Assembly (NCBI GenBank): GCA_016934735.1
Contig: JAFGSG010000052.1
Location: forward strand, 1-64,000
Direction of reading: 5' to 3'
Origin: Spirochaetota bacterium
GTDB lineage: Bacteria; Spirochaetota; UBA4802; JAFGDQ01
Length of the DNA: 64,000 nucleotides
Shown: positions 1-64,000 of the stretch, piece after piece
Numbering within the stretch: position 1 is the stretch's first letter
How the letters are laid out: every line of letters starts with the position of its first letter
Notes under the pieces: generated by a model
Seen by the model: only the letters and a program-made list of their open reading frames with translations
Told to the model about the DNA's origin: nothing
Databases searched by the model: none
Position numbers and translations under genes: made by a program

Positions 1-105
1 GAGAATTTCCTATTTTAATCGGATTTTATAAGATTTATTCCTTAATGATCAAAAAAGGCAATTGAGTTAAGAAACAAGTCTAATATATATTTAAAGGGAA
101 TCCAA

Positions 106-849
106 ATGAAATTTAAAACATGGTATTATATTATCTCAATAATTCTAATTGTATTTTCTGCCATTTTTTATTTAATACAGATAGCGATTTTTCATAAATC
201 GGAGGATACATTTTTTTACATGTTCCAGGACCTGGCATTCGTACCTGTGCAGGTTTTACTGGTTACATTGATTCTGGACAGATTAATGAAAAAACGCGAG
301 ACACAGTCCCTCCTGAATAAAATGAATATGGTAATCGGAGTTTTCTATAACGAAATTGGGTATGACTTCTTAAAATTACTCGAAAAATTTACCATTAATT
401 TTGGAATAATCAGCAGACAGCTTCAAATATCTGTTACATGGGATGGGAAAGATTTTATCAATCAAATGAAAAAATTTACTATTCATCCCGATAATTTAAA
501 GTTAAACAGCGATAATCTGAAAATTTTAAAAAAATACCTGGCTAACAAAAAGCATGAACTTCTCAATATGCTCGCGAACCCTAACCTTCTGGAACATGAA
601 TCATTCACAAATCTGCTGTGGGCTGTATTTCATATTACAGATGAACTTATGCATAGAGAGAAATTAGATAATCTGCCGCAAACCGATCTCAATCATCTTA
701 AAGGAGATCTTATCAGAACATATAAACTGATCGTGCACGAATGGCTTTCTTACATGAAGCATTTAAAGAAAGATTACCCATATTTATATTCACTTGCCAT
801 GAGAACAAATCCGTTTAATCCTGAAGCTGAAATAACTGTTTTACAATAA
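106..849 (+). CDS. Membrane-anchored protein of unknown function
   Basis: I do not recognise this 247-residue protein. Two hydrophobic segments near the N-terminus (about residues 7-29 and 41-60) look like membrane helices. The remaining ~185 residues are hydrophilic and helix-rich, have no cysteine and show no catalytic motif I know, so a small inner-membrane protein with a cytoplasmic tail is the simplest reading. AAAGGGA lies 6 bases before the ATG and supports the start. It converges with the GH114-like gene (19 bases between stops), so it is probably a single-gene unit. Any function would be a guess. Confidence 0.75.
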   Translation: MKFKTWYYIISIILIVFSAIFYLIQIAIFHKSEDTFFYMFQDLAFVPVQVLLVTLILDRLMKKRETQSLLNKMNMVIGVFYNEIGYDFLKLLEKFTINFGIISRQLQISVTWDGKDFINQMKKFTIHPDNLKLNSDNLKILKKYLANKKHELLNMLANPNLLEHESFTNLLWAVFHITDELMHREKLDNLPQTDLNHLKGDLIRTYKLIVHEWLSYMKHLKKDYPYLYSLAMRTNPFNPEAEITVLQ

Positions 850-868
850 GACAAGCTGATTCCATAAT

Positions 869-1852
869 TTACTTTTTCTCAAAGTAATGTGCAGCATCGA
901 CCACATCAAGATAAACGCCGTCAAAACCGGCATCGATTATTTTTTTTAGATAACTCTTTTCAAAGCCTGTGCCGTCCTGCCGGCCGCATATTATCTCTTT
1001 CCACTCATCCATCCAGTATTTCACTTTGTAATTTCCTTTCCAATTGGGATTTTCCCGTTCAAGGAATAATGGCCGGCTGCGCTTCCACTCAGCATTCCAG
1101 TAATACCTGTAATCCTCTGCCTCCCCGATTGAGAGATAAGCAATGACCGGACGCTTTGCTCCCGAAGGCTTCTTCTGCAGCAACGCAACCTGCTTATTCG
1201 TAAGCATTCTGCCCCAGAAGAAAGCGTCAATTACCAGCAGATCATGTTCTGTTGCCCCGAGACTTTTTATGTATAAGCCAGGGCTTTTAAATAATGACGG
1301 ATTAAGAAGATATAAAAAATTCTTTGCTTTTAAAATGTCAGTGACTTCGCTGCTGTTCTTATTATATATCCATTCAGGAATTTTTTTTAAAAGCCTTTCT
1401 CCCTGAAAAGAAACAAATCCGTATTTCTGGTTTAATGAGAATGATTCATCAGCCTGTTTCCTGTCAGTCACATAATCAATCACAAGAACAGCTTTTCCGT
1501 TTTCTTTCAGGATATTAAGATATTGTAAAAAGTAGTCCGTAGTGTTCCTCGAAGTTCTAACTCCGTCTTTTAAATGCCCGTAAAAAAGCTCTTCGCATCC
1601 AACCGCATCTATTGACGACAGATATGTACGCGCGAGCTCTCCGTCTGCGCTGCTGTTGTAAGTTATGAGATCAAGCGCGTTTTGAGGCACTACAGCAAAC
1701 GCAGGATTTGTCTTCTTTGCCCTTGCGCTTATAAGCTCAACAAACCTGCGCATTTCTTCGCGGTAATTCATCCTGCTTTGCTCCGCTGCATGTAATATAG
1801 AAGACTGCATTAAAAATATAATTAATATTAATCTAATCACTTTTATAGACAT
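869..1852 (-). CDS. Secreted GH114/TM1410-like glycoside hydrolase
   Basis: The 327-residue product starts with a signal peptide (residues 1-22, ending near LHAAEQ). The body matches the TM1410/GH114 family (endo-alpha-1,4-polygalactosaminidase type): it carries the family's YLSIGEAEDYRYYW stretch (about residues 240-253) and a C-terminal GFDGVYLDVVDA stretch (about 309-320), whose acidic residues are the expected catalytic ones of the TIM barrel. Family knowledge points to a secreted enzyme cleaving galactosamine-rich polysaccharide, but many members have no proven substrate. No good Shine-Dalgarno is visible before the ATG. It stands alone, followed at lower coordinates by a convergent gene. 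Confidence 0.82.
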   Translation of the reverse strand: MSIKVIRLILIIFLMQSSILHAAEQSRMNYREEMRRFVELISARAKKTNPAFAVVPQNALDLITYNSSADGELARTYLSSIDAVGCEELFYGHLKDGVRTSRNTTDYFLQYLNILKENGKAVLVIDYVTDRKQADESFSLNQKYGFVSFQGERLLKKIPEWIYNKNSSEVTDILKAKNFLYLLNPSLFKSPGLYIKSLGATEHDLLVIDAFFWGRMLTNKQVALLQKKPSGAKRPVIAYLSIGEAEDYRYYWNAEWKRSRPLFLERENPNWKGNYKVKYWMDEWKEIICGRQDGTGFEKSYLKKIIDAGFDGVYLDVVDAAHYFEKK

Positions 1853-1993
1853 AATTTTTTGTTTCCCGGAATATTATGAAACGTTTGCTTTCAAGCGGCA
1901 AGAGAAAAATTTTTTTGATTTTCTTGTTTTATACATTCATTAAATAAACTCTTCTTTTTCAGAAATGATAAAAATAATATTTACTTAGAACTC

Positions 1994-2195
1994 ATCTCAA
2001 AAATATGATTTTGCATAAATAGCTGACTTTAAATTGTAAAACATTACAAAATTTTTGAGGACGCCTTTCAGACCTGATGCAAAAGCCCTCAAAAGCATAA
2101 AAAACTAACCAGGAAGGTCTGATTCCGCAGAAAATTTTACAATGTTTTTCAATTTATTTAAAGACAAAACTTATTTTTAAGATAACTTGTAGTAT
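1994..2195. repeat. 202-bp repeat, copy A (core in orientation 1)
   Basis: This copy pairs with 15529-15730. Both are 202 bp, begin ATCTCAAAAATATGATTTTG and end CTTGTAGTAT in the same orientation. Inside, ~25-bp inverted arms (2031-2055 and 2131-2155, 22 of 25 matching here) enclose a 74-bp core at 2057-2130. The core is the reverse complement of the core in the other copy, with two mismatches. No ORF lies inside. It resembles a MITE-like or invertible non-coding element. Confidence 0.9.
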
Positions 2196-2276
2196 GCTAA
2201 ATAACACCAGTTATATAAATATCAATCACAGAATCCGGATATAACCTGCTGACATCCTCCGGATTATGTAATTATA

Positions 2277-3080
2277 TTATACAATTTTTTTAATAGCGCG
2301 GTTCAGTATCATATTGAATTCCCCGGGTTTCTCAATCATCGGGTAATGCCCGGTATCATGAATATATTCCACTTCGTAGGATTTCCTGCAGTACTTATCA
2401 AGCCCTGCGGTATTTGTAGGACCGTAGTCGCTGTTAATCAGATACAACTTGTAATTAAGTCCGGATAATTTCTCTGCCTGTATCCTGAAGTATTCAAACA
2501 TATCATATATAGCAGCCATGCTTACCTTAACATCCGAGGTGACAAAATCATTGATGACCCTGTCCCTGATGCTTTTATCTGTTGAAGGATGGAACAGACT
2601 CTCTGCGAAATAAGGAACCGTTTTTTTAAAATCATTAACCAGCGCCTTGAAAAAACCTTCATATTCTTTTTCCTGTTCCTCAGTAAAAGTAACATCTATC
2701 GTTTTAAAGTTATCGATCCCGATTATTCCGGAAATTGACTTATGGTTTTTAAGAGCAGCTTCCATTATAACATCCCCGCTCATTGAATGGCCGACCAGTA
2801 TCACATTTTTCAGGTTAAGTTTGTTGATGAAATTTATACCATCCACTCCATAATTCTGCCTTGTCCATTGCTCTCTGCCGGATTTTGATTTTCCGAACCC
2901 CGGAAGATCAAATGCTATTGCCCTGTATTCTTTGCTGAAAAAATTCAGCTGAGAATCCCAGTAGCTGCTGTTTATTGCCCAGCCATGAATAAACAGCAAT
3001 ACAGTATTCCCCCCGCCCTGTTCCTGATAATATATCTGCGTATTCGCGTCTGTTTCAATATAAGATGTTTCTCTTCTCAT
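2277..3080 (-). CDS. Alpha/beta-fold hydrolase
   Basis: A 267-residue cytoplasmic alpha/beta hydrolase. Visible family marks are the oxyanion-hole HGW motif (about residue 32), the nucleophile elbow GHSMSG with Ser99, and a C-terminal HDTGHYPM stretch giving the catalytic His; the acidic residue is likely the Asp in INSDYGP. Length is normal for the family. GGAGC 7 bases upstream supports the ATG. It lies 21 bases downstream of the GNAT/YoaP gene on the same strand, so the two are probably cotranscribed. The substrate (ester, lactone or haloalkane) cannot be read from the sequence. Confidence 0.88.
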   Translation of the reverse strand: MRRETSYIETDANTQIYYQEQGGGNTVLLFIHGWAINSSYWDSQLNFFSKEYRAIAFDLPGFGKSKSGREQWTRQNYGVDGINFINKLNLKNVILVGHSMSGDVIMEAALKNHKSISGIIGIDNFKTIDVTFTEEQEKEYEGFFKALVNDFKKTVPYFAESLFHPSTDKSIRDRVINDFVTSDVKVSMAAIYDMFEYFRIQAEKLSGLNYKLYLINSDYGPTNTAGLDKYCRKSYEVEYIHDTGHYPMIEKPGEFNMILNRAIKKIV

Positions 3081-3101
3081 AGAATTAGCTCCATAAAGCA
3101 G

Positions 3102-3899
3102 TTATTTGACTTTGTAGTTCTTTATTATATTCTCAAATCTAGTATTGCTGATCGGATGATAACTGATAACCTCTCCGTTATAAATTATGCAGAATGTTCC
3201 GAAAGCACACGGAGTTTGCTGAGCAATACCTGAATCTTTTATATCGATTAAATGTGATTTTATTTTTAATTTTGCAGCTGTCTTCAATATAGCATCCACA
3301 TTCTTAACAGAATACGGGCATTGCGCTGAACGGATGATTGTCAGTCCATTCTGATATTTATCCAATGACATTTCCTTGAATCTAGGGCTTACTGTCAATT
3401 TATTGAATTTTAATGCCAGCAGCTCAAAATCAGGTGGCGCGTTATCTACGGAAACAAATCCTTTTTTCAGGAAGATATCTTTATCAGCCATGAAAGGTCC
3501 TTTCCTGACTACAACAGCAACGCCGTGCATATCTTCTTTTCCTGCATCTTTAATACATTCATCAATCAATGATGATGCATAGCCTTTGCCTTTGTATTCA
3601 TTTTTAAAGCCGACAAAAATACAGTGTATAAACATGTATCCATCAGCATCAACCGGCCTGTGCGCAAATTTTCCGGGAATATATTCGAGCATTCCCTGAT
3701 AACCGCTCTTTTGGGAAAAAATTATTTTTGTTCTAAGCCCTTTTTTATAATACTCAGTGAACCATTCGATCTTTCTTGTTATCTCTATATGCTTTTTAAT
3801 ATCTTTGTATCCGCAGACTCCGTAATCGGCAATATTTTCCGGGGTCAGATCTATATTCTGAACATCCGATGTATTCTTTTGGTTAACAAGCGATTTCAT
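3102..3899 (-). CDS. GNAT acetyltransferase with C-terminal YoaP-like domain
   Basis: The 265-residue protein has an N-terminal GNAT fold: the acetyl-CoA loop is seen at about residues 117-132 (EYKGKGYASSLIDE). The C-terminal ~100 residues look like the YoaP-like domain that follows GNAT domains in Bacillus YoaP relatives, including a thioredoxin-like IIRSAQCPYS stretch. An acyl-CoA-dependent N-acetylation of an unknown small molecule is expected. AAGAGA precedes the ATG. It is first of a likely two-gene unit with the alpha/beta hydrolase. Confidence 0.85.
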   Translation of the reverse strand: MKSLVNQKNTSDVQNIDLTPENIADYGVCGYKDIKKHIEITRKIEWFTEYYKKGLRTKIIFSQKSGYQGMLEYIPGKFAHRPVDADGYMFIHCIFVGFKNEYKGKGYASSLIDECIKDAGKEDMHGVAVVVRKGPFMADKDIFLKKGFVSVDNAPPDFELLALKFNKLTVSPRFKEMSLDKYQNGLTIIRSAQCPYSVKNVDAILKTAAKLKIKSHLIDIKDSGIAQQTPCAFGTFCIIYNGEVISYHPISNTRFENIIKNYKVK

Positions 3900-3936
3900 A
3901 AAAAAATCTCTTAATTATTATTTTTGACATATTCAA

Positions 3937-4314
3937 TTATCCCATTGGAGTGCAAATTTCTATTAAAGTCCCAAATGAGTCACGAACATAAGCAACAATC
4001 TGTCCCCAGGGTTTTGTCTCCGGCTTTTTTAATTCTTTTGCTCCGTTTGAAATTGCTTTTTCAAAAGCTTTTTGAACATCATTTGTTGTAAAAGTAATTT
4101 CAAAACAATTTTTATCCCCTTTTATGGGATCTATACCCGTATTCATTTTAAGCATTTCATTATTTGCAAAAGTCAGAGTTGTTTCACCGCTTCGCATTTC
4201 AGCATACATGTTTGATTCATGAATGAACTTTATTTTAAGGTTAAATGCCTTTGAATAGAACTCTGTCGCTTTTACTGCGTCATCAACATAAATAATCACA
4301 TAGCTAAGCTTCAT
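3937..4314 (-). CDS. VOC (glyoxalase/bleomycin-resistance) family protein
   Basis: A 125-residue protein with two beta-alpha-beta-beta-beta units of the vicinal-oxygen-chelate superfamily: it opens with YVIIYVDDAVKATEFYSKAF and ends with VRDSFGTLIEICTP, where Glu117 is in the position of the usual metal ligand. Members are metal-dependent lyases, dioxygenases or drug-binding proteins; this one cannot be assigned further. Its ATG overlaps the stop of the TfoX-N gene as ATGA, and AAGGAG lies just before it, so the two are translationally coupled. Confidence 0.87.
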   Translation of the reverse strand: MKLSYVIIYVDDAVKATEFYSKAFNLKIKFIHESNMYAEMRSGETTLTFANNEMLKMNTGIDPIKGDKNCFEITFTTNDVQKAFEKAISNGAKELKKPETKPWGQIVAYVRDSFGTLIEICTPMG

Positions 4315-4655
4315 CTTAATTCTCCTTTTATTTTTTTCTTCTTCGGCTTAGGCTCCGGAAGTTCATCTGCTGTAATACGCACCAGTTCGCTTATCCACTC
4401 CCTGTCTTCAAATTTGTCCTCGATTGAAAAATATGCCTTTGCTCCCGGATACGGGTAATCTTCAATTAGCTCTCCTCCCATAAAAACCCGGCCTCCGTCA
4501 GTCGGCTTTATGAATAGCCGATTGTCACATATAAGCCCTATCACTTTCCCTTCACAGTAAACCGCATACTCGCCGAACATTTTTCTGTAAGTTATCGTAC
4601 CTGCGCCCTGCATCTGATCTGCAATAAATTCAACAAAGTCCTGTGCTGATGCCAT
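4311..4655 (-). CDS. TfoX N-terminal domain protein
   Basis: I place the start at 4655 (MASAQDFVEF), giving 114 residues. An upstream in-frame ATG at 4772 would put a GC-rich intergenic repeat inside the protein, which I reject. The product is a single TfoX-N domain (marks: ITYRKMFGEYAVYCEGKVIG, then DNRLFIKPT) with a basic KPKKKKIK tail. TfoX-N proteins are small cytoplasmic proteins, some linked to competence regulation; stand-alone ones are mostly uncharacterised. The stop overlaps the VOC gene start by four bases. Confidence 0.85.
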   Translation of the reverse strand: MASAQDFVEFIADQMQGAGTITYRKMFGEYAVYCEGKVIGLICDNRLFIKPTDGGRVFMGGELIEDYPYPGAKAYFSIEDKFEDREWISELVRITADELPEPKPKKKKIKGELR

Positions 4656-4710
4656 ATAATTTCCTCTATCTAACTTGCTTGTCCACCTCGTCCAGCATCT
4701 CTGATGAACT

Positions 4711-4770
4711 TTCCCCTCTCCTTCTGGGAGTGGGGAAGAGCCTGGCTCCGCCAGGCGAAGGGGCGAGGTC
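4711..4770. repeat. GC-rich palindromic intergenic repeat (REP-like)
   Basis: A block rich in C and G in otherwise AT-rich DNA. It contains a perfect hairpin at 4740-4756 (GCCTGGC-TCC-GCCAGGC) and, beside it, CCCTCTCC/GGGAGTGGGG pairing. It sits between the DUF3795 gene and the TfoX-N gene. A second block of similar style is at 20309-20364. These look like the dispersed REP-type repeats seen between genes in many genomes. Confidence 0.65.
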
Positions 4771-4775
4771 ATACT

Positions 4776-5171
4776 TTATTTCTTCTCCCTGATAGCTTCC
4801 AATCTCTTGCTCCCCAGGTAAGGTTCGATAAAATTCTTATAATCATCCTCCGGAATATTTTCAATATTGATCCCATTGCTTTCAACAAAGTTGATTCTGG
4901 TTTTCAACGCTTCGCACCCGTACGATTCACAGTACGCGCAATTCTCCAGCTTCCGGTCAATCGCGCACGGTCGCACCGGACAGTCAGTATCAAGATGTCT
5001 GCCTTCATTTTTACATCCGGCGCAGCTTAAAATTTCAGGCGCAACTCTGAATCCGAAATACTGAAACCATTTATCGCTGATTAATTGCCTGTCAGTATTC
5101 TGATCCTGATTCTTCTCATATGCCGGACATATATCGCATTTAAATCCGCAATAACCCAGTAATTCTTCCAT
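4776..5171 (-). CDS. DUF3795 Cys-rich protein
   Basis: The ATG at 5171 is chosen because AAGGAGA precedes it; an in-frame ATG at 5219 has no ribosome site. The 131-residue product has the DUF3795 pattern: GYCGFKCDICPAY at the N-terminus, then SCAGCKNEGRHLDTDCPVRPC and NCAYCESYGCE, ten cysteines in metal-site-like spacing. DUF3795 proteins are common in anaerobes and presumably bind Zn or Fe-S, but their role is unknown. Another DUF3795-like gene lies at 6115-6462 in the same gene run. Confidence 0.85.
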   Translation of the reverse strand: MEELLGYCGFKCDICPAYEKNQDQNTDRQLISDKWFQYFGFRVAPEILSCAGCKNEGRHLDTDCPVRPCAIDRKLENCAYCESYGCEALKTRINFVESNGINIENIPEDDYKNFIEPYLGSKRLEAIREKK

Positions 5172-5206
5172 AGCATTCTCCTTGATGTAATTTAACAGTA
5201 TGCACC

Positions 5207-5917
5207 TTACAAAATACAATATTTCTTTATTATACGCAAACTTCTTTCAGCTTCCCGGATATTTGGCAGTAAACAATTTTCATTTATTATTTTATTTAAG
5301 ATCGAAATAACTCTTTTGTCATTAAATGCTGAAAAAGCCCTGATAATTTTCCAGATCATGACATTATCATTTTTATTATTTTCATATAATTCAAACAACA
5401 ACGGCAAAGCATCAGTGTTTTTTTCATAAAAAGAAATATGCCCTATGACATCAATAGCTTCAAGCATCTGATATCTTGATAATCTTTTCCATTTCTTCAG
5501 CAGCATATGAATTACATCAAGGCCGCAGTAAATTAAAGTCCTTGCTGCTATATCTCTGGGGCATGGATAATTATTTTTTTCAAATGGTTTTGATGGCAAT
5601 TTTCGATGCTGATTTTTTCCAATAATACCCAGACACGGAATTAATTTCTCAATAGATACTTCTTTTAAGCTAATTAAAGCTTTCTGTATGGCAATCTTGC
5701 AGTAGAGTTTTTTTTCAATCTTTAGCGCATTGATCAGATGCGGGACCAATTCCCTGATTTTCATTTTTCCGGCAATCATAGCTGCTTTTGTACGCTCAGC
5801 CGGAATTTTTGACTTTAATTGTTTACATAAGACATTCCTGTTTATATCAAAGTTTTCACTAACTTCGGATTCCTTTATAAAACCTCTTGATAACAATACT
5901 TCGGATGAACTTTTCAT
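5207..5917 (-). CDS. HEAT-repeat-like protein
   Basis: A 236-residue soluble protein made of paired helices. Segments such as RTKAAMIAGKMKIRELVPHL, KAIAIQKALISL-like and DIAARTLIYCGLDVIHMLL have the HEAT/PBS-lyase repeat rhythm (about five repeats). It has no signal peptide. Such proteins act as binding scaffolds; the partner is unknown. Its ATG overlaps the stop of the small upstream ORF as ATGA, so the two may be coupled. Confidence 0.7.
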   Translation of the reverse strand: MKSSSEVLLSRGFIKESEVSENFDINRNVLCKQLKSKIPAERTKAAMIAGKMKIRELVPHLINALKIEKKLYCKIAIQKALISLKEVSIEKLIPCLGIIGKNQHRKLPSKPFEKNNYPCPRDIAARTLIYCGLDVIHMLLKKWKRLSRYQMLEAIDVIGHISFYEKNTDALPLLFELYENNKNDNVMIWKIIRAFSAFNDKRVISILNKIINENCLLPNIREAERSLRIIKKYCIL

Positions 5918-6102
5918 TTGAATATCGAGTTAGTATTTCTGATAAATTGCAGCAAGCCATCGGTATTAATGCCGCCTTCATTAAAATAGTTTTTCAAATC
6001 AGCCATATGAGAAACCCGAGAAAAACGATTCTTAATAAATTTATAATTTTCATTCCTCCAGAAAATAATTATATCACATTGTTCTACCGGTCCTTTGTTC
6101 AT
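5914..6102 (-). CDS. Small ORF coupled to HEAT-repeat gene
   Basis: A 62-residue ORF I do not recognise. The only support is position: its TGA overlaps the ATG of the HEAT-repeat gene in an ATGA junction, and it fills the gap to the next gene (12 bases). No Shine-Dalgarno is clear before its ATG and there is no known motif. It could also be a degraded gene fragment. Confidence 0.35.
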   Translation of the reverse strand: MNKGPVEQCDIIIFWRNENYKFIKNRFSRVSHMADLKNYFNEGGINTDGLLQFIRNTNSIFK

Positions 6103-6114
6103 TATAATTCAATT

Positions 6115-6462
6115 TTAACGCGGCAATGAATGCTTCTTCAAAAGCGTCATGATTTCCGCATGTCCGTTAAGTCCCTTATCGCGAATCTGCTGAATGCAGG
6201 CTTTACGATTGGAACGAAATATCAATGCAAACACTTTTGATATTGCATTGTTGAATTTTCTGCAGTCTTTTACGTCGCTAAAAGCAGCGCAGTCCGCGCA
6301 TGACTTATAGTTTTTATCCAGGCAGCACGTACGTATTTTGCACCATGTTGCTTTCACGTTGTCTTTACAGCCCGGGCATCTTTCCCGCAGATAAGCCCAG
6401 CATGAACCGCAATAAAGTCCGCAAAAAGCCACAAGATTTGCATTATTTGCGATCTGTCTCAT
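6115..6462 (-). CDS. DUF3795-like Cys-rich protein
   Basis: The 115-residue product carries VAFCGLYCGSCWAY, then RCPGCKDN, WCKIRTCCLDK and SCADCAAFSDVKDC: about thirteen cysteines in the order seen in DUF3795 proteins, followed by a basic helical tail. It probably binds a metal ion or Fe-S cluster in the cytoplasm; the biological role is unknown. GGAGAGAGG before the ATG is a good ribosome site. Together with 4776-5171 and 6528-6767 it makes a local set of three Cys-rich small proteins. Confidence 0.8.
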   Translation of the reverse strand: MRQIANNANLVAFCGLYCGSCWAYLRERCPGCKDNVKATWCKIRTCCLDKNYKSCADCAAFSDVKDCRKFNNAISKVFALIFRSNRKACIQQIRDKGLNGHAEIMTLLKKHSLPR

Positions 6463-6527
6463 AAACCTCTCTCCTTTTATAATATTTTATTTTACTATTG
6501 TAAAATTATTTTCATCTGAATGTTTAA

Positions 6528-6767
6528 TTATGAATTATCAGCCCATGCAGGCATTGCTTTCATGTAATATTCCGCTCTTTTTATAAAATCAGCGGAACTG
6601 CTCCCATCCGAGATTTCTCTGAGCCAGTCGGCAATGCTTTTCTGTACAATCTCCCGCGGATACAGCCTGCCGCTCTCATCCGAACAGTAAAGGCAGAACT
6701 CCCCGCGATAATCTTCCCAATTCTCCCCTTTTAAGGGCATCCCGCATGAACTGCAGAATCCGTTCAT
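6528..6767 (-). CDS. Small zinc-ribbon protein
   Basis: Start at 6767 is chosen because AAAGGAG lies 8 bases upstream; an in-frame ATG at 6812 has none. The 79-residue product opens with a zinc ribbon, FCSSCGMPLKG...FCLYCSDESG, matching the putative zinc-ribbon family (two C-x2-C knuckles), followed by an acidic helical tail ending in MKAMPAW. It is first in the minus-strand run 4311-6767. Function unknown. Confidence 0.82.
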   Translation of the reverse strand: MNGFCSSCGMPLKGENWEDYRGEFCLYCSDESGRLYPREIVQKSIADWLREISDGSSSADFIKRAEYYMKAMPAWADNS

Positions 6768-7133
6768 ACAAAGAACTCCTTTGAAAAATAAAAACATGAT
6801 CCGGAAGACCAAATCCAGATAAATTTCAAAAGTCTATTTGATCAGTTTTATACTTATAGAATACACAAACCATGTGACAACAGTATGTCAGGTTTGAATT
6901 AATTAAAAAATATTTGGAATTAATACGAATTTTTCAAAAATACGTACTAATAACCGCCGAAATTTGACGGTCTTTCTTTCTCGGTTAATAAAAATAATAT
7001 TTTAATTATCGCAAATAGCATAAGCCGTCAAGAAAACGCTAATATTGCCTCCTGATATTTTTTCGCTTGCATAAGAAATATTGTTTTCATATAAATTTCA
7101 AATTACATTGTAATTAATTCGGATACATCAGAA
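6768..7133. other. Intergenic region without gene
   Basis: 366 AT-rich bases between divergent genes (zinc-ribbon protein on minus, small helical protein on plus). It must hold both promoters, but I see no convincing -35/-10 pair. TTTGACGG at 6964-6971 and CCGTCAAG at 7025-7032 form a loose inverted repeat only. Confidence 0.5.
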
Positions 7134-7316
7134 ATGATACAAAAAATTGTAAATATCAAAGATCTTGATGATGCAAATTCCGCAAAAGATGATTTATTAT
7201 ACTGGCTAAATAAGTCACCGGAAGAACGCGTGTCTGCGGTAGAATATCTGAGAAGGCAATATCATGGAAGTACAGCAAGACTTCAGAGAGTTGTTAAAGT
7301 TATTCAACGATCATAA
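7134..7316 (+). CDS. Small helical protein paired with nucleotidyltransferase
   Basis: A 60-residue protein, charged and helical, with the stretch SPEERVSAVEYLRRQYHG followed by TARLQRVVKVIQR. This resembles the short partner proteins encoded directly upstream of DUF6036/AbiEii-like nucleotidyltransferases in toxin-antitoxin-like pairs. The next gene (7264-7710) starts inside this one with a 53-base overlap, as in such pairs. I infer an antitoxin or partner role; there is no direct proof. Confidence 0.65.
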   Translation: MIQKIVNIKDLDDANSAKDDLLYWLNKSPEERVSAVEYLRRQYHGSTARLQRVVKVIQRS

Positions 7317-7710
7317 AGTTTAATACATAATTGTTGGCGGATATGCTTTAGCCCATCATGGAGCGCCCCGCTATACAGGAGACATTGATTTGTATGTGAA
7401 ACCGGAAGGAAATAATGCAAAAAATATTTTAAACGCATTGCATGATTTTGGATTCGGATCAATCGGATTAAGTCAGACTGACTTCAGTACTCCTGGAAAA
7501 GTCGTGCAACTTGGAGTTCCTCCGGTTAGAATTGATATAGTTACTTCACTCACGGGCGTGACATGGGAGGCAGCATTTAACGGCCGGTCAAGCGGGAAAT
7601 ATGGCGACCTTGAAGCTTATTATTTAGGCCGGGAGCAACTCGTTATGAATAAAAAAGCTATAGGCAGAAAAAAAGATCAGGCGGATTTGGAAGTACTTGG
7701 AGAAGAATGA
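7264..7710 (+). pseudogene. Nucleotidyltransferase broken by one in-frame TAA
   Basis: The reading frame from ATG 7264 (AAGG upstream) runs to 7710 with one interruption: TAA at 7321-7323, codon 20. After the stop the frame continues with YIIVGGYALAHHG and TGDIDLYV, the GG and D-x-D motifs of the nucleotidyltransferase fold used by MenT/AbiEii-type and DUF6036-type proteins. Relatives usually have a residue such as Glu before YIIVGGY, so a single GAA to TAA change explains the stop. TAA does not encode selenocysteine. It is either a recent pseudogene or a sequencing error; no other damage is visible in the frame. Confidence 0.8.
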
Positions 7711-7798
7711 TGTAAGTGAAATTAATTTTAGTTTCCTGTTTTATTTGTGATTTGATAAACAATCCTGCTTTAAATACCGTCATTTAAAAAATCATTAA

Positions 7799-8737
7799 TT
7801 ATTCAGTCTTTTTGTACTTTTCCAAAACCATTTTTATTTTATCCCGGATTATTTTTTTGATATGAGGCGGTTCCAGAACTTCGACACTTTCGCCGTAACT
7901 GAGAATAAAAGAATATACCCATTCGTCTTCTGGATATGATACTCTTACGATCATATCCCCATTCTCCAGAATCTCTATCTGCTCTTCTTCAAAATAATCT
8001 TCAACTTTTACTCTGGCCGCAGGAGAAAATTTTAATACAATAGGAGTTTCCGGCTGAGTTTCATCCTTCTGATTGATATATTTCTCATGGGATTGATCTT
8101 TCCTGGTAAAATTTTGTTCAAGTACCTGGATATTTTTAATCCTTGAAAGCCTGAATATACGAAAATTATTTCTTTCACGGCAGAAAGCGAAAAGATACCA
8201 TATATAACCCCTCATGATTAAAGTCATAGGCTCTATGATGCGTTCCAGTTTTTCCCCTTTTATATTAGTGTATATAATCCGTAACAGTTTATTATCTGCA
8301 ATTGAGCGCTGAATCACCTTAAGGTTATTTTTATATTTTTCGCTGTGTCCGTAAGGCGCAATGTCAATGACCATCTGCCTGAAGAACAGCTCCATCTCTT
8401 CAGCTTTTTCTTTTGGTACAAGATTGCTGATTTTTTCAATTGCATTTTCCACTTCACTGTTTTTCAGTCCGGTATTAATGCCCTTTAAAGCGCTAAGAAT
8501 AGTAAGCATGTCATTCAGTGTAAGTAGCTGGCGGTCGATCTTGTAATTTTCCATTATGCCGAATCCGCCGTCATTGCCCGGATACGAGACAACCGGAATT
8601 CCCGCAAGATTAATCGCATCGATGTCCCTGTAAATTGTTCTGACAGAAACCTCGAATTTTTCCGCAAGCTCCCGTGCACTTATCCTGTCCCTGTTTAAAA
8701 GCATAACTGTTATTGCAAGCATTCTGTCGATGCGCAT
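7799..8737 (-). CDS. YafY-type HTH/WYL-domain transcriptional regulator
   Basis: The 312-residue protein begins with a DeoR-like winged helix (SARELAEKFEVSVRTIYRDI, about residues 18-37) and continues to a WYL domain (YIWYLFAFCRERNNFRIFRL, about 185-204) and a WCX-like C-terminal domain. These regulators sense ligands, often nucleic acid fragments or small molecules, and repress or activate nearby genes. Full family length. No strong Shine-Dalgarno is seen. No obvious target lies next to it; the broken nucleotidyltransferase pair is the nearest neighbour, convergent. Confidence 0.9.
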   Translation of the reverse strand: MRIDRMLAITVMLLNRDRISARELAEKFEVSVRTIYRDIDAINLAGIPVVSYPGNDGGFGIMENYKIDRQLLTLNDMLTILSALKGINTGLKNSEVENAIEKISNLVPKEKAEEMELFFRQMVIDIAPYGHSEKYKNNLKVIQRSIADNKLLRIIYTNIKGEKLERIIEPMTLIMRGYIWYLFAFCRERNNFRIFRLSRIKNIQVLEQNFTRKDQSHEKYINQKDETQPETPIVLKFSPAARVKVEDYFEEEQIEILENGDMIVRVSYPEDEWVYSFILSYGESVEVLEPPHIKKIIRDKIKMVLEKYKKTE

Positions 8738-9032
8738 AAGCTGTTTTAATCATCCTGTTCTAAAAATTAAATATTTCTATGAGAAACAATATTACATGCT
8801 AAATGCATATAATTTATAAACTTATGTCAATGACCTGTAAATAATAATATTGAAATTACAGTAATTATTATACTGTTTTTATACTTTTATTCTAATGGGT
8901 ATAATGATGCCGATAATACTGCTTAACTGCAGGCAGCACTTCACGACAATTTTTTTGTGTTCAGGCTGAAGCACTTGCTGATTAAAAATTTTTATTAGTT
9001 CTTTATCGGATTACCTGAAGGTCACGGCTGAC

Positions 9033-10673
9033 TTAGTCTTTTATGCCCGCCCTGGAATCGATGGAAGCTCTGATGAAATCTTTGAACAGAGGATGAGGTT
9101 TTACGGGTTTTGACTTGAACTCCGGATGGAACTGCGTGGCAATGTACCATGGGTGGTCGCTCAGCTCAATGGTTTCTACCAGATTGCTCTGCGGATTTAC
9201 CCCGCCGAAAACCATGCCATGTTTCTCATAGAGCTCTTTATACTTGAGAGTGAACTCCAGACGATGCCTGTGCCGCTCCATATAAGAATCCATACCATAT
9301 ATTTTTTTGATTTTACTGCCTTCCTTGAAAACGCACTCGTAAGCGCCAAGCCTCATTGTGCCGCCCTTGTCGGTAATGATCTCCTGATCAGCCAGATATG
9401 AAATTACCGGATGCGGGGTATTCTGATCGATCTCGCGCGTATGCGCGTCTTTAAGGCCGCAAACGTTCCTGCCGAATTCGATTACAGCGCAGTGAAGCCC
9501 CAGGCATATCCCGAAATACGGTGTGTTGTTTTTTCTTGCATACCCGGCAGCTGCAATCTTTCCCTCAATGCCGCGGTCTCCGAAACCTCCGGGTACAAGC
9601 AGGCCGTCTATTCCTTCAAAGAAGGAAGATATATCGCCATCGCACTTTTTTTCTATTAGTTCAGAGTCGACCCGTATTATATTAAGTTCGGCATTATTCC
9701 CGGCAGCTCCATGAAGAAGAGCTTCATAAAGCGAACGGTAGGCATCCTGAAGAGATATGTACTTGCCTACAACAGCAATATTCACTTTTTTTGAAGGCTC
9801 TTTAAGAGATTTTGTAAAACTTCCCCATTCCGGGATATGCGCGCGCGAGCTGTCCAGGCCGAAATGGTCCAAAACAACAGTATCGTATTCGTTATTGTGA
9901 AGCATGTCCGGGATTTCATAAATAGAGCTTTTAATATCAACTGCGGAGATTACGTTCCTGTTGGATACGTTGCAGAAAAGCGATATCTTGTTTCTCATGT
10001 CTTCGGAAAGTTCAGACGCTGTTCTGCATAAAAGAATGTCAGGGATTACCCCAATCTGCATGAGTTCCTTAACTGAATGCTGAGTAGGTTTGGTCTTCTG
10101 CTCTCCTGCAACGGTTATCGTCGGAACCAGGGTAAGATGTACATTCATTACTCTTTTTGCACCAAGTTCCTGGCGCACCTGCCTCATTGCTTCAAGGAAA
10201 GGAAAGGATTCAATGTCGCCCACAGTGCCCCCTATCTCTATTAAAACAAAATCAAGGCTAGTATCAGCTTTGACAACATCATAAATCCTTTTTTTTATTT
10301 CATCTGTTATATGGGGTATTACCTGGACGGTTCTGCCAAGGTATTCCCCTTTTCTTTCTCTCTGAATAACTGTGTTGTAAATCTGTCCTGTGGAAACCGA
10401 ATTCTTTCTTGTAAGTTTCGCATTTGTGAATCTTTCGTAATAGCCAAGATCAAGGTCGGTCTCCGCGCCGTCTTCGGTGACATATACCTCTCCGTGCTGG
10501 AACGGGCTCATTGTGCCCGGATCAATATTTATGTATGGATCCATTTTTATTATGGATATCTTATAACCATGCCCTTCAAGCAACAATCCCAGCGAAGCCG
10601 TTGATATCCCCTTGCCTAAAGACGAACATACGCCGCCTGTAATAAAAATAAATCTTGTTTTAATGCTGTTCAT
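9033..10673 (-). CDS. pyrG: CTP synthase
   Basis: A full-length (546-residue) CTP synthase, converting UTP, ATP and glutamine to CTP. The N-terminal synthetase domain has [14 protein letters not shown] and the [20 protein letters not shown] block. The C-terminal class I glutamine amidotransferase domain has GGFGDRG, the nucleophile Cys in YFGICLGLH, and the His-Glu pair in TQFHPEF. No residue that I can check is missing. It is transcribed alone, with 278 bases to the divergent PilZ gene. Confidence 0.98.
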
Positions 10674-10818
10674 AAATGCCTGCTGTTTAAAATTTGCAGT
10701 TCAATTTTCATGACTGTATAACTTACCTCTAAAAACTTACTGATTTTCAATCCTTAAAGTCAATATAGATTTGTTACGATATATTAAATAAATGTAAAAT
10801 AATCATATTAAACAAAGC

Positions 10819-10837
10819 TTGACATTCATATTGTCAA
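10819..10837. promoter_or_regulatory. Inverted repeat/-35-like site upstream of PilZ gene
   Basis: TTGACA and TGTCAA face each other across 7 bases. The left half is a perfect -35 hexamer; ATTATA begins 18 bases after it, giving a plausible plus-strand promoter ~110 bases before the PilZ gene. The symmetry could also be an operator. Support is from sequence only. Confidence 0.4.
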
Positions 10838-10951
10838 AAGTGATTATATAGTATAATCTATAAAGGTGGGCATTAAAGCAGTTAACTTAAAAATAATACA
10901 GGCAGATAATATATTTATTTTAACAGGTTCTTATTATTTAAGGAAAAGACA

Positions 10952-11320
10952 ATGAACGAAAAAAGAGAATTCCCCCGCTATTCATGTAAATTTCCGGTTA
11001 AGTTTAAGTTTTATGAAGGCAATCCGGATGAAATTGAAATTGCATCATCCAGTCCTGTAAAAGGGAAAGGAACAATAATTGATATAAGCAAAGGAGGAAC
11101 CTTTCTTGTATCAAATTCCAGAGTAAATATTAATATACCGATAATATTGACTTTCTCTTCAGGCGGCAAAAAGAATAATCTTAGCGGGATTATTGTCAGG
11201 ACAGGATTGCTTAAAAATAATCCTTCAGAAGTTGCCCAAAGATACGCGGGCCAGAAAGTGAAAGGCGACGCTTATATAGCAGTCAAGTTTGATACTCCAA
11301 TGGAAAATATCATACAATAA
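10952..11320 (+). CDS. PilZ domain protein
   Basis: A 122-residue single-domain PilZ protein. The c-di-GMP-binding arginines appear in the short N-terminal motif EKREFPRY (RxxxR-like) and the second motif DISKGGTFLVS matches the D/NxSxxG signature. It should be a cytoplasmic c-di-GMP receptor acting on motility, exopolysaccharide or adhesion. The next gene (11379) follows after 58 bases on the same strand and may share its transcript. Confidence 0.88.
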   Translation: MNEKREFPRYSCKFPVKFKFYEGNPDEIEIASSSPVKGKGTIIDISKGGTFLVSNSRVNINIPIILTFSSGGKKNNLSGIIVRTGLLKNNPSEVAQRYAGQKVKGDAYIAVKFDTPMENIIQ

Positions 11321-11378
11321 ATATCAAACTGATATTAAATCCGGCATCCAAATTACACTCTATACTAAATGATATTTT

Positions 11379-12245
11379 ATGAAAACAACATTTATTAAAA
11401 TAAATGATATTTCCGAAATAAATCCTTCAAAAGTATCTGTTCACGACCTGAATAACAGATATATCGATAAGGAAGGAAAGATGTTTGGTTTAAAATATAA
11501 CAGAAAAACAAGAAAAGTAAGCATTATAAGAATAATACGCACTCCGGCGAAGTCAGCTGAGTATTTTAACCAGTTGCTAAGAACACAGAAAAAAGAAGAA
11601 AGGCTCAATCATAGAAATAACTCAGAAAAGTCCGCAGTATATAAATCCGCAAATCTTAATGAAATTAATCCGGAGAATGAATATTCATTTGATTTTAACA
11701 GTTTCATCAGTGAGACAATAGAACTTATGCAGACCCACAAGTCAAGAATTTCGGGTATAATGATGAACATTAAAAATTCCCGGATGATCCCTGAAGCCGA
11801 TAAAATAAATTCAACTGAGTTAAATGACCTGTTCAGAAATCTTGAAATTGACGGGATAATAAGGATCGATAAAGCTCTTACTGATTATAAAGAAATAAAA
11901 AATTATCCAAGATCGCTTACATATTATCTTTCAAAACTTGACTCCAGGAACAGAAGAACAGTTGAGGAGTTGGATACTGATTCCAGAAAAATGACTTTTG
12001 TGCTTGCTGCAGAAATGTATTATGCTATTAAAACCTTATACAGAACATTATTTAAAATAATAAATGACTTAAATAACTTTATTAACAGAATAAATCCCGG
12101 CGGGCCAAAGGATATTACAAGCGCTGAAAGACAATATTTTATCGATGCTAAAATATCAGTCGAAAATACCATTACTGAAATTTCCGTTCTTTTCGAAAAA
12201 TTAAGATCATTTGAAGATTATATCAATGATGCCGGAAATTTTTAA
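11379..12245 (+). CDS. Unrecognised Lys/Asn-rich helical protein
   Basis: I do not recognise this 288-residue protein. It has no signal peptide or membrane helix. The first ~60 residues contain a strand-rich stretch around FGLKYNRKTRKVSIIRI; residues ~110-285 are mostly amphipathic helix with long spacing of Leu/Ile, suggesting a helical bundle or coiled coil. Base composition is like its neighbours. It follows the PilZ gene and precedes a lipoprotein gene by 52 bases, so a shared envelope or c-di-GMP-linked role is possible but unproven. Confidence 0.7.
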   Translation: MKTTFIKINDISEINPSKVSVHDLNNRYIDKEGKMFGLKYNRKTRKVSIIRIIRTPAKSAEYFNQLLRTQKKEERLNHRNNSEKSAVYKSANLNEINPENEYSFDFNSFISETIELMQTHKSRISGIMMNIKNSRMIPEADKINSTELNDLFRNLEIDGIIRIDKALTDYKEIKNYPRSLTYYLSKLDSRNRRTVEELDTDSRKMTFVLAAEMYYAIKTLYRTLFKIINDLNNFINRINPGGPKDITSAERQYFIDAKISVENTITEISVLFEKLRSFEDYINDAGNF

Positions 12246-12297
12246 TTAAATGAACGGCGGCTTTCTATAAAAAAACTAATATTTAAAAAGTAAAAAA

Positions 12298-13128
12298 ATG
12301 AATCTTTTAAAAATTCCGATAATATTATTATTATTAATTTTTGCAGGTGTAGTAGTCGCGGGTTGCGGCGACCGAAACATTCGTTTGTCCGATGACGGTT
12401 ATAATACCGGTGCATCTTTAAAAAATATAAAAGGATATAAAGACACACAAATAAATCTGGGAAGTTTTTATAATAATGCTGCAAAAGCAAAACGTTATGC
12501 CTATTTCAGCACCGATAAGTCAGTATCTTATTCTACGAACAGCCTGCTTCCGGATTATATGTGGTATTGTTTTAAAAAAGCTTTTACCGAAATCGGGATG
12601 CTGGTTAACGAGACCGATGAGGCTCCATCATTATCCCTTATAATAAACGACATAAACGATACAGGTCTAAAATGTGATATCAACCTGTATAAAGATGACG
12701 GTCTGGAGTATGTTAAGGAACTAATCGTTACTATGCCGGCTGTTTCCGGCACCGCTGACAGCGATCCCACTTTGCTCGAAAAAAAAGCATATGATATGAT
12801 GGATGCTGTTATTGCAGCATTATTGAACGATAAAGAGTTTAAAACCAGTTTATCCAAAGCTCCAGCCGTAGCAGTCGATAAAAAGATTAAAGGTACACTT
12901 GTGGGCATAGTTAAAGCTGTTGATACCGCAGCCAATGAAATAATTGTCGGTTCCGGAAGGATTGCAAATATGGTGAGTATCGGCGATACTATTTATGCAG
13001 AAACCGATGGCGGCAGAATCAATATGGAAGTCAGCTTTCCCATGCAGACAATTGCCAGGTGCAGGATCCTCGAGAAAGATAGAAAAAGCATCACAAAAAT
13101 ACAAAAGGGAGATATGGTATATAAATAA
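12298..13128 (+). CDS. Predicted lipoprotein of unknown function
   Basis: The 276-residue product has a lipoprotein signal: MNLLKIPI, a hydrophobic core and the lipobox VVAGC with Cys23, so it should be lipid-anchored in the envelope. The C-terminal part (about residues 195-276) is a small beta-rich domain with GTLVGIVKAVDTAANEIIVG and VSIGDTIYAE, similar in style to the domains of CsgG-associated or LPP20-type lipoproteins. It converges with the CsgG/PEGA/TPR gene (26 bases between stops). Specific function unknown. Confidence 0.75.
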   Translation: MNLLKIPIILLLLIFAGVVVAGCGDRNIRLSDDGYNTGASLKNIKGYKDTQINLGSFYNNAAKAKRYAYFSTDKSVSYSTNSLLPDYMWYCFKKAFTEIGMLVNETDEAPSLSLIINDINDTGLKCDINLYKDDGLEYVKELIVTMPAVSGTADSDPTLLEKKAYDMMDAVIAALLNDKEFKTSLSKAPAVAVDKKIKGTLVGIVKAVDTAANEIIVGSGRIANMVSIGDTIYAETDGGRINMEVSFPMQTIARCRILEKDRKSITKIQKGDMVYK

Positions 13129-13154
13129 TTCCTTACCTGCCCTGCTATAAAAAA

Positions 13155-14645
13155 TTAAAAATCAGATTCACCGGCCTTTGCCATTTCTGCAGCAAATGTT
13201 TCCGGATATCTTTTTATAATATAATTAACTATCTCTTTGGCCATTAATTCATCATCCATTTCCCTGTAACAATTGGCCATTCCATAATATGCTTCCGCTC
13301 TGATATTGGTATCCGGGTACTTGTTGACCAGAGCCTGGAATGTATCTAAAGCTTCGTTGTACTTTTTTAAATTAACCAGAAGTACATGCCCCATTCTATA
13401 GTAAGCGACATCCGCTTCCCTTGTATCTCCGTATTTTTGAATAAATTCTTTATAGCTTTCAACAGCAGCAGCGTAATTTTTTTTCCGCTCAAAGTTCTGG
13501 GCAGTGAAAATCAATTTCTTATCGACTGACGAAAGAGGAATATTCAAATAGTTTATTTTTTTCGGCTCGATGTCAATCTCCGATATAATGGTTTGATATC
13601 CGTCGAGCTGCACTCTGATATTATGCTTTCCTTTATCCAGAGATATAAGTACCGGCGAGCTACCTGCCGGGTCATTATCAATTAGTACTGCAGCGCCCGA
13701 AGGGCGGGTTGTAAGATTTAATGTTCCTATTTTATTATTCAGCGAGTTTTCAATATTTTTTGCCATCTGTCTTGCAAGCGGCCTGAACGCCTTTGGAGAG
13801 GATATTTCGAGATGATCCATGAACACGACTTTTTTATTTGAAGTATTGATTACCTGATAATTAATACAGATTATGTCATTATATGATCTTATATCGCCCC
13901 TCAGCATATAACCAACGTTATTCTTAAGAAATATCTCATACGAGCTGTTGTTCTCAATAATTCCCGCCATTTCGAGAGCTTTCTCCACGATCAGTGTTTT
14001 TGAATTAGTCCTCTCCCTTGCCCATAATCCTCTCAATGCTCCTATCTCGCTGTTGAGCATTTCAGCAAAGAACTCCCCGTAGCCGGATTTAATGGAGGAT
14101 TCTGTTTCGTCCCGGAATTTATAAACCTCCAGGGTCGATGCATCCTTTGCTTCCATTTCTTTCTGTTCAAGATTTTCCATTGTGAAAGTGTAATAAATAT
14201 CCTTTCCTATATACCCGGCAGCCGACTCTGAATCAAATGAATTTATTCCTGATGAATGTACGATCTTCCATGTGTCTATATTGACTGCCCTGGCATCCAC
14301 TTCGCAGTTTGTCCCTGCTTTGTAAACAGAGCCTACAATAAGATAATTTACTTTAAGCAATCCGGACATGTCTTTTAATGCATCTGCATTTTTAAGCCCC
14401 AGCTGTATTTTTTCCAGATTATCGATATATGACTGTATTTCACCTTTCCTTCGTATTGTAAATCTGCCAAGATCAATCAGGCTCTTTTCGATGATGTCGG
14501 ACGACGAAATACCCAGATTGCCCAAGTCAGCCTCCTCGGAAAGAGTATTAAAGCTGGTTACGGCCATCCTGTCCTTCTTATCCTCCTGCGGCATAACAGA
14601 AACGGATACAGCCAAAAGAATAGTACACAATAATGTTTTTTTCAC
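13155..14645 (-). CDS. Exported CsgG-like/PEGA/TPR protein
   Basis: I start at a GTG (14645) because GGAGGG lies 6 bases upstream; it overlaps the stop of the upstream TPR gene by one base. The 496-residue product has a signal peptide (KKTLLCTILLAVSVSVMP), a CsgG/TolB-like region (MAVTSFNTLSEEADLG..., LLKVNYLIVGSVYK), a PEGA domain (TTRPSGAAVLIDNDPAGSSP) and three C-terminal TPR/YbgF-like repeats ending AEAYYGMANCYREM. It is probably an envelope scaffold. PEGA domains of this sort are frequent in spirochaetes and other diderms. Confidence 0.8.
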   Translation of the reverse strand: MKKTLLCTILLAVSVSVMPQEDKKDRMAVTSFNTLSEEADLGNLGISSSDIIEKSLIDLGRFTIRRKGEIQSYIDNLEKIQLGLKNADALKDMSGLLKVNYLIVGSVYKAGTNCEVDARAVNIDTWKIVHSSGINSFDSESAAGYIGKDIYYTFTMENLEQKEMEAKDASTLEVYKFRDETESSIKSGYGEFFAEMLNSEIGALRGLWARERTNSKTLIVEKALEMAGIIENNSSYEIFLKNNVGYMLRGDIRSYNDIICINYQVINTSNKKVVFMDHLEISSPKAFRPLARQMAKNIENSLNNKIGTLNLTTRPSGAAVLIDNDPAGSSPVLISLDKGKHNIRVQLDGYQTIISEIDIEPKKINYLNIPLSSVDKKLIFTAQNFERKKNYAAAVESYKEFIQKYGDTREADVAYYRMGHVLLVNLKKYNEALDTFQALVNKYPDTNIRAEAYYGMANCYREMDDELMAKEIVNYIIKRYPETFAAEMAKAGESDF

Positions 14646-15403
14646 TATTTGCCCTCCAGACCGGCTATCCATATCTTCACTACCTTTCTTTCCGGGGCAT
14701 TCGGCCTTAACCTTAGATAGGTTCTGTAATTTTCAATTGCCTTATGTTTGTCTTTCATTCTTAGATCATATATAATCCCAAGATTTTTATAAGCCTTTGC
14801 AAAATCCGGCTGAAGTTCTATTACTTTATTAAGGGATTCTATTGCGTCTTTGTTCCTGCCCATCATTGAATACACAACGCTAATGTTGTTGTAGGCCTGA
14901 TAATGTTTATCGTCAAATTTTACAGCCAGATTGTATTCCGCGATCGCCTGTGCCGGTTTCCCAATTTTATAGTACAGATTTCCTAGCTCAAAATGCGCGG
15001 CTGGAAGCCTGCTGTCCAGCCGGATTGCGGTTAAGAGTTCATTTTCAGATTCTTCGTATCTTGACATTCTTAGATACGCCAAACCTTTGATATAATGTGA
15101 TTGTGCGAGATTGGGCTGATATTTAATCGCTGCGTTCACGCTTTTTAAAGCTCCGCTGATATTGCCTTTTTCCACTTCGTATAGTGATATATTCTCATGT
15201 ATGCTGGCGCGTTCAAAATCATCCTTGGCATCCTTGAGAGAATCCTCTAGTTTTCTTATCTCCCTATTGATATTCGCTTCACCTGCGGCTTTTATGCTCT
15301 CATTAATTATTTTATTATCAATCGCATCCCTGTCCCTGCTTTTCCCGCAATATGACATCAGCAATACACAAATCAATACAATAGGAATGGAATTTTTATT
15401 CAT
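14645..15403 (-). CDS. TPR-repeat lipoprotein
   Basis: The start at 15403 puts a proper lipoprotein signal at the N-terminus (MNKNSIPIVLICVLLMSYC; Cys19 in a SYCGK lipobox); the in-frame ATGs further upstream would bury it. The 252-residue protein has about five TPR units between residues 65 and 235 (for example LAQSHYIKGLAYLRMSRYEE and PAAHFELGNLYYKIGKPAQA). It is likely a protein-interaction platform in the periplasm. The stop/start junction with the next gene overlaps, so the two are coupled. Confidence 0.83.
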   Translation of the reverse strand: MNKNSIPIVLICVLLMSYCGKSRDRDAIDNKIINESIKAAGEANINREIRKLEDSLKDAKDDFERASIHENISLYEVEKGNISGALKSVNAAIKYQPNLAQSHYIKGLAYLRMSRYEESENELLTAIRLDSRLPAAHFELGNLYYKIGKPAQAIAEYNLAVKFDDKHYQAYNNISVVYSMMGRNKDAIESLNKVIELQPDFAKAYKNLGIIYDLRMKDKHKAIENYRTYLRLRPNAPERKVVKIWIAGLEGK

Positions 15404-15528
15404 TACTGTTCGTCCCATATAAATGAAGTTGATGCAGAATATCACGCCAATGGCGAATGTCAATATAATTTCCCGCTTACTAATCTATACCGATAAACAA
15501 ATCAGTTACTTTAAGATATTTAAAAGCC

Positions 15529-15730
15529 ATCTCAAAAATATGATTTTGGATAAATAGCTGACTTTAAATTGAAAAACATTACAAAATTTTCTGCGGAATC
15601 AAACCTTCCTGGTTAGTTTTTTATGCTTTTGAGAGCTTTTGCATCAGGTCTGAAAGGCGTCCTCAAAAATTTTGTAATGTTTTTCAATTTATTTAAAGAC
15701 AAAAATTATTTTTGAGATCACTTGTAGTAT
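15529..15730. repeat. 202-bp repeat, copy B (core inverted)
   Basis: Second copy of the element at 1994-2195, of exactly the same length, with the same outer flanks in the same orientation. The inverted arms are perfect here (25 of 25 bases; 15566-15590 and 15665-15690 region). The 74-bp core at 15591-15664 is reversed relative to copy A, with two base differences. The element fills most of the gap between the TPR lipoprotein gene and the M16 gene end. No ORF is inside. Confidence 0.9.
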
Positions 15731-15849
15731 TAAATTATTATTTAATTCAGGGCGTGGATGCTACAGTGTCAGGTATAAAAAGCAGACAAATTAAAACAGG
15801 TTAATAGCCATAACCGATTGTATAAAAAGAAACACTTACACTGAGTAGC

Positions 15850-17253
15850 TTACTCTATTATGACAACATTTCCAAACTTACTCAGGCTTTTTTCCAGTTC
15901 TTTTCTTCCGATGATAAGCTTTATAAGTCCTTTGCCGAAAAGTTCTCCTGAACTTTTTTGTATTTCATTTTTAGAAACGCTGTTCATGCCTTTCACATAA
16001 TTAAAAAGGAATGAGTCCGGCAATCCGTTGTAGCTTAAAAATGAATATTTTCTCAAAATGCTTGCCGGCGTGTCGAATTCAAATATATAACTGTTTTTAA
16101 TCGAATCCTTGGCTAATTTTAACTCTTCATCTTTAACATGATATTTTGACATGTTCTCTATGTTTTCCAGCATCAGCGATAAAGCCGTGTCCGCTGTTTC
16201 GCTCCTGGTCTGTGCATAGGCCAGAAAGACACCGGTGTGTTTTCTGAATCTTACAACAGACTGGACAGCATATGCCAGGCCTCTCTTTACCCTTATTTCA
16301 TGCATCAGCCTGGAATTGAAACTGCTCCCGCCTAAAATATCATTCATTAATGAAAGCGCGTAAAAATCTGGATCTTTAATACCAGGGGCTGCACTGCCAA
16401 CAACTATCACCGCCTGCGGAATATCCTTAGGAAGCAGATAAATATTTTTTGTTTTTTCAGCCATCGAAACTTTAAGAAAACTTATATTTGCAGTATAATT
16501 CATTACAGAGCCTTCTTTAAGCGCGTTAAATCTATTTAAATTATTTTCGACTTCATTCAAGCCAAGCGAACTTGCTGTTCCCACAATAATATTTTTAGCG
16601 GTGAAATATTTATTCAGCGTATTTTCCAAATCACTAACAGTAATTGAATTTATGCTTTTTTCAGTTGGATATGCGCCGTAGCCTGTGCCATTAAAAATAA
16701 TTTCTCTTGCCTTTTCAAAAGCCAGCATATCAGGGCTGTCCTGTTTTCTCCTCAGGTCTTCCAGGATCAGTGATCTTGCGTTCTCAATTATTTTGGAGTC
16801 CAGGTTGGGGTTCAATACAATGTCTGTAAGCATTTCGAACGCGAGAGCGGAATATTTTTCCATCACTTCAATAATTATATAAGTCTCCTCAAATGAAGCC
16901 TCAACCCGAAAGCGCCCTCCAATACTCTCTATTGTGCTGTGCAGTTTATCTGCCGGATATTTCTTTGACCCGGCAAGTGAAAGGGTTTGAGCGAGAAAAT
17001 CCGCGATTCCCGCGTTTGTATTATCCTCATATAGTTTGCCGAAACCCGCTGAAAGTACAATTATTGTGCGCGGAAGCTCATCCTTAATATAAAATAATCT
17101 AAGGCCGTTCTTTGCTGTTAACGACTTTATCCCTGGCAGATCAATATTATCTATTTTAACATCATTCGAGTCCGCAAAGACACTGTGATAATACGGCTCA
17201 GCCTGTGTTAAGGCAATTGTAAAAATAATACACAATATTACTAATTTTTTCAT
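15850..17253 (-). CDS. M16 peptidase-like protein, catalytic motif absent
   Basis: A 467-residue exported M16 (insulinase/PqqL) family protein with a signal peptide (KLVILCIIFTIALTQAEP). The fold is clear (KNGLRLFYIKDELPRTIIVLS, then GGSSFNSRLMHEIRVKRGLAYAV in the second half), but the HxxEH zinc motif is not present where it should be: the region reads GIADFLAQTLSLAG. It is therefore likely the non-catalytic partner of the active M16 encoded 11 bases upstream, as in two-subunit M16B peptidases. It probably acts in the periplasm. Confidence 0.9.
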   Translation of the reverse strand: MKKLVILCIIFTIALTQAEPYYHSVFADSNDVKIDNIDLPGIKSLTAKNGLRLFYIKDELPRTIIVLSAGFGKLYEDNTNAGIADFLAQTLSLAGSKKYPADKLHSTIESIGGRFRVEASFEETYIIIEVMEKYSALAFEMLTDIVLNPNLDSKIIENARSLILEDLRRKQDSPDMLAFEKAREIIFNGTGYGAYPTEKSINSITVSDLENTLNKYFTAKNIIVGTASSLGLNEVENNLNRFNALKEGSVMNYTANISFLKVSMAEKTKNIYLLPKDIPQAVIVVGSAAPGIKDPDFYALSLMNDILGGSSFNSRLMHEIRVKRGLAYAVQSVVRFRKHTGVFLAYAQTRSETADTALSLMLENIENMSKYHVKDEELKLAKDSIKNSYIFEFDTPASILRKYSFLSYNGLPDSFLFNYVKGMNSVSKNEIQKSSGELFGKGLIKLIIGRKELEKSLSKFGNVVIIE

Positions 17254-17264
17254 AAATGCGATAT

Positions 17265-18800
17265 TTAATCCTTATTTGTTTTTCTGCTGTCTCTCAAAAC
17301 CCCTACTGTTCTGTTTTCTTTTGTAAGATATTGATTTATGGTTTCCCTGATCTCCTGCATCGTTATTGTATTTAATACTTCTACATAATCTGCAGCATAC
17401 CGCCAGTCACCGAAATTTGTATGATAATAAGAAAGCATTCGCGCTATTCCCATATTGTTGTCCATTTGGAATATAAAAGAGGATTCCTTCCGGTTCAATA
17501 CTTTTCTTATCTCTTCTTCAGAAAGGTCCTCGTTTATTTTTTCGATTTCCTGATATATAGCATTTTCCAATTCTTCAACAGTGACGGGGTGTTTTGGAAC
17601 TGCGGCAATCATAAAAAGATTATCATACCTTGCTCCCGGATATCCGTTCCAGGCGTCTATCGACGCTGCAAGTCCCTTCTCAATTACCAGAGATTTATAA
17701 AGCCTTGACATCTTTCCATCTGAAAGAATGCTTTCAATCATCTCAAATATATAATCGGTTCTTGACGGGAATGCGGGCTTATGCCAACCGATGAGCAGAT
17801 ACGGATTGGATTCAAAGAGAATAGCAAAACGTCTTTCGCCTTTCTGCTCCGGCTCTTTTATAAATATTTCGGGTATATCATTTCCTTTTGCTAGTTTGCC
17901 AAAATATCTGCTGAGCAGTTTAAATGTTTCTCCAGTGTTCTGTTTTCCTACAACGGTAATTGTCATTCTTGATGCTGTATAATTATGCTTATAAAAAGCT
18001 CTCACGTCCTTTATCGAAAAGCGCTCAATGTTGGATTTCCACCCGATTATGGGGTGCCTGTACGGATGAGCAGCGAATGCATTAGCAGCAAATTGTTCAA
18101 ACAGGCCGCCCTCGCCGCTCGATTCGTATCTCATGAGTCTTTCCTCAAGCACGGCTTGCTTCTCAATATAGAATTCTCTGAGAACCGGATTTCTCAGCCT
18201 TTCCGATTCCAGCTTTGCCCATAATTCAAGTTTTGAAGCCGGAAGCTCTATGTAATATACTGTCATATCTTTTGACGTTGAAGCATTAAATCCTACTCCG
18301 CCGTTTTCCGCGTATATTTTTGAATATGGAGAACTTACAACATATTCGCGGTGTTCTTCATGAAGCTTTTTTAACTCTGCTGTTAATTTTTCTATTTCTT
18401 TATTTTCTTTACTATTTTTACTGCCGGCATTTTTTATGCTTAATTCATTCAGTCTTTCGCCTGTCTTCTCAATTCTATTAAGAATGATCTTCTCTTTTTT
18501 ATAATTCTTGGTGCCGATCACATCCGTGCCTTTAAAAAGCATATGCTCAAGCATATGCGCCACGCCGATTGTCCTGTAGCTCTCGTCAACAGATCCTACC
18601 CTGAAAGAAATCAGCAGAGCAAGCGTAGGAGTGTAACCGCGGTTAAGCATTATTACATTAATACCGTTGGGCATGCTTTTCTGAACTACATTAGCTTTCA
18701 AATTTTCGCCAGTATCTTTAAGCTGCCCAAAGGCAGGAAATATTAACAATCCAATAAATAATATTATATTAACTAATGATAGTTTAAGTAATTTCATCAT
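17265..18800 (-). CDS. Active-type M16 zinc metallopeptidase
   Basis: A 511-residue exported M16 peptidase. A signal peptide ends near FPAFGQ. The zinc-binding inverted motif HMLEH (His82, Glu85, His86) is intact and the downstream Glu lies in QAVLEERLMRYESS. Unusual is an inserted charged coiled-coil stretch (about residues 103-150) between HxxEH and the GVGFNASTSKDMTVYY block. It is paired with the inactive subunit gene that follows, so a periplasmic heterodimeric peptidase is expected. Confidence 0.92.
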   Translation of the reverse strand: MMKLLKLSLVNIILFIGLLIFPAFGQLKDTGENLKANVVQKSMPNGINVIMLNRGYTPTLALLISFRVGSVDESYRTIGVAHMLEHMLFKGTDVIGTKNYKKEKIILNRIEKTGERLNELSIKNAGSKNSKENKEIEKLTAELKKLHEEHREYVVSSPYSKIYAENGGVGFNASTSKDMTVYYIELPASKLELWAKLESERLRNPVLREFYIEKQAVLEERLMRYESSGEGGLFEQFAANAFAAHPYRHPIIGWKSNIERFSIKDVRAFYKHNYTASRMTITVVGKQNTGETFKLLSRYFGKLAKGNDIPEIFIKEPEQKGERRFAILFESNPYLLIGWHKPAFPSRTDYIFEMIESILSDGKMSRLYKSLVIEKGLAASIDAWNGYPGARYDNLFMIAAVPKHPVTVEELENAIYQEIEKINEDLSEEEIRKVLNRKESSFIFQMDNNMGIARMLSYYHTNFGDWRYAADYVEVLNTITMQEIRETINQYLTKENRTVGVLRDSRKTNKD

Positions 18801-18807
18801 TTGTTCT

Positions 18808-19176
18808 TTAATCCCGGTTCTTTTTTAAAATTTCTTCTGCGACTTTTTGTAACTTCGGAGAAAAATTCACCTGAATAGTTTCTTCCGTACTTTGTTCATT
18901 TTTTTTATCCTTATTTTTATCTTCAACTATCAATCGGTTAAGGGCATACATCATCCTTTCAAATATTTCATCGACTTTTTTCTTCACGTTTGCCTTTTGA
19001 TAAAAGCCAAGCGCTGTTAATGGCTGTCTCTTTTCATAATAATAGTAATCGCCGATCCTTATAAGACCGTCCTTGTAATCCGTTTTAACAAATATTTTAA
19101 GTGCGTTGTCGATGTCTCCGTTATTAAAAAACTCATTTCCTTTCCTGATCAGCGCGATTCTTTCCTTGTCGTCCAT
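18808..19176 (-). CDS. Small TPR-like cytoplasmic protein
   Basis: A 122-residue protein starting MDDKERIALIRKGNEFFNNG, with one or two TPR-like helical hairpins (GNEFFNNGDIDNALKIF, IGDYYYYEKRQPLTALGFYQ) and a charged tail. It has no signal peptide. It is the first gene of a tight three-gene unit with the M16 pair (7-base gap). I cannot give it a function; a regulatory or chaperone role for the peptidases is only a guess. Confidence 0.7.
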   Translation of the reverse strand: MDDKERIALIRKGNEFFNNGDIDNALKIFVKTDYKDGLIRIGDYYYYEKRQPLTALGFYQKANVKKKVDEIFERMMYALNRLIVEDKNKDKKNEQSTEETIQVNFSPKLQKVAEEILKKNRD

Positions 19177-19478
19177 AATATCATCTCAAATTATCTTAAA
19201 TATTATTTCTGATATAAAATACTAATATACTTTCTTAAAAATGATTCGGCAATACAATATATGTTTTCATTTTGGAATCAAGCGTTTTATTGTGTTTTTG
19301 CTGATTGATATCTCTTCAATAAATTATTTAGGCTTTACTTAAAAATATTAAGTTACTCATTTTGACTGATTTTAAAATGGAATATAGGCAGATAAGGATA
19401 TATGCTTTCAGCAGAATGAATACTGCTGATGAATTAAAAAGGGCTGAATTTTAAGACAAGGTCAATTTAACAGTGATA
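19177..19478. other. Intergenic region without gene
   Basis: 302 AT-rich bases between the UbiA-like gene end and the small TPR gene start, both on the minus strand. It should hold the promoter of the M16 unit. I see no distinct hairpin, repeat or strong promoter. Confidence 0.5.
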
Positions 19479-20306
19479 TCATCTGTAAAATATATCAATA
19501 AGTATGCCTATCAAAAGCAGAGGTGCAGTAAAGTTATTGATCTGCACAAATTCTGTTTTCGCGGTTTCCACATCTTTACTCCTCAGTAGGACTTCCTGCC
19601 GTATAAAAATGATTACGAGACATACAAGCGATATCCAGTAAGCTAATCCGCGATCTGCACTAAATCCGGCAAGAATTAATAAACATACAGAGAAGATAAA
19701 TAAAATAACAGATATAAATTGAGCTCTTCCGGCGCCAAACCTGCCAATTAAATAATTACTGTTGTTTTTATTATTCCGGTTTTCATAGATAGATCCTGAT
19801 ATCTGAATCCCTGCTGTCCATAAAATAACAGAGGCGAATAAAACAAACGGCATCAGTTCAAACCTGTTATTCGCTGCGAAAAAACCTCCAATAGGACATA
19901 TCGCTTCAAACAATCCAGTATTGAACCATAACAGAGACGTGTATCTTCTCAGCAGAGGAAAACCGATTAAAATAATTACTGAAATAATGGACGTGAAATA
20001 ACAAAGTTCATTTATTAAAAAAGATAAAAATATAAATAAAGCCGAAGAAATGACTCCATAAAAAAAAGCTGCAGACTTTTTCTTATCATTTATGAATATA
20101 TCATTTATGCTGAGAATTTTATCCTTATCTTTTAATAAAAATTTGAATGATAAATGCACTATCCTGGCGCAAAAAAGCGCTAGTGTAAATAATATCCAAA
20201 CTTCATAATCCACCCTGCCAGTAAAAAACAGGCCTATGTAACCAAGAGATATAATAAGAATCATTTGCTTAATGTTGATGAATTGTTTAATTATTTTCAG
20301 ATCCAT
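19479..20306 (-). CDS. UbiA-like prenyltransferase family membrane protein
   Basis: The 275-residue protein has eight or nine hydrophobic helices. The UbiA fold is suggested by SINDIFINDKKK in the loop after helix two, where functional enzymes have NDxxDxxxD; here the Asp spacing is poor, and the second Asp-rich loop reads SGSIYENRNNKNNS. It may be a divergent prenyltransferase or an inactive relative. It follows the BaiN-like gene on the same strand with a GC-rich repeat between. Substrate unknown. Confidence 0.65.
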   Translation of the reverse strand: MDLKIIKQFINIKQMILIISLGYIGLFFTGRVDYEVWILFTLALFCARIVHLSFKFLLKDKDKILSINDIFINDKKKSAAFFYGVISSALFIFLSFLINELCYFTSIISVIILIGFPLLRRYTSLLWFNTGLFEAICPIGGFFAANNRFELMPFVLFASVILWTAGIQISGSIYENRNNKNNSNYLIGRFGAGRAQFISVILFIFSVCLLILAGFSADRGLAYWISLVCLVIIFIRQEVLLRSKDVETAKTEFVQINNFTAPLLLIGILIDIFYR

Positions 20307-20308
20307 TT

Positions 20309-20364
20309 GCCCTCACCTGGCCGTCGCTATCGCTCGGCCAACCTCTCCTGCGGGCAGGAGAAGG
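20309..20364. repeat. GC-rich palindromic intergenic repeat (REP-like)
   Basis: Contains two perfect hairpins: GGCCG/CGGCC with a 11-base loop at 20319-20339, and CTCCTGC-GG-GCAGGAG at 20345-20360. It lies between two minus-strand genes and directly abuts the UbiA-like start region. It is similar in type to 4711-4770, though not the same sequence. It could also act as an mRNA processing or termination hairpin. Confidence 0.65.
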
Positions 20365-20408
20365 TATTTAGCAATTATTTATCCAATATTTTTTCATATT
20401 TTAAATAC

Positions 20409-21623
20409 TTACTGCGACATGCCTGCCAGAGCGCCCGTGCTCCAGGCAAACTGTAAATTATATCCACCGCTGTCCCCGTCGATGTCAAGCAGTTCTCCAG
20501 TTATGTACAGTTTTTCTATTATCCTCGATTCCATAGTCGCAGGGTTTATTTCATCTACATCAATTCCGCCCGCAGCCACCACTGCTTCTTTAAATGCCCT
20601 TGGATTTCCGGGTGTGAGTTTCAAATATTTAAAAATTTTGATAATAGCCTTTTCTTCATTGTCTGATAATTTTTTTACTTTTTTATAAGGATCAATCCCT
20701 GCGATTTGAAACAGCACTTCCGGGATTCGCTTTTTAATAATTCCAGCAAGGCTGAATGAAACTGCTTTATCCGGGTCTCTCCAGAGATTCTTTATTTTCT
20801 CAGTCAGCATTTGCTCTGTTAACTCAGGAAAAAAATCAATAATTATCTCCGGTATTTTTTTTTCAAGAACATGCTGATTTACGGCGCGGGATATGTTCAG
20901 AGCAGCCGGGCCGGAAATTCCGTATTTTGTAAAGAGAAGCTCTCCTGTTGATTCTGCAATAACTCTGCCTTTATATTCCGCACGCGCCATGCAGTTCCAT
21001 TTGACCCCCTCGAGAGTATGCAGAATTTGAAGCGGGATGCCTATAGGCAGCAACGCAGGAAACGGCCCGTGTATTTTATGGCCGAGCGCTCCGGCAAGTT
21101 CATACCCTATATTTGACGCGCCAAGGCCGGCATAAGCGCAGCTTCCCGCAGCCAAAATTACCGAATCAAAAATATGCTCCTCCTTCCCGGCAGTCATAAC
21201 CATAAATCTTTTCTTCGAATAATTAATCTGCTCAATTTTTCTGTTTAATCTCAGGTCGACACCCTTCTTATGTAATTCATAATTCAGTATATCAACCACA
21301 GCCGATGCCTGCATGGAAGCGGGAAACAGTCTGCCTTCATCCTCTTCAATAAAAGGAAGCCCGATCGATTCAAAATATTTGACCACCTCCTGAAGTCCGA
21401 ACCTTGAAAATACGTTTAATATAAATTTCGGATTATGCCCGTGATAATGCGATACATCAATATATTTATTTGAAATATTGCACCTGCCGTTCCCCGTGCT
21501 CAAAATTTTTCTGCCGATCTTTTTTTGCTTTTCGAACAGAACTACTTTGTTGTTTTTCCCGGCGGCAAACAGGGCTGCCATAATGCCGGATGCCCCTGCC
21601 CCGATCACAGCTATGTTTTTCAT
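20409..21623 (-). CDS. BaiN/HI0933-type flavoprotein oxidoreductase
   Basis: A 404-residue NAD(P)/FAD-dependent enzyme of the HI0933/YhiN/BaiN family. The N-terminal Rossmann motif VIGAGASGIMAALFAA is followed by the family's GRKILSTGNGRCNISN block (about residues 40-55); the C-terminus has GELLDIDGDSGGYNLQFAWS, the FAD-closing motif. BaiN reduces a bile-acid dienoyl intermediate in clostridia, but most homologues have unknown substrates. Full length and intact. Confidence 0.92.
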   Translation of the reverse strand: MKNIAVIGAGASGIMAALFAAGKNNKVVLFEKQKKIGRKILSTGNGRCNISNKYIDVSHYHGHNPKFILNVFSRFGLQEVVKYFESIGLPFIEEDEGRLFPASMQASAVVDILNYELHKKGVDLRLNRKIEQINYSKKRFMVMTAGKEEHIFDSVILAAGSCAYAGLGASNIGYELAGALGHKIHGPFPALLPIGIPLQILHTLEGVKWNCMARAEYKGRVIAESTGELLFTKYGISGPAALNISRAVNQHVLEKKIPEIIIDFFPELTEQMLTEKIKNLWRDPDKAVSFSLAGIIKKRIPEVLFQIAGIDPYKKVKKLSDNEEKAIIKIFKYLKLTPGNPRAFKEAVVAAGGIDVDEINPATMESRIIEKLYITGELLDIDGDSGGYNLQFAWSTGALAGMSQ

Positions 21624-21865
21624 AACCTATTACCTTTATAAACAGTCTGCGCGTTTATTAAACTATTTCGATTAATTTATGTCAATTAGTTTGAAATCGG
21701 CGTTCAGTTAATTTTAAAACAGATTTTATTTTATAGTTAACAGGCTTACATTATCATTACTTATAAAAATCTTAAATGATAATAGACTTTTTAAATAGTA
21801 ATTGACAGAATTAGCATTATAAATTTTCAACAAAAGCATGATTTATTGCCGGAGAATGTTAATTA

Positions 21866-22606
21866 ATGACTTTGTTTCTTCTTAAACTTACATCTTTTTT
21901 TCGTCTTATAGGAATTTTATTTTCAATCGCATTGGCAGCAGTTTTGTCAATACCCTCTGCAATTATTAACCGGTCCGGGTATCTGGGCCATATTTTTGCA
22001 AAAATGGGAGGCAGGCTAATCCTATTTTTTGCCGGAGTGAAAGTGCACTGCAAGGGCATTGAAAATATTGATAAGACTAAAACTCAGGTATTTGCTATAA
22101 ATCATTTAAGTTATTTTGATGTTCCGGTGATATACTCAATTTTACCAGTGCAGGTCGGATGGCTTGCAAAGAAAGACCTGTTCAGGCTTCCCTTCCTCGG
22201 ATGGCTTATGAGGGCGAACAAATTCATCCCTGTTGAGGAAGGCGAAGGCAGAAAGGTTGTTGAAAGTCTGAACTCGGCTGTTGAGAAAGTCCGCAGCGGC
22301 ACAAGAATAGTAATATTTCCTGAAGGAACAAGAAGCATGAATGGAGAACTACAGCCCTTCAAAAAATTATTGTTCCGTCTTTGTGTCAAGACCGGTGTTC
22401 CTATTGTGCCGATCTATATAAAAGGCACAAACGAAGCATTAACGCGCGGGTCGTTATTGATAAGGCCGGGAAATGTTTACGCAAACATCGGCAAAGAGAT
22501 TGAAACATCGCAATACCAGCCGAATAAAGTATTGGATCTGATGGATGACTTCAAGAACAGCATTATTAAATTAAGTGAAGAATTAATTAACAATAGGAGT
22601 AAATGA
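21866..22606 (+). CDS. plsC: 1-acyl-sn-glycerol-3-phosphate acyltransferase
   Basis: A 246-residue PlsC-type acyltransferase making phosphatidic acid at the inner membrane. An N-terminal hydrophobic helix (residues ~7-32) is followed by the catalytic NHLSYFD motif (H-x4-D, about residue 77), the substrate-binding FPEGTRS (about 155) and a conserved VPIVPIYIKG. It begins a tight three-gene unit: the AICAR transformylase gene starts one base after its stop, and yjbQ follows. Confidence 0.93.
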   Translation: MTLFLLKLTSFFRLIGILFSIALAAVLSIPSAIINRSGYLGHIFAKMGGRLILFFAGVKVHCKGIENIDKTKTQVFAINHLSYFDVPVIYSILPVQVGWLAKKDLFRLPFLGWLMRANKFIPVEEGEGRKVVESLNSAVEKVRSGTRIVIFPEGTRSMNGELQPFKKLLFRLCVKTGVPIVPIYIKGTNEALTRGSLLIRPGNVYANIGKEIETSQYQPNKVLDLMDDFKNSIIKLSEELINNRSK

Positions 22607-22607
22607 A

Positions 22608-23897
22608 ATGGCAGAAAACTTAAAAAAAGCATATAAAACAATTATGGACGATCATTTTCCAGAATCCATGACAATTACATTCGGAGACCAAACCCTCAGA
22701 TACAGAAAGAGGGCATGGAAAATCGAGGAAAACGGAATGACAATAGAGAAGGGACTGCGCTACGGCGAAAATCCGGGACAGGAAGCGGCAATTTACGAGC
22801 TTGTCGAAGGGAATCTGACGCTCGGGAACTGCAGATTCATTGACGCGAAGAATTCCATAGTAAGCGGCATTGATGAAAGCATGATGCTACAGTTCGGAAA
22901 ACATCCCGGCAAGATCAATTTTACTGATATCGACAATGCATTGAATATTCTGAAATATCTTATGAACAAACCGGCTGCAGTAATTGTTAAGCACAATAAT
23001 CCGAGCGGTGTTGCCTACGGATCGACAATAGCCGAAGCATACAGCAGAGCATTCAGTGCAGACAGGATCGCTGCCTTCGGTGGATGCGCAGCGCTCAACA
23101 GGGCTATCGATAAAGAAACAGCAGAACTAATGTCCGAGCTGTATCTCGAAGTTGTAGCTGCGCCGGATTATACAGGCGAAGCCCTGGATATTTTAAGAAA
23201 GAAAAAAAATCTGCGTATCGTTAAAATTGAAAGAATCGATAATCTGGAAAAATATAAAGACATGTGTTTCGTGGATTTAAAATCGCTCATGGACGGCGGC
23301 ATAATAGTACAGCAGTCTCCCATTAACACAGTTAAAAGCAAAGAAGATCTTAAACCGGCTCAAGCTGAATACAAAGGCAAGACATACAGGATCGGTAGAC
23401 TGCCGGGCGATAAAGAATACGAAGACCTGCTTTTCGGCTGGTTTGTGGAGCAGGGAGTTACATCAAACTCTGTTCTTTACGTAAAGGACGGCGTCACAGT
23501 GGGTATCGGAACAGGAGAGCAGGACAGGGTCGGAGTTGCGGAGATCGCAATCTACAAAGCTTATACCAAATACGCGGATCTTCTTTGCTGGAACAAGTTC
23601 CACATCTCTTATAAAGAGCTTGAGCTTGCTGTACAGAAAGGTGAAAGAAATAAATCGGATATTGCCGACATCGATGAGCAGACAAAAAACGCGAACGGCG
23701 GTCTTATAGGCTCGGCAATGGTCTCGGATGCCTTCTTCCCTTTCAGGGACGGTGTCGATGTCGGAATAAGACAGGGTGTTACGTCTATCGTGCAGCCTGG
23801 CGGCTCTGAGCGCGATTTTGAATCGATAGAAGCATGCAATGAAGCAATTCCAAAAGTTGCTATGGTGTATACAGGCCAGAGGGCGTTTAAGCATTAG
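22608..23897 (+). CDS. Stand-alone AICAR transformylase (PurH C-terminal domain type)
   Basis: The 429-residue protein matches only the formyltransferase half of bifunctional PurH. LRYGENPGQEA, PAAVIVKHNNPSG, FGGCAALNR and the C-terminal SDAFFPFRDGVD...IVQPGGSERD are its hallmark blocks, including the Lys-His catalytic pair. It transfers a formyl group from 10-formyl-THF to AICAR in purine synthesis. The IMP cyclohydrolase (MGS-like) domain is missing, so that step must come from another gene outside the window. A GGAGTAAATGAA ribosome site overlaps the plsC stop. Confidence 0.93.
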   Translation: MAENLKKAYKTIMDDHFPESMTITFGDQTLRYRKRAWKIEENGMTIEKGLRYGENPGQEAAIYELVEGNLTLGNCRFIDAKNSIVSGIDESMMLQFGKHPGKINFTDIDNALNILKYLMNKPAAVIVKHNNPSGVAYGSTIAEAYSRAFSADRIAAFGGCAALNRAIDKETAELMSELYLEVVAAPDYTGEALDILRKKKNLRIVKIERIDNLEKYKDMCFVDLKSLMDGGIIVQQSPINTVKSKEDLKPAQAEYKGKTYRIGRLPGDKEYEDLLFGWFVEQGVTSNSVLYVKDGVTVGIGTGEQDRVGVAEIAIYKAYTKYADLLCWNKFHISYKELELAVQKGERNKSDIADIDEQTKNANGGLIGSAMVSDAFFPFRDGVDVGIRQGVTSIVQPGGSERDFESIEACNEAIPKVAMVYTGQRAFKH

Positions 23898-23900
23898 AAT

Positions 23901-24317
23901 ATGGCAGTAATAACAGACTATATATCTCTATCAACAAAAGGCAGAAGGGATGTCATAGACATTACATCACAAATACAGGATATTATTTCAGCCGGTAAAA
24001 TCAAATCCGGAATTGCAGTTGCATTTTCCCCGGGCTCCACAGGCGCTATCACAACAATAGAGTACGAACCGGGTCTTAAAAAGGATATAGATCAGTTTCT
24101 TGAAAGACTTATTCCGTATGGCGGGAATTACCATCATCATAATACCTGGCAGGATGACAATGGAGCCGCTCATCTACAGGCTGCTATGATCGGCCCGTCT
24201 GTTTCAGTACCGATTATTGACGGCGCACTAAGTCTGGGTACATGGCAGCAGGTGGTATTTATCGACTGTGATACAAGGCCGAGAACCAGAAAAGTTATTG
24301 TACAGATTCTTTATTAA
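23901..24317 (+). CDS. YjbQ/UPF0047 family protein
   Basis: A 138-residue YjbQ-type protein, full family length. The signature is the histidine-rich block NYHHHNTWQDDNGAAHLQA and the C-terminal GTWQQVVFIDCDTRPR. Some members show weak thiamine-phosphate synthase activity, but the physiological role is unresolved. It starts three bases after the AICAR transformylase stop, so it is the last gene of the plsC unit. Confidence 0.93.
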   Translation: MAVITDYISLSTKGRRDVIDITSQIQDIISAGKIKSGIAVAFSPGSTGAITTIEYEPGLKKDIDQFLERLIPYGGNYHHHNTWQDDNGAAHLQAAMIGPSVSVPIIDGALSLGTWQQVVFIDCDTRPRTRKVIVQILY

Positions 24318-24402
24318 TAGTATGTCATTAAATCCTGCAAAGTAATAAACAAACCTTGGAAATAACAAATCATATCATAGCATCACTGAGGTTTCAGCAC
24401 AT

Positions 24403-24603
24403 TTAATTCATTTCGTGCGTCTTTACTTTGGTTCCCTGCATCTTTAGATATTCCAGAAGCACTTTTTCATCCAGATAGCACATATTTACAAGAATAGCCC
24501 CAAGAAGATCGCCGTCCTTTTTTTGAATTTTCAACGCCTCGTCAAGCTGGCCATGAGTAATTTCCCCACCTTCAATCAATAGTTCTCCCAACAATTTTTT
24601 CAT
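24403..24603 (-). CDS. Small MshEN-like (GspE N-terminal) domain protein
   Basis: The 66 residues, LGELLIEGGEITHGQLDEAL then GAILVNMCYLDEKVLLEYL, fit the first half of the MshEN domain found at the N-terminus of GspE/PilB ATPases, a c-di-GMP-binding fold in some of them. No ATPase follows, so it may work alone with the CheY-like protein encoded 32 bases upstream. Being so short it may be a regulator or a relic. Confidence 0.72.
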   Translation of the reverse strand: MKKLLGELLIEGGEITHGQLDEALKIQKKDGDLLGAILVNMCYLDEKVLLEYLKMQGTKVKTHEMN

Positions 24604-24635
24604 CAGGAATCTCCGTTGAATATTTATTAAAGTGA

Positions 24636-25007
24636 TTACTTTAACAGCCGTTTAACAGTGCTTAAAAGTTTGTCAGGATGAAAGGGTTTTGTTATCCAGG
24701 CGGAAGCCCCAAGTTTTTTACATTCAGCAAGTCTGCTGTCGTTGGACTCTGTAGTAAGCATTACGACGGGAGTAAATTTATCAATTTTTTTAAATTCCTC
24801 AAGGAATGAAATGCCATCCATAACCGGCATATTTATATCCGTTACACATAAAGATATACCGTCTCCCTTTTCAATTATCTCTCTTATCTTTTTTAAAGCG
24901 TCTTCGCCGTTTTCAGCATGCTGAATTGCATAACCAAGATTTTTTAAAACGAGTTCAACAATTGCCCGAATTGTAAGCGAATCATCTATTATAATAATAT
25001 ATTGCAT
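24636..25007 (-). CDS. CheY-like single-domain response regulator
   Basis: A 123-residue receiver domain with no output domain. The acidic pocket (DDS near residue 8), the phosphorylation Asp in CVTDINMPVMDG (about residue 56), the Thr in VVMLTTES (about 86) and Lys in WITKPFHPD (about 107) are all present. It likely carries phosphate from a histidine kinase not in this window to a protein partner; the next gene's MshEN-like protein is a candidate. Confidence 0.93.
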   Translation of the reverse strand: MQYIIIIDDSLTIRAIVELVLKNLGYAIQHAENGEDALKKIREIIEKGDGISLCVTDINMPVMDGISFLEEFKKIDKFTPVVMLTTESNDSRLAECKKLGASAWITKPFHPDKLLSTVKRLLK

Positions 25008-25108
25008 TTTTTCTTCCTGAGAAATATATTAAATAACCATTAATACTATATCTTTTTTAAAAAAAATGCAAATAAAAAAACAAATAATTAATTTAAATTT
25101 AAAAGATG

Positions 25109-25645
25109 TTATAATGAACGGCTGATAATAGAAATAATTGCCTGAATTACTTGAGGAGCGGAATCTTTTATTCCTGCCAGTTCTTCATCAGTAAAATCAG
25201 AAAGAAGATAATCGGCCACCTCCATTTCAGGATTTCCCGGCCTTCCGACCCCAATCCTGACTCTGTTAAAATCCGAAGATCCTACATGCTGAATAATTGA
25301 ACGTATACCATTGTGTCCCTTGTGCCCTCCCCCGGATTTAATTCTGATCTCCCCAAAAGGCAGCTCGATCTCATCATGTACAACTATAAGATCTTCAACA
25401 GCGATTCCGTAATAATTTACAGCCTCGCTTACCGCACGCCCGCTATTGTTCATGAAAGTATTAGGAAAGATAAGTAGCACTTCGCTGCCTTCAATTTTTC
25501 CGCTGCCGTATTCTGACTGAAAATTCTGCTTTTTAACAGATATATTAAAATTATCAGCAAAGATTTTACCAATAATAAAACCTGCATTATGTCTGTTCTT
25601 ATTATATTTTTTTCCGGGATTGCCAAGAAAGGCGATGATCTTCAT
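25109..25645 (-). CDS. pth: Peptidyl-tRNA hydrolase
   Basis: I start at 25645 (MKIIAFLGN) because GGAG lies 6 bases upstream. The 178-residue enzyme recycles peptidyl-tRNA released from stalled ribosomes. The family motifs are all there: FLGNPGKKYNKNRHNAGF with catalytic His20, NTFMNNSGRAV, VHDEIELPFGEIRIKSGGGHKGHNG and RVRIGVGRP. Its start lies 16 bases downstream of the gamma-carbonic anhydrase stop on the same strand, suggesting one transcript. Confidence 0.97.
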   Translation of the reverse strand: MKIIAFLGNPGKKYNKNRHNAGFIIGKIFADNFNISVKKQNFQSEYGSGKIEGSEVLLIFPNTFMNNSGRAVSEAVNYYGIAVEDLIVVHDEIELPFGEIRIKSGGGHKGHNGIRSIIQHVGSSDFNRVRIGVGRPGNPEMEVADYLLSDFTDEELAGIKDSAPQVIQAIISIISRSL

Positions 25646-25661
25646 AATATCTCCAGGCACA

Positions 25662-26186
25662 TTATTTTATTCTGTTCATCCCGATCTTTAAATATTTTTT
25701 AGCGAGATTGATATACAATTCCTTGCCATATGTCCAGAAATCCTGATCCTTTTTCTTTAATTTTCGGACAATTTTAGCAGGGTTGCCGGCAGCAACAACA
25801 TTATCCGGTATTTCCTGACGTGCTTTAACAACACAGCCTTCTGCAACAATTGACCAGGCGCCAACTTTCGATTGAATGCTTAGAATTGCTCCCATGCCTA
25901 TAACGCTGTTGTTCCCGATATCTTCGCAATGAATTACGGCGCCATGCCCGATCGTTACCCTTTCCCCGATATTTGAAATGCTGTCCGGCGGCGCATGCAT
26001 TACAGCTCCTTCCTCGACAGCTGTTCCCGAGCCTATCTTTATGGTGCCGTAATCCCCTCTTAAAATAGCTCCATGACCTATATAGCAGTTATCCCCGATA
26101 ATAACATCTCCCACAAGAATTGCTGTTTCACTTACATAAGAATCTTTGCCGATTTTCGGTTCTCTTCCGTCAAACTCATAAAGCAT
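25662..26186 (-). CDS. Gamma-carbonic anhydrase-like (YrdA/PaaY) hexapeptide protein
   Basis: Start at 26186 (MLYEFDGREPKI) is supported by AGGAGA upstream. The 174-residue protein is a left-handed beta-helix: hexapeptide repeats such as ILVGDVIIGDNCYIGHGAIL and the metal-site histidines in VTIGHGAVIHCEDIG. Length and order match the YrdA/PaaY group, trimeric proteins of which only some hydrate CO2. It is cotranscribed with pth. Confidence 0.9.
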   Translation of the reverse strand: MLYEFDGREPKIGKDSYVSETAILVGDVIIGDNCYIGHGAILRGDYGTIKIGSGTAVEEGAVMHAPPDSISNIGERVTIGHGAVIHCEDIGNNSVIGMGAILSIQSKVGAWSIVAEGCVVKARQEIPDNVVAAGNPAKIVRKLKKKDQDFWTYGKELYINLAKKYLKIGMNRIK

Positions 26187-26273
26187 TTTTTTCTCCTGTT
26201 CTGATAAGCATTTTTTATTATGTTTACCTCTAATAATTAAATATTGATGCAACCATTGGGAACAAATCAAGGT

Positions 26274-26320
26274 AAAAATCAGGTTTTATATTTGGAGCAC
26301 CAGTAAAAACTCTGATTTTT
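26274..26320. repeat. Imperfect inverted repeat
   Basis: Arms AAAAATCAG (26274-26282) and CTGATTTTT (26312-26320) are perfect complements, continued inward by GTTTT/AAAAC with one bulge, around a ~17-base loop. For minus- or plus-strand transcripts this would be a hairpin ending in U-rich sequence. It may be a terminator or a remnant of an intergenic repeat. Confidence 0.4.
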
Positions 26321-26457
26321 AGAGGTTCCCTTATATTTGAATCCTTTTTATATAGTAGCGTATTTATTGATAAAACGCACTGACTCTTAATACTTTTCAG
26401 AGGCAGGAATGACAAGAAAAAAATATCTTTATTCATTATAATAAATATTAAAAAATA

Positions 26458-26486
26458 TTGACAACTTGATTCTATTTTGCCATATT
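26458..26486 (+). promoter_or_regulatory. Candidate hgcA promoter
   Basis: A perfect -35 TTGACA (26458-26463), a 17-base spacer and CATATT (4 of 6 matches to the -10 consensus) lie 33 bases before the hgcA start. If ArsR-type proteins encoded downstream regulate hgcAB, their operator should overlap this site; I see no clear dyad there. Confidence 0.45.
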
Positions 26487-26518
26487 CCCAATTAGTCATT
26501 AATCAAAGGACTTATTAT

Positions 26519-27709
26519 ATGAATACAATACCATTATACGACAAGCGTACCGGAAACAAAGCAGGTCAAAGCTGCTGTTACCCTCAGGCTCAAACATGCT
26601 GCATCCAGCCTGATCAAAAAGATAAAACTATGGAAATGCCTTCAAAACAATTCAACAAAAAGCCTTCATGGATCTCGGATATAATTTTAACTTCTGCAGG
26701 GCAGGTGCCTGTTGTTGTTTCCGCGTGGTCGCGGTCCGATTTACTGGGACGCATTCGTGCCCGTATTGGATCATTCCGGATGCATTACAGCATCCCGCCG
26801 GGCCTGTACGCAATAGGAAAACCGGACGCAAACTCCGATGTATTCGTGAGCGCTAATTATAAACTCAGCTTTGATATACTGCGCCGTGAACTTGAGGGCA
26901 TAAACGGCTGGATACTCGTACTAGATACGAAAAGCATAAATGTATGGTGCGCTGCCGGCAAAGGGACTTTCGGCACAGACGAGCTTGTACGACAGATCGC
27001 CGGCACAAATCTCGCGGGTATTGTTTCACACCGAAGGATCATTGTGCCTCAGCTTGGTGCTGTTGGTGTAAAGGCATCTGAAGTTAAAAACAGAACAGGC
27101 TTTAGTGTTTTATTTGGCCCAGTCGAAGCAAAGGATATCAGGGAATACATCCGCTTAAATTACAAAGCTTCCGTTAAAATGAGAATGGCTGATTTTTCAT
27201 TAATGAAAAGGATTGAGCTGATCCCTGTAGAATTGAACCCAGCATTAAAAAAATACCCGTTTGCCGCAATTATAATTTTATTGCTTTTTGGGCTTGAACC
27301 TTCAGGAATAATTTTCCGCACTTCATGGATTGAAGGTTGGCCGTTCCTTTTGCTGGCATTGGCAGGAATTTTCACCGGTGCTTTTGCAACTCCTGTACTT
27401 TTGTCTGTAATCCCATTCAGGTCATTTGCCCTAAAAGGGACTATAACCGGCCTGATCGCCGGCATCCCGCTGGTTTATTTCACTTCCATGTTTAGCAATG
27501 ATTCCGGTATGCTTAAGGCCGCCGGTATTGTATTTATTACCGTATTGTCGTCATATCTGGCCCTGCAATTTACTGGAGCAACAACATTCACTGGCATCTC
27601 CGGGGTAAAGAAAGAAATTAAATTTGCCCTTCCGCTTTTTATTGCAGGACTAACTGCATCTTTAATATTTATAATCATTCATAAGTTAAATATTTGGGGG
27701 GTTATATGA
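26519..27709 (+). CDS. hgcA: HgcA, corrinoid protein of mercury methylation
   Basis: The 396-residue product has the diagnostic cap-helix motif N-V-W-C-A-A-G-K (residues 141-148), whose Cys144 is the lower axial ligand of the corrinoid cobalt in HgcA, inside a CdhD-like corrinoid domain (about residues 50-235). Five membrane helices follow (about 248-393), the HgcA topology. HgcA passes a methyl group to Hg(II), giving methylmercury, with HgcB as electron donor. AAAGGA lies 8 bases before the ATG. The N-terminus is longer than in the Desulfovibrio type and carries two vicinal cysteine pairs (C19-C20, C27-C28). The stop overlaps hgcB as ATGA. Confidence 0.96.
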   Translation: MNTIPLYDKRTGNKAGQSCCYPQAQTCCIQPDQKDKTMEMPSKQFNKKPSWISDIILTSAGQVPVVVSAWSRSDLLGRIRARIGSFRMHYSIPPGLYAIGKPDANSDVFVSANYKLSFDILRRELEGINGWILVLDTKSINVWCAAGKGTFGTDELVRQIAGTNLAGIVSHRRIIVPQLGAVGVKASEVKNRTGFSVLFGPVEAKDIREYIRLNYKASVKMRMADFSLMKRIELIPVELNPALKKYPFAAIIILLLFGLEPSGIIFRTSWIEGWPFLLLALAGIFTGAFATPVLLSVIPFRSFALKGTITGLIAGIPLVYFTSMFSNDSGMLKAAGIVFITVLSSYLALQFTGATTFTGISGVKKEIKFALPLFIAGLTASLIFIIIHKLNIWGVI

Positions 27710-28002
27710 CATATCTTAGAAAAGTAACAACATTGAATTATAATCCGCAAAGATGTACAGGCTGCGGCCGCTGTGTTGAAGTGTGTCCCCGCAATGTATT
27801 TGAAATGCGCGATAAAAAAGCGGTCATTACTGACAAAGACCGGTGTCTTGAGTGCGGAGCATGCGCCTTAAACTGCGATTTCAGCGCGATCTCCGTGAAC
27901 GCCAGCGCAGGTTGCGCTGCTGCGGTTATACGGGGAATGCTTACCGGTACAGAACCGGTGTGCGGATGCGGCGATAATTCAGGTAAAGTCGCCTGCTGCT
28001 GA
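27706..28002 (+). CDS. hgcB: HgcB, ferredoxin partner of HgcA
   Basis: A 98-residue two-cluster ferredoxin: C17-x2-C20-x2-C23-x3-C27 and C47-x2-C50-x2-C53-x3-C57 bind [4Fe-4S] clusters. The marks that separate HgcB from other ferredoxins are also present: an extra single Cys (C70, in the position of the essential Cys73 of the Desulfovibrio protein) and a C-terminal vicinal pair C97-C98. It supplies low-potential electrons to the corrinoid and may deliver Hg(II). The ATG overlaps the hgcA stop, with GGGGGG upstream, so translation is coupled. Confidence 0.96.
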   Translation: MTYLRKVTTLNYNPQRCTGCGRCVEVCPRNVFEMRDKKAVITDKDRCLECGACALNCDFSAISVNASAGCAAAVIRGMLTGTEPVCGCGDNSGKVACC

Positions 28003-28025
28003 AATATTACACTAAGGACAATTAT

Positions 28026-28373
28026 ATGAAACAGAAATTAAATCCGCAATACGAAGCGCGGGCTAACATTATTAAGGCTATGGGACATCCCACAAGGCTT
28101 TTTATTCTTGAGGAAATATACAAAAACGAACGTTGCGTTAACGAATTGACTGAAATGATTGGGTCTGATATTTCAACCGTATCCAAGCATCTGAGCATTT
28201 TAAAAAATTCCGGACTTGTTCTTGACGAGAAACGAGGCAATAATATTTATTATAAATTGCGCACGCGCTGTATTATCGACTTCATAGGATGTATTGAAAC
28301 TGTTATTAAAACAAAAATTGAAGATGATATTCAGATCGCTCAATGTTGCGGCATCAGCTTTAAAAGAAAATAA
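28026..28373 (+). CDS. ArsR/SmtB-family transcriptional regulator
   Basis: A 115-residue winged-helix protein: GHPTRLFILEEIY starts the fold and DISTVSKHLSILKNSGLV is the recognition helix-turn-helix. Cysteines at NERCVNEL, RTRCIIDFIGC and a C-terminal QCCG pair could form a metal(loid) sensor site, unlike the classical ELCVCDL motif. It starts 23 bases after hgcB, so it is likely cotranscribed with hgcAB and may repress the operon until metal or arsenite binds. Confidence 0.92.
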   Translation: MKQKLNPQYEARANIIKAMGHPTRLFILEEIYKNERCVNELTEMIGSDISTVSKHLSILKNSGLVLDEKRGNNIYYKLRTRCIIDFIGCIETVIKTKIEDDIQIAQCCGISFKRK

Positions 28374-28451
28374 AACTTCCGGGATGCAGTATTTGAAAAG
28401 TATAATTAAAGTATTCAACATAACAAAAAATAAATTCACAGGGAGATAGTC

Positions 28452-28766
28452 ATGTTAGGAGTAACTGATTCAGCCGTAAAAGAATTAAAAAAAATTATTT
28501 CGGATTCCAATGGTACCGGTATCCGTGTTTTCGCGTCCCAGGGATGCTGCGGACCCTCTTACGGCTTTGATTTAACCGAAAATGGAAATGACGGAGATAG
28601 CCTGCTGGAGAAAGATGGCCTCAAAATATTTATAGACCCTGCTGCCTCCAACAGCCTTGATAATGCCACAATTGATTTTGTTGAAGAAGGATCGCATAAC
28701 GGCTTCATGATACAGGGATTGCCCGAACCTAATGCATGCTCCGGATCCGGCGGATGCTGCTGCTGA
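28452..28766 (+). CDS. HesB/IscA-like Cys-rich protein
   Basis: A 104-residue protein with the HesB/IscA fold (TDSAVKELKKII at the N-terminus, GLKIFIDPAASNSL and the C-terminal strand). Instead of the A-type CGCG it has a GCCGPSYGFDL motif mid-protein and a terminal ACSGSGGCCC tail. This form resembles HesB-like proteins of anaerobes, a family in which selenocysteine-containing members are known; here all positions are Cys. A GGGAG site precedes the ATG. It may carry Fe-S or a soft metal ion in the hgc/ars island. Confidence 0.8.
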   Translation: MLGVTDSAVKELKKIISDSNGTGIRVFASQGCCGPSYGFDLTENGNDGDSLLEKDGLKIFIDPAASNSLDNATIDFVEEGSHNGFMIQGLPEPNACSGSGGCCC

Positions 28767-28791
28767 TTATTTTTTATTATTAAGAAATAAT

Positions 28792-28820
28792 TTGACATGC
28801 TGCGTATATTTTGCTATATT
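28792..28820 (+). promoter_or_regulatory. Strong sigma-70-type promoter for second ArsR unit
   Basis: TTGACA (28792-28797), a 17-base spacer and TATATT (28815-28820) form a near-consensus promoter 20 bases before the ATG of the second ArsR gene. It marks a new transcription unit running into the permease genes. The leader would be very short, and no clear Shine-Dalgarno is visible. Confidence 0.7.
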
Positions 28821-28840
28821 ACCAAATAAGAATATATAAA

Positions 28841-29173
28841 ATGATTAAACAAACACAATCTCTATATGAAGCAAGAGCGGCGATAATCAAGGCACTGGCT
28901 CATCCGACCAGGCTTTTTATTGTTGAAATGCTTCAGAAGAGGGATTACAACGTTGGCGAACTCGTAGAGATGATAGGTGCTGATTTTTCAACCGTTTCTA
29001 AACATCTCACAACATTAAAAAATTCGGGCCTTGTTTCGGATGAAAGGAAGGGCACTACAATATATTACCATCTTAAAACGCCATGCATTCTTAATTTCAT
29101 CGGATGCGTAGAAGAAGTTCTTCAGATAAATGCCGATGAAAAATTAAACGTCTTATCGTATTGCAGGAAATAA
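28841..29173 (+). CDS. ArsR/SmtB-family transcriptional regulator (second copy)
   Basis: A 110-residue paralogue of the protein at 28026: SLYEARAAIIKALAHPTRLF and DFSTVSKHLTTLKNSGLV match it closely, and KTPCILNFIGC keeps the paired cysteines near the C-terminus. I start at the ATG (28841), not at the TTG inside the -10 box. It directly follows a strong promoter and precedes the permease gene by ~70 bases, the usual layout for an autoregulated metal(loid) efflux operon. Confidence 0.92.
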   Translation: MIKQTQSLYEARAAIIKALAHPTRLFIVEMLQKRDYNVGELVEMIGADFSTVSKHLTTLKNSGLVSDERKGTTIYYHLKTPCILNFIGCVEEVLQINADEKLNVLSYCRK

Positions 29174-29244
29174 TTTTTTATTGTTTCTATTTGAATATTT
29201 CGGCAAATAATCATATATTATAATTTTATTGATTGGAGTACTTT

Positions 29245-30543
29245 ATGAACTGGAAAGACGAATGGAAACCATTGCTTTGGATCGTGGCAGGATTTTTATT
29301 TTTATTTTACCTGCCTGTTGGAATACCAAGGTTTGATAATGCAATTTTTGAAGCATTGTATCTTGTAAAATGGTACGCGGAAGAGCATGTTTTGCTCTGC
29401 CTTGTTCCTGCATTTTTCATTGCGGGAGCTATTGCTGTATTCATAAGCCAGGAATCTGTAATGAAATACCTGGGGCCTGCAGCCAATAAAATACTCTCTT
29501 ACGGAGTATCTTCAGTCTCGGGAACTGTTCTTGCAGTATGTTCGTGCACAGTGCTTCCGCTTTTCTCGGGCATTTACCGCATGGGAGCAGGACTCGGGCC
29601 TGCGACTGCGTTTCTTTACTCTGGTCCTGCCATCAATGTGCTTGCGATTGTTCTTACAGCGCGAATACTCGGCATGGAGATCGGCATTGCAAGAGCAGTA
29701 GGCGCTGTACTCTTCAGCATAATTATTGGCCTCATAATGCATTTCATTTACAGAAAAGAAGAAATAGCAAAGATCAATGCCGCAAAGAATATGCCAGTAC
29801 CGGAAGTTAAGCGCGCTTTATGGAAGAATATAATTTATTTCGCTGCAATGATAGCGATACTGGTTTTCGCGAACTGGGGAAAACCCGTAGAAGCCAGCGG
29901 TTTGTGGTATTCAATATTCAATCTCAAATGGTTCATAACGGGAATTATTTCAATTATTTTTGCTATTGTGCTTATCGCATGGTTTGAATTCGCATGGTGG
30001 AAGATTTTGCTGGCAGCTGTTCCCGTAGCAGCTCTCTCCGCTGTATTCCCCGAACATCCGCTTATCGCGTTTACCGCGGGCGCAATCGGATTATCGGTCA
30101 TCACAAGCACATCTAAAGGCAAAGCGAATGACTGGTTCGCGTCAGTATGGGGATTCGCTAAGCAGATACTCCCTTTATTGCTTTTCGGAGTTCTTATCGC
30201 CGGTTTTGCTCTCGGCAGACCGGGACATGAAGGAATAATTCCAAACCAATGGGTGGCATGGGCAGTAGGTGGTAATTCGCTGTTCTCGAATTTCTTCGCG
30301 TCAATTGCCGGAGCATTCATGTACTTCGCAACCCTCACTGAAGTACCGATCGTGCAGGGGCTTATCGGCAGCGGCATGGGCAAAGGCCCCGCACTCGCTC
30401 TTTTGCTTGCGGGTCCAGCGCTTTCGCTTCCGAGCATGCTTGTAATTAAAAGCGTTATCGGCTGGAAAAAAACGCTGGTATTCGTAAGCCTTGTGGTAGT
30501 TATGGCAACAATTTCGGGTATGGTTTTTGGCGCATTTTTTTAA
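29245..30543 (+). CDS. ArsP/SO_0444-type permease
   Basis: A 432-residue polytopic protein of the DUF318/ArsP permease family, about ten to twelve helices. The signature is AVCSCTVLPLFSGIYRMGAGLGPATAFLYSG in the first half and its mirror GGNSL...FASIAGAFMYFATLTEVP...GKGPALALLLAGPALSLPS in the second. Relatives export organoarsenicals (ArsP) or have been named Cu/Zn exporters; in this setting a methylated or trivalent arsenic, or another soft metal, is likely. TTGGAG precedes the ATG at 29245. Cotranscribed with the redox proteins that follow. Confidence 0.88.
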   Translation: MNWKDEWKPLLWIVAGFLFLFYLPVGIPRFDNAIFEALYLVKWYAEEHVLLCLVPAFFIAGAIAVFISQESVMKYLGPAANKILSYGVSSVSGTVLAVCSCTVLPLFSGIYRMGAGLGPATAFLYSGPAINVLAIVLTARILGMEIGIARAVGAVLFSIIIGLIMHFIYRKEEIAKINAAKNMPVPEVKRALWKNIIYFAAMIAILVFANWGKPVEASGLWYSIFNLKWFITGIISIIFAIVLIAWFEFAWWKILLAAVPVAALSAVFPEHPLIAFTAGAIGLSVITSTSKGKANDWFASVWGFAKQILPLLLFGVLIAGFALGRPGHEGIIPNQWVAWAVGGNSLFSNFFASIAGAFMYFATLTEVPIVQGLIGSGMGKGPALALLLAGPALSLPSMLVIKSVIGWKKTLVFVSLVVVMATISGMVFGAFF

Positions 30544-30585
30544 TTTAACAATAATAATTAATATATTATAAGGAGTAGATAATTT

Positions 30586-30819
30586 ATGAAAAAAATACAA
30601 ATTCTCGGCACAGGCTGTCCAAAGTGCATGAAACTTGAAGAAGTTTCCAGAAAGGCCGCAGATGAACTCGGCATTGAATATGAGATGGAGAAAGTAAAGG
30701 ACATTAACAAAATCATGGAATTCGGCGTTATGATGACTCCCGCGCTTGTAGTGGATGGGGAAGTAAAGGTTGTGGGTAAAGTTCCTTCAACAGAAGACAT
30801 AAAAAAATACATCCAATAA
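30586..30819 (+). CDS. Small thioredoxin-fold redox protein (MTH895/TM0996 type)
   Basis: A 77-residue mini-thioredoxin with the active site GTGCPKCMKLEE (C-P-K-C, residues 11-14) and the cis-Pro stretch MMTPALVVDGEV. Genes of this family regularly follow DUF318 permeases and ArsR regulators. It is probably a cytoplasmic thiol-disulfide or metal-handling partner of the permease. AAGGAG upstream; 17 bases to the DGC gene, so one operon. Confidence 0.92.
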   Translation: MKKIQILGTGCPKCMKLEEVSRKAADELGIEYEMEKVKDINKIMEFGVMMTPALVVDGEVKVVGKVPSTEDIKKYIQ

Positions 30820-30835
30820 TTACAGGAGACCATAT

Positions 30836-31243
30836 ATGGCAGATAATTGCTGTTCAACAGAAGAAATAAAACTTCTATATTCCTGCTCAGGCACAGCAGA
30901 TGTAGGCGAAGTCGCTGACAAGGCAACGCGCAAGCTGCGCGATCAGGGATTCGGCCGCATGTCATGCCTTGCGGCAATTGGAGCAGATCTTTCCGGATAC
31001 ATTGAATCAGCAAAGGGAGCATACGAAAACATCGCGATAAACGGATGTCCTACTCAATGTGCTACAAAAACACTTGAGCGGATTGGCGTTACACCAACAT
31101 CCTTCGTTCTTACGGATATGGGTTTTAAAAAAGGCAAATCTCCTGTCACAGATGAAGCTGTAGATAAAATACTAAGCCTGGTTAAATTTGTTCCCATGCC
31201 TGGTATATCAGCTGGAGGTTGCGCTTGCGGAGGCAATTGCTGA
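30836..31243 (+). CDS. DGC-domain putative zinc-binding protein
   Basis: A 135-residue protein of the DGC family: LLYSCSGTADVGEVADKA, GRMSCLAAIGAD and INGCPTQCATKTLE are its conserved Cys blocks. It adds an ADNCCS N-terminus and a GGCACGGNC tail, so it has eleven cysteines. Members bind zinc or other thiophilic metals and sit beside metal efflux genes; the mechanism is not known. AGGAGA precedes the ATG. It ends this sub-operon before a 162-base gap. Confidence 0.88.
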   Translation: MADNCCSTEEIKLLYSCSGTADVGEVADKATRKLRDQGFGRMSCLAAIGADLSGYIESAKGAYENIAINGCPTQCATKTLERIGVTPTSFVLTDMGFKKGKSPVTDEAVDKILSLVKFVPMPGISAGGCACGGNC

Positions 31244-31267
31244 TTTTTTGTATTAACTCGCGATTTA

Positions 31268-31317
31268 TTGATTAATGTCAGTTTACAAAGCCACTCTTTA
31301 AATACTGGATTAATCAA
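31268..31317. repeat. Inverted repeat after DGC gene
   Basis: Arms TTGATTAAT (31268-31276) and ATTAATCAA (31309-31317) are perfect complements, with AGT/ACT pairing further in. The loop is ~30 bases. It lies in the gap between two sub-operons and could be a weak terminator or operator; there is a TTT only after the arm. Confidence 0.4.
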
Positions 31318-31405
31318 TTTACCATAAAAATAAATACACCATTTGCAGATGCGTGGGTAGTAAGGTAAATAAAAATACTCGATAAATATTTAAGGAGATT
31401 AAAGC

Positions 31406-31927
31406 ATGAAGCTTTTCAAAAGGTTTATAGTGATAGCTGTGATTGCCGCTTTTGCAGTTATAGCGGGTAATGTTAGTTTCGATTATTCCTGCGATTGCGG
31501 GACTGTGTCATTCCCCTTCACACTTATCACAAAAATATTTGATACTGCGGCGGAGACCCCTGCCGATGAGACTCACAAACATGAAACAGATGGAGCGGCT
31601 TCCCTTCTGGGCGGAGTCGCCTTTGCGCAGCAAAAGGGCGCTAAAATCAAAGTAACATTTATAGAACTCGGCTCAGTCAACTGCATCCCTTGCAGAATGA
31701 TGCAGCCTGTAATGAAGCAGATTGAACAGAAATATGGAAGCCAGGTGAAGGTTGTTTTTCACGATGTATGGACAGAGAAGGGAGCGCCTTATGCCCGCAC
31801 ATACGGCATTAGAGCAATCCCTACGCAGGTTTATCTGGATAGCAACGGCAGGGAATTTGCGCGTCATGAGGGCTTTCATCCTTTTGAAGAAGTAGAAAAA
31901 ATTCTGAGAAAGGGAGGCGTCCGCTGA
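31406..31927 (+). CDS. Membrane-anchored thioredoxin-fold protein
   Basis: A 173-residue protein with an N-terminal signal anchor (FIVIAVIAAFAVIAGNVSF), a spacer with a C-D-C pair and a His-rich patch (ETHKHETDG), then a thioredoxin domain with active site NCIPCRM (C-I-P-C, about residues 92-95) and cis-Pro in AIPTQVYLD. It should act outside the inner membrane. It is coupled to the CcdA-like gene, whose ATG overlaps its stop, so CcdA probably keeps it reduced. AAGGAG before the ATG. Confidence 0.88.
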   Translation: MKLFKRFIVIAVIAAFAVIAGNVSFDYSCDCGTVSFPFTLITKIFDTAAETPADETHKHETDGAASLLGGVAFAQQKGAKIKVTFIELGSVNCIPCRMMQPVMKQIEQKYGSQVKVVFHDVWTEKGAPYARTYGIRAIPTQVYLDSNGREFARHEGFHPFEEVEKILRKGGVR

Positions 31928-32649
31928 TGATACTTGAGTTCTTCACCGCGCTCTCAAACATGCTTAACTCATCTCCCGGTATAGCTATCGCAGGATCCTT
32001 TCTGTGGGGAATTGCCAGCATAATACTGTCGCCATGCCATCTCGCGAGCATTCCACTTGTAGTGGGATTTATAGACAAGCAGGGAAGCATCAGTACCGAA
32101 AGGGCAGCAGCAATATCAACGCTTTTTTCCTTAGGCATACTTATCACTATAGGCCTTGTGGGTCTTATCACAGGCATTCTTGGAAGAATGCTTGGAGATG
32201 TGGGGCAGTATGGAAATATTTTCGTAGCGGTTATTCTTATAGTTGTAGGCCTTTATCTTATGGGAATAATCCGGCTCCCTTTTCTTGAAAACGGGGTGAA
32301 CCAGCCCGGTATGAAGAAGAAAGGGCTATTTGCCGCTTTTCTGCTCGGGCTCATATTCGGGCTCGCGCTCGGCCCATGCACATTCGCTTACATGGCACCG
32401 ATGCTGGGCGTTGCTTTTACGGTTGCATCGTCAAATCTTCCTTATGCAGTTGCTCTTGTCGCTGCGTATGCGATCGGGCATTGTCTCGTAATTATTATCG
32501 CGGGCACATTTACCGAAACGGTCAATCATCTGCTTCGATGGAACGACGAATCGAAGGGAGCTGTAATTGTTAAAAAAATCTGCGGAATGCTTGTAATTAT
32601 TGCGGGCATTTATATGCTTATAACTGCCGTAAAAATTTATACTGGCTAA
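31927..32649 (+). CDS. CcdA-like transmembrane electron transporter
   Basis: The 240-residue membrane protein has six helices with the CcdA/DsbD-beta cysteine pair: one in ILSPCHLASIPL (helix 1) and one in ALGPCTFAYMAP (helix 4), each after Pro as in the family. It moves electrons from cytoplasmic thioredoxin to the outer face, where the preceding thioredoxin-like protein is the likely acceptor. One-base overlap with that gene and 3 bases to the VKOR-DsbA gene show one operon. Confidence 0.92.
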   Translation: MILEFFTALSNMLNSSPGIAIAGSFLWGIASIILSPCHLASIPLVVGFIDKQGSISTERAAAISTLFSLGILITIGLVGLITGILGRMLGDVGQYGNIFVAVILIVVGLYLMGIIRLPFLENGVNQPGMKKKGLFAAFLLGLIFGLALGPCTFAYMAPMLGVAFTVASSNLPYAVALVAAYAIGHCLVIIIAGTFTETVNHLLRWNDESKGAVIVKKICGMLVIIAGIYMLITAVKIYTG

Positions 32650-32652
32650 GTT

Positions 32653-33915
32653 ATGAATATAAACAGATTAATTATATTTTTTATCCTTGCTGCTTCGCTT
32701 GCAGGACTTATTCTCAGCGCGCTTTTAATACTGGAGTATTTCGGCCTTGCGTCTGCCGCTGCTGATGTCGTATGCGAGCGGGGAAGCGGCGTTAACTCCT
32801 GCACGATCGTATCCGCAAGCCCTTTCGCTTCCATAAAAGGAGTTCCGCTTATCGGTGATGTGCCGACAGCGGTTTTCGGTTTTATGTTTTACGGATTCAT
32901 CGCTGTAATAACGTTTATGCATATTATCAGGCGAAATGACGATGAAAATATGCAGATATATCTGTTAATATTAATTCTATCCGCTATTGCAATTGTGGGA
33001 GATATCGCCCTGAACCTTATATCTGTATTTATCATAAAATTCCTCTGCCCGTTGTGTTCCATGACTTATGCCGCAACTGCAGTTATTATAATATCTTCCG
33101 TTATTTTAGTAAAGAACAATCGAATCTTTACAGGAAAACCAATTATAATCCAAATGAAAAAATATTTTATGAAACACATTCTGAATTATGTCGTTATTGC
33201 GTTTGTATTTGCTGCTGTCGGCATAAGCATAGGCCATGGAGCGCGTGCGATAGCACAGACAAAAAAAGCTTCGACTTATGAAGAGCGTCTCCAGAAAGCC
33301 ATCCGCCAGTACGAAACGGCAAAACCAATAAATTTATCTTTAGACGAAACACCTGTATCAGGGAAGCCGGCTGCTCTGGCTAAATTTGTTATATTCTTTG
33401 ATTTTACATGTGTTCACTGCAGGACTGAATTTTTAGTGTTTGAAAAATTGATAAAAAAATATCCTGACGAGATGTCGGTTGCTTTTAAATTTTTCCCTTT
33501 AAACGGCCATTGCGGCATGCTGCAAAAAGGAAGAGACGACAGGGAAGCCGATGCATGCATTGCCTCCGCAGCTGCTTTCTGCGCGCACAATCAGGGGAAA
33601 TTCATGGAATACGCGAAAATACTTTTCGAGAGTTATCACTTTAAAGACATGGAATTCTCGATAGAAACCGTCAGGAAAGCAGCAAAAAATGCAGGGCTTG
33701 ACCCTGCAGGCTTTGACCTGTGTTTCGGATCACGGACAGCCATCGAATTCGTAAGAACGCAATATATGGAAACGGAAGCTCTCAATATAAACAGCACACC
33801 GACTCTTTTTTTAAACGGGAAAAAACTGACCGCGGGGTCGCGCAAAGAAGATATAATTGAAGGGCTTATAAGGTACTGTATTGAAAAAAATAAACAGGCC
33901 AGAAAAGAAGATTAA
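32653..33915 (+). CDS. VKOR-DsbA fusion, disulfide-forming
   Basis: The 420-residue protein joins an N-terminal vitamin-K-epoxide-reductase domain (residues ~1-190; loop cysteines in VVCERGSGVNSC, active pair CPLC near residue 137) to a DsbA/thioredoxin-like domain (from ~225; active site TCVHCRTEF, cis-Pro in STPTLFLNGK). Such fusions oxidise exported thiols and pass electrons to quinone. Having it next to a CcdA reductive branch suggests opposing oxidising and reducing arms act on exported thiol proteins of this island. Confidence 0.93.
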   Translation: MNINRLIIFFILAASLAGLILSALLILEYFGLASAAADVVCERGSGVNSCTIVSASPFASIKGVPLIGDVPTAVFGFMFYGFIAVITFMHIIRRNDDENMQIYLLILILSAIAIVGDIALNLISVFIIKFLCPLCSMTYAATAVIIISSVILVKNNRIFTGKPIIIQMKKYFMKHILNYVVIAFVFAAVGISIGHGARAIAQTKKASTYEERLQKAIRQYETAKPINLSLDETPVSGKPAALAKFVIFFDFTCVHCRTEFLVFEKLIKKYPDEMSVAFKFFPLNGHCGMLQKGRDDREADACIASAAAFCAHNQGKFMEYAKILFESYHFKDMEFSIETVRKAAKNAGLDPAGFDLCFGSRTAIEFVRTQYMETEALNINSTPTLFLNGKKLTAGSRKEDIIEGLIRYCIEKNKQARKED

Positions 33916-33996
33916 GCGGAATGCGTCTAAAAAAATATATACTTGAGGATCACTTTGCATAAATTTTAAATACCATATCACCATATGGAGGATCAT

Positions 33997-35187
33997 ATGT
34001 CAAACGAAGCTTCTATTACAACGGCACAATCCGGACAAAAAGGACTGGGATTCTTTGAAAAATATCTGTACATCTGGGTCATTCTCTGCATTTTCGCAGG
34101 TATAATCCTCGGCAAGTCAGCTCCCGGAATCGCCATGTATCTGGACGGCCTCGCTATTTACGTGGGAGAAGCACCGGTTGTATCCATACCTATTGCCATA
34201 TGTCTTTTTTTTATGATGTATCCCATTATGGTAAAGATCGATTTCACAGAGGTCATCAAAGCAGGCAAAAGCGGAAAACCTGTATTTCTTACGCTGATTA
34301 TTAACTGGGCAATCAAACCATTTACAATGTACGGGATATGCCTGTTTTTTCTCGGCACCGTATTTTATGCTTTAATCGGCCCGGATGCGATAGATCATGT
34401 GAAAATGCCTTTCGGTCTTGATCTTCCCGCGGGAGCATCCCACGGGGCAGGCACAGTCGTTATTGTTGAAGGAGTTAAGATGCTTGCGGTTCCGCTATGG
34501 CGCAGCTATCTTGCGGGCTGTATTCTGCTGGGCATAGCCCCGTGTACGGCTATGGTCCTTGTATGGGGATTTCTGGCACGCGGCAACGACGGCCTGACCC
34601 TGGTAATGGTTGCCATTAATTCGCTTACCATGCTTATTCTGTACGGCGTGCTTGGAGGATTTTTACTCGGTGTGGGAAGGCTTCCTGTGCCATGGCAGGC
34701 GCTACTGTTATCCATAGCCATATATGTTGCGCTTCCTCTTGTTGCAGGTTTCCTGTCGAGAAAATGGATCATATCAGCAAAAGGTGAAAAATGGTTTAAA
34801 GAAAAATTTCTTCATGTTTTAACGCCTGTAACGATCATCGCTCTCCTTGTCACCCTGGTACTGCTGTTCAGCTTCAAGGGGGAGGTAATTGTTGCCAAAC
34901 CATTGACAATTTTATGGATCGCGATTCCGCTATTTATTCAGACAAATCTGATTTACTGGCTCGCATACGGATTAGCGAAGCTGCTAAGACTTAAATATCA
35001 GGATGCCGCACCCGCTGCTATGATCGGGGCTTCAAATCACTTTGAAGTTGCCATAGCAACAGCGACCATGCTTTTCGGACTTTCGTCAGGTGCGGCGCTG
35101 GCAACTGTGGTCGGCGTATTGATTGAAGTGCCGGTAATGCTCATGCTGGTAAAGATAAGTCTTAAGACAAAGCATTGGTTCATTTAA
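33997..35187 (+). CDS. acr3: ACR3-family arsenite exporter
   Basis: The 396-residue protein has ten helices and typical ACR3 blocks: the N-terminal [16 protein letters not shown], the catalytic-cysteine region [16 protein letters not shown] (Cys in helix 4) and the Glu-containing [18 protein letters not shown]. It exports As(OH)3, possibly antimonite, through the inner membrane. I start at 33997 because GGAGG ends 6 bases before it; an ATG at 33985 contains that site. It lies 81 bases after the VKOR fusion. Confidence 0.95.
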
Positions 35188-35301
35188 AAATATTAGCAGT
35201 ATTGAAACTAGATCCCGGTTATTATAGGTTGGATTAACGGGACATTATATTACAGATAGAAATATTTTAAAAAGCTTAAATAACTATTAAGGTTAAATCA
35301 A

Positions 35302-35712
35302 ATGGGTAGACTAATTATAAAATTTATTTTTATTACAGCGACAGCTATCCTGTCCACAGCGTTTTTTTTCTCAAAGCCATCAATACATTTTGATAACACC
35401 GAATACGATTTCGGTGAAGTTCCTGAAGACAGCTTACAGACCTGCGAGTTCGTCTTCCATAACAAGGGCAAAGGCACTCTTGTTATTGAAAAAGTTGAGG
35501 GCGGTTGAGGATGTACACCTGTCCTTCTCACTGAGAAGGAAATCCCTGCCGGCGGCAAAGGGAAAATTATGGTAGAATGGCACATTGAACGGATCCCCAA
35601 AAGGGTAAAACAAAAATCCATTCGGGATTCCGAAACCATAACGGTAATATCCAACGACCCGGAAAATAAAATGATCCGGCTCAAGATAAGAGCGACTGTG
35701 ATGAAAAAATAG
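35302..35712 (+). CDS. DUF1573 selenoprotein (in-frame TGA read as Sec69)
   Basis: The frame from ATG 35302 is open to TAG 35710-35712 apart from TGA at 35506-35508. Upstream lie a signal anchor and FDFGEVPEDS-type DUF1573 sequence; downstream, in the same frame, GCTPVLLTEKEIPAGGKGKI and TITVISNDPENK complete the domain. DUF1573 proteins usually have S-C-G-C-T at this point; here it reads G-G-U-G-C-T, so TGA replaces the first Cys. A perfect 8-bp hairpin has its loop 22 bases after the TGA. The mature protein (136 residues) should be exported. A nonsense mutation is the alternative, but a second TGA gene follows. Confidence 0.82.
35522..35540 (+). promoter_or_regulatory. Candidate bacterial SECIS hairpin for DUF1573 gene
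   Basis: TCCTTCTC and GAGAAGGA form a perfect 8-bp stem around ACT; the loop starts 22 bases after the TGA, within the 16-37 base range of bacterial SECIS elements. The minimal loop lacks the usual G at its first two positions, so the fit is good for place and stem, not for loop sequence. Confidence 0.55.
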
Positions 35713-35821
35713 TTTTTATATTTATAAGGATGCTTATCTGGAAATCTGCGCAGGTATGGGTACTGCACAAATTAATTAAAAGGATAAATAAAAATTTTTT
35801 AAAATAATTTAGGAGGTAAAT

Positions 35822-36190
35822 ATGTCGGAGAATAAAGATGATATATTACATGACGAAAAAGATAAGCAGAAGGATCCAGTTGAATCTCAGCATGAAGAGC
35901 ATGGTTGAGCCGGAGGAGGATGAGCCCTCCCCACGCCGCCTGGCGGGTGGCATGTAATCCAATTCCCCGATGACACAGAGGTTCGTCTTGCGGGTCTGGA
36001 CGGTATAATGTTTGAATTGTACCTAGAAGGCAGAATGGCAAATGATGAAACCGTAGAAGAGATCATCAAAAAGCTGGAAGAAAGAAAGAACTATATACCT
36101 TCCTCTGACCATGCACGAAGAGAGTATTCTTATGCTATATTAAAAGAATATAAAAATTATTTAAAAGAAAAAGCCGGTAAAAGTACCTGA
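35822..36190 (+). CDS. Small protein with two in-frame TGA (U29-x4-U34)
   Basis: TAGGAGGT, a near-perfect ribosome site, stands 4 bases before ATG 35822. The frame has TGA at 35906-35908 and 35921-35923 (codons 29 and 34), then stays open to 36190, 122 residues in all. Reading both as Sec gives HG-U-AGGG-U-ALPTPPGGWHVIQF, then an acidic/helical part (LDGIMFELYLEG, EYSYAILKEYKNYLK). The first 28 residues are charged, with His pairs. The coding style continues smoothly past both TGAs. I do not recognise the family. A diselenide or metal-binding site is my inference from U-x4-U. Confidence 0.72.
35931..35950 (+). promoter_or_regulatory. Candidate SECIS hairpin serving both TGAs
   Basis: CCAC-G-CCGC pairs with GCGG-GTGG around CTG, with one bulged G. 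The loop is 17 bases after the second TGA and 31-32 after the first, both inside the known range, so one element could serve both. The GC-rich stem is striking in AT-rich DNA. The loop is not canonical (no G in the first two positions). Confidence 0.5.
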
Positions 36191-36227
36191 AAATACATGA
36201 AAATTTTGCGACAGGCCGGTTTAAACC

Positions 36228-36536
36228 TTATATATCGGTTGAAAAAATATCCGTAATGTCTTTTTCCCGGTAGAGATTTCTTTTCCATGTATTAAAGGTT
36301 GGGATAATATAAGGAAGCAGCCTCATTGAATAATAGGAAGGGAAAAGCGGAAGCCCGGCAATATCACCGAATACTGTCAGCATGAGCAGGTTATTCAGCC
36401 TGTTCTTTTCTTTACTGAATTCCAGTTCCAATTCATAGACGGTCATTCCATAAAAAAACTGGTTCAGGGTTTTACGTATATTTTTAAATTTATTTTGCAG
36501 GAAAAAAAAACCGGATCTATTCAAGAAGGTTTTCAA
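36228..36536 (-). CDS. Conserved-looking small protein of unknown function
   Basis: A 102-residue ORF whose N-terminus overlaps the end of the WG-repeat gene by 20 bases; the true start may be the ATG at 36449 (MTVYELELEFSKEK), giving 73 residues. The middle (NLLMLTVFGDIAGLPLFPSYYSMRLLPYIIP) could be one or two membrane-associated helices, and it ends with LYREKDITDIF. I believe I have seen similar proteins beside Mrp-type genes, but cannot name a family. Last gene of the minus-strand run from 42.4 kb. Confidence 0.6.
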   Translation of the reverse strand: MKTFLNRSGFFFLQNKFKNIRKTLNQFFYGMTVYELELEFSKEKNRLNNLLMLTVFGDIAGLPLFPSYYSMRLLPYIIPTFNTWKRNLYREKDITDIFSTDI

Positions 36537-37005
36537 TCATCTCACCTGATTTATTGATTGTAAATATTTTTCCATCCAAAGACACATTGGCCAGTAAACC
36601 GGAAAAATCGGAAACATCATCATAATGCGGTTTGATCACAAAGAATCCTCTTTTATCAATAAAACCCCATTTCTTTTCCGATCTTTGATTAATAATCATG
36701 ACAGCAGCAAGACTTTCGCAAAAGCTCCGCGCTTCATCAAATTGCGGATGTATTACTGGCCTGCCTCTTTCATTAATAAAACCATATTTTTTATGAACAG
36801 AAACCAACGCAAGCCCTTCTTTAAACGGCAGGGCAGATTCGAATTGCGGCTTTATCCTGTAAGATCCTTTCTCGTCAAGATATCCCCATTTCCCGTTCTG
36901 AGCCTTTTGAGGAGTCAGCGTAATAATGCCGCTGTTATAATTAGCGGCAAGTATATTTAATGTGGAAATAAGATATATAGAAACAAACAGGAAACGTCTT
37001 ATCAT
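36517..37005 (-). CDS. Exported WG-repeat protein
   Basis: A 162-residue protein with a signal peptide (FLFVSIYLISTLNILAA) and three WG repeats: KWGYLDEKGSYRIKPQFESA, KYGFINERGRPVIHPQFDEA and KWGFIDKRGFFVIKPHYDDV. WG-repeat proteins are beta-propeller-like binding proteins of the envelope with no defined activity. Its stop overlaps the next small gene. A 107-base gap separates it from mrp, so membership of the ORP-like operon is uncertain. Confidence 0.85.
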   Translation of the reverse strand: MIRRFLFVSIYLISTLNILAANYNSGIITLTPQKAQNGKWGYLDEKGSYRIKPQFESALPFKEGLALVSVHKKYGFINERGRPVIHPQFDEARSFCESLAAVMIINQRSEKKWGFIDKRGFFVIKPHYDDVSDFSGLLANVSLDGKIFTINKSGEMIENLLE

Positions 37006-37112
37006 CTCTGTCCTCCCGAAAGTAAAAGGAGATAATGCTCCTGACTGTATTTTTTGTCCAGTAAAATTTTGATTACCAGTTCTAAGTCGGCTTTCGGTTT
37101 ATCAAAAATAAT

Positions 37113-37967
37113 TTATTTTTTCTTAGCAGCAATAATTTTCTCCACGATCTGAGAAAAATTCTGCTGAGAGATGCTGCCGGACGATTTTCCTGCAAAAGGT
37201 TTTCCTGAATCTCCGTTCTCAGTTATCTGAGCTTCAAGCGGGATGCTTCCCAGAAACGTAAGACCCATATCATTTGCCATTCGGCTTCCCCCGCCGGTTT
37301 TAAATATATCGGTTGTTTTTCCGCAATGAGGGCAGACAAAGCCGCTCATGTTCTCTACAACGCCAAGTATCGGCAGGTTTAATTTTCTGCAGAAGGTAAC
37401 GGATTTGCGCACATCAGAAAGTGCGACATCCTGAGGGGTAGTAACAATAATTGCGCTCCTCGGATTTTCAATAAGCTGGCATATTGATAAAGGCTCATCA
37501 CCTGTTCCTGGAGGCGAGTCAACCACTAAATAATCGAGATTACCCCATTCTACATCCTTCAGAAACTGTTTTATTATGCTGTACTTTAAAGGCCCGCGCC
37601 AAATAACTGCGTCATCGCTGTTATTAAGCATAAATCCTATCGACATTACTTTTAAGTATTCGCTGTAACTCACCGGCATTATTCTTTCTTCATTCCCCTG
37701 CAGGGTTCTATTCTCGATACCGAGCAGCTTCGGTACACTCGGGCCGTGGATGTCAATATCGAGAAGCCCTGTTTTATATTTTTTCTCTGCCAGAGAAACA
37801 GCGAGGTTAACTGCAACCGTACTCTTGCCTACACCGCCTTTGCCGGAAAGCACTATTAATTTATTCTCGATCTTAGCCATATTGCTGCGAAGCGCTTCGT
37901 TTTCTTCAGCTTCTTTATTCTGCGCTTCCGCATCGGATGATGCTTTCATATTATTTTTTTCAGACAT
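37113..37967 (-). CDS. Mrp/NBP35-type Fe-S carrier ATPase
   Basis: A 284-residue P-loop ATPase. Start at 37967 (MSEKNNMK) is set by GGAG 7 bases upstream. Marks are the deviant Walker A GKGGVGKSTVAVNLA, DIDIHGPSVPKLLG, DSPPGTGDEP and the cluster-bridging pair CPHCGK (C-x2-C, about residue 220). It transfers [4Fe-4S] clusters to target proteins. In the Desulfovibrio ORP operon a Mrp-type ATPase also accompanies ORP and two Fe-S MinD ATPases. Confidence 0.93.
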   Translation of the reverse strand: MSEKNNMKASSDAEAQNKEAEENEALRSNMAKIENKLIVLSGKGGVGKSTVAVNLAVSLAEKKYKTGLLDIDIHGPSVPKLLGIENRTLQGNEERIMPVSYSEYLKVMSIGFMLNNSDDAVIWRGPLKYSIIKQFLKDVEWGNLDYLVVDSPPGTGDEPLSICQLIENPRSAIIVTTPQDVALSDVRKSVTFCRKLNLPILGVVENMSGFVCPHCGKTTDIFKTGGGSRMANDMGLTFLGSIPLEAQITENGDSGKPFAGKSSGSISQQNFSQIVEKIIAAKKK

Positions 37968-37995
37968 AATATACTCCAATTATAATTTAAATTTA

Positions 37996-38376
37996 TTATA
38001 AATTTTTATTTTTATCCCAATAATTCATGATGGCATTTTTAAGCCCTGTGGCTCCGAGATTCGAACAATGCTGTTTGTGATCCGGCAATCCGTCAAGCGC
38101 ATTTATAATGTCCTCATCACTTATCATCACTGCGTCTTCAATGTTTTGCCCAATCGCGAGTTCCGTCATTACGCTTGCACAGGCGATAGATGCGGGACAT
38201 CCATGTATAAGGTATTTCACATCAGCTATATTATCACTATCTATTTTAATATATACACGTAAAAAATCGCCGCAGTTAGAGTCCCCGGCCTCTCCAATAC
38301 CGTCAGCCTCTTCAATTGTTCCAGCGTTTCTCGGTTTTTTAAAATGTTCATATACTTTGTCGCTGTATTCATTCAT
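37996..38376 (-). CDS. NifU/IscU-like iron-sulfur scaffold
   Basis: A 126-residue IscU-type scaffold: YSDKVYEHFKKPRNAGTIEEADGIGEAGDSNCGDFLRV carries the first ligand Cys, HGCPASIACASVM the second and DHKQHCSNLG the third. It assembles [2Fe-2S]/[4Fe-4S] clusters for transfer. It lies 28 bases upstream of the Mrp-type gene, which would be the natural acceptor carrier. An upstream AAAAAGATG is a weak ribosome site. Confidence 0.93.
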   Translation of the reverse strand: MNEYSDKVYEHFKKPRNAGTIEEADGIGEAGDSNCGDFLRVYIKIDSDNIADVKYLIHGCPASIACASVMTELAIGQNIEDAVMISDEDIINALDGLPDHKQHCSNLGATGLKNAIMNYWDKNKNL

Positions 38377-38434
38377 CTTTTTCTATTTCCTCATGCACCT
38401 TTATTATTATGATGAATTTTCTCCTGTAACATAA

Positions 38435-39277
38435 TCAAAATTCAAAAACCGACCCCGCAGAAGCAAGGCGGAATTTTTCTTTAAATTCCTTTGCGAATAA
38501 GCATTCGATGTTAAACCCGGTACAATGTGAAGGAGCAATTATTTTTACTTTGTACTGTTTTACAGATTCAAATGCTTTTGCAACATATTCCTTCGGCGCT
38601 GTTCCAAGATGAGTGCCTCCGATTACCGCAAAAAATTCCTTGTATCCGGTATGGGATGAAATATCATCCAGAATCTCGATTATGCCAGCATGAGCGCACC
38701 CGAGAAGCACTACAGGACCGGAATCCGTCTCCAGTAAAAGCGAAAGATCATCCAAAAAAGGATCGTCCATTATGGTGTCATTAATCTTCTGTTTAAGGCG
38801 CGCATCCCAGCATTTCCAGCCTGAAGGACGCTTTATTTCAGAAATAGCTGAAAGATTTTTTGTTACAGGGAAATAACCATTAATTAAATTAAATTCAGCT
38901 CCCGCTTTTTCGTAATCCATACGTTCTTTCGGCAATCCGATATATCTCTCAATTAATGTACCGCTTTCCGTATGATGAGCGTATTTGCCGTTGAATATGG
39001 CCGGATGTGCGAATACCAGTATATTACTGCCGTGGTCTTCCAGTACTGAGAATAGTCCGCCGGTATGATCATAATGGCCATGGCTCAGAATAATGCGCTG
39101 TATCGCCCTTACATCTTTTCCCATCACAGTCATATTATTTATGATTCCGAGCCCCTGGCCTGTATCGAACAACGTAACATCTTCATTCTCAATAAAAAAC
39201 GAAAGTCCGTGCTCCGCAATAAGCCTGAAAGGGGCATATACACTGTTTTCGCATAGAACCGTAATTCTTGTCTTCAT
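38435..39277 (-). CDS. MBL-fold metallo-hydrolase
   Basis: The 280-residue protein has the metallo-beta-lactamase metal motif SHGHYDHTGG (H-x-H-x-D-H), further ligands in HPAIF, GCAHAG and the C-terminal APSHCTG. It is of the MJ0936/TM0894-like dihydropterin-synthase-related group that often stands in ORP-type operons. Substrate not known. It follows the NifX-like gene by 5 bases. Confidence 0.88.
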   Translation of the reverse strand: MKTRITVLCENSVYAPFRLIAEHGLSFFIENEDVTLFDTGQGLGIINNMTVMGKDVRAIQRIILSHGHYDHTGGLFSVLEDHGSNILVFAHPAIFNGKYAHHTESGTLIERYIGLPKERMDYEKAGAEFNLINGYFPVTKNLSAISEIKRPSGWKCWDARLKQKINDTIMDDPFLDDLSLLLETDSGPVVLLGCAHAGIIEILDDISSHTGYKEFFAVIGGTHLGTAPKEYVAKAFESVKQYKVKIIAPSHCTGFNIECLFAKEFKEKFRLASAGSVFEF

Positions 39278-39282
39278 GTCTC

Positions 39283-39708
39283 TTACTGCTGCTTAATAAT
39301 ATCAGATCTGCAGCCTCTCTGACGTTTCTTCCGGCCGCATCCGCCGGGACCACCATTACGTAACGATTTAAGCCCGCCTTTAAGATACTGGTCAATAACA
39401 TTATCTGCCGGGCCGCTTATCCATGAAATGAGACGCAGACCTTTTTCACGAATAAGCTCGGATACAAAACTGCTTACAGCACCGCCGATAATTACAGATA
39501 CGCCTATTTCCTTAAGCTTATCTATCCTCTGCGTTTCGTCTTCAGGATGTATATCAGCTATGATTTTCTGCTTGATCTCGCCTTCCAGAATCTCGTACAC
39601 CGCGAATTTTTTCGCAACATCGAGCAAAGGAGAGACCCGCTCCTGATATACCGGTACTGCTACCATTTCATGTTTCATACTGATTAAATTCTCTTTATTT
39701 TTTGCCAT
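39283..39708 (-). CDS. NifX/ORP-family protein with Gly/Cys-rich tail
   Basis: A 141-residue member of the dinitrogenase iron-molybdenum cofactor family (VAVPVYQERVSPLLDVAKKF, IGVSVIIGGAVSSFV, NVIDQYLKGGLKSL). The tail NGGPGGCGRKKRQRGC adds two cysteines. Such proteins bind Mo-containing or Fe-S clusters (ORP holds a S2MoS2CuS2MoS2 cluster). AAGAGAA suggests the true start may be 39678 (MKHEMVAVP). No nif gene is near, so nitrogen fixation is unlikely. Confidence 0.88.
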   Translation of the reverse strand: MAKNKENLISMKHEMVAVPVYQERVSPLLDVAKKFAVYEILEGEIKQKIIADIHPEDETQRIDKLKEIGVSVIIGGAVSSFVSELIREKGLRLISWISGPADNVIDQYLKGGLKSLRNGGPGGCGRKKRQRGCRSDIIKQQ

Positions 39709-39836
39709 AAGGGCATATCCTGCTTAAAGCCTATTCCGGCAGAAATTATCCCGTATATAAAATATTTTTTTATACTGCCGGATCGATTTCCAAATCCGGC
39801 TGAAAGTGACGTTAATTATTAATCTTATTGACCGTT

Positions 39837-40172
39837 TTAATGGTCGCATGTATTGCCGCCGGTCTGCAATGTGCCTTTCAGATATTGTTCTACAATTTCT
39901 TTAGCAGATCCTCCCGCTGCCCCGGTTATTACTTTAATCCCATTCTCGGTAAAAAGCTGCTGAGCACGGCTTCCCATGCCACCAGCAATGACGCAATTAA
40001 CGCCTTTTTCGGACAGCCACCTGGGCAAAAGCCCTGGTTCATGAGCCGGCGGTATTACACTGCTTTCATTCACTAATTTTCCATCAGAGTCCGTATCAAT
40101 AAGCGCAAAAGTCTCACAATGGCCGAAATGAGCGCAAAGAACTCCATTATAAGTTGGTACTGCAAATTTCAT
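39837..40172 (-). CDS. NifX/ORP-family protein
   Basis: A 111-residue single-domain NifX/ORP protein: MKFAVPTYNGVLCAHFGHCETFALID at the start, VNCVIAGGMGSRAQQLF in the middle and IVEQYLKGTLQTGG at the end. This is the closest of the three to ORP-type proteins (H-F-G-H motif). It is cytoplasmic and lies between the second ATPase gene and the tailed NifX gene. AGGAT precedes the ATG. Confidence 0.92.
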   Translation of the reverse strand: MKFAVPTYNGVLCAHFGHCETFALIDTDSDGKLVNESSVIPPAHEPGLLPRWLSEKGVNCVIAGGMGSRAQQLFTENGIKVITGAAGGSAKEIVEQYLKGTLQTGGNTCDH

Positions 40173-40226
40173 TTAATCCTCCAGATTTTTCTTTTTTTTA
40201 TATTATTTAAAATACTTTTAAAAGAC

Positions 40227-41111
40227 TTACATATCCCCTATAATCAATTCTATTCTCTTAAAAATGTCTTTTATTGCTATACTTGCTCCGCATTCGCTTT
40301 TGTAGTCGACAATTGATTTACCAGCTCTCTGTGCTTCGGTAACTGCAGAATCAAAAGGAATTTCACCAATAAAATCAAGATTATTCAGACTGCAATAATC
40401 TTTTATTTTATTCAACAGCCCGGGATTGATATCGAATTTATTTACTACAACGGCAGTTTTAATTTTAAAATGATTCGCCAGACCGACAATGCGTTCAAGG
40501 TCATGGACGCCTGCTGGTGTAGGTTCAGTTATAACTATCACGAGCTTTGTTCCTGTTACCGATGAGATAACAGGACATCCTATTCCCGGAGGGCCGTCTA
40601 TTATAACAAGGCCTATATCCGCTGATTTTGCTTCAATCCTGGCTTCGTTTCGTACTGCAGAGACAAGTTTGCCGGAATTATCCTCCCCGGGATGCATCTC
40701 CGCATAGACAAAACGTTCGTTGTTTCCGGTGTCCGTTACATACCATGTACCGGCTGTGCCTTCAGTAATATTTACTGCACAGTGCGGGCATAGAGCAAAA
40801 CAGGCACCGCATCCCTCGCACATAAAAGGGTCAATAACAAAATCCGGGGATATCGCTTCAAAGCGGCATGCATCTAGGCATATACCGCATTTGGTACAGA
40901 GTTCAGGATCAATATCCGCTTTTTTACCTCCGGCAAAATCGCTTTGACGGACTACCTTTTCCGGATTAAGAATCAAATGCAGATTTGCCGCATCCACATC
41001 GCAATCAACCATAACTTTGCCTGTAAAAAGCGAAGCAAGCGCTGCAGTCAAAGAAGTTTTGCCTGTGCCTCCTTTGCCGCTGACAATGACTATTTCATTT
41101 ATCTTTTTCAT
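40227..41111 (-). CDS. Ferredoxin-MinD family P-loop ATPase (1)
   Basis: The 294-residue protein is a MinD/ParA-type ATPase (SGKGGTGKTSLTAALA, DCDVDAANLHL, DGPPGIGCPVISS) with a two-cluster ferredoxin inserted after the first third (CTKCGICLDACRFEAI and CEGCGACFALCPHCAV). This is the architecture of Desulfovibrio DVU2103/DVU2104 in the ORP complex. It probably couples ATP hydrolysis to metal-cluster insertion. It starts 11 bases after the companion ATPase. Confidence 0.95.
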   Translation of the reverse strand: MKKINEIVIVSGKGGTGKTSLTAALASLFTGKVMVDCDVDAANLHLILNPEKVVRQSDFAGGKKADIDPELCTKCGICLDACRFEAISPDFVIDPFMCEGCGACFALCPHCAVNITEGTAGTWYVTDTGNNERFVYAEMHPGEDNSGKLVSAVRNEARIEAKSADIGLVIIDGPPGIGCPVISSVTGTKLVIVITEPTPAGVHDLERIVGLANHFKIKTAVVVNKFDINPGLLNKIKDYCSLNNLDFIGEIPFDSAVTEAQRAGKSIVDYKSECGASIAIKDIFKRIELIIGDM

Positions 41112-41121
41112 ATTTAATATT

Positions 41122-41976
41122 TTACAAACTTTTCCCTGTTAATTTCATTATATTATCAGCCAGTATTTTAAAATGATCTCTATATCCGGGAAGCGAAATT
41201 AATAACAACTCCCCCCTGGAATATGCTTCTGCTATGTCTCTGTCCTCAGGTACACTCATAAGAACAGGAATGTCTTCTTGATCAAGATATTCTTTTAAAG
41301 GCGGATATTCCCCATCCCTGTTAATAACCACACCGAAGAGTTTGCTCATATTAATAGCCACTGACATTGCGATTTTTAAATCGTGAAGGCCGAACGGGGT
41401 TGGTTCAGTTACAAACACAACAAAATCAGCATCCGTAATTGTCTTTACTACAGGACATGAAGTGCCAGGCGGTGCATCAATGATCCTTATATAATCTTCT
41501 TTAAAATTTTTCTTCACCGCTGTTATAACCGGCACAGCCATGGGCTCCCCCACATTGAGTACTCCCTGAACAAAGCTTATACCGTTTACAGTACTACCCT
41601 CTTCAATAAAACCGATTTCGCGTTGCTCTTCACTAATGGCTTTTTCCGGGCATATCCTGACACATAATGCGCATCCATGGCACAATTCCTGGAAGACCAA
41701 AACTTTATCTTTTATAGTTACTATAGCATTAAATCTGCACTCTGCGCTGCATCTTCCGCAAAAATTACACTTATCCAGATCGACAGAAGGAACCATAACC
41801 TTGACTGCCGTTTTATTGTCATAATCCGGCTTTAGGAAAAGATGCCCGTTAGGCTCTTCCACATCGCAGTCAAGATACTGCACTTTCTTTCCGGATTCGG
41901 CAAGATAATATGCTAAGTTGACCGCGATGGTCGTCTTCCCTGTGCCTCCTTTACCGCTCGCAAATACTATTTTCAT
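41122..41976 (-). CDS. Ferredoxin-MinD family P-loop ATPase (2)
   Basis: A 284-residue paralogue of the next protein: ASGKGGTGKTTIAVNLA, LDCDVEEPNGHLFL, IDAPPGTSCPVVK, and an inserted double [4Fe-4S] module (CNFCGRCSAECRFNAI and CHGCALCVRICPEKAI). Both are needed in ORP-like operons and likely form a heterodimer. It lies 60 bases after the first NifX-like gene of the operon. Confidence 0.95.
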   Translation of the reverse strand: MKIVFASGKGGTGKTTIAVNLAYYLAESGKKVQYLDCDVEEPNGHLFLKPDYDNKTAVKVMVPSVDLDKCNFCGRCSAECRFNAIVTIKDKVLVFQELCHGCALCVRICPEKAISEEQREIGFIEEGSTVNGISFVQGVLNVGEPMAVPVITAVKKNFKEDYIRIIDAPPGTSCPVVKTITDADFVVFVTEPTPFGLHDLKIAMSVAINMSKLFGVVINRDGEYPPLKEYLDQEDIPVLMSVPEDRDIAEAYSRGELLLISLPGYRDHFKILADNIMKLTGKSL

Positions 41977-42036
41977 GGATTTTCTTATCTTTTGTTTTAA
42001 TTTTTTTACAGACAGATTATATATAATATTATCGCT

Positions 42037-42393
42037 TTACCAGTGCCCTTCTACATCAGACCCTGTTAATTTTATAAGCTTTCCGTTCCTGTAAGCCTCA
42101 ATCGCTTCCTTTACGGTAATGTTTGATGCAGCAAATGCCTCGATGCCGGCGGCATTGAGTACACGGAAAGCGTTGGGTCCTAAATGCCCTGATATCACCA
42201 CTTTCACGCCAGCATCAATTATATTCTGCGCAGTTTGAATGCCTGCTCCCTGTGAGGCGCTCATATTCAATTTGTTGTCAATAACATTGATGTTTTGTTT
42301 TTCAGAATCATATAAAATTATTTTCTTCGCTCGGCCGAATCTTTCGTCCAGTCCACCTTCTATTGTCCCATCTATGCTTGTTATTGCTATCAT
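42037..42393 (-). CDS. NifX/ORP-family protein, first gene of operon
   Basis: A 118-residue NifX/ORP domain (GGLDERFGRAKKIILYD, VKVVISGHLGPNAFRVL, ITVKEAIEAYRNGKL). It has no cysteine, so it would bind a cluster with other ligands or act as an accessory. AAAGGGAGA before the ATG is strong. It is the promoter-proximal gene of the minus-strand ORP-like run 37.1-42.4 kb. Confidence 0.92.
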   Translation of the reverse strand: MIAITSIDGTIEGGLDERFGRAKKIILYDSEKQNINVIDNKLNMSASQGAGIQTAQNIIDAGVKVVISGHLGPNAFRVLNAAGIEAFAASNITVKEAIEAYRNGKLIKLTGSDVEGHW

Positions 42394-42733
42394 TATCTTG
42401 TCTCCCTTTAAATTCCAGATTATTAAGTTGTAATAACATTAGATGCACGATGTGTGCCAAAAACAATTTTATCTTAAAAATTCAAAAAATTTTAAGCATT
42501 ATCGAAGATAATTAAAAAATTTTCAATTTTTGCTGGAATTTAACGGCAATAAAAAAAATCGACTTGCGGATTATTATGAATTTGAAGAAAAATAAATAAT
42601 TGAATAAGCATTAAATACTGCAAAATGCAATATAAATTATAACTTTGTATTGCAAAATGCAATAACATATTAAACTATTTTAACAATGAATCTATTGAAA
42701 GATAACCATTATGAGCTAAAAAATATTCGGGTA
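42394..42733. other. Promoter region of ORP-like operon
   Basis: 340 AT-rich bases between the Fur-family gene end and the first ORP-like gene, both on minus. The region carries the two inverted-repeat boxes listed separately and no credible gene. Confidence 0.6.
42616..42664. promoter_or_regulatory. Twin TATTGCA-AAA-TGCAATA operator boxes
   Basis: Two 17-bp boxes, TACTGCAAAATGCAATA (42616-42632) and TATTGCAAAATGCAATA (42648-42664), are the same except for one base. The second is a perfect 7-3-7 palindrome. Centres are 32 bp apart, about three helical turns, so two dimers would sit on one DNA face. They lie ~220 bases upstream of the ORP-like operon. The Fur-family protein next door is the obvious candidate binder, but this is inference. 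Confidence 0.7.
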
Positions 42734-43117
42734 CTACTTTTTTCTGCTGCAGTTTTTACATATTCCCAGGAAAAAAAGTATATGCCTTGTAACATTAAAA
42801 TGGAAATTAGCATTAATATCCTTTTCAATTTTATTCAGGCCGCAATAAGGGACAGCGAAAAAACTATGGCATTCTTCGCAATGTAAATAATGCACATGTT
42901 TTTTCCCGGTATGATAATACCGCATCTGTCCGCAATGGCAGGGGAAAGAGATGGATTTTATTTTTCCGGATGATTCCAAATATTCCAGAGCCCTGTATAC
43001 GGTTGATAGATCGAAATTATTATTTTCTGAATGTATTTCTTTAACACTTAGCGGGACACCTCTGTCATCGAGCAAATTAATTATTCCTTCCCTGAATTCC
43101 GATAACCTGGGTCTCAT
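42734..43117 (-). CDS. Fur-family metalloregulator (Zur-like)
   Basis: A 127-residue Fur-type repressor: SVKEIHSENNNFDLSTVYRALEYLESSGKI is the winged helix, HYLHCEECHSFFAVPYCG the dimer/metal region, and HCEEC plus ICKNC form the structural Zn site. It is divergent from a zinc-type ABC transporter, which makes Zur the best guess, but Fur, Mur or Nur cannot be excluded. The last base of the coding region is ~70 bases from the twin boxes before the ORP-like operon. Confidence 0.9.
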   Translation of the reverse strand: MRPRLSEFREGIINLLDDRGVPLSVKEIHSENNNFDLSTVYRALEYLESSGKIKSISFPCHCGQMRYYHTGKKHVHYLHCEECHSFFAVPYCGLNKIEKDINANFHFNVTRHILFFLGICKNCSRKK

Positions 43118-43214
43118 AATGAAAACCTGTTTCTTAATATATAAAGCAACAATAACTTTTTAATTTTTTTATTGTTTTATCTAATTCTAATGAATAGTCA
43201 ATAAAAAATTACTG

Positions 43215-43237
43215 AAAACGCAAATTATTTGCGTTTT
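43215..43237. promoter_or_regulatory. Perfect palindrome between fur-type and znuA genes
   Basis: AAAACGCAAA and TTTGCGTTTT are perfect 10-bp arms around TTA, 98 bases from the regulator start and 112 bases before the znuA ATG. The place between a Fur-family gene and its likely target suggests a Zur-type operator. It shares only GCAA with the twin boxes at 42.6 kb. Confidence 0.65.
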
Positions 43238-43348
43238 ATGCTTGATAAATCCAACAAAAAATGCAATTGTCAGCCCATAGCAAATTATGGACTTTTCGCT
43301 TTAACATGTTTAAGAATGCACTCTTATACTTTCTTAGGAGATAATCTA

Positions 43349-44212
43349 ATGAATAAAATAATCAGACTGATTTCATGCTTAATAATATTTTTTTCTTTTC
43401 TGCTTCAAATATACTGCAACCCCAGGAAAAAAGAAAGTGATTCGGGAATAATAGTTGCTGTATCCATAGTACCGCAGAAAACTTTTGTCGAAGCAGTGGC
43501 CGGGAAACTCGCAAAGGTTGTCGTAATGGTCCCCCCCGGATTCAGCCCTGCAAATTATGAACCCAAACCCGTTCAAATGGAAGAATTTTCAAAGGCTAAG
43601 ATATATTTTGCCATAGGCATACCAACTGAAAAAAGCAACATATTGCCCAAAGCGAAAAATAAAAAAATAATCATGATGCATGAAGAGGTCGCAAAGAGTT
43701 ACCCTGAGAGAAAATTCTCAACCGGAGCAAGAGATCCGCATATATGGCTTTCACCAAAAAGGGTAAAAGCAATGGCGGAAATCATTGCCCGTGAATTAGC
43801 AGCGATTGATCCTGCGAATAAAAAAGAGTATGAAAAAAATGCAGGATATTATATTAATGAACTGGATAAAGCAGACAGAGAAATAAAAGCAACAGCCAAA
43901 GGCCTGAACAGCAGGAAATTTATTGTTTTTCATCCGGCGTACGGATATTTTGCAGACGATTACAAACTTGAAATGCATGCCCTTGAGCACGACGGAAAAG
44001 AAGCTTCGCCTGTACGATTAAAAAAGATGATCGATTTCGCTAAAAAGGAAAATATCAAAGTGATATTTTATCAGGCTGAAATCTCGGACAGGCAGGCACA
44101 GTCATTCGCGGATGAAATCGGAGGAAAAACAATAAAGCTTTCGCCTCTTTCACCTGATTATATTAACAATCTGAAAAATATTGCTGAAACTTTCAGACAA
44201 CTTATAAGATAA
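43349..44212 (+). CDS. znuA: ZnuA-like metal-binding lipoprotein
   Basis: Start at 43349 is set by TTAGGAG 8 bases upstream; an in-frame ATG at 43229 lies next to the palindrome. The 287-residue protein has a lipoprotein signal (LLQIYC lipobox) and the cluster A-I metal-binding fold: PPGFSPANYEPKPVQM, DPHIWLSPK with a ligand His, VFHPAYGYFADDY with another His and YQAEISDRQAQSFADEIG with an acidic ligand. It captures Zn2+ (or Mn2+). There is no His-rich loop of typical ZnuA. Confidence 0.88.
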   Translation: MNKIIRLISCLIIFFSFLLQIYCNPRKKESDSGIIVAVSIVPQKTFVEAVAGKLAKVVVMVPPGFSPANYEPKPVQMEEFSKAKIYFAIGIPTEKSNILPKAKNKKIIMMHEEVAKSYPERKFSTGARDPHIWLSPKRVKAMAEIIARELAAIDPANKKEYEKNAGYYINELDKADREIKATAKGLNSRKFIVFHPAYGYFADDYKLEMHALEHDGKEASPVRLKKMIDFAKKENIKVIFYQAEISDRQAQSFADEIGGKTIKLSPLSPDYINNLKNIAETFRQLIR

Positions 44213-44224
44213 GTATTATAAAAT

Positions 44225-45004
44225 ATGCATCCGGAAAACCAAAACGCATTAGCTCTCAATATAAATAATCTTTCGGTAAAATACGGAGATACGCCTGCGC
44301 TTTCAGGTATCACACTTAAAGTAAATGCCGGAGACTATCTGGGCGTAATTGGCCCGAACGGCGGCGGTAAAAGCACTCTGTTAAAAGCAATCATGGGACT
44401 TGTTAAAACAGCATCAGGCAATATAAAAGTTTCCGGACATACACCGGGATATCTGCATAAAAATATCGGCTATGTTCCCCAGACTTCTGACGTAGATAAA
44501 TCTTTTCCTATTAATGTACAGGAAGTAGTGCTGACAGGAATGCTGGTGCGGGGTTTCCCGATCTTCCGCAAATACTCGCAAAAAGAAAAAGAAGCTGCGG
44601 ATAATCTGCTGAATGAAGTAGGCGTATACGCGTTAAAAAAACGCCACATAAAGGAACTGTCGGGCGGTGAATTTCAGAAAATACTCATTGCCAGAGCGCT
44701 GGCCGTTAATCCAGGTCTTCTGCTGCTTGACGAACCGACCTCAAGTGTAGATGCGAATTCCAGGGATCAGATTTACAATCTTCTTGAAACTCTAAACGCT
44801 CGCATGACCATCATTCTTGTAACACATGATTTGCTTGCCATATCCGCTCATGTCGGAGTACTGGCCTGCCTGAACAGACAGCTTGTATACCATGGAAAAG
44901 CAGAACTGAACAGCGAGATTGTCAGCAACATGTACAACTGCCCGGTGGACCTTATAGCTCACGGAGTGCCTCACAGGGTATTAAAGGAGCATGTACATGA
45001 TTAG
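44225..45004 (+). CDS. znuC: Zinc-type ABC transporter ATPase
   Basis: A 259-residue ABC ATPase: Walker A GPNGGGKSTLLK (about residue 42), Q-loop YVPQTSDVDKSFP, signature LSGGEFQK, Walker B LLLLDEPTSSVD and H-loop VTHD. Best fits the ZnuC/MntA-type group. It starts 12 bases after the znuA stop and overlaps the permease start by 8 bases. Confidence 0.93.
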   Translation: MHPENQNALALNINNLSVKYGDTPALSGITLKVNAGDYLGVIGPNGGGKSTLLKAIMGLVKTASGNIKVSGHTPGYLHKNIGYVPQTSDVDKSFPINVQEVVLTGMLVRGFPIFRKYSQKEKEAADNLLNEVGVYALKKRHIKELSGGEFQKILIARALAVNPGLLLLDEPTSSVDANSRDQIYNLLETLNARMTIILVTHDLLAISAHVGVLACLNRQLVYHGKAELNSEIVSNMYNCPVDLIAHGVPHRVLKEHVHD

Positions 45005-45833
45005 CTTCTTATCTATATTTTCATACCAGTTTTTTCAAAATGCTGTTGTTGCCGGCATTTTATGCAGCATAGTCTGCGGCATAATAGGCGTAATAATATC
45101 TGAAAAAAAACTTGTTATGATGAGCGGAGGAATTGCTCATGCTTCTTACGGAGGAGTCGGTCTTGGATACCTTATCGGAATCGAACCGATAATCGGAGCT
45201 TTTTTATTTTCAGTCGGTTCCGCTATCGGAATTGGTTTTTTAAAAAGAAACGGACGATTTCGTTCCGACGTACTTATCGGCCTGTTCTGGTCTTTTGGTA
45301 TGGCCCTTGGTATTTTATTTATTACACTCATGCCGGGATACCCTCCGGAAATATCGTCATATCTCTTTGGAAGCATACTCTCAGTAACAAACTCCGACCT
45401 TGCATTGATGACTTCACTAACAATACTCGTTATACTACCGGTTGCTATGCTTTTCAATCACTGGAAAGCATACATGTTCGATGAGGAATTCGCAACCGTT
45501 ATGGGTTTAAAAACCACAATCATGGAATATGTACTCTTTATATTGATAGCAATGTCTGTAGTTGTACTTATCCGTGCAGTGGGAATTATTCTTACATTGG
45601 CTTTATTAACCGCACCTACAGCTATCGCAGGGCTTTTCACAAAAAGCATTGGATCGAGGATGGTTCTTTCAGCTATCGCAGGGGCTTTCTTCTGCTTAGC
45701 AGGCATCTTTTTATCATATATACTTAACATTCCCTCGGGCGCAGCTATTGTTATTTTTACAGCTATAATTTTCTTACTTGTTTATATCGCCTTTAATCTG
45801 AGAATTAAAAACAGAACACCCTTAAACAATTAA
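44997..45833 (+). CDS. znuB: Zinc-type ABC transporter permease
   Basis: The 278-residue ABC-3 family permease has about eight helices (VVAGILCSIVCGIIGVIISEKKLVMMSGGIAHASYGGVGLGY is the family's N-terminal block, read here over several helices). I choose the ATG at 44997 because AAAGGAG is 7 bases before it. With the ATPase and lipoprotein it makes a complete Zn/Mn importer. A hairpin terminator overlaps its stop. Confidence 0.93.
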   Translation: MISFLSIFSYQFFQNAVVAGILCSIVCGIIGVIISEKKLVMMSGGIAHASYGGVGLGYLIGIEPIIGAFLFSVGSAIGIGFLKRNGRFRSDVLIGLFWSFGMALGILFITLMPGYPPEISSYLFGSILSVTNSDLALMTSLTILVILPVAMLFNHWKAYMFDEEFATVMGLKTTIMEYVLFILIAMSVVVLIRAVGIILTLALLTAPTAIAGLFTKSIGSRMVLSAIAGAFFCLAGIFLSYILNIPSGAAIVIFTAIIFLLVYIAFNLRIKNRTPLNN

Positions 45834-45864
45834 AACAAGTTCAGCTTAGTCTGAATTTGTTTTA
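45833..45864 (+). terminator. Terminator of the zinc ABC operon
   Basis: AAACAAGTTCAG and CTGAATTTGTTT form a 12-bp stem with one G-U pair and a 6-base loop, ending in TTTTATT. It starts at the last base of the znuB stop codon. Confidence 0.75.
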
Positions 45865-46114
45865 TTGCCTGGTTTATTATTAATTATCATATGCTTTACA
45901 TATTAAAGCTATCTATTCTTTCTGTTATATTTTTATTGTTGTCACAGAAAATCGACAGATATTCAAATCCTTAAATATTATTTTTATCCCGCCATTTAAT
46001 TTCAAATAAGATACTTTATAGAAAGATTTAACGGCCGGCAATTTTCAGTATTATGAAGTATTTGGCTAATATGAACATACAAAATAATTAATTTACCGGA
46101 ATATTATTTTTTTT

Positions 46115-46175
46115 ATTGACAAAATATATAAATGTATAATGGTTAAACCATTATACATTTATATATTTTGTCAAT
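46115..46175. promoter_or_regulatory. Perfect 61-bp palindrome upstream of GntR gene
   Basis: Two 30-bp arms are perfect complements around a single central A at 46145. The centre holds TGGT-TAA-ACCA, which fits the FadR/GntR operator pattern T-x-G-T-N3-A-C-x-A. TTGACA stands at each outer end and TATAAT on each side of the centre, so promoter parts are mirrored on both strands. It ends 51 bases before the FadR-type gene start. No U-run follows the arm, so it is not a usual terminator. Confidence 0.85.
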
Positions 46176-46226
46176 TACAATGCTGCCGTCAATGATGATA
46201 GATGAAAAAATACGAGGCCAAATCCT

Positions 46227-46934
46227 ATGTTTGATCCAGTTAATAATAAGCGCTCCTTTGAAGATGTAGCAGAGCAGATCAAGGAAAAAATACTTTCAGG
46301 CTCCCTTAAGCCATTTAAACGGCTGCAGTCCGAAAGAGAATTAGCTAGTCAGTTTAATACCAGCCGTATAACCATTCGATCCGCCATTCAAATCCTTGAA
46401 GGCCTGGGTTTTCTTGAGGTTAAAACAGGAGTAAAGGGCGGAGCGTTTGTACGGCAGTTGGATTCCATGCTTGTTACTCAGTCTATCTTTTATCTAATAA
46501 AGGCCGGACAGGTGTCATTTACGGACTTTATTCAGGCACGTATATTGATTGAGGAAGATGCCCTTAAGCTAGCAATAGCCCGTATTAACAACAATAAAAT
46601 TAAAGAATTACGAGAAATAATTAAATTATCGGAATATCTGTTATTTCAGAAGGATGATCATTCATATAGAAAGTTCAGAGAGAGCATGGGGAGATTTCAT
46701 ATATGCCTTGCAAACGCTTCGGGCAATCGTTTATACGAGTATCTTATCTCCTCAATGCTTAAATTATCACTCCAATTTGTTGAAGATGTTATCCCGGATC
46801 CGAACTATGATAAAAGTCATCTTTCTCAGCATCTGAAATTATTAGACGCTATCTACAATAAAAACTTTAATAATGCCAAAAGTCTTCTGCGTAAGAATAT
46901 TTTAGAATTAAACGCACTATATAAAAAAGTATAA
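46227..46934 (+). CDS. FadR-type GntR transcriptional regulator
   Basis: A 235-residue regulator: winged helix SFEDVAEQIKEKILSGSLKPFKRLQSERELASQFNTSRITIRSAIQILEGLGFLEVK spread over the first 70 residues, then a FadR-C helical domain (LIEEDALKLAIARI; LANASGNRLYEYLISSML). These sense organic acids or acyl compounds and control uptake and breakdown. It heads a cluster with an FAD oxidoreductase and a tricarboxylate transporter and probably binds the palindrome in front of it. Confidence 0.93.
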   Translation: MFDPVNNKRSFEDVAEQIKEKILSGSLKPFKRLQSERELASQFNTSRITIRSAIQILEGLGFLEVKTGVKGGAFVRQLDSMLVTQSIFYLIKAGQVSFTDFIQARILIEEDALKLAIARINNNKIKELREIIKLSEYLLFQKDDHSYRKFRESMGRFHICLANASGNRLYEYLISSMLKLSLQFVEDVIPDPNYDKSHLSQHLKLLDAIYNKNFNNAKSLLRKNILELNALYKKV

Positions 46935-46960
46935 CGAATGACATTAGACGGGAAAGAGCG

Positions 46961-48316
46961 ATGAATATATTCAATTTTAATACAAAAAAAACTATTCGTG
47001 AACCGGAACAGGAAATACCTGTATGCGCTCAGGCAGATGTTATAGTAGTAGGCGGGGGACCCGCAGGAATTGCAGCGGCTATCTCTGCCTCCAGACAAGG
47101 CTGCAGGACTATTCTTTTTGAACGCTACGGTCATCTGGGAGGAATGGCCACAGGCGGACTGGTAATACTTATTCCTCATCTGAGCGACGGCTCAAAAATT
47201 CAGCAGCTTAGCGGTATGAACCGGGAATGGATTGAGAAACTCGATAAACTTGGCGGTGCTTTTCATCCAGCTGAAAATGAACTTGGAAGCCATGATAAAA
47301 ACGTAATCAATAAATGGCAACTATACTTTTCGTGTGTAGTTAATGGCAGAGTCAGGAATAGCGTATATATTGACCCGGAACTGCTAAAATGTGTTTTAAG
47401 CCGGATGGCGTCAGAGGCAAAGGTAAATCTTGCTTTGCACTGCTGGGGAGTCAAAGCCCTAATGGATGAAGAAAGAATTACTGGTGTAATTTTCGAATCA
47501 AAGTCAGGTAGAATGGCTGCACTTGCCGGGATTGTCATTGATGCCAGCGGGGATGGCGATATTTTTACCAGCGCAGGAGCGGAATATGAATTAAGTAGTA
47601 ATCTGGAACTGAGAAATTCAATGATGGCTCTGGTATTTCGAGTCGGAGGTGTAGATTATATTAAATTTGCTGAATTTAGAAACAATAATACTGAAAAGTG
47701 GCAACAGATAATAAAGGATATAAAGGATATTACAGGATTTGCCGTCTTGCCTTTACCCAGTCAACGCAACGACATTGTATGGATAAACAACTGGATACCA
47801 AAGCGTAATTGTCTTGATTTTCAAGACCTCACTTATGTTGAACAGAGAGTACGTGAAATAATGCTTCCTGTGTTGAATTATTTACAAAAGAATACTCCCG
47901 GATTTGCTTCTTCATTTATCATAGATACTGCACAGCAAATCGGAACAAGAGGAAGCCGCAGACTATCCGGTGAATATAAAGTAACTATACAGGACTTAAA
48001 AGAGGGGAAAAAACATAATGATAAAATCGCAATAATTCCTTCAATAGATCCTAATAAAATCGAACCTCTTATTGAATTTCCATATAGGGCACTGGTTCCC
48101 AAAGAAATCAACGGACTATTAGTGGCTGGCCGTAGTTTTTCGTCTGATATCCAGTCTAATGACCTTATAAATCTGATTCCTCATTGCGTGGCAATGGGTG
48201 AAGCAGCTGGTTGTGCGGCGGCCATAGCCCTTGAATCCGGCAAAGAAGTTAGAGATGTGGATACTAAAGTATTGCAGAATATCCTGAAAAAACAGGGAGT
48301 CTATCTGGGAGACTAA
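46961..48316 (+). CDS. FAD-dependent oxidoreductase (FAD_oxidored type)
   Basis: The 451-residue flavoprotein has the Rossmann motif VIVVGGGPAGIAAAISASRQG, ERYGHLGGMATGG, and C-terminal LLVAGRSFSSDIQSN...NLIPHCVAMGEAAGCAAAIAL, as in the FAD_oxidored group that includes succinate dehydrogenase-like and thiamine-thiazole-like enzymes. It may oxidise or reduce the compound taken up by the transporter next to it; the substrate is not readable. GGGAAAGAG is upstream; 26 bases after the regulator. Confidence 0.9.
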   Translation: MNIFNFNTKKTIREPEQEIPVCAQADVIVVGGGPAGIAAAISASRQGCRTILFERYGHLGGMATGGLVILIPHLSDGSKIQQLSGMNREWIEKLDKLGGAFHPAENELGSHDKNVINKWQLYFSCVVNGRVRNSVYIDPELLKCVLSRMASEAKVNLALHCWGVKALMDEERITGVIFESKSGRMAALAGIVIDASGDGDIFTSAGAEYELSSNLELRNSMMALVFRVGGVDYIKFAEFRNNNTEKWQQIIKDIKDITGFAVLPLPSQRNDIVWINNWIPKRNCLDFQDLTYVEQRVREIMLPVLNYLQKNTPGFASSFIIDTAQQIGTRGSRRLSGEYKVTIQDLKEGKKHNDKIAIIPSIDPNKIEPLIEFPYRALVPKEINGLLVAGRSFSSDIQSNDLINLIPHCVAMGEAAGCAAAIALESGKEVRDVDTKVLQNILKKQGVYLGD

Positions 48317-48329
48317 TTATTGAGTTCAA

Positions 48330-48420
48330 TGCCACGACCTGTGGCAGCGATTATAAAAGTAGATGTTCATCCTGCCTAAATGGGCAGGTCTATATCAACA
48401 TTCTTTTTGGGTATGTTGAT
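48330..48420 (+). other. Three tandem hairpins between FAD oxidoreductase and tctC
   Basis: TGCCAC/GTGGCA (48330-48346), CCTGCC/GGCAGG (48371-48388) and ATCAACAT/ATGTTGAT (48394-48420) are perfect stems with 5-, 6- and 11-base loops. They lie in the 220-base gap between two cotranscribed genes. No U-run follows. They may set relative mRNA levels of the oxidoreductase and transporter parts, or be a leader structure for tctC. Confidence 0.6.
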
Positions 48421-48536
48421 TGAAGAATATTAATGTTATGAATAATCAATCGAACGAATATTTACAATGCCTAAAATAGGGTATTTTTATGTAAAAGAAC
48501 CCTATATATTATTAAATAATTTAAAAGGAGGGACGT

Positions 48537-49544
48537 ATGTCAGGAAGTACAGAATCTACAAATGAAAAGAAGTTTGTTTTTTACAAAGTATTAATGTTTT
48601 TATTATTTGTATCATTTTTTTTCCCCGTCAATCTTTCCGCATGGTCTCCGCAAAAAGAAATTAAACTGATTGTTACAGCCAGCACCCAATCCCATTATAA
48701 TGGCCAGGCACGTATAATTGCCGCGGAAATGGAAAAAATACTTAAAGTGCCTGTATATGTCGACAATGTACCCGGAGGCAATGCAGTGCAGGGTGCCTTG
48801 CAGACATATATGGCCAAACCTGACGGCTCTACAATATGCTTAACCGGGTCAACACAGCTTATTCTTAACCAGTACATGTTCAATGCCAAATTTAACGTTG
48901 AAAAGTTCCAATATATAGGGCGATGTCTGGATGGGACAAAAATGACTGGTACAATCTTTACTTCTAAACAAGCCGGTTTAACTACGTTTAAAGATGTTTT
49001 AAAATATGATAAAGTTCTGCGCTGGGCATCTATGGGAAAAGGTACAGTTCCATGGCTGTCAACTGTAATATTAAGCAGGAAATTCAATATCAAGAACGTA
49101 CAGATTCACGGTTATGTAGGACTTGAAGCATTGCATGCTGTAAGCAGAGGGGAAGCTGACGCTGTATCATTCCCTGCTTTTTTAGGCCGTTCATTTGTAG
49201 AGAAAAACCAATTAAATGCAGCTCTGGTAATTGCTAATGAGCGATATAAGCCTTTTCCGAACACCCCAACCTGTGTAGAAGCAGGCATACCTGAATTAGT
49301 AGACATGGTCGCCGTCCATCATATTATCATAGCCCCGCCGCGGACACCTGATGATATAATGAAAGTCCTGGATGATGCTGTTTTTAAGGCAGCAGGCAGC
49401 CAAAAAATGAAAGAATATCATGTTAAGTCAATAGAAGGCGGGAAAGGTTTCGGCCCTATGAATGGAGCTGATACACGTGCTGTTATTCTTAAGGTTGCCA
49501 GGGAATTAAAGCCGATTATCGAAGAATTAAAGGATAAAGACTAG
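48537..49544 (+). CDS. TctC-family solute-binding protein
   Basis: A 335-residue periplasmic binding protein of the tripartite tricarboxylate transporter (Bug/TctC) family. A signal peptide lies in residues ~14-36 (LFVSFFFPVNLSAWS). The body has VYVDNVPGGNAVQGALQ, KPDGSTICL, WASMGKGT and the C-terminal FPNTPTCVEAGIPELVD. It binds a carboxylate (often di-/tricarboxylate or aromatic acid). AAGGAGGG precedes the ATG. The transporter membrane parts follow. Confidence 0.93.
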   Translation: MSGSTESTNEKKFVFYKVLMFLLFVSFFFPVNLSAWSPQKEIKLIVTASTQSHYNGQARIIAAEMEKILKVPVYVDNVPGGNAVQGALQTYMAKPDGSTICLTGSTQLILNQYMFNAKFNVEKFQYIGRCLDGTKMTGTIFTSKQAGLTTFKDVLKYDKVLRWASMGKGTVPWLSTVILSRKFNIKNVQIHGYVGLEALHAVSRGEADAVSFPAFLGRSFVEKNQLNAALVIANERYKPFPNTPTCVEAGIPELVDMVAVHHIIIAPPRTPDDIMKVLDDAVFKAAGSQKMKEYHVKSIEGGKGFGPMNGADTRAVILKVARELKPIIEELKDKD

Positions 49545-49701
49545 ATATGTAAAAATAATATATCTTCCAATATAACAGTTCTCTGAAAAACAGGAAAGTA
49601 TTAAGCGATACACTGAATTATCGTCATTTATAGATATTTTTTTCTTTATCAACATCTATAAATTTTATGTTAATAATAAAATTATTGGAATGTAATTAAA
49701 A

Positions 49702-51762
49702 ATGGAACTGCTGACTGGTTTAAGTAATTTATTTTCATTCTGGGGAATTATAGCTTTTTCAGCCGGGATTATAATAGGATTTATTATTGGTGTACTGCCC
49801 GGTCTCGGCACCGGAACCGCGCTTATGCTGTCTTTCCCCATCGTTTTTCTTGTTCCCAAAGAAATGGCTTTTATATGTTTTGCCGCAATGTTCGGCGCAG
49901 CGGATTTCGGTGCTTCAGTTACTTCAATTATTCTATGCACACCTGGTTCCGTATCAAACCTTGTAACGGTCTTTGACGGATATCCCATGGCCAAAAACGG
50001 TCAGGCAAGCCGCGCCCTGGGGCTGGCTGCATTCAGTTCAATATTTGGTGCAATAGTGGGTATAATTGTGCTGATACTGGCTATTCCACTGGTTCAATCA
50101 ATACTGAATCTCTACGGTATACGTGAGTTCTTCTGGACTGTTATACTGTCTTTCATTGTTGTAGGACTTGCTACTGCAAGCGGGTCGTTCCTTAAAGGAC
50201 TGGCGGCATGCTGTATCGGTGTATTGATCTCCTTCATAGGATACAGCAGTTTTCTCGGGTCAACGCGTTTTATAGGAGAAAACCTTTATTTATGGGACGG
50301 GATCGATCTGGGGCCTTTTATAATAGGACTGTTTGCATTAAGCGAATTGCTTATGCTACAGGCACGCGGCCAGAGTATTTCTTCCTGTGAAATAATTCAG
50401 AAGGCAAACATAAAACAGACACTTGCCAGTATAAAGGAAGCCGGTAAAAATATTCATAAACTGACACTCGGATCTATAATAGGCACAATTGTCGGTATTA
50501 TACCGGGAATAGGCGGATCGGTTGCATGTTACCTGTCATACGCCGCTGCCAAAATATTAAGCAAAAAAAGAAAACTTTTCGGGCAAGGCAGCCCGGAAGG
50601 GCTGATGGCCAGCGAAGTTGCAAATAATGCAAAGGATGGCGGTGCGCTTTTAACAACATTATTCTTTGGCCTCCCGGGGTCGGCTGAGATGGCAATTATT
50701 CTTGGAGCTTTCCTTGTGGTAGGCATTAACCCGGGCCCGGGAATGGCGGAAAAAAACCTGGACCTGGTATGGCTGATTATAATGGCTACTCTCTTTGGTA
50801 ATGTTGCATCGTGTTTAATTGTGCTCCTGGGGTCATCATTCCTTTCCCGTATCACTGTTATGCCTATCAGCTTGGTTGTTGCCGCAACTGTGCCTATAAG
50901 CCTTACCGGATTGTTTGTAATACGCTCCAATATCTGGGATGTAATCCTTGCCGCCATATTCTGTTTTTTCGGGTTTCTGTTAAAACGTAACGGTTATCCA
51001 TTGGCGCCGCTCATAATCGGATTTATACTGGGGCCCCTTGTTGAAAAAAGTTTTCACATGACTTTAAAAAGCAGCCTTTACAATCCGGCTGGTTTTTTCG
51101 ACAGCACATGGTCAGTTGTCACAATAATCCTATGCATAATTCTGCTGTCTGTGCCTTTCCTATCCACTTATTTTCACTATTTAAAGAGAAAACGGTCAGT
51201 TAAAAGCCAGGTTATCGATCAAGATAAATATACTCCTGATTCAAATGCATCAATTGCGAAAGAACCGATCCTTACGGCTGCTATGTTGATAATTATTTCA
51301 TGTTCCTTTATTTTTGCAGCAAGAGGATATGAATGGGAGAGCAATATTCTGCCTTTAATAACAGCAATCAGTGCAATTATCATACTTATTATAATACTGG
51401 TTTCCGAAGCGAGCGGAAAATTTGCTTATGTCATGGAATATGTTATGGGTTCTTTCGGCCAGAAAGGGAGCATAACAACAGATCCAAAATGGAGCAAGCT
51501 CATGCAGCTTTATATTTGGCTTATGGGCTTAGTGCTTGCGATTTTTCTTATCGGGTATGTGGCTTCAATATTAATTAGTGTATTTATTCTGCTTCGATAT
51601 GTGGGCAGAGTAAAGACACCGAAAAGCATTATATTTGCCGTCATAATAGATGTTTTTATTTATATAATTTACGGATTGATTTTTAGTGTAAGACTTTGGC
51701 CTGGAATAATTCCTTCCGTTATCCCAGGATTTGTTGGCGGAGGATCCCTTCCACCATTTTAA
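49702..51762 (+). CDS. TctA-TctB fusion, tripartite tricarboxylate transporter membrane subunit
   Basis: The 686-residue protein is longer than TctA (~500). Residues 1-500 are TctA: FIIGVLPGLGTGTALML and TIVGIIPGIGGSVACYLSYAAAK are its two G-x-x-P-G-x-G motifs in ~12 helices. After a linker (~505-530) residues 530-680 form four more helices in TctB style (ILPLITAISAIIILIIIL, LYIWLMGLVLAIFLIGYVASILI, RLWPGIIPSVIPG). So one gene replaces tctA and tctB; no separate tctB is seen. Uptake is driven by an ion gradient. Confidence 0.9.
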   Translation: MELLTGLSNLFSFWGIIAFSAGIIIGFIIGVLPGLGTGTALMLSFPIVFLVPKEMAFICFAAMFGAADFGASVTSIILCTPGSVSNLVTVFDGYPMAKNGQASRALGLAAFSSIFGAIVGIIVLILAIPLVQSILNLYGIREFFWTVILSFIVVGLATASGSFLKGLAACCIGVLISFIGYSSFLGSTRFIGENLYLWDGIDLGPFIIGLFALSELLMLQARGQSISSCEIIQKANIKQTLASIKEAGKNIHKLTLGSIIGTIVGIIPGIGGSVACYLSYAAAKILSKKRKLFGQGSPEGLMASEVANNAKDGGALLTTLFFGLPGSAEMAIILGAFLVVGINPGPGMAEKNLDLVWLIIMATLFGNVASCLIVLLGSSFLSRITVMPISLVVAATVPISLTGLFVIRSNIWDVILAAIFCFFGFLLKRNGYPLAPLIIGFILGPLVEKSFHMTLKSSLYNPAGFFDSTWSVVTIILCIILLSVPFLSTYFHYLKRKRSVKSQVIDQDKYTPDSNASIAKEPILTAAMLIIISCSFIFAARGYEWESNILPLITAISAIIILIIILVSEASGKFAYVMEYVMGSFGQKGSITTDPKWSKLMQLYIWLMGLVLAIFLIGYVASILISVFILLRYVGRVKTPKSIIFAVIIDVFIYIIYGLIFSVRLWPGIIPSVIPGFVGGGSLPPF

Positions 51763-52081
51763 AAATCAATATATCATTTAACGATTTTTTAATCCCTGGT
51801 TATTTTATAAAAAAATTTTGACTTATCACTTTAACCCACAAAGACAAATGTGATAATGTATTAGATGTTATGAGGGAATACTATATCGCAGACAGCAAAA
51901 GATAGTAAATCAATTTTTGGCTGGTCAATAACAGGTAGAAATAATTGTATTAATTACAATACAAGGCTGTATTGCAAAATTACTAACAGGGGGATTCATT
52001 GCCTTTCTGAAATTAATTGATTTTTTGTCTGGACTATAATACAAAATCAAATCACATTCTTCCGGAACAGACAATTACAAT
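51763..52081. other. Intergenic region with a small hairpin
   Basis: 319 AT-rich bases between the transporter and AraC genes, both plus strand. The only structure I see is CAATACA-AGGC-TGTATTG (51957-51974), a perfect 7-bp stem, next to TTGTA/TACAA. It may be an operator for the AraC-type protein or a weak terminator. Confidence 0.5.
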
Positions 52082-53017
52082 ATGAACCGCAATAGAACAA
52101 ATATAAAAAAAGATGAATATATTTTCCGCGTTAATCGTGTCATTGATTACATAGATGCAAATATTGATCAGAAAATAACTCTGGCCTTGCTTTCCAGGAT
52201 TGCTAATTTCTCCGAATATCATTTTCATAGAATTTTTAAAAGCATAATCGGGGAACCGCTGATCAAATATATTCAAAGAATCAGAGTTGAAAAAGCAGCT
52301 GTTCAGCTTATTTATAATCCCCAAAAATTAATTACCGAAATCGCATTTGACTGCGGATTTTCTTCATCACAATTTTTTTCTAGGGTCTTCAAAGAATACT
52401 ATGAGATAAATGCAAGCCAATGGAGAAATAAAAACATTAATAAAAATAAAATTATCCGTACAAAAAGCAAGATAGTGAAAGAAATAAAATTTCCTTTTAA
52501 ATATTATAATATCAGGAATAATGCAAATATACCGGAATCATTTATTAATGTAAAAGAATTGCCGGATATGGAGGCAGCATATATCCGTCATATCGGCGCA
52601 TATAAGGGCAATTCGGATCTTTTCAAAAGCCTGTATTCAAAGCTTTTTAAATGGGCGGAAGCGCATAAATTGCTTAATTCAGATACAAGAACCATAGCGT
52701 TATATAATGACTTCCCGGAAATAACCGATGAAAAAAGACTTCGATTAACTGCATGCATCACTGTTCCCGAAAAAACGCTTGCGGATGGAGCAATCGGCAA
52801 ACTTAAAATCCGGGGAGGCAAATACGCTGTAGCGCGGTTTGAAATATTTAAAAATGAATTTGAAAGCGCATGGGACATGGTGTACGGCGAATGGCTTCCC
52901 GGAAGCGGTTATCAGCCGGAAGACAGGCCTGCATTTGAACTCTTTCACAACGATCCTGAACATCATCCGGAAAAAAAATATATTCTCGATATATGTGTTC
53001 CCGTAAAGCCTTTATAA
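52082..53017 (+). CDS. AraC regulator with GyrI-like ligand domain
   Basis: The 311-residue protein starts with two AraC helix-turn-helix motifs (IDANIDQKITLALLSRIANF and KLITEIAFDCGFSSSQFFSRVF; the second is the conserved one) and ends with a GyrI-like effector domain (MEAAYIRHIGAYKGN, AYEWLPGSGYQP-like). This is the Rob/SoxS-like drug-sensor architecture. It is 15 bases upstream of the TrmO-UvrA fusion gene, so it probably controls a toxic-compound response. Confidence 0.92.
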   Translation: MNRNRTNIKKDEYIFRVNRVIDYIDANIDQKITLALLSRIANFSEYHFHRIFKSIIGEPLIKYIQRIRVEKAAVQLIYNPQKLITEIAFDCGFSSSQFFSRVFKEYYEINASQWRNKNINKNKIIRTKSKIVKEIKFPFKYYNIRNNANIPESFINVKELPDMEAAYIRHIGAYKGNSDLFKSLYSKLFKWAEAHKLLNSDTRTIALYNDFPEITDEKRLRLTACITVPEKTLADGAIGKLKIRGGKYAVARFEIFKNEFESAWDMVYGEWLPGSGYQPEDRPAFELFHNDPEHHPEKKYILDICVPVKPL

Positions 53018-53032
53018 TAAACAGAGAATTTT

Positions 53033-56000
53033 ATGAAGAATTATAATTTACGCAGCATAGGCACGGTTGCTGAAAATGATTCATCCGGTAAAATAATAAT
53101 CTCGAATGAATACATACCCGCTCTGCTTCACATTGGAAAATTCAGTCATGTTATTGTTTTCTGGATACGCCGGAACAGAAACATGCCGGATAAATTCAAT
53201 TGCAATTCCGGTAAATTAAAACAGCTATTCGAAAAATATATAAAATATTCTCTCAGCCCGATTAATTTATCCGTTGCAAAAATAATTAATGTGAATGAAG
53301 AATCCGGCTCTATGGAATTATCCGGCTGTATCATTCCTGGCAGCGCGGTAATCGTGGATATAAAGCCATATTTCCCGGTCGAAGACAGAGTGAAGCAATG
53401 TCTTGTTCCTGACGAATTTTCTGTTTTGCCTCCGTTCGTTCCGGAAAATAATATTGCATTCTCCGGTCATGCGGTCATTCGTGAACACAAAAATTCAACG
53501 GCCGGAACAGCTTCCGGTACAGAAATCAAACAGAACGGCATTATCCGGAAAAAGGATGGTAAATGCCTGATCGAGCTGACAGACGCTGATTATAATTTTT
53601 TTGATTTTTTAAATAATTTTTCACATATACAGATTCTCTGGTGGTTCAGCCGTTTTGAAAAAGACAACTTCCGCAAAACCACTCAGTGCGATCCTCCTTA
53701 TGAAAAAGCCCCGAGAACGGGCGTCTTTGCTTCACGGTCACCTGTGCGCCCGAACCCGGTTGGTCTTACGACCGCGCGGATACTGGAAATCGTGCCGAAG
53801 AAAAAAATAATTGAAATAAATGCAATTGACGCTTTTGATAAAACGCCCGTGCTGGACATCAGACCGTATATTCCGTTTATCAACAGAGTTGAAAAATGCG
53901 TTGTGCCTGTATGGGTTGACCACTGGAGCGAATGGTTTACAGAGCAGGAACGAGGATCAGGTTCAGAAAATATCGCATTAACTGATTCCGATTTCAGCAG
54001 ACTCTGCAACTTATCCGGCTTTGATAAAACACAGGCTGAACCCCAACCTGAACCTGTACCTATTAATGCATCTGTTATAGAAAATTCAGCAGGCGATTTT
54101 ATTGCCGTAATCGGGGCAAAAGAGAACAACCTGAAAAATATTTCATTGAAAATCCCTAAAAATAAAATGACTGTCATTACTGGATTAAGCGGAAGCGGAA
54201 AATCAACGCTTGCTTTTGATACAATCTATGCAGAAAGCAGACGAAGATTTATGGACAGTATTTCTTCGACCGGCAAGCAGTTCTTTAAACAATTCGAACG
54301 CCCGGCAGTTGATCAGATCCTGAATTTGCCGCCTGCAATTGCTGTTGAACAGAAAGCAATAAGCAGAAACGCCCGTTCTACCGTGGGAACAGTATCGGAA
54401 ATAAACGATTACCTGCGCCTGCTTTATGCGCGCATAGGAGTCCGCCACTGCCCTGAGTGCGGAAGAGCTGTTGAACCAAAAACAGCATCTGAGATCGCAA
54501 ACCTTCTTTTAAATATGTACAAGGGTACATCCTTCACTATCGCGTCCGTAAAAGATAATAAACCTAAAGGAGAGTTTGCTGTCCCAGCAGGATCAGATGC
54601 TGCAGATTTTTCCGGTAAGTTAAATCCAATTATTAAGGAGATACTTGAAAAAGAAAGCGGTGCATTTCAAGTTCTAATACCGGAAAACGATGCTTTTATT
54701 CTTCATACACGGAATCATTGTTATTATTGCGGGAAATCATTCTTTGAGCTGACCCCTTCATATTTCAGCAATAACAATCCGGAAAGCATGTGCCCTGACT
54801 GCAGCGGCCTTGGAACACAAATGAACGTTTCACCTGACCTGATTGTAGCCTGTCCCGATAAATCTATTCTTGACAGCGCATCCGGCTGGTGGGGAGATCT
54901 GAAAAAATTCATCAATAAGCCTACGGGCAACTGGATGAAAGGCGAAGTAATCGCGCTTGCGCAAAGTATGAATATTGATCTTGAAATTCCCTGGAATAAG
55001 CTTCCTGATGAATTCAGACAGAAAGCGCTCTTCGGCACCGAAGGAGAAACCGTGAATCTGAGTTACAGAGGTTCAAAAGGACGATCCGGCGATATTTCCC
55101 GGCCCGTTGAAGGAGCCGTAAACCATATCAAACGTCTTTTCCGGGTTTCACATGGTAAAGCTTCAAGTGAATTTTATCTGCAGTTCATGGATGAAAAAGA
55201 ATGTCCGGCATGTCATGGAGAACAGCTTTCGTCCGAAGCCCGTTATATCACTGTTGCGGGTAAAAGATTTCCTGAAATAACCGCCATGTCAATCAATTCT
55301 TTGCATGAATGGCTGCGGAAGCTCCCGGAGAATCTTTCTAAAAACCAAATGGATATATCAAGGGAAATTATTGAATCGATTTTACAAAGAGCAGAATCAC
55401 TGATAAATACAGGGCTTCATTACCTTACATTAAAACGCTCCCTGCCTACACTATCCGGAGGCGAAGCTCAGCGCCTTCGTTTATCTACGCAGCTCGGATG
55501 CGGATTAACGAATCTTCTTTATATTCTGGACGAACCTTCTGTCGGCCTCCATCACAGCGATCATAAAAAACTTATTAATACCATGAAACGCCTACGGGAC
55601 AACGGCAATACATTAATTGTTGTTGAACACGACGAAGACACCATGCTTGAAGCCGATCATTTAATAGATATGGGCCCGGGAGCAGGTATGAACGGGGGTC
55701 AAATAACAGCCCAGGGCACGCCTGATGAAATAATGCAAAACAATTACTCTCTGACAGGCAGATATTTAAGAAAGAAAATAATAACAGGATCGGGTATAAA
55801 GAAAAATGCGCGAACAAATTACGGTTATCTGACACTTAAAGGCGCGTGCAAAAACAATTTAAAAAATATCAATGTATCTTTCCCCCTCGGTATGTTTATC
55901 TGCATTACAGGTAAAAGCGGTTCAGGTAAAAGCAGCCTTATTACAAAAACGCTTTCTCCTTTACTGAAATATTATTATGATCACGGTATTCTGATCAAAG

Positions 56001-56785
56001 GCGATTATGATGCACTTGAAGGCGCGGAGCTGATTGACAATGTTATTACAATAACACAGGAAGCAATCGGTCGTTCGCCGCGGTCAAACCCAGCGACATA
56101 CACAGGTGTTTTTGAGGAAATCAGGGAAATCTTTGCTTCAACGCCACAGGCGAAAAACAGGAAATACACAGCAAACAGATTCAGCTTTAACAGTAAAGAC
56201 GGCCGCTGTGATTCATGCGAAGGCGACGGCAGGAAAAAAATTGAAATGAATTTTATGCCTGACGTATGGATTACCTGTCCTGATTGTGATGGAAAACGTT
56301 TTAATAAAGAGACACTTGAAATAATCTTTAAAAATAAAAGCATTGCCGATATTATGGAAATGGATATTAATGAAGCCGCTATTTTGTTTTCCGATAACGG
56401 CAAAATTTCGCAAATTTTAAATACCCTTAAAGATGTCGGGCTGGGATATCTAAAATTAGGACAAAGCGCTCTGACTTTATCCGGCGGTGAAGCGCAAAGA
56501 GTGAAATTATCCAGGGAATTGAGCAAAATAAAAACCGGAAAATGTATATATATTATTGATGAACCGTCAACCGGTTTACATTTTTCAGATATCGACCATC
56601 TGCTTGTACTTATTCATCGGATAGTTGATTCCGGAAATACGGTTATTATTATAGAACACAATACTGACATTATTAAAAATGCCGACTGGATAATTGAGCT
56701 GGGGCCGGAAGGAGGCGATAATGGCGGCTATATTATATACGAAGGGACGCCTGATAACCTGATATACAATCATTACAGGAACTGA
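53033..56785 (+). CDS. TrmO-TrmO-UvrA fusion protein
   Basis: A 1250-residue protein with three parts. Residues ~1-145 look like a degenerate TrmO/TsaA domain (LRSIGTVAEN). Residues ~163-300 are a full TrmO domain with the SAM-binding RTGVFASRSPVRPNPVGLT. From ~357 to the end it is UvrA-type: Walker A GLSGSGKST, a CPECG zinc knuckle, TLSGGEAQRLRLS, second Walker A GKSGSGKSS, RCDSCEGDGRKK...CPDCDGK zinc module and ALTLSGGEAQRVKLS plus YIIDEPSTGLH. TrmO methylates t6A37 in tRNA; UvrA recognises damaged DNA. The UvrA part (~894 residues) looks like a UvrA2/DrrC-type paralogue. Confidence 0.92.
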   Translation: MKNYNLRSIGTVAENDSSGKIIISNEYIPALLHIGKFSHVIVFWIRRNRNMPDKFNCNSGKLKQLFEKYIKYSLSPINLSVAKIINVNEESGSMELSGCIIPGSAVIVDIKPYFPVEDRVKQCLVPDEFSVLPPFVPENNIAFSGHAVIREHKNSTAGTASGTEIKQNGIIRKKDGKCLIELTDADYNFFDFLNNFSHIQILWWFSRFEKDNFRKTTQCDPPYEKAPRTGVFASRSPVRPNPVGLTTARILEIVPKKKIIEINAIDAFDKTPVLDIRPYIPFINRVEKCVVPVWVDHWSEWFTEQERGSGSENIALTDSDFSRLCNLSGFDKTQAEPQPEPVPINASVIENSAGDFIAVIGAKENNLKNISLKIPKNKMTVITGLSGSGKSTLAFDTIYAESRRRFMDSISSTGKQFFKQFERPAVDQILNLPPAIAVEQKAISRNARSTVGTVSEINDYLRLLYARIGVRHCPECGRAVEPKTASEIANLLLNMYKGTSFTIASVKDNKPKGEFAVPAGSDAADFSGKLNPIIKEILEKESGAFQVLIPENDAFILHTRNHCYYCGKSFFELTPSYFSNNNPESMCPDCSGLGTQMNVSPDLIVACPDKSILDSASGWWGDLKKFINKPTGNWMKGEVIALAQSMNIDLEIPWNKLPDEFRQKALFGTEGETVNLSYRGSKGRSGDISRPVEGAVNHIKRLFRVSHGKASSEFYLQFMDEKECPACHGEQLSSEARYITVAGKRFPEITAMSINSLHEWLRKLPENLSKNQMDISREIIESILQRAESLINTGLHYLTLKRSLPTLSGGEAQRLRLSTQLGCGLTNLLYILDEPSVGLHHSDHKKLINTMKRLRDNGNTLIVVEHDEDTMLEADHLIDMGPGAGMNGGQITAQGTPDEIMQNNYSLTGRYLRKKIITGSGIKKNARTNYGYLTLKGACKNNLKNINVSFPLGMFICITGKSGSGKSSLITKTLSPLLKYYYDHGILIKGDYDALEGAELIDNVITITQEAIGRSPRSNPATYTGVFEEIREIFASTPQAKNRKYTANRFSFNSKDGRCDSCEGDGRKKIEMNFMPDVWITCPDCDGKRFNKETLEIIFKNKSIADIMEMDINEAAILFSDNGKISQILNTLKDVGLGYLKLGQSALTLSGGEAQRVKLSRELSKIKTGKCIYIIDEPSTGLHFSDIDHLLVLIHRIVDSGNTVIIIEHNTDIIKNADWIIELGPEGGDNGGYIIYEGTPDNLIYNHYRN

Positions 56786-56789
56786 CTAA

Positions 56790-57434
56790 ATGAATTCTAA
56801 TAAATTTATAATTACAGACGAATGCAGAAAAAATCTGCTTAAATATACCTTAAAAGCATTTTCATATATTCCGGAAATTGATGATCCTGTAATACTGGAC
56901 ATCGGCTGCGGTACAGGCGTACCGACTGTTGCTTTAGCTGAAAATTTCAGCGGAATAATATACGCGCTTGACTCAGACAAATCTAGTTTAGATCGGCTTC
57001 AGGAAAAAGTGAATCAATTAAAATTCAAAAACAAAATTAAAATAATTCATTCTTCTTTTAATGATGATCTTAAATTTATTGAAAAATTCGATATTATTTT
57101 AGCGGAAGGATTTCTTAATGCTGTAGGATTTGAATACGGATTGCCTATCCTTTTAAAGAATCTAAAAAAAGCAGGTTATTTCATAATCCATGATGAAATA
57201 AAAGAAGATACACATAAAAAAGATTTATTTAAAAAATACGATTTGCAACTCATAGACTCATTCAGGCTGGAAAAAAACGAATGGTGGGATGATTATTACA
57301 ATTGTCTGGAAGCAAAGATTATTAAGTTAAATGATAAGTCGTTATTTCAGAATGAAATATCCGAAATAAATCAATATAAAAAAGATCCAGAAAAATTTAA
57401 GTCATTATATTACATCCTGCAAAATAAAAATTGA
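56790..57434 (+). CDS. Class I SAM-dependent methyltransferase
   Basis: A 214-residue methyltransferase: motif I VILDIGCGTGVPTVAL (about residue 34), motif II acidic end IYALDSD, and FDIILAEG as motif IV. No target-specific domain is seen; it could modify a small molecule (for example a drug or arsenical) or a protein. It starts 4 bases after the TrmO-UvrA stop, so it belongs to the same AraC-led unit. Confidence 0.9.
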   Translation: MNSNKFIITDECRKNLLKYTLKAFSYIPEIDDPVILDIGCGTGVPTVALAENFSGIIYALDSDKSSLDRLQEKVNQLKFKNKIKIIHSSFNDDLKFIEKFDIILAEGFLNAVGFEYGLPILLKNLKKAGYFIIHDEIKEDTHKKDLFKKYDLQLIDSFRLEKNEWWDDYYNCLEAKIIKLNDKSLFQNEISEINQYKKDPEKFKSLYYILQNKN

Positions 57435-57464
57435 TCCTTACATTGAGTTTCCATAAACGATCAG

Positions 57465-58217
57465 CTATGCTGCTAAAGATGGATGATTTCTTTTCCTGTT
57501 TATTATTAACCCGGCAATAATAACACAAATTCCAATAATCAGAATTACTGATCTTGCCTGCGGATATAAAAGATCAGATACTTCTGCTGACTGGACAAGC
57601 ACATCATAACATGCACCAACTCCCCAGAAGAACGGATATATAAGCAGAGCGCTGTTGGCTATTCTGAAAACTAAAGCGTACATTATCCCTACGAATAATA
57701 ATTTGCCGAATTCAGGCTGGAAGCCTGCGTGATGCAACGAGTAAAATACGGCCGCAATCAGTATTGCCGGAATGATCCCGAATGATCGCTCTGTTGCAGT
57801 TCTTATATAGGAATAGAACACGATTGTTTCGAAGATGCCAGCGAGCATTATATATGCCATTTTCCAGAAGATTTCGCCGGTAAAAACAAAATTATCTGGC
57901 AAAGGAACTTCATTAAGGAACATGAATAGAAGAAGGCCGCCAAGTATCAAATTAATCGGCAGGAAGATATACCATTTGCTTACATGCAGACCGTATTCCT
58001 TATAGCTTTGTTTTCTGTTTATCATAAATAAAGGCAGTCCGATTCCGAACAGCAATATCATGAGAATGTCTCTGAGAAATATTGAAATGAAGTAATTTTC
58101 AGAAGCGTAAATCATCGCAACGGATAATCCTACAACAATTATTCCGACCGCTATTGATATCATTGCATCCGGCTGCGGATTCCATTTGAATAATTTTTTT
58201 ATAAATCTTTCTTTCAT
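57465..58217 (-). CDS. CPBP/Abi-like membrane protein
   Basis: A 250-residue protein with about seven hydrophobic helices. The pattern fits the CPBP (CAAX-protease-like) family: a FETIVFYSYIR segment in place of E-E-x3-R and FYSLHH in place of F-x3-H. The second Glu and the Arg spacing are off, so proteolytic activity is doubtful. It converges with the methyltransferase gene. AGGAGATC precedes the ATG. Confidence 0.7.
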   Translation of the reverse strand: MKERFIKKLFKWNPQPDAMISIAVGIIVVGLSVAMIYASENYFISIFLRDILMILLFGIGLPLFMINRKQSYKEYGLHVSKWYIFLPINLILGGLLLFMFLNEVPLPDNFVFTGEIFWKMAYIMLAGIFETIVFYSYIRTATERSFGIIPAILIAAVFYSLHHAGFQPEFGKLLFVGIMYALVFRIANSALLIYPFFWGVGACYDVLVQSAEVSDLLYPQARSVILIIGICVIIAGLIINRKRNHPSLAA

Positions 58218-58379
58218 ACGAGATCTCCTGATTTTTTCCTTCGCATCTGGATCTGTTAATATAAAACCCTATGTTTAATAAGACGAAATATTAAATTAAT
58301 CATTGTAAATTAAATTTATATAATTCTTTGTTAATAGTATATTACAGCTGATCCAATGTCAAAAAATTTAAAAAAGTCA

Positions 58380-58410
58380 TTGACCTTCCAGTTACTGTAA
58401 TAGCGAGACT
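58380..58410 (+). promoter_or_regulatory. MerR-type promoter/operator
   Basis: TTGACC (-35) runs into ACCTTCCAGTTACTG, the left half and centre of the usual MerR-family operator; the right half (TAATAG) is degraded from GAAGGT. A weak -10 (GAGACT) follows after 19 bases, the long spacer typical of MerR promoters. It lies ~60 bases before the MerR-type gene. Confidence 0.65.
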
Positions 58411-58446
58411 CGATCCAGTTTATAATTCAAATGGAGCAGGTATTAT

Positions 58447-59256
58447 ATGTATTCAATCGGACAGTTTTCCACAATAACAAAGATCCCGTGCAAAACGCTT
58501 CGGTATTATGATGAAATTGGCCTCCTGAAACCCGCTATGACAGATGATGATAATAATTACAGGTATTATGATCACAATTCAGTTCTACAGGCTCAGCAGA
58601 TTTTAATTTATCGTAATTGCGGAATGCCTCTTGAAAAGATCAGAGAACTTCTTGAAGAAACAAAAGATAAGGAAAATCTGTACGAAATTCTGATTACCCA
58701 GTTATCGGTTCTGGATCAGAAAATAAATGAGACACATACCAGCCGCTCCAGATTGGAAGAAATCATCAAATCACTGGAGGGAGAGAAAATGTATCCTGTT
58801 GAGTTAATTATAAAAGAGGATCAGCATGTTATCAGCATGCGTCAGAGGGGGAATCATGAAACGATTTCCGCAATTTTAAGCAAGTTGTTTGAAACAGCTG
58901 CTGTGGAAAAATTAACAATTGCAGGGCCTCATACAATTATATGGCATGAAGAAAAAGATTTTTCACGCGACGACGTTGATATGGAAATATATGTTCCGAT
59001 TGAAAACAGCGCGGGCGTCAGTTGTGGATTATTTCAGAAAATGCCGGCTGGAGATTTCTGCCGTACAATGTACAAAGGGAGCATGACAACATTAAGTTCA
59101 GCTTACGAGAGGATTTATGATTTTATCAGCAAAAATCATTATATAATCACAGGACCCTTTCGGGAAACATATTCGAGCAGGATGGGGTTCATAAATCCAA
59201 ACGAAATGGAAATAGAATTATCCGTTCCTGTAATACAAAACGCAAAGGGGAAATAA
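58447..59256 (+). CDS. MerR regulator with GyrI-like effector domain
   Basis: The 269-residue protein has an N-terminal MerR winged helix (YSIGQFSTITKIPCKTLRYYDEIGLLKP), a long coiled coil (~75-115) and a C-terminal GyrI-like/BmrR-type ligand domain (MEIYVPIENSA, GPFRETYSS). BmrR/BltR-type proteins bind lipophilic cations and activate export genes. GGAGCAGG precedes the ATG. The CPBP gene follows after 2 bases, so that gene is the likely target. Confidence 0.93.
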   Translation: MYSIGQFSTITKIPCKTLRYYDEIGLLKPAMTDDDNNYRYYDHNSVLQAQQILIYRNCGMPLEKIRELLEETKDKENLYEILITQLSVLDQKINETHTSRSRLEEIIKSLEGEKMYPVELIIKEDQHVISMRQRGNHETISAILSKLFETAAVEKLTIAGPHTIIWHEEKDFSRDDVDMEIYVPIENSAGVSCGLFQKMPAGDFCRTMYKGSMTTLSSAYERIYDFISKNHYIITGPFRETYSSRMGFINPNEMEIELSVPVIQNAKGK

Positions 59257-59258
59257 CA

Positions 59259-59969
59259 ATGGATAACAACAAAAAAAATTTATTACTGACTTTGACCGAC
59301 TATTTAGCGTGGACATTGTTCCTGGCCCTGGGCAGCTTTTTATTCGTAACAATAAAAAACAACGAAGCTCCGGGAAGCATTATCCTTGGAGTGTCATCCG
59401 CGGTTTTCGGAATAATTATTCCATATCATCTCAGAAGAATAAAGATCAATGAGTACAGGTTCCTGCCGGAAAAAAAAATTATCCGGACAATAATCATAAC
59501 CCTGATGTTTTTCGTGTTCTGCATATTTATTTTCCCGTCCGGATTTCTGGGAACTGATAATACATTTAAATTTTTTAGCAATATTCCTGATCCCCTGACA
59601 ATCATCTCAACATTTTTATTTCTGCTGTTCTCTGCGGCTGTTTATGGATTTATTTTCTGGGGAGGATTGCTGTACGCTGTGAAAAATAACTCGAATAAAA
59701 TCATTGCTTTGTTAACGACCAGCGTACTGTTCAGCCTTTATCATTTTTCGCAGTTCCCGTTTACGCCGGTTACTTTTCCATTCCTTGCGTGGATGTTTAT
59801 CTGGGCGGTTATGTTAACAGCGCTGACATTAATAAACAATTGTGTTCTTCCGACAATTATTGTGCATCAGTTCGGACAGTTTGTTTACTTTGCTTCTTCA
59901 AAAGAAAATCCGTTCACGGAAATTAAAAGTTCAATAACCAGTTTTGCCCTTCTCGGGTTACTTCTTTAA
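59259..59969 (+). CDS. CPBP-family-like membrane protein
   Basis: A 236-residue protein with six to seven helices. FSLYHFSQFPF resembles the CPBP F-x3-H motif and INNCVLPTIIVHQFGQ its third motif; the first E-E-x3-R motif is not seen (AAVYGFIFWGGLLYAV). It is thus a likely non-protease relative. It is coupled to the MerR gene (2-base gap) and could help resistance to the compound sensed by it. Confidence 0.7.
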   Translation: MDNNKKNLLLTLTDYLAWTLFLALGSFLFVTIKNNEAPGSIILGVSSAVFGIIIPYHLRRIKINEYRFLPEKKIIRTIIITLMFFVFCIFIFPSGFLGTDNTFKFFSNIPDPLTIISTFLFLLFSAAVYGFIFWGGLLYAVKNNSNKIIALLTTSVLFSLYHFSQFPFTPVTFPFLAWMFIWAVMLTALTLINNCVLPTIIVHQFGQFVYFASSKENPFTEIKSSITSFALLGLLL

Positions 59970-60052
59970 ATATATTTTTTAATATTCAGAAACTCTAACA
60001 AGATAAAAACATCCTGATAATATCAAGCTGCAATAAAATATAAATCGCTTCA

Positions 60053-60967
60053 TCAGATCAGTGAATATACGAATGGCCAGGCCATGTAAGCAGAGAATAA
60101 AAGAATAATAGAATATGAAGCTATCTCCAGGATCGCGGCTATTCTTGCAAGCCTTGTTTTATTTTGCTTTATCCTCGCAAAAAGCGTCTCCCTGCCTGCA
60201 TAAGCAATATATCCTGATACTGAGATCACTATTCCCATGCCTAAAGACATTGCAATGACTCCAGCAATGCCTGCTGCGATAAGATCAAGATAAATTGAAA
60301 GCAGCAGAACCATGGTAACTCCCGGACACGGCACAAGGCTTGTAACTATTATGACTGAATACAATTTTGCTTTTTTATTATCAGAAGGGAGTTGCTCCTT
60401 TTTAGCAAAAAGAGATAACGCCCTTGCTGCAATAAAAGAAACCGCAATTATAACAAGAGCTAAAAACGTGAAACCTTCCATGTAAATATATACTCTGTCT
60501 GTTCCGGACAGACTGGCTATTGTCTTCTGAACAAGCCATATCAAAAGTATTATAAAAATGCTTACACCTGCATGTATCCCTGCAGAAAGAAATCCGGCTG
60601 CAGCAGGTTCAGGCAGCCTCGCTTTTCTGGAAAGGAAAAGAGAAAATATAACGGTTTTCCTGTGACCAGGCCCCATGGCATGGAAAAGCCCGTACATAAA
60701 TGAAGCTGCAATGAAAATTATAATCAGGTCGCCCGAATCGCCGGACTTGATCTGTCTTAGTAGGCCTGCGATCTTATCCCTGTATTCGAATTGCAGATCA
60801 GTAAAAGGCCCAGTGCCTCCGGATGCTACCGGCGGGGGAGCCGGTGTTATCTTTCCTTCTTCTCCGAAAAAAGGATTTGCTGACAGTGTATTCAGGAAGA
60901 ATAAAAATAATAAACATGCGAATCCTGCGATCGCTTTAATGTTTTTTATGATTTTTGACTTATGCAT
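60053..60967 (-). CDS. NicO/RcnA-type nickel-cobalt transporter
   Basis: The 304-residue protein has a signal-like first helix, a Pro-rich periplasmic stretch and six further helices. The metal motif FHAMGPGHRKT (H-A-x-G-P-G-H) and SLVPCPGVTMVLLL are the NicO/RcnA family marks. It moves Ni2+/Co2+ (import or export cannot be told). Its start is 12 bases after the DUF1007 gene, the usual pair for periplasmic metal binding plus transport. Confidence 0.92.
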   Translation of the reverse strand: MHKSKIIKNIKAIAGFACLLFLFFLNTLSANPFFGEEGKITPAPPPVASGGTGPFTDLQFEYRDKIAGLLRQIKSGDSGDLIIIFIAASFMYGLFHAMGPGHRKTVIFSLFLSRKARLPEPAAAGFLSAGIHAGVSIFIILLIWLVQKTIASLSGTDRVYIYMEGFTFLALVIIAVSFIAARALSLFAKKEQLPSDNKKAKLYSVIIVTSLVPCPGVTMVLLLSIYLDLIAAGIAGVIAMSLGMGIVISVSGYIAYAGRETLFARIKQNKTRLARIAAILEIASYSIILLFSAYMAWPFVYSLI

Positions 60968-60979
60968 AATCCGGGGCTG

Positions 60980-61627
60980 CTATTCCTTGAAGAATAATCG
61001 GATTTCGTCAGGGTATGCGGTTTCAAGTCCGGGTTTCCATTTTTTATAGATGCGCATATCACTGGCCGCGCCCAGGGGGTTGTAATATACCGGATAATCT
61101 TTATTTTTAGCAATCTCAAATTCAGGAGATTTACCTGATGTTTGCTTTATTGTAACCGGGATTTCTGAATATTTTATATCACAATAAAAGCTTCTGTCAA
61201 ATACGGCTATATAAAAATCATCTCCATAATTCATGCCCTGCAGAGGCACATAAAAGCAATAAAAAAGGAGATTGTCCTTCTGCCATGCCTTGAAATTTTC
61301 AACTTTTTTCGGATGCTGTCTCATCTTATTCTTTCGTAAAAATAAAAAATATCCGTAATTCTTTAAATTTATGAATGCTCCGTTATAGATATCCTTTATT
61401 TCATTATCTTCAAACAATCCGTTTTTATTTTTATCAAATTCATGGATTACAGAAGCGCTGAAATAATCATCAAACTGCCATTCAACCCAGAATCCGGCGC
61501 ATTTGTCTTCACTGTATTCAACTTCCAGTTTTGAGTATAGCCGGACATGAGGATGAGCCGAAACGGCTGTTTCAAATGCCAAAATAAGTACGAATAAAAT
61601 TAATGGGATGGTTCTCATTGTTTGCAT
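60980..61627 (-). CDS. DUF1007 periplasmic protein
   Basis: The 215-residue protein begins MQTMRTIPLILFVLIL; a signal peptide ends at SAHPHV, the typical H-P-H-V mature N-terminus of DUF1007 proteins and a probable metal ligand. EFDKNKNGLFEDNE is an EF-hand-like loop. Earlier in-frame starts give a non-signal N-terminus. It is thought to feed the coupled NicO transporter. Confidence 0.9.
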   Translation of the reverse strand: MQTMRTIPLILFVLILAFETAVSAHPHVRLYSKLEVEYSEDKCAGFWVEWQFDDYFSASVIHEFDKNKNGLFEDNEIKDIYNGAFINLKNYGYFLFLRKNKMRQHPKKVENFKAWQKDNLLFYCFYVPLQGMNYGDDFYIAVFDRSFYCDIKYSEIPVTIKQTSGKSPEFEIAKNKDYPVYYNPLGAASDMRIYKKWKPGLETAYPDEIRLFFKE

Positions 61628-62316
61628 ATAATTATTAAAGTTTTTATAATTTTCTTGATCAGCGTTCCACTCAGCCCGCAAGACGGTTAAATTCTTTGTA
61701 CGGGGCAAATTATGAGGAAAATAATATAACAGCAAAATAAATTTTTATAAAATTTAGTTACTCAAAGGTTTCTGATGAATAATTTATTTTCATAGTGAAA
61801 AAATAAAATTTTTTTCAGGTCTACAGCTAAGTAAAATGCTGTTATCCGCCACGCTCTATTTAAAAACTTTTATAAGTTATTTGTCAACAAAGTATTCCTT
61901 AGAAATCAACAGCTTTCTTCTACTATTTGTGATTGTTTTAAATTCATGCCGTTAATTCTTTCAAACAGCCATCCGGAGTAATTATCTTCCTTAAGTTTTA
62001 ATTCGCAGCTTGCTTTAAAAACAGGTGGCTCAGTTATTATATTTTGTAACTTTACCGTTAAAACCAACATTTAAATAGTTTGGTAATTTTTTTACAATAA
62101 AAAATTAAAAATTACGTCATAAATAATATAAGCAGAATAATTTTAAGGAAATTTAAGGTTATTTGCATGGTATATATCTGTTACTTAAGTAATGGTTATT
62201 AAATTCTAAATTTCTAAATAATACGATTTTATTTTATTAATATGAAAGGAATAGGGAGGTGATGTATATTGAATAAAAATTGACAAAGAGTAAGGCAGCC
62301 ATACTCTTGTATTTCT
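61628..62316. other. Long intergenic region before marR-type gene
   Basis: 689 very AT-rich bases. I see no gene in the first ~600. At 62254-62262 GGGAGGTGA is a perfect ribosome site, 8 bases before TTG-AAT-AAA-AAT-TGA, a four-codon frame that is in phase with the MarR gene. The imperfect palindrome at 62283-62310 follows. Confidence 0.55.
62283..62310. promoter_or_regulatory. MarR operator candidate, upstream
   Basis: ACAAAGAGTAAGG and CCATACTCTTGT form an imperfect palindrome around CAG, directly before the MarR gene start and overlapping a TTGACA at 62280-62285. The half-site CCATAC-T-CTTGTA reappears as CCATAC-A-CTTATA in the palindrome after the gene. Confidence 0.65.
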
Positions 62317-62808
62317 ATGGCAACAATCAAAAACGAATCCAGAACTGATAAACAAAAAGTCGGCTATTTACTGCTGAATTTGATACAATATTTCCTGAAA
62401 ATCGATAGGAAAACCAGATATTATGGAACCGATGTGCCCATTTATTATGCGGAAATTCATGTTATCAAGACTATTGCGGAAAATCCGGGCATTAATATAG
62501 GAGGACTGGCAAAATTACTAGGCATAACAAAAGGTTCAGTCTCTGAGGTAATCAAAAAACTTGAGAAAAAAGGCCTGGTAATAAAAAATACAGATCCGAG
62601 AAATGCTTCACGACTGTCTTTAATGCTGACTAAAAAAGCCGAAAAGGCCAACAATTATCATTTAAGATATCATATTGCTTTTAATGAAATCATTAGGAAG
62701 GCGTTAGGTGAAGCTGATGACAAAGAAGTCCGTTTTTTATTGATGTTTATTGATTACATGGTGTCGCAGGCAGACAGGCTTGAACAAATGATTAAGGATA
62801 TGGATTAA
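62317..62808 (+). CDS. MarR-family transcriptional regulator
   Basis: A 163-residue MarR protein: AEIHVIKTIAENPGINIGGLAKLLGITKGSVSEVIKKLEKKGLVIKNTDPRNASRLSLMLTKKA is spread over residues 47-110 as the winged helix and wing; the ends form the dimer helices. MarR proteins are usually repressors released by phenolic or toxic compounds. The ATG has no clear ribosome site. It is flanked by two palindromes with the same half-site; the outer-membrane protein gene after it is the likely target. Confidence 0.92.
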   Translation: MATIKNESRTDKQKVGYLLLNLIQYFLKIDRKTRYYGTDVPIYYAEIHVIKTIAENPGINIGGLAKLLGITKGSVSEVIKKLEKKGLVIKNTDPRNASRLSLMLTKKAEKANNYHLRYHIAFNEIIRKALGEADDKEVRFLLMFIDYMVSQADRLEQMIKDMD

Positions 62809-62859
62809 TTTTTTTGCTATAAGTGTATGGTTGCCATACACTTATAGCAAAAAAATTAA
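62805..62859. promoter_or_regulatory. Perfect 55-bp palindrome after MarR gene
   Basis: Two 26-bp arms, perfect complements, enclose TTG (62831-62833). The inner part GCTATAAGTGTATGG/CCATACACTTATAGC repeats the half-site in front of the MarR gene. The U-rich arm comes first on the plus strand, so this is not a normal terminator. It overlaps the marR stop and ends 36 bases before the outer-membrane protein start, fitting an operator there. Confidence 0.8.
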
Positions 62860-62894
62860 GTTAGAAGTTATTAATATTTTCAGGAGGATATAAT

Positions 62895-64000
62895 TTGAAG
62901 AATTTACTGATTATCGGCGGATCACTTTTTTTGTTCCTATTGGGTTTGTTCGCATTCCAGGTCAGGGCATATCCTGAAGAATATGAGGGCACGGCTTTAC
63001 ATGAGAATGCAGATGAAAATATCTCCACTAGATACAACTTAGGCGGCTATATCAAAAGTGGAATTTTTTCCTGGGATGATGAATTCAGGGAAATTTTTGC
63101 AGAAGGCTCCCTTAAGCTCGAAAGCGCGGCCGGGACATTCGGCAATGCTTTCGCGGAGCTTCGTTACCGTGCTTCGTCCTCTGATTCGGAGGATAAAAGT
63201 GATTTTAATTTCAGGGAAGCTTACGCGGAAATCTATGCCGGGAAGCTGGATATACGCTCCGGAAAGCAGGTAATCGTATGGGGCAGAGCCGACGGGTTCA
63301 ACCCTACGAACAATATCACCCCTTCCGATTATACGGTATTCTCGTCTGAAGAAGACGACAGGAGAATGTCCAACTTTGTTGTGAAAGGTGTATTTAACGC
63401 GGATCCCTTTAAGCTGGAAGCGGATTGGGTACCCGTATATCTTTCTTCGGAGCTCCCTTTCGGCAATGCTTCAATGCCTGCCGGAATTGAATGGGCAAAC
63501 ATGGATGCCCCCAAAAAGAAACCGGAAAATTCCACCTTTGCCGTAAAGGTTGAGATAGAAAGTGCTTCTTTTGACGGCTCTCTTTCGTATTACAACGGCT
63601 ATTACAAAACGCCCGGTTTGGATTACTATATTTCACAAAGCGTGGTTTATGTTCAAACAAAGCCTTTCAGGACGCAGGTAGCCGGAGTGGATTTTTCCAC
63701 GACAGTGGGAAAATACGGCCTCAGGGGAGAATTCGCTCTGAGCATCCCTGAGGATACGAAAGAAGACCTGGCTTTCCCGGGGCGTCAGGCTGAATACACG
63801 ATAGGCATCGACCGGGAATGGAGGAGCTTCAGCTGTATTCTACAATATATAGGAAAATATGTGATCGATTACGACAGGGGCGCGGACGCTCCCAATACGC
63901 TCGAAAAAGAACTAATCGCGTGGAACAGGATGATCTTTTCTCAACAGGAGGAATGGAACCATTCAGCGTCACTGCGCCTGTCACTTTCTCTTATGCACGA
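62895..64000 (+). CDS. Outer-membrane beta-barrel protein (DUF1302-like), cut by window end
   Basis: AGGAGG lies 7 bases before a TTG start at 62895, and the frame stays open to the end of the window (368+ residues). A signal peptide (LLIIGGSLFLFLLGLFAFQVRA) is followed by alternating beta strands rich in aromatic residues. GGYIKSGIFS and LDIRSGKQVIVWGRADGFNPTNN are typical of DUF1302-like barrels. Such proteins often sit next to RND/MMPL exporters under a TetR or MarR repressor. The C-terminus is outside the window. Confidence 0.85.
   Translation, partial: MKNLLIIGGSLFLFLLGLFAFQVRAYPEEYEGTALHENADENISTRYNLGGYIKSGIFSWDDEFREIFAEGSLKLESAAGTFGNAFAELRYRASSSDSEDKSDFNFREAYAEIYAGKLDIRSGKQVIVWGRADGFNPTNNITPSDYTVFSSEEDDRRMSNFVVKGVFNADPFKLEADWVPVYLSSELPFGNASMPAGIEWANMDAPKKKPENSTFAVKVEIESASFDGSLSYYNGYYKTPGLDYYISQSVVYVQTKPFRTQVAGVDFSTTVGKYGLRGEFALSIPEDTKEDLAFPGRQAEYTIGIDREWRSFSCILQYIGKYVIDYDRGADAPNTLEKELIAWNRMIFSQQEEWNHSASLRLSLSLMH

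Follow-up and report, generated by a model that had tools for sequence, protein, structure and literature searches.

A gene with two in-frame TGA codons at the end of an arsenic/mercury island

At positions 35822-36190 of the window (the whole 64,000-nucleotide stretch of DNA analyzed here), the plus strand carries a frame made up of 28 codons opened by an ATG, a TGA, four codons, a second TGA, 88 codons and a stop. The internal TGAs are codon 29 (35906-35908) and codon 34 (35921-35923), the terminal stop (36188-36190) is a TGA as well, and a Shine-Dalgarno sequence (AGGAGG) is located on the same strand at 35811-35816. With TGA read as selenocysteine (Sec, U), translation yields a product of 122 residues with U29 and U34, MSENKDDILHDEKDKQKDPVESQHEEHGUAGGGUALPTPPGGWHVIQFPDDTEVRLAGLDGIMFELYLEGRMANDETVEEIIKKLEERKNYIPSSDHARREYSYAILKEYKNYLKEKAGKST. 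The coding assignment draws on this translation, on a homologue with two TGAs and on the substitution pattern between the two genes. An earlier note on this DNA, made from its letters, had described the start, the strong AGGAGG site, the TGAs at codons 29 and 34 and the open frame that follows, and all of these match the sequence; the 89 further codons that it counted after the second TGA are 88 sense codons and the stop.

The double-Sec gene is the last of an island whose genes lie on one strand (plus), and it would be co-transcribed with them. At the head of the island are the mercury methylation genes hgcA and hgcB (26519-28002; NF040863, 386 bits, and NF040864, 114 bits, both over their cut-offs), followed at 28026-33915 by arsR, an IscA/HesB-like gene, a second arsR, arsP, and genes for a small thioredoxin, a DGC-domain protein, a thioredoxin, a DsbD-like protein and a VKOR-DsbA protein. 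Then come the arsenite efflux transporter gene acr3 (33985-35187; TIGR00832, 366 bits, cut-off 283) and an OS_HP2/DUF1573 gene (35302-35712; Pfam DUF1573, E 3.5e-20; NF041425 OS_HP2_seleno, 71.8 bits, cut-off 100), which has its own in-frame TGA (35508-35510) within a GG-U-GCT motif. The double-Sec gene is thus directly downstream of another TGA gene in an island of ars genes and hgcAB, as had been noted before. An hgcAB pair next to ars genes has been documented (PMC7438021).

Other features of the region were recorded. The complete hgcA-hgcB pair makes this uncultured spirochaete a predicted mercury methylator. The DGC-domain protein of the arsenic operon (30836-31243) contains several cysteine motifs. 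On the minus strand, the 37113-42393 segment encodes proteins named by eye as Mrp/NBP35-like and ferredoxin-containing MinD-like ATPases and small dinitrogenase-cofactor-like proteins.

The genome encodes a Sec decoding system

The source genome (3.55 Mb, Spirochaetota) contains a tRNA-Sec gene (71 bits; ARAGORN tRNA-SeC, anticodon tca), a SelB that scored 314 bits against a cut-off of 242, a SelA on the same contig, recognized by reading its sequence, and a SelD above its cut-off with an in-frame TGA of its own. The earlier note had proposed a search for selABCD; tRNA-Sec, SelA, SelB and SelD are all present, and the genome is not one that lacks Sec genes. Ordinary long ORFs of the window also end in TGA (12 true stop TGAs). 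With TGA ending these ORFs in the ordinary way and a Sec system encoded in the genome, a reassigned genetic code is ruled out.

Both TGAs are conserved in a second genus

One clear relative was found among 198 Spirochaetota genomes (E 3.3e-33). It comes from a MAG (G002; contig JAFGDQ010000116.1, Spirochaetes bacterium Zod_Metabat.1181) of the same family but a different genus, contains two internal TGAs and ends in TAA; its product, with TGA read as U, is MEENEKKKDIQGSEYLSGNENHVSQHVEHKUADGGUVPLTPPVGRRMLVFHDDTRISLSGLDDIMAELHSESKEANDETVNEIIRRLEAKKNYIPSSDRARKDYSYALLKEYRKYIKNRKEEKK. In this comparison of two sequences the proteins are 52% identical, TGA is found at both aligned positions, and both proteins contain the motif H-x-x-H-x-U-A-x-G-G-U (HxxHxUAxGGU). 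Recurrence of both TGAs in a second genome rules out a sequencing error. The relative starts upstream of both TGAs, rather than only after the second, which the earlier note had named as the finding that would speak against its reading.

Between the two TGAs, the genes differ at 0, 1 and 4 sites at codon positions 1, 2 and 3, respectively. Downstream of the second TGA, the differences are 22, 25 and 49 in 88 codons (pN 0.26, pS 0.74), synonymous sites being close to saturated and dN much lower than dS. From the second TGA to Met63 (M63), dN is 0.41 and dS is about 2, and the window has no in-frame ATG, GTG or TTG start in this interval. The N-termini before the first TGA are divergent, except for S-Q-H-x-E-H close ahead of U29. 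Coding conservation around the TGAs is thus strong downstream and confined to the last few residues upstream. The substitution pattern indicates that protein-coding conservation (purifying selection) runs through both TGAs, and conservation across them rules out two separate ORFs under the standard code. For the operon neighbours, identity between the genomes is 89% (ACR3) and 88% (ArsP), compared with 52% for the double-Sec protein; its gene evolves faster, yet both TGAs are kept.

acr3 is the constant partner of the double-Sec gene

The island of the relative has the order arsR, arsP, small thioredoxin, thioredoxin, DsbD-like, radical SAM maturase-like, acr3 and double-Sec gene. There, the double-Sec gene begins 27 nt past acr3, with no OS_HP2 gene between them, and hgcB and hgcA follow ~1 kb further on, after a ModA-like gene and on the other strand. 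In both genomes the double-Sec gene is the last of the island, downstream of acr3. The placement of OS_HP2 and hgcAB differs between the genomes, so that acr3 is its constant partner. A third genome of the same family (G001) encodes SelB and has a related ars island, acr3 included, and lacks the double-Sec gene. The gene is therefore not essential to the ars system, and since SelB is present, loss of Sec coding is ruled out as the cause of its absence.

The radical SAM gene of the relative (L046, 7525-8844) resembles maturases of tungsten-cofactor oxidoreductases (TIGR04317, 304 bits, below the cut-off of 380). It takes the place that VKOR-DsbA has in the window, with the DsbD-like gene before it and acr3 after it.

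One candidate SECIS hairpin is within range of both TGAs

The bacterial SECIS (bSECIS) rules ask for a G in the first two loop positions, a distance of 16-37 nt from the UGA and a stability of -7.5 kcal/mol or lower (PMC13188914). A candidate hairpin that follows these rules is located at 35932-35954 on the plus strand, with the loop GGC at 35942-35944, 33 nt after the first TGA and 18 nt after the second; the earlier proposal of one hairpin at SECIS distance from both TGAs thus held. The loop of the relative is GGUC, and in both genomes a hairpin with a GG-starting loop is found 32-33 nt past the first TGA and 17-18 nt past the second. Each of the four TGAs, two in either genome, satisfied the rules at -12 to -13 kcal/mol, the best-scoring fold for the first TGA of the window using a neighbouring loop. 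As for controls, the TGA of SelD passed (-15.9 kcal/mol) and none of the 12 true stop TGAs did. Random TGAs, on the other hand, also passed in 38 of 299 cases (8 of them at -11 kcal/mol or lower), so that the hairpin is supportive only. Synonymous shuffles were as stable as the hairpin in 10, 12, 12 and 3 of 60 cases; its stability is unexceptional relative to synonymous recoding, and taken alone the hairpin is weak evidence. The TGA of the OS_HP2 gene failed the strict bSECIS rules; together with its score below the cut-off (71.8 bits; cut-off 100), this may denote an atypical class of SECIS.

These data suggest that (i) both TGAs, as two conserved Sec codons, almost certainly encode Sec, which would be inserted at both UGAs; (ii) the gene specifies, in all likelihood, a probably cytosolic two-Sec protein of 122 residues, with one SECIS hairpin probably serving both UGAs; and (iii) the hairpin is consistent support for Sec decoding rather than proof of it, whereas conservation of the TGAs in two genera goes beyond chance.

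The double-Sec protein has no match among known families

Scans of Pfam, NCBIfam (its selenoprotein models included) and PDB assigned the double-Sec protein to no sequence family; at permissive E-values there were weak matches only. This agrees with the earlier note, in which the family was not recognized. A Penicillinase_R match of the G002 homologue (E 0.012) was below the cut-off and absent from the window protein. The C_GCAxxG_C_C family (PF09719), suggested by the segment G-U-A-G-G-G-U, gave no match to E 10, and the G before the first U is K in the homologue.

A profile of the two proteins retrieved no other convincing member from the nearest 296 Spirochaetota genomes, from an overlapping set of 393 drawn evenly across Spirochaetota or from 46 members of the class, and no Cys homologue, which would mark the Sec positions as thiol-equivalent, was seen in these genomes, other phyla being covered by exact short patterns only. 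Weak matches in six Spirochaetota genomes (G043, G123, G104, G153, G238 and G082) were chance-like where readable, the minus-strand ones having been read outside their matching frame. No relative turned up among viral, plasmid or phage records. The wider bacterial collection was searched by exact short peptide patterns, which makes this search shallow outside Spirochaetota. The 2026 selenoprotein catalogue comprises 119 families and lists UxxxxU for TsoB alone (PMC13188914). By sequence, this is a new family of selenoproteins that belongs to a kind already known, the double-Sec proteins of metal/metalloid islands.

An AlphaFold2 model built on the two sequences (mean pLDDT 57.5) has a beta hairpin and three helices, with the first 40 or so residues poorly ordered. 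The model had no fold match at E ≤ 0.001, and it was too weak for a fold assignment. With a model of this quality, "flexible" for the tail and "helical" for the C-terminal domain are soft terms. No signal peptide or membrane segment was apparent by eye, which points to a cytosolic location.

Discussion

A tail ending in HxxHxUAxGGU, encoded in an operon with a constant arsenite-pump neighbour, most resembles a ligand site. A ligand tail would fit the retention of Q-H-x-E-H ahead of U29 in an otherwise divergent N-terminus, and the low predicted order of residues 1-41. We propose that the flexible N-terminal tail would bind a soft thiophilic ion through its two selenolates, and perhaps two histidines, with As(III) as the first choice of ligand and Hg(II) or methylmercury as the second. 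The helical C-terminal domain would dock the protein to a partner, which may be ACR3, and the protein would buffer the ion or pass it to ACR3, in much the way that the Cys-x4-Cys pair of ArsD serves ArsA. ACR3 is not known to require a chaperone. The statement as a whole, that a double-Sec protein encoded at the end of an arsenic-export operon binds a soft ion for ACR3, has in our judgment an even chance of being correct; metal(loid) binding with ArsD-like hand-off to ACR3 or buffering falls slightly short of that. The earlier note had offered a diselenide and soft-metal binding as inferred roles of the two Sec, and both keep that standing here.

The main rival, which we regard as possible but unlikely, is a diselenide redox protein whose two Sec reversibly carry electrons, for instance to or from the operon thioredoxin and DsbD/VKOR, or reduce an arsenical. 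Selenoproteins are mostly redox proteins (PMC13188914), and the operon contains genes for two thioredoxin-like proteins, a DsbD-like protein and VKOR-DsbA. Yet searches with the double-Sec protein turned up no redox fold or family, thioredoxin-like or otherwise, its U-x4-U is placed in a poorly ordered tail, unlike the common UxxC/CxxU, and there is no arsenate reductase among the island genes scanned.

It is improbable that the ligand or substrate is mercury, as Hg(II) or methylmercury, and that the protein serves the adjacent hgcAB instead of arsenic export. Selenolates bind mercury very strongly. In both genomes hgcAB belongs to the same island, and Sec forms of HgcA and HgcB have been catalogued (PMC13188914), but the gene that constantly adjoins is acr3, and in G002 hgcAB is on the other strand past the ModA-like gene.

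Far less probable still is a pair of real stops, giving a 28-residue peptide and then a separate small protein (e.g., from M63, at 36008) with the remainder untranslated or decaying: TGA normally terminates in this window and an in-frame ATG at M63 is kept in both genomes, but the codons between the TGAs and on to M63 show protein-level conservation, a decaying gene would not carry just these two stops, at the same codons in both genera, and no strong Shine-Dalgarno site precedes M63 in the window.

The double-Sec protein adds a family to the prokaryotic selenoproteome, and its motif HxxHxUAxGGU is absent from the 2026 catalogue (PMC13188914). A pair of neighbouring Sec residues has been retained, with no Cys relative known, in an island that includes mercury-methylation genes, and the compact protein lends itself to asking whether selection can favour Sec for soft-metal binding as opposed to redox catalysis. 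Such a role was suggested, and left open, for several metal-resistance selenoproteins in a 2026 review (PMC13188914).

Among known selenoproteins, TsoB (NF045694) likewise has two Sec five residues apart (UxxxxU; PMC13188914), but it is rhodanese/DsbD-fusion-like and unrelated to the double-Sec protein. MbdU (NF045648) and NF041115 share with it two Sec, predicted metal binding and bacterial origin, although their catalogued motifs are CU and UxxU rather than U-x4-U. In the NCBIfam scan to E 10, the HMMs of TsoB, MbdU and NF041115 matched neither homologue. The Sec-assisted organometallic (SAO) system is similar in clustering selenoproteins for organometal(loid) handling and in having a related permease (the window ArsP resembles SaoE, with 114 bits against a cut-off of 325); it has another gene set, however, and no Sao selenoprotein model matches the double-Sec protein. 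The OS_HP2/DUF1573 selenoprotein is encoded by an adjoining Sec gene of the same island, but it is unrelated in sequence and absent between acr3 and the double-Sec gene in G002.

ArsD normally works with ArsA, and no such partner was found among the island genes scanned. Like ArsD, the double-Sec protein would be a small cytosolic product of an ars operon with N-terminal soft ligands, and the x4 spacing of U29 and U34 is that of Cys13-x4-Cys18 in ArsD, where Cys12, Cys13 and Cys18 are needed for As(III) binding and transfer (PMC4562236). In contrast to ArsD, it has Sec in place of Cys, a His pair and another C-terminal domain, and no ArsD model of Pfam or NCBIfam matched it to E 10. Tentatively, the double-Sec protein may be the first of a family of metallochaperones based on selenium: a counterpart of ArsD, lacking any known cysteine relative, in which a His-flanked tail with paired Sec would capture arsenite (or mercury) and hand it to ACR3.
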